Shown here one piece after another: positions 1 through 37,352 of a stretch of DNA of 37,352 bases (the stretch's first letter is position 1; each line of letters starts with the position of its first letter). The position numbers and the translations under genes are program-made. The notes under the pieces were generated by a model, which saw only the letters and a list, made by a program, of their open reading frames with translations, did no database searches and was not told the DNA's origin. Origin of the DNA: Mariprofundus sp. (GTDB lineage Bacteria; Pseudomonadota; Zetaproteobacteria; Mariprofundales; Mariprofundaceae); contig JAUZQK010000089.1 of NCBI GenBank assembly GCA_030951025.1, positions 1-37,352 of the forward strand. Direction: 5' to 3'.

Positions 1-25
1 GCTGCTTTAAAAAACTATAAAGTAA

Positions 26-980
26 AGGCCTGACCCTGACTACGTAAGCCCTGAATTTAATGAACTTGTTTCACTCGCAGATCAACGCTTACTGCTTGCC
101 TACCTGAGTACTTTAAGTGAAGCTGAAGTGGAAAGGTTGTATCAATATAATGACAAGGTGGTGAAGCTTGCTGACCGGCATGAGGGGCCAAGCTCAAAAG
201 AGATGTTCCAGGCGGCAATGGAAAAGGTAAAAGAATGGGATATTACTGATGAATCAAGAGCAAGAGCAACCCTGGATCTCCCGCTGATGATGAATTTAAA
301 ATGTATGAAGGGCATCTGGTCCAAACGATTTGGGGTGAAATGAAATATATTCCTGATCATTTTGCGCAGGTTCTGGATCACTTCAAAGACTTCCATGATG
401 AGCATAATGACGAGCATCAAAAGTTTTTCCAACACCTTGCAAGGCGATTCGGTCGGCTTATTTTCTCCCTGTATCGTTTGATCCAAAAAACAGAAGGTAG
501 AGAAACATCGCTTGATTGGTTCACTGAAAAAATGGTGGAACATGAGCTTATTGGCGATTTTCAGATATCCATCAGTCAAAGCAAGGCAATGACCACCGAT
601 CAGAAACTTATCAACTTTCTAACCACGACATTTATGGGGATTTGCGATGAGAATGATGATAACTATCTCTCATCACTTATCTGCGTGGTTGAAACGCTCT
701 TTGAGTGGTATCCGGTGAATCACGAAGCCTGCGAATATGCCATGGTGGAGATGATGAACTCTGTCGCCCTCAAGAAAGTGAACGAAGAAAACGCCAACGG
801 CTTTATAATATACTGAGTTATGATAAAATTTATGAACTCAAAGAGCTTATCAATCATACCCTGGCCAATCACAAACCGCAGGATAACAGTGTGTTTGAAA
901 AGGATGGTGTGAAAAACAAGCTGGTTTTGCTGAACTATTTGATTGATATGGAAGATTTGTATTGCGAGAGTGGCCATTGA
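26..980 (+). pseudogene. Decayed hypothetical gene with two frame changes
   Basis: Three overlapping open segments in successive frames read as one protein of about 315 residues. The first is open from about 26 to about 285 in the second frame. The second continues from about 286 to about 800 in the first frame. The third runs to the stop at 978-980 in the third frame. Both joins need a net loss of one base. All three segments have a similar acidic, helical, Asp/Glu/His-rich composition, which supports one original gene. I do not recognise the family. No ATG lies in frame between the stop at 23 and the GTG at 128, so the 5' end may also be lost. Two sequencing indels are an alternative to true decay. 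Confidence 0.55.
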
Positions 981-1034
981 GAGGCTCCTGCCAAAGGGCT
1001 ATGTAACTTGATGGATAGGCAGGGGGGAATATAC

Positions 1035-1254
1035 AGGGCAATCGCATTAAAATATCCTGAGTTTTAGTATGTTTTCAGCTATTTTAATTTCGTCATCCCC
1101 GAATGGTTGTGTCGGGGATCCACCTATAACATATGGATTTCCCTCAGGGGGCTCTCTTTGCCTTCAGCATTCAGCTTATCCGATGAACCCTTCGAAAATG
1201 ACGAAACTTTTAATACATTGCCAAATCATAACCCGATTTTTAATGCGATTGCCC
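1035..1254. mobile_element. Fold-back/MITE-like element with 18-bp terminal inverted repeats
   Basis: The 18-mer AGGGCAATCGCATTAAAA at 1035-1052 recurs exactly as its reverse complement at 1237-1254. Inside it, TTTCGTCATCCCCGAA at 1088-1103 is matched imperfectly by the inverted 1191-1206. A third nested hairpin, the REP-like 1091-1122, lies near the left arm. No open frame inside resembles a transposase and no clear target duplication flanks the ends. The 981-1292 gap therefore holds a non-coding fold-back element rather than a gene. Whether it moves, or serves as a transcript-end structure for its neighbours, cannot be decided from one copy. Confidence 0.55.
1091..1122. repeat. REP-like palindrome
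   Basis: CGTCATCCCCGA is followed after nine bases by TCGGGGATCCA. The two arms pair as CCCCGA/TCGGGG with partial outer pairing. The sequence matches the widespread GGATCCCCG...CGGGGATGACG style of intergenic palindrome. It sits inside the larger fold-back element at 1035-1254. Confidence 0.6.
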
Positions 1255-1292
1255 TATGCATGCCATGTTGTCGCCCTGGTTGTAACGCGGTT

Positions 1293-1916
1293 TTAATTAC
1301 AGAAACACTTGCCGACATTGACCTTGCGGCGACTGGTCACACCCGTTTCAGGGCTCCAGAAACGAATCTGTAACTGCGCATCACAATCTGCCACTGCTGT
1401 TTGTTCAAATAAACCCGCCCAAATCGCTGTATCGGCATCAAATTGTTGTTTGCGTTTCTCGGTTTCGCGGATAGTCCAGCCTACGGCAGCAGCACCGGTT
1501 GCGGCGGTGGCAATTTGCCGCTTGTTGCCGACCTTACGATTGCGATAGCGATCCAGCAGCACCCCTGCAGCGCCGACCATGGCCGGTATATTATTCGATG
1601 CATGTTCAGTGACTGCGCCTGCACTGGCTCGGGATGGTTTGAGTTTTTTGCCGTTGATTGCCAGACTCGCTGCGACCACGCCGACATCCCACTTGGTGGC
1701 TGACATATCAATTTTAACGTCGAGTAATTGCTCATTGAGACGTTTTAATTCGACATCAAACTGATAACCAGCCCATTCCCCTTTGACTTCGCACACACCG
1801 TTTTGAAGCGCTTGTCCTGAAACGCTGCCGCTGATGGCACTCGGCTTGTTGGCATTGCTGCATGCAGCCAGCAGGGCGCAACAACAATACAGTAAAATTT
1901 TCCATGTTCGGGACAT
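1293..1916 (-). CDS. Hypothetical lipoprotein
   Basis: This 207-residue protein starts with a lipoprotein signal peptide: Arg/Lys near the N-terminus, a Leu/Cys/Ala core, and the lipobox LLAAC with the lipidated Cys at about residue 19. It is therefore expected to be membrane-anchored in the periplasm. A Gly/Ala-rich stretch (about residues 112-150) interrupted by basic residues could be a small hydrophobic hairpin. The C-terminal third contains several cysteines that could form disulfides. A GGAGG sits four bases before the ATG, so the start is secure. I do not recognise a domain. It is divergent from the next lipoprotein, and the fold-back element lies just past its stop. Confidence 0.7.
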   Translation of the reverse strand: MSRTWKILLYCCCALLAACSNANKPSAISGSVSGQALQNGVCEVKGEWAGYQFDVELKRLNEQLLDVKIDMSATKWDVGVVAASLAINGKKLKPSRASAGAVTEHASNNIPAMVGAAGVLLDRYRNRKVGNKRQIATAATGAAAVGWTIRETEKRKQQFDADTAIWAGLFEQTAVADCDAQLQIRFWSPETGVTSRRKVNVGKCFCN

Positions 1917-2095
1917 GATACCTCCGCTTAGATGCTAGATTAAAATATTAGATTAAAAACAGGCATGATCAACACGCAGCTGAACTGTTCATGAATAGTC
2001 TAGGCTAGGTGCTGATTTGTATTGAGTCAAAGAACATTGTATCTTATGTCTTATTATCCTTTTATGAGATTGTGCACGAGTAGGGGGAGTTTTTT

Positions 2096-3079
2096 ATGTT
2101 TGTGCGTCACTGTATTTATAGCGTTGTTGTATTGTTTGTTAGCGCCTGTGCCAGCCATGCGCCGATAGATTCAACGGATATTAAGCTGACAGCCTTTTGG
2201 GTGAATCAGTCTGCAGGGCAAATCGAAAACCTAAACAACCATCTGGCCAGCCGTTTTGCTCCCATCATTGTGCCGGATCAGCCGCAGGTCAGTTATAACC
2301 GAGTCGGTAAACCTGTTGCCGCATACAATGAGGATGGCGAAGAGCAGATTTCTGTATCGGCTGAACAGCCCGTGTTTTATTTCCAACAGCGCGATTTCAG
2401 TACGGATCAGGCCAGTTATACGAATCTGATTTACCGCATGCATTTTGAGGGCACGCCATTTTATCACCTTACATCGGGTGATAATGTCGGCCTGTTTGTG
2501 ATTGTTACTATCAATGCCCAAAAGCATCCTGTGTTGATTACCACAGTACATACCTGCGGCTGTTATCTGGCTTTTACACCAACCCAATATATGCCCGCCG
2601 ATGCTTTCCCCAAGCATTGGGATGAGACCGGCCAACAGGTTTATGGCCAAAGCTTACCAAGTTTGCTGCAATGGTCTGGCAATGATGCCCGGCCAATCAT
2701 TATGTTGGAAGATGGCACCCATCGTGTACGTGATATTCAGATTATCAGTACAGCTCATGCAAAATCGGCAATGCATCAGGCTGATACAGCAATCGAAGCA
2801 ATGGCTGCATTGAAGCGCTTGCCGCTTGGCTCTGGAAATACTTCGTTTTTTATCACCGAGGGTGATGACAAGGGTTATGTTAAAGGCTCGAATAAACCAT
2901 GGGAATTTTTATTCATGAGTTGGTGGGCGCTGGATATCAATATCGGTGTGGATAAAGACTATGGCGATGCATCAAAAACAGGTGTGTTGTTTTATACTGA
3001 CTTGAATCCAAAAAACCGTGAAGCCAGTGATATGTGGCCATTTGCCCGATTTTTGCATTATTGGGGCTGGCGCTTGTAA
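2096..3079 (+). CDS. Hypothetical lipoprotein, 327 aa
   Basis: The N-terminus is a lipoprotein signal with lipobox FVSAC (Cys at about residue 18), followed by a Ser/Asp-rich linker. The mature part is mixed alpha/beta in composition with many aromatics and an unusual HTCGCY motif in the middle. A Trp-rich C-terminal third ends in YWGWRL. GGGGGAG lies about six bases before the ATG. No known family is recognised. It is a single gene transcribed away from the lipoprotein at 1293-1916 and convergent with uspA, with 11 bases between the stops. The 179-bp gap before it shows AT-rich sequence but no convincing promoter. Confidence 0.7.
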   Translation: MFVRHCIYSVVVLFVSACASHAPIDSTDIKLTAFWVNQSAGQIENLNNHLASRFAPIIVPDQPQVSYNRVGKPVAAYNEDGEEQISVSAEQPVFYFQQRDFSTDQASYTNLIYRMHFEGTPFYHLTSGDNVGLFVIVTINAQKHPVLITTVHTCGCYLAFTPTQYMPADAFPKHWDETGQQVYGQSLPSLLQWSGNDARPIIMLEDGTHRVRDIQIISTAHAKSAMHQADTAIEAMAALKRLPLGSGNTSFFITEGDDKGYVKGSNKPWEFLFMSWWALDINIGVDKDYGDASKTGVLFYTDLNPKNREASDMWPFARFLHYWGWRL

Positions 3080-3090
3080 AGCGAGGCTAT

Positions 3091-3555
3091 TCAGCCTGAT
3101 GCTTCGATCAGATCGTGTGGCATGGTGACCAGCACGGAGCAGGGTGCATGCGCGACAACACGCTCTACGGTTGCACCGAGCAGCATGTGCTGGATGACAC
3201 CTTTTTCTTCATGTCTGCCGATGACAATAAGATCGGCAGGTAAAGATTTGGCAAAATCACAAATATCGCGTGCTCTGCCGCCGGTTGATTCTTCCAAATG
3301 CAACACGGCTTCAATGCCACAGTTTTCAGCCTGTGTTTTAAGCTGAAGCAGGGCTCTTGTCTGATGCTCTTGATTGGTATCAGCTATCGGTGCTGCTGAA
3401 ACCATATCCGTTTCAAAATATATCGCGACATCCATCACGTGTAACAAATGCACTTCCGCATCAAACTTTTCAGCCAGTACAGCAGCGCGGCGCAATGATT
3501 CTGTTGATTGCTCTGAAAAGTCGGTCGGAACCAGAATATTGTTATGTCTGATCAT
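3091..3555 (-). CDS. uspA: Universal stress protein, UspA family
   Basis: This 154-residue single-domain Usp protein has the N-terminal beta strand and Asp motif ILVPTDFSEQS (residues 7-17) and the C-terminal LLGATVERVVAHAPCSVLV segment. In ATP-binding family members the loop reads G-x2-G-x9-G-S/T. Here the second glycine position is Glu116 (GRHEEKG), and Ala128 follows the later glycine, so nucleotide binding may be altered. GAGG lies eight bases before the ATG. It is the last gene of argG-cytochrome b561-uspA on this strand, about 50 bases after the cytochrome gene. Usp proteins usually act in the cytoplasm in stress survival. The specific role here is unknown. Confidence 0.9.
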   Translation of the reverse strand: MIRHNNILVPTDFSEQSTESLRRAAVLAEKFDAEVHLLHVMDVAIYFETDMVSAAPIADTNQEHQTRALLQLKTQAENCGIEAVLHLEESTGGRARDICDFAKSLPADLIVIGRHEEKGVIQHMLLGATVERVVAHAPCSVLVTMPHDLIEASG

Positions 3556-3605
3556 ATTTTAATCCTCGCGCTGTTTTCTGTGCATAATCAGGGCATCGTG
3601 CGTCA

Positions 3606-4274
3606 TCAGCTGGTGGGCTTAATGCGTGCGATAATATTATGCCCCTGTCGTTGATGCAGGATGACTGCCAGAATATGAGCCGCCAGCAATGCTTCCAGGC
3701 AGCCCACCAGCAACTCATGGGTTTCAGCCACCAGTTCAATCAAATCAGTCTGTGGCGCTGTCTGGCTCCAGCCAAAATATAAAATACTGCCGGTAATGCC
3801 CATGCCGATGCCTGCGAGCACAATAAAACCATGCACACTGCGCGCTACGGTCTCACCCTCTTCCGGTGGTGCAAGCTTGGCTTGTTTCCAACCGGCCAAT
3901 TGTAGTTTCGTTTCGGCCAGCAATTGTTTGCGGCCATCGGCAAACATCCACGGTACCAGATGCCGCCAGTTGGCTCCGGGTAAAGAAGTCATCGCCAGCA
4001 TGATGCGAATCAATAATAAACCGGCAATGACCAGCCCCAGAATTTCATGCACTTCAAAACCAAGTGTTTCTTCAACCGCAGCACCGGGTATTGATGGCGC
4101 ATGTGCTTCATGCGCAAAAGCTGGTGTGATAAATGATGAGGTGGCAACGGGCACAGGCATATCCTCCACTTCAGGCACATCCATCAATTCACCAATGGCC
4201 AGCTGGGTTAGCATGCATAGCGCCAATAGGCTGTGTAAGATGCGAATCGGTTTGGCATAATTTTCTGTACTCAT
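3606..4274 (-). CDS. Cytochrome b561-family membrane protein
   Basis: The 222-residue protein has four hydrophobic segments, near residues 10-27, 72-95, 148-168 and 185-210. Candidate haem-ligand histidines sit in them: RILHSLLA, FEVHEILG, SVHGF and the final ETHELL...AAHILAV segment. This fits diheme b561 / Ni-Fe-hydrogenase-type cytochrome b proteins, which pass electrons across the inner membrane. An extended Pro/Ala/His-rich loop between the first two helices is probably periplasmic. The ATG begins two bases after the argG stop, and its ribosome site GGAG lies inside the end of argG, so the two are probably co-translated. The redox partner is not evident from the neighbours. Confidence 0.8.
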   Translation of the reverse strand: MSTENYAKPIRILHSLLALCMLTQLAIGELMDVPEVEDMPVPVATSSFITPAFAHEAHAPSIPGAAVEETLGFEVHEILGLVIAGLLLIRIMLAMTSLPGANWRHLVPWMFADGRKQLLAETKLQLAGWKQAKLAPPEEGETVARSVHGFIVLAGIGMGITGSILYFGWSQTAPQTDLIELVAETHELLVGCLEALLAAHILAVILHQRQGHNIIARIKPTS

Positions 4275-4276
4275 GT

Positions 4277-5494
4277 TTAAACTCCGGTGATCTTATTCAT
4301 GCGTAGACGTAGCGCATTGAGTTTGATGAAGCCACCTGCATCTTTTTGATCATAGGCGCCTTCATCATCTTCAAAGGTGCACAAGCGCTCATCAAACAAG
4401 GATTGATCCGAACGACGGCCAACCACATCGACGTTACCCTTGTATAATTTGAGTCGCACATCGCCATTGACCGTCACTTGTGACGCATCAATCGCCTGCT
4501 GCAGCATGATGCGTTCCGGCGCAAACCAGTAACCATTATAGACCAATTTGGCGTAGCGCGGCATAAGCTCATCTTTGAGGTGGGCTGCTTCACGATCGAG
4601 TGTAATCGATTCAATGGCCCGATGCGCTCTAATCATGATGGTGCCACCCGGTGTTTCGTAACAGCCGCGTGATTTCATGCCGACAAATCTGTTTTCGACA
4701 ATATCAATGCGGCCAATGCCGTGTTTGCCGCCGATGCGATTGAGTTCGGTGAGCACCTGTGCAGGAGTCATGCTCACGCCATTGATGGCTACGATATCAC
4801 CCGTTTGATAGGTTAATTCGATATATTCAGCCTGGTCCGGTGCCTGTTCGGGTGACACACTCCAGCGCCACATCGATTCAGAAGGTTCACACCATGGATC
4901 TTCCAAATCGTAACCTTCATAGGAAATATGTAATAAATTGGCATCCATCGAATACGGGGATTTCGAGCCTTCACGTTTGCGTTCCACCGGAATGCCGTGT
5001 TTTTCGGCGAAATCGAGCATATCTTTACGCGATACCAGATCCCATTCACGCCACGGCGCAATCACTTTCACATCCGGCTTTAAGGCATAAAAACCCAGTT
5101 CAAAGCGCACCTGATCATTGCCCTTGCCGGTTGCGCCGTGCGATACAGCATCAGCACCTTCTGCATCAGCAATCTCGATCATGCGCTTGGCGATCAAGGG
5201 GCGGGCAATGGATGTGCCGAGCAGATATTCACCTTCATAAATCGCATTGGCACGAAACATCGGATAGACATAATCGCGTACAAACTCCTCGCGAATATCT
5301 TCGATATAGATGGATGACACGCCGCCCGCCTTGGCTTTGGCGCGGGCTTCTTCGACTTCATCACCCTGACCCAAATCGGCGGTGAAGGTGATCACCTCGC
5401 AGTCGTAGGTGTCCTGTAACCATTTCAGAATGATGGAGGTGTCCAAGCCACCGGAATAGGCAAGAACTGCCTTGTTTACTTCAGAATGCGCCAT
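4277..5494 (-). CDS. argG: Argininosuccinate synthase
   Basis: This 405-residue cytoplasmic enzyme joins citrulline and aspartate with ATP to give argininosuccinate, the penultimate step of arginine synthesis. The N-terminal ATP pyrophosphatase loop AYSGGLDTS (residues 12-20) is intact, as are the downstream family blocks [29 protein letters not shown] and a [17 protein letters not shown]-type segment. Length is normal for the short bacterial form. AAGGAT precedes the ATG at a good distance. It heads a minus-strand group with the cytochrome b561 and uspA genes. No ARG box was recognised upstream. Confidence 0.97.
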
Positions 5495-5559
5495 GTTGTA
5501 ATCCTTACCTTGCTTATATTTTCAAGCCTTTGCAGCCATGCATCAAAGGGGCACAGAGA

Positions 5560-6048
5560 CTACACGCCAGCCATGCACCTTTCCAAGGCCGGTTGTTTTG
5601 TTGTGCCTGAATTCAAATGGTCAGCTTCAAACTTTAATAAATTCGTTTTCCATGTCTGACCGCAGTTGAAACCACCGAGTCCCGTGCTGGCAACGATACG
5701 GTGACAGGGAATCAGCAGCGGCAGCCGATTGGCCTTTAAGGCCTGACCGATGCCGCGTGGGGAGCTGTGCAATAGCTTGGCGAGATCACCATAGCTGCAG
5801 ACTGCACCGGGCGGGATATCCAACAAGGTAGTGCGCAGGCGCTGTTGAAATGCTGTGTTGGCAGCAGATAGGGGCGGTAGCGGGCTGGATTCGGCATTAA
5901 AATAAGCCGTTAGCCAAACCGAGACAGGATCGGTGTGTTTTGATAAATGCTGTTGTGTTGCTGATTGTTGCAGCCATAAATGCTGGCAATGGCTGCCATT
6001 CCAGTCATAGATGATATCTCCAAGTGCCGAGGAAAATAGATAAATCAT
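5560..6048 (-). CDS. ogt: Methylated-DNA--protein-cysteine methyltransferase (Ogt type)
   Basis: The protein repairs O6-alkylguanine by moving the alkyl group to its own cysteine. The active-site motif IPCHRIV (Cys115) is intact, preceded by the helix-turn-helix arginine-finger region SSPRGIGQALKANRLP and followed by the family tail GLGGFNCGQ...K. At 162 residues it is a standard small Ogt without an Ada regulatory half. The weakly conserved N-terminal 65 residues fit the family. It is divergent from yqaA with 33 bases between the starts. No strong ribosome site is seen, so the exact start is less sure. One copy of the TGCCTGAATTCAA repeat falls inside its 3' end. Confidence 0.92.
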   Translation of the reverse strand: MIYLFSSALGDIIYDWNGSHCQHLWLQQSATQQHLSKHTDPVSVWLTAYFNAESSPLPPLSAANTAFQQRLRTTLLDIPPGAVCSYGDLAKLLHSSPRGIGQALKANRLPLLIPCHRIVASTGLGGFNCGQTWKTNLLKFEADHLNSGTTKQPALERCMAGV

Positions 6049-6081
6049 GCAGTCATGGTAACAGATGATTAGTTTGCGCGC

Positions 6082-6495
6082 ATGGATTGGGCGTTGTTTT
6101 TTTCGGCACTGATTTCTTCCACGTTGTTTCCGGGTGGTTCAGAAGTGCTATTGCTTTACCGTCTCAACGAAGGCGCAGCTGTGATCGATGTTGTATTGAT
6201 TGCTACGCTTGGCAATGTGCTCGGCAGCCTGATTACCTACGGCATGGGGCGTTTGGGCAACGAGGTGGTGCATAAAAAGTATTTGTCTATTTCAGAATTG
6301 AAAATGAAGCGTGCTGAGGCATTTTTTAATAAGTACGGTTATCCATCGTTGCTGCTGGCCTGGTTACCTATTGTTGGTGATCCTTTATGCCTGGTTGCAG
6401 GCCTGTTGCGTTGTAATATGATGTTGTTTTTTATCTTGGTGACAATAGGTAAACTGGCGCGCTACGCCTTGCTGGCACTGCCTTTTATGGCTTAA
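6082..6495 (+). CDS. yqaA: YqaA-family inner-membrane protein (VTT/SNARE-associated)
   Basis: This 137-residue membrane protein matches the E. coli YqaA pattern. It opens with a short hydrophobic helix, followed by the re-entrant motif SSTLFPGGSEVLL, a second glycine-rich helix (TLGNVLGSLITYGMGR), a basic cytoplasmic segment and the paired segment WLPIVGDPLCLVAGLLR. These are features of the DedA/VTT superfamily, whose members act in lipid or proton-linked transport. YqaA itself has no firmly assigned function. The start is the first ATG; the ribosome site is weak. It is convergent with the AEC transporter. Confidence 0.88.
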   Translation: MDWALFFSALISSTLFPGGSEVLLLYRLNEGAAVIDVVLIATLGNVLGSLITYGMGRLGNEVVHKKYLSISELKMKRAEAFFNKYGYPSLLLAWLPIVGDPLCLVAGLLRCNMMLFFILVTIGKLARYALLALPFMA

Positions 6496-6537
6496 AGAAA
6501 CACCAGTAGCACCCATTCAAGAGTTGCGGTTCAATAT

Positions 6538-7473
6538 TCAACTGAGCAATTCGAGCCACAGCGGCAACGTAAACAGCGACAACACAGTGGTTAATGTCAC
6601 TGCTTCGGCATACAGCCCTACATCGAGTTTAAAGCGATCACAAATCACCAGACCCAACACCATGCTGGGCATGGCTCCTTCAATCACCACCGGAGCCAGA
6701 TAGTCTTCCGGCATACCGACACCGAGGCTGGCGCTCCATGCAATCATGGGCATCAGCGCCAGTTGAATGATAATGACAGGCAATAATACCGGAATGCGCG
6801 CCATCCAGCCGGATTGCCAGCGCAAAGCCATGCCTACAGACAATAACATCAGCGGTACCACGGCCGCAGACAAGGTGTCCAGGGTTGTGTCCAGCCAATC
6901 GGGCATCGGGATGGCCATCAGGCTGAGTGTGATGCCGGCCACTGCGGCCCAAATAGCTGGCACCTGCAACAGGCTGAGTAAGGGATGCATGGCATCACCT
7001 GCTTTACCATAATGACGAGCTAAAATGATGCCAAGGGTGAATAAAATCGGTGTGCTGGCCAATAGATCAAAGTGAATCGCTACGACTTGTGCCCACGTGC
7101 CAAAGGTCTGGGTCAATACCGGCAGCCCCAGATAAGAGAAATTACCAAAAGCTGAGGCCAACAACAATGCGCCAACCGCTTTATTGCTGTTGCCGGGCAT
7201 AAATGCTGCCACCAGTTTACCATTGCCATACAACAAAAAAGCCGCCAATAGCGATAACAATACACTTAGCGATGCAACCAGCGGAATACGCACAGTGTTC
7301 AGGCCGACCGGAAACTGCCACAGCACATGCACAACCAAAGCGGGTAGAAAAATATGGTAAACGGCCTGGGTTAAATGCGTGCGCACATTTTCAGCCGATG
7401 TTTGACCAAGCACCATGCGCCAGCCAATGCCGGCAGCAATAATGATGGCCATGCCAATTAATACATTCAACAT
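6538..7473 (-). CDS. AEC-family (auxin efflux carrier-like) permease
   Basis: The 311-residue protein is almost wholly hydrophobic, with about ten predicted membrane helices in two halves. The N-terminal FLPALVVHVLW segment, the LPVLTQTFG segment and the C-terminal AVPLMLLSVGMAL and EGAMPSMVLGLVI segments are typical of the AEC / membrane transport protein family (PF03547), which moves organic acids or amino-acid-like substrates. The substrate cannot be read from sequence. It lies 52 bases after smpB on the same strand and may be read through from it. Confidence 0.88.
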   Translation of the reverse strand: MLNVLIGMAIIIAAGIGWRMVLGQTSAENVRTHLTQAVYHIFLPALVVHVLWQFPVGLNTVRIPLVASLSVLLSLLAAFLLYGNGKLVAAFMPGNSNKAVGALLLASAFGNFSYLGLPVLTQTFGTWAQVVAIHFDLLASTPILFTLGIILARHYGKAGDAMHPLLSLLQVPAIWAAVAGITLSLMAIPMPDWLDTTLDTLSAAVVPLMLLSVGMALRWQSGWMARIPVLLPVIIIQLALMPMIAWSASLGVGMPEDYLAPVVIEGAMPSMVLGLVICDRFKLDVGLYAEAVTLTTVLSLFTLPLWLELLS

Positions 7474-7524
7474 GGGCGTAGCTTATCTGATTAACAGAAG
7501 ACTAATAACCCTTGTGAGACTGTA

Positions 7525-7965
7525 TTACATTTTATATTGGCGTTGCAGACTGCGTTTAATATCTTTTTCTTTTAGATCATGGCGTTTGTCATGCGTCTTT
7601 TTACCGCGTGCCAGGCCTATTTCCAGTTTGATGAAATTGCGTTCGTTAAAATACATTTTTAACGGCACGAGTGTGAGCCCTTTTTCGTTGAGCTTGCCCA
7701 TCAAGCGTTCAATTTCTTTGTGTTTTAACAACAATTGACGCGAGCGCGCAGGGTCATGGGGATTATTCAATGCAGCAGGCTTGTAGGGGCTGATATGGCA
7801 GCCAATTAACAGCATGCGTTCCTGGCGGATAATGCAATGCGCTTCTGCTAAATTGGCCTGACCCTGACGAATGGATTTCACTTCAGGGCCGAGCAAAATC
7901 ATGCCTGTCTCAATGGTTTCTAAAATGTGATATTCGTGTCGAGCCCGACGGTTAACAATAGCCAT
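7525..7965 (-). CDS. smpB: SsrA-binding protein SmpB
   Basis: SmpB binds tmRNA and helps it rescue stalled ribosomes. The 146-residue sequence shows the family blocks in order: NRRARHEYHILETIETGMILLG, EVKSIRQGQANLAEA, the PARSRQLLLKHKEI segment, LVPLKMYFNERNFIKLEIGLARGKK, and a basic C-terminal tail (KRHDLKEKDIKRSLQRQ) that folds in the decoding centre. Length is slightly short of the usual 150-160 residues but complete. The tmRNA gene is not in this window. It follows the SH3-domain gene by 26 bases on the same strand. Confidence 0.97.
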   Translation of the reverse strand: MAIVNRRARHEYHILETIETGMILLGPEVKSIRQGQANLAEAHCIIRQERMLLIGCHISPYKPAALNNPHDPARSRQLLLKHKEIERLMGKLNEKGLTLVPLKMYFNERNFIKLEIGLARGKKTHDKRHDLKEKDIKRSLQRQYKM

Positions 7966-7991
7966 GGGCGAATGCTAACGTAAAGTGAGCC

Positions 7992-8621
7992 TTAATACCT
8001 GCCCCAGCGATCCTTACGGCGAAATTTCAAACGCGGCAGAATAAGCCCTAGCAGAATACCCAACAAAATGGCTCCGCCACCGAGCATGAACCAGCGCTGT
8101 TGAGCGCCGCTGCGGATGTCTTTTGTTTCCTGGCGCAAATCATCATAGGCCTGTTCGGCTTGACTGGCTTTGATTTGCAAGGCTTTGTTCTCATCAGCAA
8201 TGAGCACAGCATTGGCGGCTGTTTTACGGATGCGTGTCAGCTCGTTCTGTAGTTGTTTGTTGTCTCCGCTTAATTGTTTGCCTATCTGTTCCAGTGATTT
8301 TTTATCTTGTTTTAAGCGCTTGAGTTTGCTCAACTCTTTTTCCGCCCATGCCAAACGATCACGGGCAGCGGGTGATTTCATAAGGTAGCGGCTTAATATC
8401 CAGCCTTCTTTACCTTTGGCTGTGCGTACACGTGTGTAGCCTGCATCAGATTGTTCCAATACACGCACGGCGGCACCGCTCGGTAACATGCGTACGATAG
8501 AAAAGCTGGTGCCTTGGCCGGAGCGCAGGGGTAATTTGGCCTGATCGACAATGTAGCGAGTCTCGGCCTGGGCTAAGGTGATCCCGCTGAATAACGCAAT
8601 AATGATCAATAAAGCTTTCAT
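7992..8621 (-). CDS. TIGR04211-like SH3-domain coiled-coil membrane protein
   Basis: I place the start at the ATG of MKALLIIIALFSGITLAQA because GGAG lies six bases before it and a cleavable signal peptide follows. An in-frame start exists 44 codons upstream but adds only unlikely sequence. The mature protein (about 210 residues in the precursor) has a bacterial SH3 domain (RYIVDQAKLPLRSG...GKEGWILSRYL, about residues 20-85). Then comes a long coiled coil (about 90-170), a C-terminal membrane helix (GGGAILLGILLGLILP) and a basic tail. This order fits the TIGR04211 family of unknown function. The SH3 domain would lie in the periplasm. Confidence 0.85.
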   Translation of the reverse strand: MKALLIIIALFSGITLAQAETRYIVDQAKLPLRSGQGTSFSIVRMLPSGAAVRVLEQSDAGYTRVRTAKGKEGWILSRYLMKSPAARDRLAWAEKELSKLKRLKQDKKSLEQIGKQLSGDNKQLQNELTRIRKTAANAVLIADENKALQIKASQAEQAYDDLRQETKDIRSGAQQRWFMLGGGAILLGILLGLILPRLKFRRKDRWGRY

Positions 8622-8732
8622 AACTGTCTCCATCACCCTAAAATAGCGCGGCATATTAAGGTGAACTATCCTACAGTTAATACAATTTATCAACAAACTG
8701 GGGCAAAGCCCCACATTTATTGAATAATTTCC

Positions 8733-8760
8733 TTGATTGCGCGGGTTTCTCAACTATAAT
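8733..8760 (+). promoter_or_regulatory. Sigma-70 type promoter of the OmpA-like lipoprotein gene
   Basis: A -35 TTGATT at 8733-8738 and a perfect -10 TATAAT at 8755-8760 are 16 bases apart. The ATG is 34 bases past the -10, so the leader would be about 25 bases. A TGGGGC-AAA-GCCCCA hairpin at 8699-8713 lies just upstream. The SH3-domain gene diverges from the same region. Confidence 0.75.
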
Positions 8761-8793
8761 ACAGCTGGATGGAATGTTAGAAGGGGATTTTTC

Positions 8794-9465
8794 ATGTTCA
8801 AGTTACGATTATTGTTACTTACTTTATTGTTGATGGTTTCATCGTGCAGCACTGTTGATGCGATTTTTGGCCCAGATGAACCGGAAGTGGCTGTGGCAAG
8901 TACGAAGGATCAGATTGCCTCTGAAAATGATCAGCTCGGTAGTGATGTTTCCGATCTGCGTGCCCAGTTGAAGCAAATCAAACAGGATATTGCCGATAAA
9001 AAGGCCATGAAAGCAGCCGAACTGGCGCGTCTTGAAGCCGAACAGCAGGCCGAACAAAAGGCCAAACAAAACGCTATTCCAAAAGATAGATTATGGGTCA
9101 CCGTTTCGTTTCGGTCCGGCTTCATGGAGCTGACCAGTGATTCTCGCGCAGCCTTGAAACGATTGGCTGCAAAATTCCTTTCCAAAGATCGTACGCAGAC
9201 CATCGAAGTGCGTGGGTATACCGATGATGAGCCGATTGGTGGTTATGCCAACAGCCGTCATACCCCGCGTCATCCCTACAAAACTAACCTGGCTTTGAGT
9301 CAGGCACGAGCCGACAATGTGTCTGATGTGTTGATTGGAGCCGGTTTATCATCGGCAATTGTGAAGGCTGTGGGGTTCGGTGCAAACGATTATGTTGCTG
9401 ATAACAGTACAGATGAAGGGCGACAGAAAAACCGCCGTTCAGAAATTCATTTAATCAGCCAATAA
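8794..9465 (+). CDS. OmpA-like peptidoglycan-associated lipoprotein
   Basis: The chosen ATG begins a lipoprotein signal peptide with lipobox VSSC (Cys at about residue 18), and AAGGGGA lies six bases before it. A coiled coil covers about residues 42-90. It is followed by an OmpA C-terminal domain (about 100-220) with the peptidoglycan-binding signatures EVRGYTDDEPIG, NLALSQARADNVSDVL and TDEGRQKNRRSEIHLI. The domain holds a longer insert (ANSRHTPRHPYKT) than Pal. The protein should tether the outer membrane to the cell wall. It has its own promoter and a strong terminator, so it is probably a single-gene unit. It is not Pal by length or context; no tol genes are near. Confidence 0.88.
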   Translation: MFKLRLLLLTLLLMVSSCSTVDAIFGPDEPEVAVASTKDQIASENDQLGSDVSDLRAQLKQIKQDIADKKAMKAAELARLEAEQQAEQKAKQNAIPKDRLWVTVSFRSGFMELTSDSRAALKRLAAKFLSKDRTQTIEVRGYTDDEPIGGYANSRHTPRHPYKTNLALSQARADNVSDVLIGAGLSSAIVKAVGFGANDYVADNSTDEGRQKNRRSEIHLISQ

Positions 9466-9478
9466 TAAGAATGTTAAG

Positions 9479-9509
9479 AATAGCCTGGTGAGAGCCGGGC
9501 TATTTTTTT
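9479..9509 (+). terminator. Rho-independent terminator after the OmpA-like gene
   Basis: A 10-bp stem AATAGCCTGG / CCGGGCTATT (one T-G pair) with a six-base loop TGAGAG is followed directly by a run of seven Ts. It starts 13 bases after the stop codon. Confidence 0.93.
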
Positions 9510-9592
9510 GCCTGCGGCGGAGTGGTGGTGATTACCCGAGCATGGCTTTTGGGTAGTCATCAGAAAGTGTAAAATTCGAAGAGGGGTCGTCG

Positions 9593-10333
9593 ATGTCAGA
9601 CAGCGTCATCAATAAACAAACAGAATTTAGATTTCCAATGGTGATTGCAATCACTGCACTGATCCTGTCGCTGACATCAGGCATTGTGAATTATAGGCAG
9701 AATAATTTATCCAATCTCGAGAGCAGTTTGAGAGATACCCGTGATCAACTGCAATTGGCCAAAAACGATATTACTGATATCAGAATGAAAACCGTGCAGC
9801 AGTTGGTAGATGCAGAACTTGCAGTAAAAAACCAAGCGCATTTGAAGGTTGAAAACATTCAACTCACAGAGAAATTACGTGAGTCAGGAGTTCGAATGGG
9901 TGAACTCGAAGCCCAGATAAGGCGCATGGATCATCAGTTAAGCCAGCAAAAAACAGCGTTGAAACGGGCGGGCAGAAAAGCCAAAGCTTCAGAAAACACC
10001 GGCTTGAAGAAAGTTAGTTTGTCGGTTCAATCGGGCGTTTCGCCAGCATCAGCCAATGTGGACATTTACATGAAACATGTCAGCGCAATAGTGAAACAGG
10101 AGCTTGTATCGGCCATTCAAGCCAAGGGTTTTAAGCCGAAGTTTCCAAAACTATTGGACTCGATGAACCTGAGTAGTCAAACAACGGTGTATTATTATCA
10201 TCGCAGTTATGAGGCTGTGGCTCAAGATATGGTCAAGCTGCTTGCGGCCAGCAGCCATGATGTGGTGACGTTAAAGCGCGGAGCGAGTCCTTACGCTAAA
10301 AATAAAATTATCGTCCACGTTATCGGTCGCTAA
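9593..10333 (+). CDS. Membrane-anchored coiled-coil protein of unknown function
   Basis: This 246-residue protein has a short cytoplasmic tail and one membrane helix (about residues 15-33, VIAITALILSLTSGIV). Then comes a coiled coil of about 90 residues, a basic Lys/Ala/Ser linker, and a C-terminal domain of about 90 residues starting near NVDIYMKHVSA. The end of that domain (YYYHRSYEAVAQDMVKLL...IIVHVIG) has the alternating pattern of a LytR_C-type alpha/beta fold, but this is a guess from pattern only. AAGAGGGG precedes the ATG. It lies downstream of the OmpA-like gene but beyond that gene's terminator, and is convergent with hemH. Confidence 0.7.
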   Translation: MSDSVINKQTEFRFPMVIAITALILSLTSGIVNYRQNNLSNLESSLRDTRDQLQLAKNDITDIRMKTVQQLVDAELAVKNQAHLKVENIQLTEKLRESGVRMGELEAQIRRMDHQLSQQKTALKRAGRKAKASENTGLKKVSLSVQSGVSPASANVDIYMKHVSAIVKQELVSAIQAKGFKPKFPKLLDSMNLSSQTTVYYYHRSYEAVAQDMVKLLAASSHDVVTLKRGASPYAKNKIIVHVIGR

Positions 10334-10402
10334 GCAATGGGTCTAAATACTTGGTTACTGGCGCGGAGATTCAAGTCTATGGAAGTTCAACCTTCTGAGG
10401 AT

Positions 10403-11416
10403 TCAATCCAGGCGCTGTATAATGATTTGCATTAAGGCTGCAATGTGAGTGTCGGCATCATTTAAAGCAGGGATATAACGATACTGCTGACCGCCTGCAT
10501 CAAGAAAATAGTCGCGGTTTTCCATGCCAACCTCTTCGATGGTTTCCAGACAATCGGCCGAAAAACCCGGGCAGATCACATCCACAGACTCCACCCCCTG
10601 CTTGCCCCATTCTTTCAGTGTTGCATCGGTATAAGGCTGTAACCACGGCTCTCTGCCAAAACGTGATTGAAAAGCGACATGGGCTTGCTCATCATTGAGT
10701 TCGAGGCGCTGGCTGAGTAACCGGGCTGTTTTGCGACAATGGCAGGGGTAAGGGTCACCCGATTTGAAATAACGCTCTGGAATACCGTGGTAGCTCATCA
10801 GCAAACGCTGGCTACGCCCGTGTTGCTGCCAGTATTGTTCTACACTTTGAGCCAGCGCATCGATGTAGGCGGGATGATCATAATAGGCATCGATCAGGTG
10901 TAATTCAGGAATGCGTCGCCATGATTTCAGCACCTTGGCAACGGCATCAAAGGTTGAGGCTGTCGTGGTGGCAGAGTATTGGGGGTAGAGTGGCAGAATT
11001 ATAATTTTACGACAATTCTTTGTGCGCAAAGCTTCAAGGCCTGCTTCGATGGATGGGTTGCCATAACGCATGGCAAGTTCGACATGGATGTGCTCCCCCA
11101 GTTTGTCCTGCAAGGCCAGATGCAGTTTGTGACATTGTTTTTTACTGATGGCCAATAATGGCGAACCTTCATCAGTCCATACTTTGCGATAGGCAGCCGC
11201 TGATTTGGCCGGGCGAATATTGAGAATGACAATGTGTAATACCAGCCACCATAACCAGCGTGGTTGCTCCACCACACGCGGATCCCAAAGGAATTCTTTG
11301 AGATAGGTGCGCAGCGCTTTGGCTGTGGGTGCATCGGGGGTGCCGAGATTGGTTAGTAATATGCCAATGGATGCAGGCTGTTGATGATCAAAATCCGCTT
11401 TTGCACTGAAACTCAT
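10403..11416 (-). CDS. hemH: Ferrochelatase
   Basis: Ferrochelatase inserts ferrous iron into protoporphyrin IX, the last step of protohaem synthesis. The 337-residue protein has the N-terminal GILLTNLGTPDAP block and the active-site SYHGIPERYF with His210. It also has the PYPCHCRKTARLL segment, FQSRFGREPWLQP, and the CPGFSADCLETIEEVGMENR block with the acidic metal-path residues. No C-terminal membrane helix or extra cysteine cluster is present, as expected for a soluble or peripheral bacterial enzyme. GAGG lies seven bases before the ATG. It is the last gene of the lpoA-nadB-acyP-hemH group, 74 bases after acyP. Confidence 0.97.
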   Translation of the reverse strand: MSFSAKADFDHQQPASIGILLTNLGTPDAPTAKALRTYLKEFLWDPRVVEQPRWLWWLVLHIVILNIRPAKSAAAYRKVWTDEGSPLLAISKKQCHKLHLALQDKLGEHIHVELAMRYGNPSIEAGLEALRTKNCRKIIILPLYPQYSATTTASTFDAVAKVLKSWRRIPELHLIDAYYDHPAYIDALAQSVEQYWQQHGRSQRLLMSYHGIPERYFKSGDPYPCHCRKTARLLSQRLELNDEQAHVAFQSRFGREPWLQPYTDATLKEWGKQGVESVDVICPGFSADCLETIEEVGMENRDYFLDAGGQQYRYIPALNDADTHIAALMQIIIQRLD

Positions 11417-11490
11417 TGTGAATCCTCGTTGTCTCTTTTTAAGTTTTCTGCTGTGTTGATTTGCCTGAATTCAAATTGTCGTGAAAACAA

Positions 11491-11766
11491 TCAACGTATC
11501 TCAAAGCTTTGCGCCAGTTCAGAACAATCACCGGTTGAATATGAAATGGCTGTAACCTCGGCTGCGGGTGGCCCGTGCGCAAGCCAGTTTTGCATGCTTT
11601 GCAATGGCAGTGTATCACCCGATAAACAAGTCTCGACACTGCCGTCGGGCAAGTTTCTGACCCAGCCATGCAGACCTAATTCGTTTGCCTTGAGGTGGGT
11701 ATAATAACGGAAACCAACAGCTTGAACGCGGCCTTGTATATGAGCCAGAATACATTGCTGTGGCAT
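11491..11766 (-). CDS. acyP: Acylphosphatase
   Basis: This 91-residue enzyme hydrolyses acyl phosphates. The signature loop reads GRVQAVGFRYYT (usual form GxVQGVGFR), with the catalytic arginine kept and Ala replacing the first loop glycine. The second signature GWVRNLPDGSVE carries the catalytic Asn. Length is normal for the family. The start codon overlaps the nadB stop as TAATG, a sign of translational coupling. Its metabolic role is usually minor, and the pairing with nadB is not functionally explained. Confidence 0.94.
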   Translation of the reverse strand: MPQQCILAHIQGRVQAVGFRYYTHLKANELGLHGWVRNLPDGSVETCLSGDTLPLQSMQNWLAHGPPAAEVTAISYSTGDCSELAQSFEIR

Positions 11767-13382
11767 TATGAACCCGGCCTGATAATGGTATCTGCCACCT
11801 TGGCAGAGCGCTGCGGATAATCGGTCGAATAATGCAGACCACGCGATTCCTTGCGTTGTTGTGCGCTTTGCACAATCAAATCGGCCATCAGGGCAATGTT
11901 ACGTAATTCCAGCAGATCCTGACTGAGCGGGTGTTTCCAATAATATGATGCGATTTCTTCCTGCACGATACGCAAGCGGCGTCGAGCCCGCCGTAAACGC
12001 TCATCTGAGCGTACAATGCCAACATAGTGCGACATCGTGGCACGAATTTCATCCCAGTTCTGCTTGATTTGGATGCGTTCCGTTTCAGGCACGATACCTG
12101 AATCATCCCAGGCAGGGACATGGCATGGCGCAGGGATTGGCTGTTTGAGTACCTCAGTGGCACAATAATCGGCCATCACGAGACACTCCAGCAATGAGTT
12201 GCTGGCCAGCCGGTTGGCTCCATGCAGCCCGGTACAGGCGGTTTCACCGATGGCGTATAAGCCTTCAAGATCGGTTTTTCCATGCACATCGGTCTGGATG
12301 CCACCGCAGCTATAATGTGCTGCCGGCACAACCGGAATGGGTTGCTGCATGATATCCAGCCCCAAATCCAACAGGCGCGAACATATATTGGGGAAATGAT
12401 CATCGATCAGTGTTTTAGCCATACTGCGCGCATCGAGATACATGCAGTCCACACCCTGCTTTTTCATTTCATGATCAATGGCACGCGCGACAATGTCACG
12501 TGCAGCCAGCTCACCACGTTGATCATAATCAAATAGAAAACGTCGCCCTTGAGCATCAACGATATGCGCACCTTCACCGCGCATGGCTTCAGAAATCAAC
12601 ATATTCGAGCCCTGGCGGTGAAATAAGCAGGTCGGATGAAACTGAATAAACTCCAGATTCATGACACTGCATCCAGCTCGCCAGGCCATGGCGATACCGT
12701 CACCTGTGGCAGCATGCGGATTGGAGGTGTAGAGATAGACTTTGCCGATACCGCCGGTGGCCAGAATCGTTTGCCGGGCTGCGATGCTCAGTACCTCGCC
12801 GTGGGGATTGAGCACATAAGCACCCAGGCAGCGATTGTGTTGATCCAGTTTTGTCGTAATCAGATCAATCGCCGTGTGCTGTTCCAAACGGGTAATATTG
12901 GCATGCGGTGCGACTTGCGATAACAGAGCCTCACCAATGGCGCGACCAGTAGCATCCTGTACATGAGCAACACGCCTGCTGCTATGCCCCCCCTCTTTGG
13001 TGAGGTGTAGACTGCCATCTGCTTCATCAAAGCGGGTGCCGAGAGCAATCAACTCATCAATCATATCGCTGCTATGCTTGATTGTGGTGCGCACGACATC
13101 TTCATGGCACAGACCCACACCGGCAGCTAGCGTATCCTGCACATGCGATTCGATCGAATCCTTATCTGAAACCACGCCGGCAATGCCACCTTGTGCATTC
13201 CATGTGCTCGAATCCTGAAAACGGCCTTTATTGACCAGTATAACCGATCCATGTTGAGCCAATCGGCTGGCAGCCAGTAGCCCTGCCGCACCGCTGCCAA
13301 TAATCAGATAATCACATTGCAGTTGCCGTTTTGAGAGGGGGTCAGGCGCATCAACTTGCGATAATTGCGTGTCCGATAACAA
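11766..13382 (-). CDS. nadB: L-aspartate oxidase
   Basis: NadB oxidises aspartate to iminoaspartate for NAD synthesis. The FAD-binding motif DYLIIGSGAAGLLAASRLA, the TWNAQGGIAGV block, the HSSRRVAHVQDATGR active-site region and the MRGEGAHIVDAQGRRF segment are all present. A C-terminal helical domain typical of the succinate dehydrogenase/fumarate reductase flavoprotein family follows. I choose a TTG start at 13382, two codons past the lpoA stop, because the next ATG upstream (13472) would overlap lpoA by 86 bases. Ribosome-site evidence for TTG is weak, so the start is uncertain. The quinolinate partner nadA is not in this window. Confidence 0.95.
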   Translation of the reverse strand: MLSDTQLSQVDAPDPLSKRQLQCDYLIIGSGAAGLLAASRLAQHGSVILVNKGRFQDSSTWNAQGGIAGVVSDKDSIESHVQDTLAAGVGLCHEDVVRTTIKHSSDMIDELIALGTRFDEADGSLHLTKEGGHSSRRVAHVQDATGRAIGEALLSQVAPHANITRLEQHTAIDLITTKLDQHNRCLGAYVLNPHGEVLSIAARQTILATGGIGKVYLYTSNPHAATGDGIAMAWRAGCSVMNLEFIQFHPTCLFHRQGSNMLISEAMRGEGAHIVDAQGRRFLFDYDQRGELAARDIVARAIDHEMKKQGVDCMYLDARSMAKTLIDDHFPNICSRLLDLGLDIMQQPIPVVPAAHYSCGGIQTDVHGKTDLEGLYAIGETACTGLHGANRLASNSLLECLVMADYCATEVLKQPIPAPCHVPAWDDSGIVPETERIQIKQNWDEIRATMSHYVGIVRSDERLRRARRRLRIVQEEIASYYWKHPLSQDLLELRNIALMADLIVQSAQQRKESRGLHYSTDYPQRSAKVADTIIRPGS

Positions 13383-13386
13383 GGCT

Positions 13387-15342
13387 TTATCCGGCCGGGA
13401 CAATTTTGCCCTTTTTGATACTGAAAATATCGAGCTGCTTTTGACCCACGCCAGCGGCATCAAAACGCACATGACCAGTCATGGCCGGGAAACCGTCCTG
13501 ATCGCGTAACTCTAGCAGCAGGGCTTGTTTCTTGAGCCCCAAACGGCTGGTCATGATGGTGGCAATGCGCATGGTGTCATAAGCCAAATTCATTAGCTGG
13601 GAGGTGTTTTCATCACCCCAGACATCGCGGTATTCAAGCTTAAACTGACGTATGGCAGGGTCTTCATTGTTTGTTTGTTGCGAAATACTGGAGCCGGCAA
13701 AACGCGCCCGCGATAAATAGCGGCCACGATCATCGAGTAAATGCCCATCCTGCCAGCGGTTGCTGCCATAAAGTGGGATATGTGAAATGTCGGCGTAGGC
13801 GAGCTGACCTGCCAGTAAGGCGATTTTTTGTCCCTTTAAAGCCAGATAAATAGCATCGAAATTAACCGGCATGTGAATTTCCATATCCATATCGGGCAGG
13901 AATACATTTAAATCTTCATCCAGCTCTGAGAGTAATACATCATCATCGGTTGCGAAGCGTAATTGTCGCAGCTGATCACGAAAATCGAGTTTGCCGGGCT
14001 CAAGACTCAGGGTTTCCAGCACTTCACCGCCGAGCGCTTCAAATGAAGCTGTAAACATAGCCGCTTCTTTTTGACTTTCACCCTCTGTTGTAATCACCAC
14101 CATGCGTTTAGCCTGATGATTCCAGGCATACAAAGCCATCACATCAATTTGCACCAATGGCGAGAGGGTATGTATAAACAAGGCTGGTGAACGCTGCGCC
14201 AAATGTGTGCGTCCGGTCAGGCTGATGACTGGAATAGCAGGCTTGAGATAGGGTATGATGGCTTCGGTTGCATCGGCCAATAAGGGGCCGACAATAATAT
14301 TAACCGATTCATTGGCCAGCTGGCGATAAGCCTTGATTGCGCCGGCTGGCTGTGAAGCCGTATCTTCTATGCGCAAGGTAATATATTTATCGAATGCCAG
14401 GGCAGCCAGAGATAGGCGAATGCCACGCAAGGCCTGTTGACCATAACGGGCATAACGACCCGTTAAGGGTAACATCACCCCAATGGTGGCGGCACTGATT
14501 TTGCCACTCGCCCACGCTTGTAGTTGTTCGTTTTCATGGCTCTGAGGCATTAGCGTGGATAATAATGCGGCGATATCGGCGACACCGGCGACATCGCCGT
14601 TCATCAAATGGGCTCGTCCGGCGTAGAGGGCAAAGAGAGGTAACAGCTCAGATGATAATGAGCCATTTGTCATATGCTGTTTGATGCTGGTCATGGAGGC
14701 GCGACGGGCAGCCATGCGTAACCAGCTATCGCGTCCTGCGGTATCAATTTGTGCGGCAGCCAGTAACCAGGCAATGGCGGTGCTTTCTTCAGCATTTTGC
14801 AGCAATGCAGGGCCGGTATCGAACACCTCATCGACCAGTTCATGCGTTAAACGCGGATGCTGTAGGGCAAGCGTTAAATGCTCTAGCGCCCGATTGCCAT
14901 CATCCTGCTGTAACCACCAGCGAGCCAACCAGAGGTGGGCATAAGGGATCAAAGCATGCTCTTGATGCATCTGCATGACCTTCAGCATGGTGTCACGAGC
15001 TTTTGGCAGACCATGTTCCAGCATCAGTTGAGCGCGGCGAAAGGCGGCTTCCTGGCGGATCAAACTGACATCACCCTGCATCAATGTCTCAAGCTGTTGA
15101 ATCATTGTATTGAGATCAGCACCAGCTTGGGCTTGTTGCATCAAGGCTTGAATTTCAGCCGCACTTTGTGGTGCGGCAACCATATGAAAAGTCGAACCAG
15201 AGATGTTTTGGGCCGCTGATGAGCTGGTCTGGCTGGGTGTTTTTGGCTGGCAGGCGCTGAGTAAAAGCAAGGCGCTGGCCGCAGCCAATAGCATGATAGG
15301 CATTGCAGCCGGCAAGGTAGGAAGATAACGTGTCCACAACAT
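13387..15342 (-). CDS. lpoA: LppC/LpoA-family lipoprotein, penicillin-binding-protein activator
   Basis: The 651-residue precursor has a lipoprotein signal with lipobox LLSAC (Cys at about residue 31). A TPR-like helical region (about 60-280) follows, then a periplasmic binding-protein type 1 domain beginning at GVMLPLTGRYARYGQQAL (about 300 to the end). This is the layout of E. coli LpoA, the outer-membrane lipoprotein that activates PBP1A for peptidoglycan synthesis. Its divergence from rsmI is the same as in E. coli. Internal ATGs 13 and 16 codons in (at 15303 and 15294) would still leave a full signal peptide and avoid the start-codon overlap with rsmI. None has a good ribosome site. Confidence 0.9.
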   Translation of the reverse strand: MLWTRYLPTLPAAMPIMLLAAASALLLLSACQPKTPSQTSSSAAQNISGSTFHMVAAPQSAAEIQALMQQAQAGADLNTMIQQLETLMQGDVSLIRQEAAFRRAQLMLEHGLPKARDTMLKVMQMHQEHALIPYAHLWLARWWLQQDDGNRALEHLTLALQHPRLTHELVDEVFDTGPALLQNAEESTAIAWLLAAAQIDTAGRDSWLRMAARRASMTSIKQHMTNGSLSSELLPLFALYAGRAHLMNGDVAGVADIAALLSTLMPQSHENEQLQAWASGKISAATIGVMLPLTGRYARYGQQALRGIRLSLAALAFDKYITLRIEDTASQPAGAIKAYRQLANESVNIIVGPLLADATEAIIPYLKPAIPVISLTGRTHLAQRSPALFIHTLSPLVQIDVMALYAWNHQAKRMVVITTEGESQKEAAMFTASFEALGGEVLETLSLEPGKLDFRDQLRQLRFATDDDVLLSELDEDLNVFLPDMDMEIHMPVNFDAIYLALKGQKIALLAGQLAYADISHIPLYGSNRWQDGHLLDDRGRYLSRARFAGSSISQQTNNEDPAIRQFKLEYRDVWGDENTSQLMNLAYDTMRIATIMTSRLGLKKQALLLELRDQDGFPAMTGHVRFDAAGVGQKQLDIFSIKKGKIVPAG

Positions 15343-16198
15343 GGATTCGCAGCCTAAACATCAATCGACATGCGGCCAACTGTTCGTCGTTGCCACGCCA
15401 ATCGGAAACCTGTCCGATATGACTTACCGTGCGGTCGAAACATTAAAAAGCGTCCATATCATTGCCGCCGAAGATACACGCAATAGTCGCAAGTTATTGC
15501 AGTGTTATGGCATCACTACGCCAATGATTGCGGTGCATGAACACAATGAACTGGCCATGCTGGATAGTCTGCTGGTGCGCTTGCAGCAGGGTGAAGATAT
15601 TGCCTTGATCTCCGATGCCGGTACGCCATTGATTTCTGATCCGGGTTATCGGCTGGTGCGCGGCCTGCGCGCCAAAGGCATACGCATCACACCCTTGCCC
15701 GGTGCGAGCAGCGTATTGACTGCGCTGTGTGCGGCGGGTTTGCCTACCGATCATTTTCGTTTTGCCGGCTTCTTGCCACGCAGTGGTAAATCGCGTCAGC
15801 AGGCTTTGGGCCGCATCAATGGTTCGGATGAGACGACGGTATTATTGGAATCACCACGCCGTTTGTTGGCCACACTGAAAAATATTCAGGTCTGCATGGC
15901 AGCATCACGCGAGATTGTGGTGGCACGAGAGTTAACCAAGCTGTTTGAAGAAATCATCCACGGCACAGCTGCAGAATTGATCACCTATTTTGAACAGCAG
16001 CCACCACGTGGAGAAATTGTATTGCTGATTGGTCCTGCGGCAGATGAGGCGATTGAGCTGACCGATCAGCATATTCTTGAAGCGCTGGCGAGTTCGGCCA
16101 TGCAGGCATTGCCGCCTTCGGCACGGGCGAAAGCGGTGGCCAATATGCTGGGCATTGCCAAGGCGCGGGTTTATGCCTTGATTACGGGCGAAGCTTGA
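15341..16198 (+). CDS. rsmI: 16S rRNA (cytidine1402-2'-O)-methyltransferase RsmI
   Basis: RsmI methylates the 2'-OH of C1402 in 16S rRNA using S-adenosylmethionine. The 285-residue protein has the tetrapyrrole-methylase fold signatures LFVVATPIGNLSDMTYRAVETL (about residues 13-35), IIAAEDTRNSRKLL, ALISDAGTPLISDPGYRLV and TPLPGASSVLTAL, all intact. An in-frame stop at 15326 leaves the ATG at 15341 as the only good start. That ATG shares the bases CATG with the divergent lpoA start. The next gene, yraN, begins 91 bases later, as in the E. coli neighbourhood. Confidence 0.97.
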   Translation: MDSQPKHQSTCGQLFVVATPIGNLSDMTYRAVETLKSVHIIAAEDTRNSRKLLQCYGITTPMIAVHEHNELAMLDSLLVRLQQGEDIALISDAGTPLISDPGYRLVRGLRAKGIRITPLPGASSVLTALCAAGLPTDHFRFAGFLPRSGKSRQQALGRINGSDETTVLLESPRRLLATLKNIQVCMAASREIVVARELTKLFEEIIHGTAAELITYFEQQPPRGEIVLLIGPAADEAIELTDQHILEALASSAMQALPPSARAKAVANMLGIAKARVYALITGEA

Positions 16199-16255
16199 TT
16201 GGTTTCACCGCTTTGATTTACAACAGTCAGTCGACAGTGTGCCTAAAGCGAGCTG

Positions 16256-16303
16256 GAACGATTGAGCCCGAACGAATGAGCCCGAAACTATGAGTACGAA
16301 ACT
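16256..16303 (+). repeat. 14-bp tandem repeat spanning the yraN start
   Basis: Units GAACGATTGAGCCC (16256-16269), GAACGAATGAGCCC (16270-16283) and GAAACTATGAGTAC (16284-16297) are followed by a partial fourth unit starting GAAACTGG. The yraN ATG lies inside the third unit, so the array replaces the usual ribosome-site region. Confidence 0.8.
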
Positions 16304-16652
16304 GGGGCAAGTGGGAGAAGATCAGGCGGCTAGCTATTTGCGACATCGGGGTTACCGTATCCTGGGGCGCAATATACGGCTGGCGCGCGGTGAACTGGAC
16401 ATTGTAGCAGAGCGTGGTGAGTTATTACTTTTTATCGAAGTTAAAGCGCATAAAACACGTGAATCCGGTTTGCTGGCAGTGCATGCGGACAAATGTACCA
16501 GGCTGCAATCGGCGGCGGAATGCTGGTTGGCTCAGCATCCGGATTACCAGCATTTGCAATGCCGCTTTGATTTAATACTACTCACCCCTAGAATCGGCTT
16601 ACCCTTGTGGGTTGCACCCCACATTGAGCATATGGAGGATATTATCCGGTGA
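16290..16652 (+). CDS. yraN: YraN / UPF0102 endonuclease-fold protein
   Basis: This 120-residue member of the UPF0102 family has a restriction-endonuclease-like fold. The family blocks are GQVGEDQAASYLRHRGYRIL, NIRLARGELDIVA with the acidic metal residues, LLFIEVKAH (usual form FVEVKxR) and the helix LQSAAECWL. The protein is of unproven function, possibly DNA processing. An in-frame TGA at 16263 and no other start codon fix the ATG at 16290, but no clear ribosome site precedes it because a 14-bp tandem array fills that position. Its stop overlaps the next gene as GTGA, so the two are coupled. Confidence 0.93.
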   Translation: MSTKLGQVGEDQAASYLRHRGYRILGRNIRLARGELDIVAERGELLLFIEVKAHKTRESGLLAVHADKCTRLQSAAECWLAQHPDYQHLQCRFDLILLTPRIGLPLWVAPHIEHMEDIIR

Positions 16653-17341
16653 GTGCCAAACAGTCCGACTCTCAAGCTGCTGACTCTCAAGCTGCTGACT
16701 CTCAAACAGTCGCCCCTCAATCAGTCGAGCCTCAATCAGCGGGGTCATTGATTCAACAGGCCATGATTCAACAGGCTTTTTCCGATGGCATCGCACTGCG
16801 CCAACAATGCATGGCCGACTTGCCCGAAGTCTTATTAAACGCCGCTGCTGTGATGATTGAGTGTCTTGAACAGGGTGGTAAAATACTGGCTTGCGGCAAC
16901 GGTGGTTCCGCCGCCGATGCGCAGCATTTTGCCGCTGAACTGGTGAATCGTTTTGAAATCAACCGGCCGGGTCTGGCTGCAGTAGCGCTGACTCATGATG
17001 CCTCTGTGATTACCAGTATCGCCAATGACTTCTCGTTTGCGCAGGTGTTTTCCCGTCAGGTTGAGGCGTTGGGTCGACGGGGCGATGTACTGCTGGCGAT
17101 TTCAACCAGTGGCAATTCGGAAAATGTCGTGGCTGCTGCGACAGCTGCCCGGGCAACAGGCATGAAAACCATTGCGCTGACCGGTGGCGAAGGCGGTGGC
17201 GCACTCGGGCAGAGTGAAGATATACATCAGCATGTTAACATAGCCCATCATTCGACCGCCCGCATTCAGGAAATGCATATCACCTGTTTGCATATTCTGT
17301 GTAGCCTGATTGATAAAAAACTATTTGGAGGCACTTCATGA
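16649..17341 (+). CDS. gmhA: Phosphoheptose isomerase-like SIS protein (GmhA/DiaA family)
   Basis: The SIS domain (about residues 60-220) carries the sugar-phosphate loops ACGNGGSAADAQHF and AISTSGNSENV. GmhA converts sedoheptulose-7-phosphate into heptose phosphate for LPS. The catalytic Glu of GmhA is present (Glu97 in FAAELVNRF), as is the RIQEMH histidine (His210). E. coli DiaA, the replication factor at the matching locus, has Ser at the Glu position. This and the nearby hldE favour isomerase activity. The first 38 residues are a Ser/Gln/Ala array encoded by 15-bp repeats. A GTG start with GGAGG ten bases before it overlaps the yraN stop, but an internal ATG at 16763 would give a family-length protein. 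Confidence 0.9.
   Translation: MSAKQSDSQAADSQAADSQTVAPQSVEPQSAGSLIQQAMIQQAFSDGIALRQQCMADLPEVLLNAAAVMIECLEQGGKILACGNGGSAADAQHFAAELVNRFEINRPGLAAVALTHDASVITSIANDFSFAQVFSRQVEALGRRGDVLLAISTSGNSENVVAAATAARATGMKTIALTGGEGGGALGQSEDIHQHVNIAHHSTARIQEMHITCLHILCSLIDKKLFGGTS
16667..16741 (+). repeat. 15-bp in-frame tandem repeat in the SIS gene
   Basis: GACTCTCAAGCTGCT occurs exactly at 16667-16681 and 16682-16696. A partial third copy and two degenerate units (CAGTCG...CCTCAA type) follow. Each unit encodes five residues of the DSQAA or xPQSV type, giving a low-complexity N-terminal extension. Confidence 0.85.
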
Positions 17342-18291
17342 TCATCAAACCCTTATCCTTGAAAAAGCTTAAAACCGTACCGCTGGCTCAGCGTAAAGTG
17401 GATAGTGACAGCAAAGATTTCGGTGCGCCGTACAAGGCGGGTAGCGGTTTGGATAACTTTTTGTGCAGCTTGCCGAATCTGGGCTGTGCAGCTGATTTGT
17501 TTCATTTGCGTGATGCCATTGTATCGGCTTACCGTAATAAAAATGCCATTATTTTAGCTTGTGGCGGTCATGTGCTCGACTCCGGCTTGGGGCCATTAAT
17601 CTGCCGTTTGATTGAACAGAAAATAATCTCCGGCCTGGCATTAACTGGTGCTGCTCTCGAGCAGGATGTCGAAATTGCGATTTCAGGGCGCACCGTTACA
17701 GCGCATGAAGGCGAACTCAGTGATGGCCATTATTGTATTACTGAAGAAACAGGCTGTTTGATCAATGATGCAATTAATTTTGGTGCGCTGGAAAATGTGG
17801 GCATCGGTCACAGTGTCGGCAAACGACTGCATGCTTCGGAGTTTGAGCATCTGGATCATTCGGTGCTGGCCACGGCATACCATTATGGTGTGCCTGTTTC
17901 TGTGCATCCGGCCATTGGTGCCGATGCATTTTGTTTTCATCCGGCCGCGCGTGGTGAATCTCTGGGTGCAACGAGCATCAGAGATTTTAGACTATTGGCC
18001 GGCATGATGGCGGCTTCGAGTCATGGTGTGGTGATCAATGTTGCATCGAGTGTGGTGATGCCGCGTGTGTTATTGCAGGCAGTCGATGCCGCACGCAACG
18101 TCGGTAAAACGATTGAATCGGTTACCACTGCGGTGATTGATCCAGCGGCCAGTTCTTCGGCTATTACGGATGTGGTGAATCGTTTATCCCTGCCGAATGG
18201 TGCGGGTTATTGGTTATCAGGCCCCGATGAAATACTTGTGCCCTTGCTCTTTGCGGCTGTGTTGGAAGCATTGGGCGATGAAATCGTCTAG
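17338..18291 (+). CDS. Deoxyhypusine-synthase-like protein lacking the catalytic lysine
   Basis: This 317-residue protein follows the block order of deoxyhypusine synthase by eye. These are a Rossmann segment NAIILACGGHVLDSGLGPLI (about 69-88), GLALTGAALEQD (99-110), VPVSVHPAIGADAFCFHP (185-202), the RDFRLLAGMMAASSHGVVIN segment, and a C-terminal DEILVPLLFAAVLEAL block. The enzyme's imine-forming lysine sits in a GGGVVKHH motif in the human protein. The aligned place here reads SSVVMPRV with Met241, and the second active-site lysine region is also changed. A classical eIF5A reaction is therefore unlikely. The ATG overlaps the gmhA stop as ATGA, and a BON lipoprotein and hldE follow, so an envelope or sugar role is possible. 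Function is unknown. Confidence 0.75.
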   Translation: MIIKPLSLKKLKTVPLAQRKVDSDSKDFGAPYKAGSGLDNFLCSLPNLGCAADLFHLRDAIVSAYRNKNAIILACGGHVLDSGLGPLICRLIEQKIISGLALTGAALEQDVEIAISGRTVTAHEGELSDGHYCITEETGCLINDAINFGALENVGIGHSVGKRLHASEFEHLDHSVLATAYHYGVPVSVHPAIGADAFCFHPAARGESLGATSIRDFRLLAGMMAASSHGVVINVASSVVMPRVLLQAVDAARNVGKTIESVTTAVIDPAASSSAITDVVNRLSLPNGAGYWLSGPDEILVPLLFAAVLEALGDEIV

Positions 18292-18329
18292 GGAACGGAA
18301 TCCCTGCTGAATAAAATTGAGGAGCTTTT

Positions 18330-18902
18330 ATGCCATTGTTACGACTCTTTACACTGATTTTTATTTCACTCTCTTTGCCCGGCTGTTTTGTCAGTGCCGT
18401 GGTCGGTGGTGCGGCTGCAGTAGGTAATACAGTTCAGGATGAACGCAGTGTTGGACGACAGTTTGATGATACTGTGATCGCATCCAAAATAGATGCCCGG
18501 CTGATTGCCGAGCGCGATATGCCTTCTCGCTGGGTCAGTGTTGAAGTGATTAACGGCCATGTAACCTTGATTGGTCATTTGCCCAGCCGTAAACATATTG
18601 ATCGGGCGATTTATATCACCAAACAAGTTAAAGGTGTTGTCGATGTGCAGGATAAGCTGTTGGTTGGCAAGCCGAAAATTGGCACGATGATGTCAGATAC
18701 TTGGGTTACCACGCGCATCAAACGCCAGTTCTGGAATGATAAGCTGGTGTCCGGTTATAAAATCCATGTTGAGACAGTCAATGGAAAAGTTTATCTGCAA
18801 GGTGTCGTCAACCAGCTTGTGGAGCGCCAGCGTGCCAAGCAGATCGCCCGCGCCACACCGGGTGTTACGGCTGTGATTGATATGATGCGATCCGGCCAGT
18901 AG
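18330..18902 (+). CDS. dolP: Dual-BON-domain lipoprotein, DolP/YraP-like
   Basis: The 190-residue precursor has a lipobox SLPGC (Cys at about residue 19) followed by a Gly/Ala/Val stretch. Then come two BON domains: about 45-112 (DDTVIASKIDARLIAERD...VEVINGHVTLIGHL) and about 118-188 (WVTTRIKRQFWND...VETVNGKVYLQGVV). This matches E. coli DolP, an outer-membrane lipoprotein that keeps envelope integrity and binds anionic phospholipid. Its place after yraN and an SIS gene is also the DolP context. GAGG lies about seven bases before the ATG. The hldE start follows 12 bases after the stop. Confidence 0.92.
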   Translation: MPLLRLFTLIFISLSLPGCFVSAVVGGAAAVGNTVQDERSVGRQFDDTVIASKIDARLIAERDMPSRWVSVEVINGHVTLIGHLPSRKHIDRAIYITKQVKGVVDVQDKLLVGKPKIGTMMSDTWVTTRIKRQFWNDKLVSGYKIHVETVNGKVYLQGVVNQLVERQRAKQIARATPGVTAVIDMMRSGQ

Positions 18903-18914
18903 TAACTGATAGCG

Positions 18915-19385
18915 ATGTCTCAAACAACTGATCTGCAGCAGGCTTTAGCTCAGGTGGAGGCTTGGAAAGTAGCCGGTAAAACAATCGTGTTCACCAATGG
19001 TTGTTTCGATCTGTTGCATCCCGGTCATATCGATTATCTGGAAAAAGCAGCAGCCTGTGGTGATGTTCTGATTATCGGGCTCAATGATGATGCATCGATT
19101 GCCCGTTTAAAAGGCGATTCCCGGCCGATTAAGCCTTTATGCGATCGTATGATCATGCTGGCAGGACTGCGTGCGGTGGATCTGGTGATCCCTTTTTGTG
19201 AAGATACGCCGTTGAATCTGATTACCGCATTGATGCCGGATATATTGATCAAGGGTGGTGATTATACAGCCGATGATATTGTTGGAGCGACTGAAGTGCG
19301 CGAGGCTGGTGGCGAAGTGCGGGTAATTCCATTCGTGGCCGGTTATTCCAGCTCAGAGCTGATTCAACGCATCAAGGATAGTTGA
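18915..19385 (+). CDS. hldE: D-glycero-beta-D-manno-heptose 1-phosphate adenylyltransferase
   Basis: This 156-residue enzyme transfers AMP from ATP to heptose-1-phosphate, giving ADP-heptose for the LPS inner core. The nucleotidyltransferase motif TNGCFDLLHPGHIDYL with HPGH at 35-38 is intact, as are the RLKGDSRPI block and the C-terminal signature GYSSSELIQRI. Only the C-terminal half of E. coli HldE is present; the kinase half must be encoded elsewhere. It closes the rsmI-to-hldE plus-strand group, next to gmhA, so part of the heptose pathway is clustered here. A T-run with no good hairpin follows the stop. Confidence 0.95.
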   Translation: MSQTTDLQQALAQVEAWKVAGKTIVFTNGCFDLLHPGHIDYLEKAAACGDVLIIGLNDDASIARLKGDSRPIKPLCDRMIMLAGLRAVDLVIPFCEDTPLNLITALMPDILIKGGDYTADDIVGATEVREAGGEVRVIPFVAGYSSSELIQRIKDS

Positions 19386-19668
19386 TTTTTTTAAAAAGAG
19401 GGAGCCTTCAACTTCCTCACGGATTGCATTTGTATCTATTCGAATGAAGCAGGGTGGGTTCCGACTATTTTCGTGACTATCTTATTTTAGTCTTGCCTGA
19501 ATTCAAGTCATAAGTGCAATCTCAAAATACTGTTTCAAGTGGCCATCGATGGTGAGTATGTTGATAAAATGTGTTTGACCTAAAATATCCTGTGATCGTG
19601 CCAGCCAAAACTTTTTTATCGCAATTGGTTTAGACCTGAACGGTTTGTAATGCCACCATACTGAAGCA

Positions 19669-20610
19669 TTAAATTCCCTCGCCGAAAGACACACGTTCAC
19701 TGCCGGAAAATACCGGTGTGGTGAGATATTTTTCACCACCATCGGGAAAGATAGCGACGATTTCTCCAGCTTTACCTGCTGCCGCGAGTGCTTCACCAAC
19801 CTTTAAAGCTGCCGCCAAGGCACAGCCGCAGGATTGACCGCAGAGTATACCTTCTTCGGAGGCTAAGCGCTGGGTGAAACGATAAGCCACATCGGTATCG
19901 ATACCGATTTTTTGATCGTGTACCGTGGCATCATAAATACCCGGCACGATACTGGATTCGATATGTTTTAAACCTTCGATACCATGGAATGGAGAATCGG
20001 GTTCAGCCGCCACAACCTGAATGTCGGCATTCATTCTTTTTAAATAACGACCTGTGCCGACCAGCGTACCGGAGGTGCCAAGGGAGGCGACAAAGTGGGT
20101 AATACTGCCCTTGCTGTCACGCCAGATTTCAGGCCCGGTGGATTCTTCATGTGCGCGGGGGTTGGATGGGTTATTGTATTGATCCGGCTTGAAATAGAGC
20201 TCTGGATGATCTTCATAGATTTTGCGTGCATCGAGAATAGCACCGTCGGAGCCTTCCAGCGGATCGGAAAAAATCAATTCAGCCCCAAAGGCGCGACAAA
20301 TGCGTTTGCGTTCCTCTGATACATTACCCGGCATCACCAGTCGTACACGGTAACCCATAACGGCTCCGATCATGGCCAGCGCGATGCCGGTATTGCCGGA
20401 TGTAGAATCGAGGATGGTTTTACTTTTATCCAGCAAGCCCTGTTGAATACCTTCACGTATCATCCATAAAGCAGGGCGGTCTTTGACCGAACCACCCGGA
20501 TTACAGCGTTCCAGCTTGGCATGGATGTGAATATTGTCCGGCAAATAGCTGGGGATGTTTTGTAACTGCACCATGGGCGTATTGCCGATTAAATCTAAAA
20601 TTGCACTCAC
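19669..20610 (-). CDS. cysM: Cysteine synthase (CysM/CysK family)
   Basis: This PLP enzyme makes cysteine from O-acetylserine (or a related activated serine) and sulfide. The lysine that binds PLP is Lys43 in NPGGSVKDRPA, and the substrate loop STSGNTGIA and phosphate loop GTSGT are intact. The C-terminal IFPDGGEKYL is present. I start at the GTG at 20610 because AGGAAAGGTG sits just before it and the protein then opens with the usual SAILDLIGNTP. An ATG six codons upstream has no ribosome site. It is 313 residues, normal for CysM. CysM and CysK cannot be told apart with certainty. It lies 83 bases downstream of gluQ. Confidence 0.93.
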   Translation of the reverse strand: MSAILDLIGNTPMVQLQNIPSYLPDNIHIHAKLERCNPGGSVKDRPALWMIREGIQQGLLDKSKTILDSTSGNTGIALAMIGAVMGYRVRLVMPGNVSEERKRICRAFGAELIFSDPLEGSDGAILDARKIYEDHPELYFKPDQYNNPSNPRAHEESTGPEIWRDSKGSITHFVASLGTSGTLVGTGRYLKRMNADIQVVAAEPDSPFHGIEGLKHIESSIVPGIYDATVHDQKIGIDTDVAYRFTQRLASEEGILCGQSCGCALAAALKVGEALAAAGKAGEIVAIFPDGGEKYLTTPVFSGSERVSFGEGI

Positions 20611-20693
20611 GTATTCACCTTTCCTCATGCTGATTTTTCAGTTTGCCGTATCTTGAGATAGCTCAAAAGCGGGTGAATCATGGCAGATCAATG

Positions 20694-21593
20694 TCAGTTG
20701 CCAAGTATATCTAAAATATCTGCGGCTCTGGCTTGTGTAAATGGCCAGCTCAATGGCGTGGCATGATTCAGGAAAGCGTGCAGTTTTTGTGCATCAACCC
20801 CCATCAATCGCAGGCTTTGCAGGCTTACACTGCCATCACGTTTGGATAATTTGCTGCCATTGGCTTCACACAACAGGGCATGATGGATGTAAACAGGCTC
20901 TGGTTTTTGCAATAATTCCTGCAATAAACGATGGATGCCAGTGCTGTCGCGTAAATCCTCACCGCGAATAATGTGGCTGATATGTTGTTCTGCATCATCA
21001 ACGACGACGCTCAGGTGATAACTAAAGCTGATATCTTTACGGCCAATGACAATATCGTGATCGATCTGTGCCGGATACCTTTTTCCAGAGCCGTCCTGCC
21101 AGCTTAGATTCTCTCCTGCCTTGGTCAAAGCCTTTTGAACATCCAGTCGCCAGGCATAGGGCTCATGCTTCATGCGCTGTTGCTGTTGATTGAAGTCCAG
21201 GTTTCTACAAGTGCCGGGATAGATGGGGGCTGAGCTTTCAGCCTGAGGAGCTGAAGGCATGCGGTTTATTTCTTGCTGGATATCCTTGCGGGTACAGAAA
21301 CAGGGGTAAACCACAGCCATGTTTTTCAGTTCCAGCAGCGCCTCTTGGTAGGCGGCCAGACACTGGCTTTGATAACGCACTGGCTGCGGCCAGCTTAAAC
21401 CCAGCCAATGCAAGTCTGTGATGATATGCTCGGCGAATTCAGCCCGGCAGCGGGTATGATCAATATCTTCGATGCGCAACAGCAATTCAGCCTGATGCTG
21501 TTCGGCCCAGCGGGCGCAATACAAGGCGGAATAAGCGTTGCCAACATGCAATAAACCACTCGGGCTGGGCGCAAAACGTGTTCGATATTGCAT
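20694..21593 (-). CDS. gluQ: Glutamyl-Q tRNA(Asp) synthetase
   Basis: GluQ attaches glutamate to queuosine in the anticodon of tRNA-Asp. The 299-residue protein is a truncated class I glutamyl-tRNA synthetase with the HIGH-like FAPSPSGLLHVGNA (residues 7-20) and KLSKRDG motifs. It also has the Zn-binding CFCTRK... Y...C pattern near residues 98-130, and no anticodon-binding domain. It begins six bases after the antiporter stop, so the two are probably cotranscribed. In many gammaproteobacteria gluQ follows dksA, which is not the case here. Confidence 0.95.
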   Translation of the reverse strand: MQYRTRFAPSPSGLLHVGNAYSALYCARWAEQHQAELLLRIEDIDHTRCRAEFAEHIITDLHWLGLSWPQPVRYQSQCLAAYQEALLELKNMAVVYPCFCTRKDIQQEINRMPSAPQAESSAPIYPGTCRNLDFNQQQQRMKHEPYAWRLDVQKALTKAGENLSWQDGSGKRYPAQIDHDIVIGRKDISFSYHLSVVVDDAEQHISHIIRGEDLRDSTGIHRLLQELLQKPEPVYIHHALLCEANGSKLSKRDGSVSLQSLRLMGVDAQKLHAFLNHATPLSWPFTQARAADILDILGN

Positions 21594-21598
21594 GCGTG

Positions 21599-23503
21599 TT
21601 AGGCTGTTTGTTTGTCGCCATTCTGACGCGAAGAGGGTGGTAGAATCATGGCCTGACCCATTTCGCTGCGTTCAGGTCGCATCAACATCTTGATTTCATC
21701 ACGTAAGGCAAAAACCAGGTCATCATGCGGCACCAGTGTTAAACCATCGCGTACGATGGTCATCGGCTGCACCCCATGCTGGATACGCGCATCGGCCATA
21801 CGCACCCCGATCAAGGCTGAGCCGGGCTCAATCACGCGCGATTCATAAGATAAACGTTTGCGGTAAGCTTGATCATTCCAGTAGGTATAATTGTAGGGCT
21901 TGGCAAACAAACGACGGGTTTGCAGTTGATGGATCATGCTGGCGTGCTTGCTTTCATCTCCTTCCTGCAAGGCCACATAGATGTCGGGAATATGGAATTG
22001 CTCATGGGCGAGTCGGGCAATCAACAGATTATGATCGGAGGAGCCGGTCATGATCAGGGCGCAGCCGATTTCTTCAGCATGGCTGATTTCCCAATACAAG
22101 GGATCGAGTGCATTGCCACACACAGCCTGATAGCCGGAGCGTTTTAAACGTGTTACTACTTCGGAGTTTAAATCCAGAAAACGCACCTCGCGATCTTCAC
22201 CCAAAGCCCGGCCAACTTCGGAACCAATTTGGCCGCCACCGATAATCAATACCGAACGCTCATCACCACCTTCAATGTTTAAAACTGTTTTCAATCGACG
22301 GGCAACCAGGCTGTACACCAGTACCGATACGATGATGATGATATACACCATGGCCAGTAGCATGTCGGATTGTGGGTAACCCTGCTGTTGCAAGATGAAA
22401 GCGAATAAGGAGGTGATGGCTGCTGCGACCACACCGCGTGGTGCCATGCCCGCCAGATAGAGGCTTTCATTGCGTGATAAATGGCTGCCAAGGGTGGATA
22501 AAAATACAATCAGCGGGCGCACAACCAGCCCTAAAATCAGGCATAAGATTAAACCCTGCCAGAGATAGGTATACAATATGGATAAATCCATGTGGGCGGC
22601 CAGTAATACAAACAATACCGAGATCAGCAGTGTCGATAAGCTGCCTTTAAAGTGTTTAAGGCGTTGAAGATCATGTACTTCCATGCGTTGCAGGGTTGCC
22701 CCCATCATCAGCATGGCCAGCAGGCCTGCTTGTGCGCTGATGGAGTCGGCAATCAGAAAGATGCCCCATGCCGATGCCAGCGTCAAAACGGTGCGTAATT
22801 CAAAATCCTTCGACCAATGGCTAGCCAGTAACCAGCCGAGCGCACGCCCTCCAGTCATCCCTGCAGCCGCCCCCACCGCGACTTTCAGTAATAGATCCTG
22901 GGCTATATCCATGCCGCTCATATTTAAGGTTAATGCAACTTGTAACATCACAATAGCCAGGATTGCACCAATCACATCAATCAGCATGGCTTCAGCGGTT
23001 AATACCTGGGAGATATTGCGACCGAGGCGCATTTGTCGCACGATGGGCAAGATTACAGTAGGGCCGCCGACGGATACCAATGCGCCGAACAAGAGCGCCA
23101 ATGGCCAGTTCATGCCGGCAATATAATGCGCTGCCGAACCGCAGATCAGCATGGTCAGCATGGGGCCGATTAACACCAGATTGCCAACCACCCAACCATT
23201 TTCGCGCAGGGCTTTCAAATTCAGGTTTAAACCACCTTCAAACAGAATGATCGCCAAACCCAGTTCGATCAGGGTATGTAGTGCCGGTTCAATGCTTTCG
23301 ACATGCAGCAAATGCAAGCCAAACGGGCCCAAAGTCATGCCTGCAACAAGCCAGAGCAGAATGGGGGGGAAGCGAAAGCGGGTGGCCAGCATTTGTGCGG
23401 TGGTGGCAATCACAACAGCAATGATAAATGTGGTTGTTGGGGTGGCGGTATCGGGAAACATTGCCAATGAGGATGCCTCCATGCTGCGGTATCGGCAAGT
23501 CAT
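21599..23503 (-). CDS. CPA1-type sodium(potassium)/proton antiporter with TrkA domains
   Basis: The first 400 residues hold about twelve membrane helices of the Na+/H+ exchanger family. Motifs include ILLWLVAGMTLGPFGL, LGLAIILFEGGLNL and the paired TAEAMLIDVIGAIL, which carries the acidic transport residue. The soluble C-terminal part has a TrkA-N nucleotide-binding fold (SVLIIGGGQIGSEVGRALG, about 410-428) and a TrkA-C-like segment near the end (PMTIVRDGLTLVPHDDLV). NAD(H) or a nucleotide therefore probably regulates ion exchange. Of three possible ATG starts (23503, 23482, 23461) none has a strong ribosome site. The ion specificity is not determined. Confidence 0.9.
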   Translation of the reverse strand: MTCRYRSMEASSLAMFPDTATPTTTFIIAVVIATTAQMLATRFRFPPILLWLVAGMTLGPFGLHLLHVESIEPALHTLIELGLAIILFEGGLNLNLKALRENGWVVGNLVLIGPMLTMLICGSAAHYIAGMNWPLALLFGALVSVGGPTVILPIVRQMRLGRNISQVLTAEAMLIDVIGAILAIVMLQVALTLNMSGMDIAQDLLLKVAVGAAAGMTGGRALGWLLASHWSKDFELRTVLTLASAWGIFLIADSISAQAGLLAMLMMGATLQRMEVHDLQRLKHFKGSLSTLLISVLFVLLAAHMDLSILYTYLWQGLILCLILGLVVRPLIVFLSTLGSHLSRNESLYLAGMAPRGVVAAAITSLFAFILQQQGYPQSDMLLAMVYIIIIVSVLVYSLVARRLKTVLNIEGGDERSVLIIGGGQIGSEVGRALGEDREVRFLDLNSEVVTRLKRSGYQAVCGNALDPLYWEISHAEEIGCALIMTGSSDHNLLIARLAHEQFHIPDIYVALQEGDESKHASMIHQLQTRRLFAKPYNYTYWNDQAYRKRLSYESRVIEPGSALIGVRMADARIQHGVQPMTIVRDGLTLVPHDDLVFALRDEIKMLMRPERSEMGQAMILPPSSRQNGDKQTA

Positions 23504-23617
23504 GTGTTTCAGCTTACCGGCCAGATATGCGTGTAGTATGCCGGAAGTCCTTTGAGCTGTTATACTTCGGCGCAGTATATGAATGATAAACTAATGATGA
23601 ATAGAACAGGTGAACGA

Positions 23618-25261
23618 ATGACTGCAAACACAAAACAAGAAAATTCAGCGCATAGCCAGCCGCCGGTATTGCTGATTGTAATGGATGGCTGGGGACTCGG
23701 TACAGGTGGCCCCGAAGATGCGATTGCGCAGGCCAACACCCCTGTTTTTGATCGTTTAATGAAAAACTATGCCCATACACGGCTGATGACACATGGCTCT
23801 CATGTCGGCCTGCCTTCAGATAAAGATATGGGTGGCTCGGAAGTGGGGCACTTGACCATGGGGGCGGGCATGGTGCTCGATCAAGGCCCGACACGTATCA
23901 AGAAAGCCATTGCCGATGGTTCCTTTTTCAAATCGGCTGCCTTGCAGCAAATTATCGACGTGGCGCAATCCGGCGGCACCCTGCACCTGCTTGGTTTGTT
24001 GTCCGATGGTAATATTCATTCACATTTAAGCCATTACTGCACCCTGATTGAGCATGCTTTTGAGCGCGGTGTTAAAGCTCTGCGTATCCATGCGCTGCTG
24101 GATGGGCGTGATGTGGGTATTCAGACGGCACAAGTCTATGTGGCTGAACTGGAAGCCTTGTTTGGCCGTGTGAATCAGCATGATGGTTTTGATTATGCGT
24201 TTGCCAGTGCTGCTGGTCGTGAGCAGTTAATTATGGATCGTGATAACAATTGGCCGAAAGTAGCTGCCGGCTGGGATTTGATTGTGCATGGTAAAAGCTC
24301 TCAATGCTTTACCAGCATGCAGGCCGGCATTGATTATTTCAGAGCAGAGCAGCCGGATTTGGTTGATCAGGATATGCCCGGCTTTGTGATTGTGGATGAT
24401 CAGGGCAGGGCGATTGGCCGCATGCTTGATGGTGATGCGGTGGTGATGATGAATTTCAGAGGAGATCGTGCCATTGAAATTACCGAAGCCTTTGAGTTGG
24501 ATGATTTTAGCGGCTTTGATCGTGGTGTGCGTCCAAACATTACCTATGCAGGCATGATGGTTTATGATGAAGATCGGGATTTGCCGCGTTTGCAACTCAT
24601 GGGACCCACCAAGGTGGCAAACCCGTTTGGTAAACGCATCCTCGGGCTCGGCATTAAACAGTTCCGCTTGACCGAAACACAGAAATATCCGCATGTGACA
24701 TTCTTTTTTAATGGTGGTTATCGCAAACCACTCGATGCGAGCATGGAAGATTATATCCTGATTGATTCGGATAAGGGGGTCTCGTTTGCCGATGCGCCGC
24801 AAATGAAAGCGGTGGAGATTGCCGATAAAGCGGTGCAGTTGATTGAAAGCGGTGAGTATGGTTTTGGTCTGATGAATTTTGCCAATGCCGATATGGTGGG
24901 TCATTGTGGCAAGGTGAAACCAGCCATGCAGGCCATTGAAGCGGTGGATACGGCTGTCGGGCGCATTGTGGCGGCGTTGGAAAAAGTGGGGGGCAGTGCC
25001 TTGATTACTGCTGATCATGGCAATGCCGAAGAAATGCTGGTTTATGGCAAGGATAAGCAGAGTGAGCCATGCACCAAACATTCGATCAATCCGGTGCCCT
25101 GTATTTTGTTTGATCCGACTTTCGATGGTTCATATCAATTGCGTCAGCCAAGCGGTGATGCCATGCCCAGCTTGGCGAATCTGGCAGCGACACTGTTTGA
25201 GATGATGGGTTGTGATGTGCCGGATGATCTGGATGCATCGTTGATTGTGTCGAACCATTAA
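23618..25261 (+). CDS. gpmI: 2,3-bisphosphoglycerate-independent phosphoglycerate mutase
   Basis: GpmI interconverts 3- and 2-phosphoglycerate in glycolysis and gluconeogenesis with two Mn ions. The motifs are complete: LIVMDGWG near the N-terminus, the nucleophile Ser in MGGSEVGHL (Ser at about 74; the usual motif is GNSEVGH), LLSDGNIHSH, HALLDGRD, FFNGG, DMVGHCG and the metal motif TADHGNAEEM. I chose the ATG at 23618 because AGGTG lies five bases upstream and MTANTKQENSAHSQPPVLL is a usual leader length. Other starts upstream at 23552 and 23579 are possible. It is a single transcription unit, divergent from the antiporter. Confidence 0.96.
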   Translation: MTANTKQENSAHSQPPVLLIVMDGWGLGTGGPEDAIAQANTPVFDRLMKNYAHTRLMTHGSHVGLPSDKDMGGSEVGHLTMGAGMVLDQGPTRIKKAIADGSFFKSAALQQIIDVAQSGGTLHLLGLLSDGNIHSHLSHYCTLIEHAFERGVKALRIHALLDGRDVGIQTAQVYVAELEALFGRVNQHDGFDYAFASAAGREQLIMDRDNNWPKVAAGWDLIVHGKSSQCFTSMQAGIDYFRAEQPDLVDQDMPGFVIVDDQGRAIGRMLDGDAVVMMNFRGDRAIEITEAFELDDFSGFDRGVRPNITYAGMMVYDEDRDLPRLQLMGPTKVANPFGKRILGLGIKQFRLTETQKYPHVTFFFNGGYRKPLDASMEDYILIDSDKGVSFADAPQMKAVEIADKAVQLIESGEYGFGLMNFANADMVGHCGKVKPAMQAIEAVDTAVGRIVAALEKVGGSALITADHGNAEEMLVYGKDKQSEPCTKHSINPVPCILFDPTFDGSYQLRQPSGDAMPSLANLAATLFEMMGCDVPDDLDASLIVSNH

Positions 25262-25366
25262 TCCGGGGCTGGTGTAAACTTTTCGCGTTTGGAGAAGCAA
25301 CTGCGCTTGCGATGATGCCTGGGTATGACAATGATGTTGCTCTCATAGTTCTTCAGGAGTGATGAT

Positions 25367-26056
25367 ATGGAACAATTGGATCAAATAGCTGGCATTTTAG
25401 CCCTGACAATGGGGGCGGCATGGGCCAGTGGCATCAATTTGTATGCGGCGATTCTGATGCTCGGCCTGATGGGCACAACGGGCAATATCGATTTGCCACC
25501 GGGGCTCGAAATACTCACTGACCCGATGGTGTTGATGGCGGCCGGTGTGATGTATGCGGTTGAATTCTTTGCGGATAAAATCCCCGGTGTGGATAGTAGC
25601 TGGGATGCTTTACACACATTCATTCGAATCCCTGCCGGAGCCATGCTGGCTGCCGGTGCCGTGGGTGATGTGACACCGGCGCTGGATCTGGCCGCCGGTA
25701 TTATGGGAGGCGGTTTGGCTGCGGCCACACATGCCACCAAGGCTGGCACGCGTGCCCTGATCAACACATCACCTGAACCGTTTAGCAACTGGACAGCATC
25801 AGTCACTGAAGATGTTGCTGTGATCGCAGGGCTCTGGACAGCGTTGAATCATCCGACACTGTTTGTTGGTCTGATGATCGTATTTATTATCCTGATGATT
25901 TGGTTGTTGCCTAAAATGTGGCGTGCGATCAAAGCGGTATTCAGGAAAATGCGCAGCTTTTTTGGTGCAAAAGAGCAAAGCCCACTTTCAACCGAGCCAT
26001 TAAAACAACCGGAGAGCAAGCCGCCATCGCAAGCGATCACCCCGCCGGATAAATAA
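25367..26056 (+). CDS. DUF4126 membrane protein
   Basis: This 229-residue protein has about five hydrophobic segments and the DUF4126 pattern. It opens with GAAWASGINLYAAILMLGLMG, has an acidic central AVEFFADKIPGVDSSWDALHTFIR, and a conserved GGGLAAATHATKAGTRALINTSPEPFSN. The last 30 residues are a Pro/Ser/Lys tail, which is probably cytoplasmic. Function is not established. AGGAG lies close to the ATG. It follows gpmI by 105 bases and may share its transcript. It is convergent with mutM. Confidence 0.88.
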   Translation: MEQLDQIAGILALTMGAAWASGINLYAAILMLGLMGTTGNIDLPPGLEILTDPMVLMAAGVMYAVEFFADKIPGVDSSWDALHTFIRIPAGAMLAAGAVGDVTPALDLAAGIMGGGLAAATHATKAGTRALINTSPEPFSNWTASVTEDVAVIAGLWTALNHPTLFVGLMIVFIILMIWLLPKMWRAIKAVFRKMRSFFGAKEQSPLSTEPLKQPESKPPSQAITPPDK

Positions 26057-26093
26057 CTGCTGCTCTGCTGCTTTTAAACTATCGCGGTTCAAA

Positions 26094-26939
26094 TCAGTGC
26101 TGGCAACCGGGGCAGTAAAAGCTGCTGCGTCCAGCTTGGGTGATGCGTTTGATGTGGTTCGGGCATCGCAAGCAGGCTTTGCCCTGCCGGCCATAGACTT
26201 GAAAGCTGTGGGCGAAATATCCGGGTTTGCCTTCGCTGTTCACAAAATCACGAATGCTTGAGCCACCGGCGGCAATGGCTTCCTGCAACACCTGTTGAAT
26301 CATTTCGAGCAGTAATATAAGTCGGGGGCGGGAAATACGTCCAGCGGCTCTGGCCGGATGAATGCCGGCTCGAAATAAGGATTCTGCGGCATAGATATTA
26401 CCCACACCAACCACGTTTTTGGCATCCATGATGATGTTTTTAATCGGCGCTTTGCGAGCCTTACAGATGGCGGCCAGATGATTGATATCGAATGTCTGTG
26501 CCAGTGGTTCAGGGCCTAGCTTGGCAAACCAGGCATGTGATTGCCACGCATCTGCATCGAGCAGGCCTGCATAACCAAAACGCCGGGCATCGCGATAGCG
26601 CAAGCTTTGACCATCGTCGAGGTGAAAACAAACATGTTCATGGGCACCTGCTTTTGCTTGCTGTGGCAGCACATGAAACTGGCCGGTCATGCCCAGATGC
26701 CAGACCAGTATTTGGGCTGGTTTCATTTCGTCCAATGTGTTTTGGGCTTGATCAAATGAAAACAACAGGTATTTGGATCGGCGCTGCACATGTTTCAAAC
26801 GCTTGCCAACCAGACTGGCCAAATCGGGCAAGGCATAACGCAAGCTGTGCCGGTGGCAGGTGACGCTTACAATTTCTCTAGCCTGCAATAGCGGCTCAAG
26901 TCCGCGTCGTACGGTTTCAACTTCAGGTAATTCAGGCAT
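26094..26939 (-). CDS. mutM: Formamidopyrimidine-DNA glycosylase
   Basis: MutM removes 8-oxoguanine and other oxidised bases and nicks the abasic strand. The N-terminal MPELPEVETVRRGL gives the catalytic Pro after Met removal and the Glu next to it. RRSKYLLF holds the beta-elimination lysine, and the helix-two-turn-helix is KNVVGVGNIYAAESLF. The zinc finger is CLRCPNHIKRI...YCPGC at the C-terminus. All key residues are intact. The start overlaps the def stop by eight bases, so gcvR-def-mutM probably form one unit. Confidence 0.97.
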   Translation of the reverse strand: MPELPEVETVRRGLEPLLQAREIVSVTCHRHSLRYALPDLASLVGKRLKHVQRRSKYLLFSFDQAQNTLDEMKPAQILVWHLGMTGQFHVLPQQAKAGAHEHVCFHLDDGQSLRYRDARRFGYAGLLDADAWQSHAWFAKLGPEPLAQTFDINHLAAICKARKAPIKNIIMDAKNVVGVGNIYAAESLFRAGIHPARAAGRISRPRLILLLEMIQQVLQEAIAAGGSSIRDFVNSEGKPGYFAHSFQVYGRQGKACLRCPNHIKRITQAGRSSFYCPGCQH

Positions 26940-27423
26940 GCAAACGTCGCATCAAGGCTTTGCTTGAGAGTACGCGGTCAATGAACAAAATACCATCGAG
27001 ATGATCGATTTCATGCTGGATGACCCGCGCTTCAAAGCCGACCGCTTCGATTTGTTGGGTCTGGCCAAAGCGATCATCAAAGCGGACAGATATCTCGGCA
27101 GCGCGCGGCACCATGCCCACCCAGTCAGGCACAGATAAACAGCCTTCACGACCAAGACGTTCCCCGTTGGCCGATGTGATGACCGGATTGGCCATCAATA
27201 ATACACCGTGGTTTTTGCATGGTCTGAGGCTGGCACTGCAATCGATCACAATCATGCGCCTGTTATCACCGACCTGTGGTGCGGCGATGCCAACCCCGCC
27301 GGGGCCTGCTTGCATTGTCTGCTGCAAGTCTGAAAAGGTGTGCTGCAAGGCAGCATCGAACAGGGCTACAACATCAGAAATGCGACGCAAATGTGCATCG
27401 GGATGGGTTAATATGCTTGGCAT
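26932..27423 (-). CDS. def: Peptide deformylase
   Basis: Deformylase removes the formyl group from nascent proteins. The three motifs are intact: GVGIAAPQVG, EGCLSVP with the metal Cys, and QHEIDHLDGILFID with two metal His and the catalytic Glu. I start at the ATG at 27423 (MPSILTHPDAHLRR), which matches the family N-terminus and lies 25 bases after gcvR. An upstream ATG at 27465 would overlap gcvR and add an atypical leader. No strong ribosome site precedes either. The enzyme length of 163 residues is normal. The usual partner fmt is not adjacent. Confidence 0.95.
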   Translation of the reverse strand: MPSILTHPDAHLRRISDVVALFDAALQHTFSDLQQTMQAGPGGVGIAAPQVGDNRRMIVIDCSASLRPCKNHGVLLMANPVITSANGERLGREGCLSVPDWVGMVPRAAEISVRFDDRFGQTQQIEAVGFEARVIQHEIDHLDGILFIDRVLSSKALMRRLHA

Positions 27424-27448
27424 TGCAGTGGGTGTGGGGAAGGAAGCG

Positions 27449-28015
27449 TTAAAGTACAGCGTCATCCAACACATGCAGATCGACATCAACACCGATCTGC
27501 TTGGCTACGGCATCGAGTGCAATTTGCATTGCATCACCTTGGCCTGCAGCTGCGACCTCCAATACCATCATATATACATTACCTTGTTTTATCGCGTTGG
27601 ATTCAGTGGGATTAGATTCGGTGGCTCTGGATTGGGTCGAGACATCCACAACCGATATACCGAGAGTCGATAAAGCCTCGGTGACGGCGTGTACAATGCC
27701 GGCTTTGTCGGCACCATGTACGGTGATCACATGGTCCGGTTCCAAGGCTGGAGCAGATGCTTCTTCATCGCTGATGGTTTGTGATTGCACGGTTAAACGT
27801 GTGCGTTGTTCAAGCTCGGCCAAAGCCGCTTTTAATTCACTGATACTGCGGTTTTCAGGCAGTCGTACAATCAGCATCATGGTGAAACGACCGCGCAGGG
27901 CAGTCATCGATGAATCTTCAATATTGGCATTGAGATGCAGCAGAGCTTCGGCCACATCACAGACAATGCCGGGACGATCATGACCTGAAATAGATAATAA
28001 TACACTGGACATCAT
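27449..28015 (-). CDS. gcvR: Tandem ACT-domain protein, GcvR-like
   Basis: The 188-residue protein has two ACT domains: residues 3-80 (LLSISGHDRPGIVCDVAEALLHLNANIEDSSM) and about 93-180 (ITVHGADKAGIVHAVTEALSTLGISVVDVSTQ). This is the layout of GcvR, the glycine-responsive partner of GcvA. No GcvA or gcv genes are in view, so glycine control is a family inference only. GGGAG precedes a doubled ATG; either could be used. A five-residue tandem repeat (ATESN PTESN) is inserted in the loop before the last part of the second ACT domain. It lies between iscA and def on the same strand. Confidence 0.85.
   Translation of the reverse strand: MMSSVLLSISGHDRPGIVCDVAEALLHLNANIEDSSMTALRGRFTMMLIVRLPENRSISELKAALAELEQRTRLTVQSQTISDEEASAPALEPDHVITVHGADKAGIVHAVTEALSTLGISVVDVSTQSRATESNPTESNAIKQGNVYMMVLEVAAAGQGDAMQIALDAVAKQIGVDVDLHVLDDAVL
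27596..27640 (-). repeat. 15-bp in-frame repeat within gcvR
   Basis: Two 15-bp units at 27596-27610 and 27611-27625 encode PTESN and ATESN on the minus strand. A degenerate third unit follows at 27626-27640. They fall in the variable loop of the second ACT domain. Confidence 0.6.
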
Positions 28016-28145
28016 AACTCCCTTGAAATGGTTGGGTTCAATACACTGTTTGAATCAAAACAGGGCTGAGGCTAAACAGCCTGTGCGAAAAAAAGAATAG
28101 TCTGATCGACAGAGTGTTTGAAAACGCGGTGATTTGACTGCATTC

Positions 28146-28173
28146 AAAAGGCCCGATTATGTGGGCTTAAAGC
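28146..28173 (-). terminator. Weak possible terminator after iscA
   Basis: On the minus strand, just after the iscA stop, a GCCC...GGGC stem with an eight-base loop is followed by CTTTT. A competing GGCTTTAAGCC hairpin overlaps it. The stem is short, so readthrough into gcvR is likely. Confidence 0.35.
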
Positions 28174-28509
28174 CTATACGGAAAAAGATTCACCGCAGCC
28201 GCATGCACCTTTTTCATTGGGGTTGTTATAAATAAAAGCCGATGACAATACATCTTTTTGGAAATCCAGCTGCAGCCCAGTCAGCGCAGAACTGTATGAT
28301 TCCGCATCAATATAAAGATCAAAACCATCATAGGCTTTGATCAAATCACTGTCTTTTGCCGCATCGGATAAATCCATGACATATTCCAGACCGGAACAGC
28401 CGGCAGGCCGAACAGCCAGCGACAGACCGGCTTTACCTGCATCACTTACCAGCGTTTGAATGCGTGCAATCGCCGCGTCGGTTAATTCGATATTGATTTC
28501 TTGTGCCAT
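28174..28509 (-). CDS. iscA: A-type iron-sulfur cluster carrier (IscA/ErpA)
   Basis: This 111-residue A-type carrier delivers Fe-S clusters to apo-proteins. The three cysteines expected of the family are present: Cys38 in AGCSG, and Cys103 and Cys105 in the CGCGESF tail. It is the third gene of iscR-iscS-iscA. The IscU scaffold, and hscAB/fdx, are missing from the expected places. GGAGAA lies close to the ATG. IscA, ErpA and SufA cannot be separated from the sequence alone. The 51-bp gap to iscS has no hairpin of note. Confidence 0.9.
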   Translation of the reverse strand: MAQEINIELTDAAIARIQTLVSDAGKAGLSLAVRPAGCSGLEYVMDLSDAAKDSDLIKAYDGFDLYIDAESYSSALTGLQLDFQKDVLSSAFIYNNPNEKGACGCGESFSV

Positions 28510-28560
28510 GTTTTCTCCATTGTTGTTTAATGTTGCTAGCTCGCGCAGTCGTTATTGAAC

Positions 28561-29694
28561 TTACTCAGTGACCAGGCCTGCCATGCCGCGTAAACGCTGA
28601 CGTGATTTGACCAGCGCTTTAACCAGCGCATCGGCATCATCCATGGTATTGCCGGGGCCAAAGCTTACACGTACAGATGAGCGTGCTGTGGCATCATTCA
28701 CCCCCATCGCCAGCAACACATGCGATGCCTCTCGCTTGCCCGATGAGCAGGCTGAGCCTGAAGCCACGGCAAAACCAGCCAAATCCAACTGCATCAATAA
28801 GGTTTCACCATCCATGCCCGGCAAGATAAACAAGCTGGTATTGGCTGTGCGCGCTGTCTGTTCGGAGATGATGCGCACTGTCGGTATCTGGTTTTTTAGC
28901 TGTTGTTCAAAGCTATCGCGTATGGGGGCAAATGTGGTGAAATCAATCTGCCCCAAAGCGGCTGCGAAACCAGCGATGCCGGGCACATTCTCTGTGCCTG
29001 AACGACGCTTACGTTCCTGTCCACCGCCGGGAGTGAGTTCGTGCAGTTTCATGCCGCGTCTCACCAGCAGCGCACCCACGCCCTTCGGGCCACCAATTTT
29101 ATGGGCGGATAAACTCATAAAATCGATGTCGAGCTGTTGGAAGTTAAGGCTTGATTTGCCCAGCGCCTGCACTGCATCCACCAGCATGGTGATGCCGCGC
29201 GCACGACAAAAGGCAGCCACCTCTTGCACAGGCTGAATTGCACCACTCTCATTGTTGACCATCATCATGCATACTAAACGGGTATCATCAGTAATCGCTG
29301 CGATCATGCTTTCAGCACTGACCATACCATCGCTGTTGGGACGCACTTGAATGATCTCGAAACAATCACCTTTAAGCTGCGATAAGGGTTTAAGCACTGC
29401 TGGATGTTCAATCGCGGTGCATACCACACTGCCTGATTGTAATGATGCCAGCACACTGTGAATGGCTATATTATTGGCTTCGGTGCCGCCGGAGGTGAAT
29501 ACCACGCTGCCTGATTCGCAGCCCACAAAAGCTGCCAGTTGATCGCGTCCATCATCGACAATGCGCCGCGCGGCACGGCCTGCCCAATGCAGGCTGGAGG
29601 GGTTGCCGGGTGCTTCTAAGGCAGCCTTGGCTACAGCCTCGAGTGCCGCCTGCACGGGCGGGCAGGTGGCATTACAATCAAGATATCGCTTCAA
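28561..29694 (-). CDS. iscS: Cysteine desulfurase (IscS/NifS class)
   Basis: This PLP enzyme takes sulfur from cysteine for Fe-S assembly. Lys199 (SLSAHKIGGPKG) is the PLP lysine, His97 (AIEHPAV) lies over the cofactor, and the sulfur-carrying Cys316 is in GSACSSGKREASHVLLAMG. The N-terminus reads YLDCNATCPP where most members have YLDNNATTP. At 377 residues it is about 25 shorter than E. coli IscS and closer to the NifS size. The start is a TTG inside the end of iscR, with GAAGGAA ten bases upstream, giving a 17-base overlap and probable coupling. Its sulfur acceptor IscU is not in the operon. Confidence 0.94.
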   Translation of the reverse strand: MKRYLDCNATCPPVQAALEAVAKAALEAPGNPSSLHWAGRAARRIVDDGRDQLAAFVGCESGSVVFTSGGTEANNIAIHSVLASLQSGSVVCTAIEHPAVLKPLSQLKGDCFEIIQVRPNSDGMVSAESMIAAITDDTRLVCMMMVNNESGAIQPVQEVAAFCRARGITMLVDAVQALGKSSLNFQQLDIDFMSLSAHKIGGPKGVGALLVRRGMKLHELTPGGGQERKRRSGTENVPGIAGFAAALGQIDFTTFAPIRDSFEQQLKNQIPTVRIISEQTARTANTSLFILPGMDGETLLMQLDLAGFAVASGSACSSGKREASHVLLAMGVNDATARSSVRVSFGPGNTMDDADALVKALVKSRQRLRGMAGLVTE

Positions 29695-30175
29695 TTTTTA
29701 TCATTCCTTCAGCCATTGGATCAGCCGGTAAATATCTGGCCACATCACCAAGTTGGATATGATTCAGCACTGCATCTTTGGCACATACCTGAGCCAGACT
29801 GACCGAATCCATAAAGCGGTAAATATGCAAACCTAACGATTCCCATAATTGATGTGTGTCGCAACGCTGGCCACGGTGACAGCCGCGAATACCATTTTCA
29901 CACATGGTGGTGCGCACCGGCTCATTGACCGCACGAATAATATCTGCAACGGATATATCGACGGCATCCTTGGCCAGTAAATAACCACCACCGGGTCCGC
30001 GCACTGAGTTTACTAAACCGCTTTCACGCAAACGCCGAAATAACTGCTCGAGATAGGACAACGAGATATATTGTCGTTCTGAAATGGCGGATAATGTAAT
30101 CGGCCCCTGATCGCGCTGATTATTCAAATCTACCATCGCCGAAACGGCATAACGGCCTTTACTTGTTAATCGCAT
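29678..30175 (-). CDS. iscR: Rrf2-family iron-sulfur regulator IscR
   Basis: IscR senses [2Fe-2S] status and represses the isc genes. The 165-residue protein has the N-terminal winged helix (MRLTSKGRYAVSAMVDL ... SLSYLEQLFRRLRESGLVNS) and the GPGGGY wing (60-65). The cluster ligands are Cys92, Cys99, Cys105 and His108 in TTMCENGIRGCHRGQRC...H. The first gap is six residues; in E. coli it is five. GGAGGTAAG precedes the ATG. The upstream region holds an IscR-type box over the -35, so autorepression is likely. Confidence 0.96.
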   Translation of the reverse strand: MRLTSKGRYAVSAMVDLNNQRDQGPITLSAISERQYISLSYLEQLFRRLRESGLVNSVRGPGGGYLLAKDAVDISVADIIRAVNEPVRTTMCENGIRGCHRGQRCDTHQLWESLGLHIYRFMDSVSLAQVCAKDAVLNHIQLGDVARYLPADPMAEGMIKIEAIS

Positions 30176-30211
30176 ATCTTACCTCCATGGGTGATAATAC
30201 CCTTGTAAAAA

Positions 30212-30235
30212 AGTCGGATATTATTAATTCCGACT
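30212..30235. promoter_or_regulatory. Second dyad, AGTCGGA-N10-TCCGACT, across the iscR -10
   Basis: AGTCGGA at 30212-30218 and its exact complement TCCGACT at 30229-30235 are ten bases apart and cover the -10. The right half is shared with the GACT half of the type-1 box, so the two dyads overlap. A second IscR or another regulator may bind. Confidence 0.45.
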
Positions 30236-30246
30236 AATTTAGTCAA
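30218..30246 (-). promoter_or_regulatory. iscR promoter
   Basis: On the minus strand a -35 TTGACT (30246-30241) and a -10 TAATAT (30223-30218) are separated by exactly 17 bases. The ATG lies about 43 bases downstream. Confidence 0.82.
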
Positions 30247-30250
30247 GTAT
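30226..30250 (-). promoter_or_regulatory. IscR type-1 binding site
   Basis: The minus strand reads ATACTTGACTAAATTAGTC then GGAATT. It keeps the E. coli type-1 core (ATASYYGACTRWWWYAGTCRR) and fails only at the right edge. GACTA-AAT-TAGTC is a perfect dyad. It covers the -35, which is the position for repression. Confidence 0.78.
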
Positions 30251-30268
30251 ATAAGTGTTGTCGCTTTG

Positions 30269-30298
30269 TTGATGCATGATGTTGATTCAATCTATAAT
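30269..30298 (+). promoter_or_regulatory. Promoter of the TPR-sulfotransferase gene
   Basis: A perfect -10 TATAAT at 30293-30298 and a -35 TTGATG at 30269-30274 are 18 bases apart. The ATG is 79 bases past the -10, which leaves a leader of about 70 bases. It diverges from the iscR promoter with about 20 bases between the -35 boxes. Confidence 0.55.
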
Positions 30299-30376
30299 TA
30301 ACAGATGAGTATGGTTTCTCGTAACATTCACACATAGATTCGCCAGCATATATTCACAGGCACAGGAGCAATAGGC

Positions 30377-32122
30377 ATGGCATCGAACTCAAAACTATCC
30401 AATAACAAAAAACGTAAAATAAAAATGTTGTTGGCTGATGCCTTTGCGGCTTTGCAGCAGCAGGAGCATGGGCAATGTGAACAACAATGCCGATCTATTC
30501 AAGCGATCCAGCCTAATAATGCTGATGTTACTTATATGCTTGCGCTGTTGGCTCGAGAACGCAATCAGCTGGAGCGGGCGGAAATATATTTTAAACAAGC
30601 TATTGCGTTGACACCGAAACGGGTTGACTTTATTGCGGCTTTGGCTGGTTTTTATTTGTCTACCGGAGCCTATGAGCAAGCCTTGCCAGCATACCAGCAG
30701 GTTTTACGTTTGGAATCACACAATATACATGCCCTCACCGGTTTGGCTGGCGTAATGGTTTGTCTTGAACGTTATGATGAGGCGATTCAATTGTTAGCAG
30801 TGGCTAAAAAACAACGGCCGGGTGCCATTGATATTCGCATGGGGCTATTTCAAGCCTGTCATGATAGCGGCCGCATTGAACAGGCGCGTGGACATCTACA
30901 GGATATACTTCAACGCGATGCGAATAACGCGCAGGCATTTTATAATTTGAGCCTGCTGGAAATAGAGGGGGGTGCGTTGGGTGCCGGTGAAGAGACGATC
31001 AGGCAAGCCATCTTATGTGATCCGAATTATACCGAAGCGTATCTTGTACTTGCTGATTTGCAGCGTTTTAGCCATGCGAATGATGATGTATTGGCCATGC
31101 GGGCGCTCTACGATTGCTGTGCGGGCTACTCTCTTGAGCGGATGAATATGGCCTTTGCGCTGGCCAAGGTTTATGATGATATAGCGCGGGCGAGCAAGGG
31201 CTTGGTTGAGCAGGGTTCGATTGGGCAGGGTGTGATTGGGCAGAATAAAACTGATTTTGATATTGCCTTCAGTTTTATTCAAGAAGCAAATAATATTCGT
31301 CAAAGTGGTAGTCATTACGATGCCGTTGCCGAATTGCAGCAGATGCAACTGATAACGCAGCAATATACTGCTGATGTGTTGGCCGAGCATTCGGGCATCA
31401 GTAACAGTCAGGCTATCTTTATTCTTGGTATGCCACGCTCGGGTACCACGTTGGTTGAGCAGATACTCGCCGCCCATCCCGACGTGCAGGGCTGTGGTGA
31501 AAATAGCATGTTAAATCAGGCGATGTCAAATGTATCACAGAGCAGTATTACCGATCCGCTTGCCCCATGTCGTTGGACAACACAGCAATGTGAAGTGGCG
31601 GGATCAGCTTACCTGCAGCGAGTCATAGAACAGCAATCAGCAACGTGTAAATTCACCGATAAAACCTTGAGCCTTATCATACATATCGGTTCAATTGCAC
31701 GTTTTTTACCCAAAGCTAAAATCGTCTATGTGCGGCGCAATGCGCTTGATACCTGTTTATCCATTTATAAAAACAACATTTCCGGAAGCAGCTTCGATTA
31801 TGGTCACGACCTTGAAACACTGGGGCATTATTACCGTGCGCATGAACAGCTGATGGATCATTGGAGAGAGGCCTTACCATCGAGGATGCTAATCGACATT
31901 GATTATGAGCAACTCATTGCCTCGCCGGAGCAGCAAAGTAAGGCTCTCGTAGATGCTTGCGGTTTAGCATGGCACCCTGATTGTCTCGATTTTCAGCATA
32001 GCAATAACCGTGTTCTCACCGCCAGTATGACGCAAGTACGCCAGCCAATATATAAGCGTGCGATAGGCTCAGCGCAGCCGTATCGCAAACATTTACAACC
32101 TCTCATCGACGCATTGGCATAA
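30377..32122 (+). CDS. TPR-repeat sulfotransferase
   Basis: The 581-residue protein has an N-terminal TPR solenoid of about seven repeats (residues 15-250). Examples are ADVTYMLALLARERNQLERAEIYFKQAIALTP and AFYNLSLLEIEGG. The C-terminal sulfotransferase domain begins near 345. It has the 5'-phosphosulfate loop GMPRSGTTLVEQIL (about 350-363) and the 3'-phosphate site IVYVRRNALDTCLSIYKN. Together they predict transfer of sulfate from PAPS to an unknown acceptor. No signal peptide is seen, so it is cytoplasmic. AGGAGC lies about nine bases before the ATG. The link between domains holds the 15-bp repeat at 31205. Confidence 0.9.
   Translation: MASNSKLSNNKKRKIKMLLADAFAALQQQEHGQCEQQCRSIQAIQPNNADVTYMLALLARERNQLERAEIYFKQAIALTPKRVDFIAALAGFYLSTGAYEQALPAYQQVLRLESHNIHALTGLAGVMVCLERYDEAIQLLAVAKKQRPGAIDIRMGLFQACHDSGRIEQARGHLQDILQRDANNAQAFYNLSLLEIEGGALGAGEETIRQAILCDPNYTEAYLVLADLQRFSHANDDVLAMRALYDCCAGYSLERMNMAFALAKVYDDIARASKGLVEQGSIGQGVIGQNKTDFDIAFSFIQEANNIRQSGSHYDAVAELQQMQLITQQYTADVLAEHSGISNSQAIFILGMPRSGTTLVEQILAAHPDVQGCGENSMLNQAMSNVSQSSITDPLAPCRWTTQQCEVAGSAYLQRVIEQQSATCKFTDKTLSLIIHIGSIARFLPKAKIVYVRRNALDTCLSIYKNNISGSSFDYGHDLETLGHYYRAHEQLMDHWREALPSRMLIDIDYEQLIASPEQQSKALVDACGLAWHPDCLDFQHSNNRVLTASMTQVRQPIYKRAIGSAQPYRKHLQPLIDALA
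31205..31249 (+). repeat. 15-bp in-frame repeat in the TPR-sulfotransferase
   Basis: Three 15-bp units at 31205-31219, 31220-31234 and 31235-31249 encode VEQGS, IGQGV and IGQNK. They lie between the TPR region and the sulfotransferase domain. The core GGGCAG recurs in units 2 and 3. Confidence 0.75.
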
Positions 32123-32183
32123 TGGCCTTATATTGGAATCAGGTTACTTTGACGGGGTTCATGGTTGAAACAAAGGAGTAGAT

Positions 32184-32471
32184 ATGATTAAACATATCGT
32201 CATGTGGAAATTAAGAGATAAAGCCGATGCGGCTGAAATTAAAATCAGACTTGAAGCGCTGGCGGGTAAAATTCCGGGTTTATTGCATATTGAAGTCGGT
32301 ATTGATTTTCTTGCTTCGGAGCAATCGGCAGATGTGGTGCTTTATACCGAACTGGAAAGCCGTGAAGCCTTGCAAGCCTATCAAAGTCATCCGGAGCATC
32401 AGGCTGTTGTTCCGATTGTAAAAGCGGCTGCGATTGCACGTACGGTGGTGGATTATGAGGTGAATACGTAA
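32184..32471 (+). CDS. Dabb (stress-responsive alpha/beta-barrel) protein
   Basis: This 95-residue protein has the Dabb pattern. It opens with MIKHIVMWKLRDKADAAEI and a central LLHIEVGIDF strand, then has the motif DVVLYTELESREALQAYQSHPEHQAVV and a final AIARTVVDYE strand. Family members form dimeric ferredoxin-like barrels and are seldom assigned a reaction. AAAGGAGTAG gives a strong ribosome site seven bases before the ATG. It follows the sulfotransferase gene by 61 bases. The 254-bp gap behind it holds no gene. Confidence 0.88.
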   Translation: MIKHIVMWKLRDKADAAEIKIRLEALAGKIPGLLHIEVGIDFLASEQSADVVLYTELESREALQAYQSHPEHQAVVPIVKAAAIARTVVDYEVNT

Positions 32472-32675
32472 AGCATTGATATTGGCTTTGGCTTGTTTTC
32501 ACCGGGTTGAATAAAGCGATATTTTGCCAGTGCGAACTGCTGACAAAAAAGTAAAGGCTTGTGGTTTTTATGCTGGCGTGGTTCAATGATAAAAACAGCC
32601 CCAAAAATCTGTATGATTGCGCCCTGTGATGGCCGTGAATCAACTAAAAAACATCAACACAGATGAGCAGGAGCA

Positions 32676-32695
32676 TTCGATTTTTATAAATCGAA
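32676..32695. promoter_or_regulatory. 8-bp perfect inverted repeat upstream of recQ
   Basis: TTCGATTT and AAATCGAA flank a four-base TTAT. It lies 31 bases before the recQ ATG and could be an operator or an mRNA hairpin. It is not followed by a clean T-run on the plus strand, so a terminator is less likely. Confidence 0.4.
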
Positions 32696-32725
32696 GCATT
32701 GGGTTTTTCCGTGTGAGAGGATGAT

Positions 32726-34894
32726 ATGGCAACAAAAAAGGTAAAAGAACAGGCGCGCAAAGTGCTCAAGGATGTGTTCGGTTATGATTCATTCCGACCG
32801 ATGCAGGAAGAGATTATTTGTGCATTGATGGATGGTAAAGATGCGTTTGTATTGATGCCGACCGGTGGTGGTAAATCACTGTGTTATCAGATTCCGGCGA
32901 TCATGCGTGAGGGAACGGGTATTGTTGTATCGCCATTGATTTCCTTGATGAAAGATCAGGTTGATGCTTTGAATGCCTGCGGTGTGAGTGCGGCTTATTA
33001 CAATTCGTCGTTGAAAGCTGCCGAGGCCAAAGATGTATTGGAACGTTTTGAGTCCGGCAAGCTGGATATGCTTTATGTTGCACCGGAGCGTTTGCTCTCG
33101 AAGGCCTTTTTGGCCAAGTTGCAGAAATTGAAGTTGGCCATGTTTGCCGTTGATGAGGCGCATTGTGTATCGCAGTGGGGTCACGATTTCAGGCCTGAAT
33201 ATGTGCGGCTCGGTGAGTTGCGTGAGATTTTCCCCGATGTGCCAATGCTGGCACTTACCGCGACTGCCGATGAACATACCCGCGAAGATATCAGTGAGCG
33301 TTTGCAGTTGGCCAAGTCGCAGCGTTTTACAGCCAGTTTTGATCGCCCCAATATCCGCTATCTGGTGGCTGAAAAGCGTCAGCCCTTGACCCAGATTTTG
33401 CAGTTCCTGGACGGCTGGCAGAATTGTTCGGGTGTGATTTATTGTTTGTCGCGCAAGCGGGTGGAAGATCTGGCGGTGAATTTGCAGCGCCATGGGATTC
33501 GGGCGGCGGCTTATCATGCCGGTATTCCGGGTCGATCGCGTGAAAAGGTGCAGGATGATTTCTTGCGTGATCGCGTTAAAGTGATTGTGGCAACGATTGC
33601 CTTTGGTATGGGGGTGGATAAACCCAATGTGCGTTTCGTGATTCACCATGATATTCCCAAGAGTATTGAGTCCTATTATCAGGAAACAGGCCGTGCAGGC
33701 CGTGATGGTTTGGAATCGGAAGCCTTGATGTTGTACGGTTCTGGCGATGTGAATCTGGTGCGTCGTTTGATTGAGAATGTGGAAAATATCGATCAGCGCC
33801 GTGTTGAAGTGCATAAGCTCAATAGTATGGTGGCATTCTCGGAAGCATTGACCTGTCGCCGCCGTGTATTGCTGGGTTATTTCAGTGAGCCGCTGGATCA
33901 TTCCTGTGGCAATTGCGATATCTGTCTCGATCCACCCAAAACCTATGATGCGACGGAACTGGCTGAAGCGGCGCTGCAATGTGTGCGTGAAATCAAAGGT
34001 CATTTCGGCATGGGTTATGTGATTGATGTGCTGCGTGGTTCCAACAATGCCCGCATCAAGGAACACAAACACGATAAGATCAAGAGTCATGGTGCCGGTG
34101 CTGATATCAATGCTGATGAATGGACCTCTATTTTGCGCCAGTTGGTGCATCATGGTTATTTCATGCAGGATGTATCCAAGCGTGCAGCCATGCTGGCAAC
34201 CAAAAAAGCCGAGCATATTGGTACAGGTGATCCGATTATGCTGGCCAAGTATCAGCCGGGTATTCGTCGTCAGTTCAAACGTCTCGGTATGGCGCGTGAT
34301 GAGTTGCTGTTTAAAAAGCTGGTGGCCTTGCGGGAAGAGCAGGCAGAAAAAGATGATCTACCGCCGCATGTGGTATTCAGTGATGTGAGTCTGACGGAAA
34401 TGAGTCAGAAGCAACCTGCTGATGTCGCAGGCATGCGTTTGATCAGTGGTATGGGGGCGCATAAATTAGAGGAATATGGTGATGTGTTCCTTGCGCTGAT
34501 CAAGAAGCACAGTGAGAGCAAAGCCAGTAAAAAGACCAAGGATAATGGCAAGGATATCCCGATGCTGATTGCCAAGGGGCCGGGTCTGAATGAAACACAG
34601 ACTTATACGCTGGCGCTGCATCGTAAAGAAGGTTTAACTCTGGCTCAAAATGCAGCCCAACAGGGTGTGAGCGAAGTGACCGTCTTGCGCCATTATGTGG
34701 CGATCATTCGTGCCGGCCAATATATCGATGTGCCTGCTTTCATTGGCAAGGATTTTGAAACGGTGATGAATGAGCTGACCGATGCTGATCCTTATGCGTC
34801 ATTGACGGAGATTAAAGCTGATTTGTCGGTTGAGCTGAGCAATGAAGAGTTCCGTTTGGTCTTGGCATGGCGTGAAGCGATAGGCGTGGCTTAG
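32726..34894 (+). CDS. recQ: ATP-dependent DNA helicase RecQ
   Basis: This 722-residue 3'-5' helicase has Walker A TGGGKS (about 46-51), DEAHCVSQWGHDFRPEY (about 143), LTATA, the conserved FDRPNIRY block, HAGI and the motif VI QETGRAGRDG. A RQC zinc site (CRRRVLLGYFSEPLDHSCGNCDIC, four Cys) and a winged-helix region (about 400-500) follow. An HRDC-like segment comes near 530-590. The last 100 residues resemble the extra helix-turn-helix (HTH_40) found in some RecQs, which E. coli lacks. An inverted repeat and the leader lie upstream. Its stop overlaps the convergent ychJ stop in TTAG. Confidence 0.96.
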   Translation: MATKKVKEQARKVLKDVFGYDSFRPMQEEIICALMDGKDAFVLMPTGGGKSLCYQIPAIMREGTGIVVSPLISLMKDQVDALNACGVSAAYYNSSLKAAEAKDVLERFESGKLDMLYVAPERLLSKAFLAKLQKLKLAMFAVDEAHCVSQWGHDFRPEYVRLGELREIFPDVPMLALTATADEHTREDISERLQLAKSQRFTASFDRPNIRYLVAEKRQPLTQILQFLDGWQNCSGVIYCLSRKRVEDLAVNLQRHGIRAAAYHAGIPGRSREKVQDDFLRDRVKVIVATIAFGMGVDKPNVRFVIHHDIPKSIESYYQETGRAGRDGLESEALMLYGSGDVNLVRRLIENVENIDQRRVEVHKLNSMVAFSEALTCRRRVLLGYFSEPLDHSCGNCDICLDPPKTYDATELAEAALQCVREIKGHFGMGYVIDVLRGSNNARIKEHKHDKIKSHGAGADINADEWTSILRQLVHHGYFMQDVSKRAAMLATKKAEHIGTGDPIMLAKYQPGIRRQFKRLGMARDELLFKKLVALREEQAEKDDLPPHVVFSDVSLTEMSQKQPADVAGMRLISGMGAHKLEEYGDVFLALIKKHSESKASKKTKDNGKDIPMLIAKGPGLNETQTYTLALHRKEGLTLAQNAAQQGVSEVTVLRHYVAIIRAGQYIDVPAFIGKDFETVMNELTDADPYASLTEIKADLSVELSNEEFRLVLAWREAIGVA

Positions 34895-35271
34895 CTTCTG
34901 CCTGTTTCTGAAACATCACATGTGCCATCAACATAACGCCAGTGCCCATCGCATTGTTGAAAGCGGCTGATTTCATGCAGTGCCATGACAGCGCTGCCCT
35001 CTTTGAACGCAGCAATGAATTCAACCGTATCGTGGCTGGCGTTGATGATATTCAGCCCCCGCCAGTTTGTGCTGGTGGGCGATACCGATGATGGGCGTGT
35101 ATCGGGATGCCAGCTGAGATGTAAATAATCCCAATAGCCCAACACATAGGCTGAATAACGGGAGCGCATCAGTGTTTCTGCACTGTCGGCGTTATCGTGC
35201 TTGATGATGCTCTCGCAGCAGTGGGCAAAGCTGCATCCACTGCCGCAGGGGCAGGTTTCGTGTTTATTCAT
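34891..35271 (-). CDS. ychJ: YchJ-family SEC-C protein
   Basis: This 126-residue protein has an N-terminal SEC-C zinc motif (CPCGSGCSFAHCCE, residues 7-20). The YchJ/UPF0225 core follows: AETLMRSRYSAYVLGYWDYLHLSWHP, then VEFIAAFKEG...LHEISRFQQCDGHWRYVDG. Function is not established. The start overlaps the ycgN stop as ATGA, so it is translated with ycgN. Its own stop overlaps the recQ stop on the other strand. Confidence 0.92.
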   Translation of the reverse strand: MNKHETCPCGSGCSFAHCCESIIKHDNADSAETLMRSRYSAYVLGYWDYLHLSWHPDTRPSSVSPTSTNWRGLNIINASHDTVEFIAAFKEGSAVMALHEISRFQQCDGHWRYVDGTCDVSETGRS

Positions 35272-35753
35272 TCAATGGGCTTAGTAGTGGGCTTTGTGAT
35301 GGGGGCTGCGCTGGAACCAGTATCGCCATCCGGGTCAATAATGTGGCGGACGATGTCACTTTCAGTAAAATGCTCGCCGCATACTGTCTTGCCTTGCAGT
35401 GATATTTGTGCCTGATGTACGGCGTTTTTATCGCCGCAAATCAAATGATGCCAGTCGAACAAGGCTTTATCCTCATGCCGCAAGCGGTAGGCGCAGGTCT
35501 GCGGCAGCCAGGCGAACTGTTGATCGGTGAAGCTGCGAATATCCATGCATTCGGGAACCAGGGTGTTTCGGCTGGGGTAATCGCTGCAGCGGCAGCTGTT
35601 ATGATTGAATAGACGACAGCGGATATCGGTGTATAAAATTTCACCACTGTCCTCATCTTCAAATTTCCATACGCAGCAGCGCCCGCAACCGTCACACAGT
35701 GATTCCCACTCGCTATCGGATAGCTCGGCCAGAGATTTGTTTTCCCAGAACAT
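35268..35753 (-). CDS. ycgN: YcgN-family Cys-cluster protein (UPF0260)
   Basis: This protein has the CxxCxxCC-type cluster CDGCGRCCVWKFEDEDSGE, followed by CRLFNHNSCRCSDYPSR, the VPEC segment and the WLPQTCAYRL block. These mark the UPF0260/YkgJ family of putative metal-binding proteins. I place the start at the ATG of MFWENKSL (35753), one base after the phoH stop. A TTG five codons upstream is inside phoH. The C-terminal KPTTKPIE tail is variable. A PhoH-YcgN-YchJ operon would be read from the phoH promoter. Confidence 0.93.
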   Translation of the reverse strand: MFWENKSLAELSDSEWESLCDGCGRCCVWKFEDEDSGEILYTDIRCRLFNHNSCRCSDYPSRNTLVPECMDIRSFTDQQFAWLPQTCAYRLRHEDKALFDWHHLICGDKNAVHQAQISLQGKTVCGEHFTESDIVRHIIDPDGDTGSSAAPITKPTTKPIE

Positions 35754-35754
35754 G

Positions 35755-37122
35755 TTACAGCACTTCAACCGCTTTGGCCGCGAGTCTGGAGCGTTCGCTG
35801 GCTTTTAAGGCGATATGACCGCTATGTTCCCATTCGGCAAAGGCTGATACAGCCAGCGTTAAACCATTGGTGTGGGCGGTGAGGTAGGGCGTGTCGATCT
35901 GGGCATTGTTGCCGAGAATGATTAATTTGGAATCTTCACCGACCCGGGTGACAATGGTTTTCATCTGGTGGGGCGTGAGATTCTGTGCTTCATCGACAAT
36001 CAGCCATGTTTTGGTGAACGTACGTCCGCGTGCATAGGATAAAGCGGCAATTTCAATGCGGTTCTGCCCCAGTATATCGGAGATGTTCTGTGCTTCATCA
36101 CCGAGTAACAGCGATAGGTTGTCGGTAATTGCGCCCATCCAAGGCTCCAGCTTTTCGCGTTCAGTGCCGGGTAAAAAACCGATATCCTGACCCATCGGCA
36201 CGGTGGCACGGGTTACCAGAATCTTTTCATATAGCCCCATGTCGAGGGTTTGATGCAGGCCTGCAGCCAGCGCCAATAAGGTTTTGCCGGAACCAGCCAA
36301 CCCCATCATGGCAACCAGATCCAGATCGGCATCCATGAGTAGATTCATGGCCATGTTCTGTTCCAGATTGCGCGCCTGAATACCCCATACCGAATGGCGC
36401 TCATGGCGATAGGATAATATATCCAGCAAATGCACCCGCCGTTCATCGCTATCGATAGCAGTGCAACGCATGGCAACTTCACGATCTCCGGGTAAAATAA
36501 CAAAGGTGTTTTTGAATGGCAGCGGCATATCTTTCGGCCAGCTGACCACAAAGTGGTTGCCATGATCGTGTTCAAGCACAGCCATGCTGCCGGCCATGGT
36601 TTCCCATGTATCAAAATCCAGCCGTACTTTACCACTCGGCAATACGGATAAATCAGTGACCACACGATCAGAGCGGTAATCTTCTGTTTTTAAACCCAGC
36701 GCGCGCGCCTTGATGCGCAGATTAATATCCTTGGAGACCAAAATAACATGGCGATCCGGATTTTGCTGCTGGGCATACATGGCCACCGCAATGATGCGGT
36801 TATCACCGCTGCCCTTGGTTAGGGAGTCGGGTAATAATTCGGTTGAACGGTGATTAAGCTCAAAAAACAAACGTCCACCGCCGGGTAAGGGGCAGCCTTT
36901 GGATAGGTCGCCGCATTCCATGCTTAATTCATCCAACTGACGTGATGCTTCACGTACGTTGCGTGCCAGCTCATCCACCCCCTTTTTCACATGGTCCATT
37001 TCTTCCAGTACGACAATCGGTAAAACAACATCATGTTCATCAAAACGTTGCAGTGCGTTGGGGTCGTGAATGATGACGTTGGTATCAAGGATGTAGATCT
37101 TACGTGGCTGTTCGTTGCTCAA
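35755..37122 (-). CDS. PhoH-family ATPase with N-terminal PIN domain
   Basis: The N-terminal PIN ribonuclease domain (about residues 1-150) begins KIYILDTNVIIHDP and has the acidic residues of a nuclease. The PhoH ATPase (about 230-455) has Walker A MGLAGSGKT, the ATVPMGQDIGFLPG block and Walker B LIVDEAQN. The pair resembles PhoH2-type RNA helicase/nucleases. I start at a TTG at 37122 because AAGGGGAA sits just upstream and the protein then begins SNEQPRKIYIL. An upstream GTG at 37161 is less supported. ycgN follows one base after the stop. Confidence 0.93.
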   Translation of the reverse strand: MSNEQPRKIYILDTNVIIHDPNALQRFDEHDVVLPIVVLEEMDHVKKGVDELARNVREASRQLDELSMECGDLSKGCPLPGGGRLFFELNHRSTELLPDSLTKGSGDNRIIAVAMYAQQQNPDRHVILVSKDINLRIKARALGLKTEDYRSDRVVTDLSVLPSGKVRLDFDTWETMAGSMAVLEHDHGNHFVVSWPKDMPLPFKNTFVILPGDREVAMRCTAIDSDERRVHLLDILSYRHERHSVWGIQARNLEQNMAMNLLMDADLDLVAMMGLAGSGKTLLALAAGLHQTLDMGLYEKILVTRATVPMGQDIGFLPGTEREKLEPWMGAITDNLSLLLGDEAQNISDILGQNRIEIAALSYARGRTFTKTWLIVDEAQNLTPHQMKTIVTRVGEDSKLIILGNNAQIDTPYLTAHTNGLTLAVSAFAEWEHSGHIALKASERSRLAAKAVEVL

Positions 37123-37215
37123 GATAGTTCCCCTTATGGGCGTATTGGTGCTGCAAGGCACATGATGCCAGATGCGGTATATTTAGCATCTTAATAAAAT
37201 ATCTGCATTTGAGAC

Positions 37216-37243
37216 TTGACAGCAAAAACTTGCTCGGCATGAT
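37216..37243 (+). promoter_or_regulatory. Candidate promoter of tRNA-Gly
   Basis: A perfect -35 TTGACA at 37216-37221 is followed after 16 bases by CATGAT (37238-37243), four of six for a -10. The tRNA begins 12 bases after it. A GC-rich discriminator-like stretch, as is common for stable RNA genes, follows. Confidence 0.5.
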
Positions 37244-37255
37244 TCGCCCCGATTC

Positions 37256-37331
37256 GCGGGTATAGCTCAGTTGGTAGAGCGCGACCTTGCCAAGGTCGAG
37301 GTCACCGGTTCGAGCCCGGTTACCCGCTCCA
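37256..37331 (+). tRNA. tRNA-Gly (anticodon GCC)
   Basis: A full cloverleaf is present. The acceptor stem pairs GCGGGTA/TACCCGC. The D arm is GCTCAGTTGGTAGAGC. The anticodon stem CGACC/GGTCG encloses TTGCCAA with anticodon GCC. The T arm has GGTTCGAGCC. The discriminator is T and CCA is encoded. It is 76 bases long. The window ends 21 bases later, so tRNA or other genes may follow. Confidence 0.97.
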
Positions 37332-37352
37332 GATTAAGGGGTCCCCGTGACC

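Follow-up and report, generated by a model that had tools for sequence, protein, structure and literature searches.

Correia elements of Neisseria are short repeats that have no coding content and are bounded by terminal inverted repeats. The element described here is like them in these respects; the ends differ. Bacterial MITEs are short, non-autonomous and multi-copy, with inverted ends, as is the present element (PMC10969869); the term 'ISAs1' is absent from the main text of that review. The dRS3/NIME repeats of Neisseria allow a further comparison, as the dRS3 pattern, ATTCCC(N8)GGGAAT (PMC3898611, in excerpt), resembles the inner hairpin of our element, a likeness of pattern alone. The ends themselves are those of insertion sequences of the ISAs1 family (NF033564; PF13808 with PF01609), which carry identical 19-bp ends and, like the MITEs, a 10-bp target duplication, exact in four of the seven stretches of insertion-sequence size with both flanks. 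Unlike these insertion sequences the MITE has no transposase gene, and only the ends are in common with those compared.

Word searches of the literature, which covered titles and the beginnings of abstracts in part, returned no ISAs1 MITE with these ends. ISPmar4 is cited as an ISAs1 element (PMC3281130, PMC4133298), and no ISAs1 MITE appears in the sections of those papers that were examined. One Anabaena genome has an ISAs1 element as well as MITEs, and its authors report no similarity of the MITEs to the inverted repeats of the insertion sequences in that genome (PMC3542288). A letter search located CAGGGCAATCGCA in one paper. Oligonucleotides in a paper on the capsule locus of Porphyromonas gingivalis start with CAGGGCAATCGCATT, which equals the ends of our element over their first 15 bases; they probably represent the 77-bp inverted repeat region described there (PMC3969353). 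The text of a paper on MITEs of P. gingivalis (PMC4596501) does not mention ISAs1, and the end core is absent from it.

The element studied lies in the window, by which we mean the whole 37,352-nucleotide stretch of Mariprofundus DNA that was analysed. At 223 bp it is below the size of a transposase gene, and its parts are as follows.

1034-1256, no strand: whole MITE, 223 bp when the variable base bordering either end is counted in (C and A)
1035-1052, forward: left terminal inverted repeat, AGGGCAATCGCATTAAAA, also at the ends of ISAs1-family insertion sequences
1053-1089, forward: left subterminal arm, resembling other copies, e.g. C46 and C9 of the same genome
1088-1108, forward: inner inverted repeat, left arm; the CGTCAT...ATGACG module begins here
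1095-1119, forward: inner REP-like hairpin, ATCCCCGA - 9 nt - TCGGGGAT, 8-bp stem, with a likeness to the neisserial dRS3 pattern
1186-1206, reverse: inner inverted repeat, right arm
1207-1237, forward: right subterminal arm, resembling other copies, e.g. C48 of the same genome
1238-1255, reverse: right terminal inverted repeat, 18 bp, perfect
1257-1266, forward: right-hand target copy, TGCATGCCAT; the C46 half-element has the identical sequence on its left-hand side; no counterpart at 1024-1033

An earlier note on this DNA had described a fold-back element with perfect 18-bp terminal inverted repeats and nested repeats around a hairpin. The terminal repeats are present at 1035-1052 and 1238-1255, and the nested structure was located as an inner pair (1088-1108 with 1186-1206, 81% complementarity) and the hairpin at 1095-1119. 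The span given there, 1035-1254, was right at the left end and one base short at the right, where the arm reaches 1255. Two open reading frames of chance length (1069-1296 and 1107-1373) cross the element into its flank. When the window was scanned for the 17-mer end, three mismatches being allowed, two places were found, both exact and both the arms themselves, where 0.23 would be expected; two matches were reached in 3 of 100 shuffles. The inner hairpin motif showed no excess over chance within the window (1 match versus 1.03 expected), and only its recurrence at other loci speaks for it.

Searches with the ends and the whole element showed the element to be multi-copy. Its own genome gave five element matches, comprising one full copy and four partial ones (left parts C46 and C9, right parts C48 and C3). 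When as many as three mismatches were tolerated, the end occurred 34 times in that genome, against 5 for a reversed control pattern; 4 of the 34 were exact, 5 had one mismatch, 5 had two and 20 had three, so that many may have arisen by chance. Across the 41 genomes searched, 11 (own genome included), every one in the same genus, had an element match and 30 had none. Thus the element is not a single copy kept at this place in all relatives, the finding that the earlier note had said would speak against it. Matches reached an element end in nine of the 11 genomes; in G005 and G021, among the matches listed, only the inner hairpin stretch was covered (about query 56-88). Genome G013 had 13 matches. 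Outside the own genome, five copies, one in G009 and four in G013, matched at least 200 of the 220 bases, with identities of 71-79%, and the layout of the window element was also seen in loci L029, L030, L032 and L041 of other genomes. Loci L001-L023 overlap with L024-L063 and were excluded from the counts. In the 14 end pairs of the genus that were examined, the ends were alike, while the interior was swapped, shortened or lengthened (88 to 383 bp).

The same ends were found far more widely. An exact scan of bacterial and archaeal genomes with the 18-mer returned at least 114 stretches; in a collection of this size an 18-mer is short enough for chance matches, and so pairs of ends, not single ends, were taken as informative. 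Among the matches listed, such pairs bound eight stretches of about 1.2 kb (1190-1263 bp). Proteins from three of the eight (L081, L091 and L125) were tested, and all three were ISAs1 transposases (NF033564, E = 3.8e-119 to 7.3e-122) containing PF13808 and PF01609. In genome G007 a 379-aa frame free of stops, 82% identical to the L091 transposase, lies between one perfect end on each side, with a nearer right end having four mismatches. Further ISAs1 transposase matches were found as many fragments in G016 (72-84% identity) and as a few in G006, G014 and G021. The own assembly, which is 92% complete, gave no ISAs1 transposase by protein or by family search. Of the nine genomes with end-reaching MITE matches, only G006 and, as a broken fragment, G014 had a transposase match, and the other seven had none. 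G010 and G016, which are rich in the insertion sequence or in its ends, gave no MITE match among the first-look candidates scored (19 of 24 and 19 of 57, respectively). To look for a direct parent, the subterminal arms were compared by eye with those of six insertion sequences, and there was no likeness beyond the ends.

Target duplication was assessed on the 10 flanking bases, counted from one variable base beyond each end. Pairs were accepted with no more than three mismatches per end and no more than one in one of the ends, with the nearest partner and with both flanks present; 23 elements of up to 600 bp from the named genomes and 10 from the genus passed. At least 8 of 10 target bases agreed in 16 of the 23 named elements, 12 of them exactly (among the matches listed), and in 3 of the 10 genus elements. 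When flanks of different elements were compared as a control, none of 506 (named) or 90 (genus) combinations reached this level. Genus elements below it numbered 7 of the 10 filtered and 10 of the 14 in the wider pair set; the four of these 14 outside the filter were L042, with 8/10, and L037, L049 and L056, which were lower. L031 reached 9/10 only after a shift of one base. By record titles, exact 10-bp duplications occurred in Zetaproteobacteria, a gammaproteobacterium, Nitrospinales, Spirochaetales and Chlamydiales. The insertion-sequence-sized stretches with both flanks (n = 7) included four with an exact 10-bp duplication in the same register as the MITEs, namely L081, L112 and L136 (Paraglaciecola) and L111, and one, L175, with 8/10. 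Two of the three insertion sequences tested by protein, L091 and L125, lacked a duplication (3/10 each), as did that of G007 (1/10 or 2/10, depending on which right end is used), and these three make the explanation preferred below slightly less certain.

An empty site was sought for comparison. Downstream of the conserved bioA gene an element is present in G006, and G011 has equal surroundings without it. The few dozen bases adjoining the G006 element align poorly with G011, and its own target copies agree at about 6 of 10 by eye; the G011 site is therefore an empty-site counterpart that is not exact to the base. For L047, an 88-bp copy in G006, no empty site was obtained: a single match, in G011, ran the full length and took in the positions of the element as well, and the others are partial. 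At the window itself an empty site could not be shown, because the left flank (1034 bases) had no match longer than 42 bases, and the right flank (845 bases) no match, in the 40 other genomes. The frames at 301-816 and 705-980, the neighbouring decayed gene of the earlier note, have no Pfam match above the cut-off, and their decay is putative. Neither 301-816 nor 2096-3079 has a relative in the 22 other genomes of the genus, and the latter has no Pfam match above the cut-off. The gene names bioA, leuS, lptE and holA are readings of translations. The copies, the absence from 30 of the 41 genomes and the empty-site counterpart bear out the proposal that this is a non-autonomous transposable element.

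The element is very probably a transposase-less MITE with ISAs1-type ends, moved by ISAs1 transposase. A full-length insertion sequence would supply the DDE transposase, which would recognise the 19-bp ends and move the short element in trans, leaving a 10-bp target duplication. The interior is exchangeable, the one here carrying a REP-like (dRS3-like) unit, which is also found apart from such ends. As ISAs1 transposase was not found in the own genome, the element presumably no longer moves there. A repeat family of the lineage is in this way tied to a named transposase family, with its ends and target size defined; its copies can thus be annotated, and breakpoints that they form in assemblies and rearrangements can be recognised. 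We consider it rather unlikely that the connection reaches further, such that a nearly invariant 19-bp end, common to ISAs1 insertion sequences and to MITEs from several phyla that are otherwise dissimilar, could let a horizontally arriving ISAs1 transposase move MITEs of different parents, with these MITEs picking up and spreading REP-like hairpins.

The strong predicted fold would also suit a non-mobile element retained for its structure, either a functional RNA or a bidirectional terminator. Folded as DNA, 1035-1254 gave -38.5 kcal/mol against a mean of -19.18 (sd 2.99) for 200 dinucleotide shuffles, none of which was equally good (z = -6.46), and the element sits between two convergent reading frames with ends at 980 and 1293. 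Against this, there was no Rfam match up to E = 1, the interior differs among copies while the ends stay constant, and there are 10-bp target duplications and an empty-site counterpart. This account is thus very improbable, though terminator activity is possible as a by-product. The hairpin raises another alternative, in which the element would be a palindrome of the REP/BIME type and owe its spread to a RAYT-like (Y1) transposase, and five loci with a hairpin match (L044, L058, L061, L062 and L063) indeed had no end within the fetched stretch at up to four mismatches. However, the CGTCAT motif is missing from L047 and L059, both of which have the ends and duplications (10/10 and 9/10), and long terminal inverted repeats with target duplications, being features of DDE elements, point to that class instead. 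We give a REP/BIME origin almost no credence.

The CGTCAT-type motif was found in 7 of the 10 genus elements and in 3 of 24 named ones (among the matches listed); the latter total exceeds the 23 of the duplication count by L105, which lacks a flank. In the genus the motif occurred 8 times in 1998 bp inside elements versus 21 times in 109844 bp outside, and in the named genomes 3 times in 6198 bp versus 41 times in 755665 bp (among the matches listed), these being counts of related copies and not of independent events. We read the hairpin as cargo rather than as a defining part.

The window copy itself has no target duplication. Its flanks, GGGGAATATA and TGCATGCCAT, match at 1 of 10 bases. The right flank is identical at 10 of 10 to the left target copy of the C46 half-element, which lies directly downstream of bioA. 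A match of this kind is estimated to arise by chance about once in a million per end pair; with a few hundred pairs, the chance becomes a few in ten thousand. Comparison of the window and C46 elements over their left parts gave 7 differences in 72 bases, and they are therefore different copies. Because of the shared target sequence, the window copy is probably either a recombinant of two copies or an assembly join. The element is of an ordinary kind, its family well supported and this copy probably rearranged.

That it is an assembly join, in which case the organism may not have the 223-bp sequence in exactly this form, is a serious possibility that we place somewhat below even. The mismatched target copies, with the right one equal to the left one of C46, fit a join, and the assembly is a draft of 163 contigs in which the C46, C9, C48 and C3 pieces are each about 700 bases or less from the end of a contig. 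On the other side, the arms are perfect over 18 bp, the same layout recurs in the four loci of other genomes listed above, and true recombination between copies would appear identical. A join is compatible with the MITE/ISAs1 explanation for the family.

The C46 half-element (L213:6268-6402) stops at the hairpin loop, at element position 72, and is followed by 63 bases without a match among the fetched loci; the C48 half starts at element position 75. When gene order around bioA was compared in relatives, the two window genes 10403-11416 and 11766-13472 were found in G012 and G008 upstream of leuS, at a distance of about 6 kb; this is no more than suggestive of a link between C46 and the window. 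Both L225 (G006) and L213 (own genome) have elements directly after bioA, with unlike interiors and target flanks, and these probably represent two insertions.
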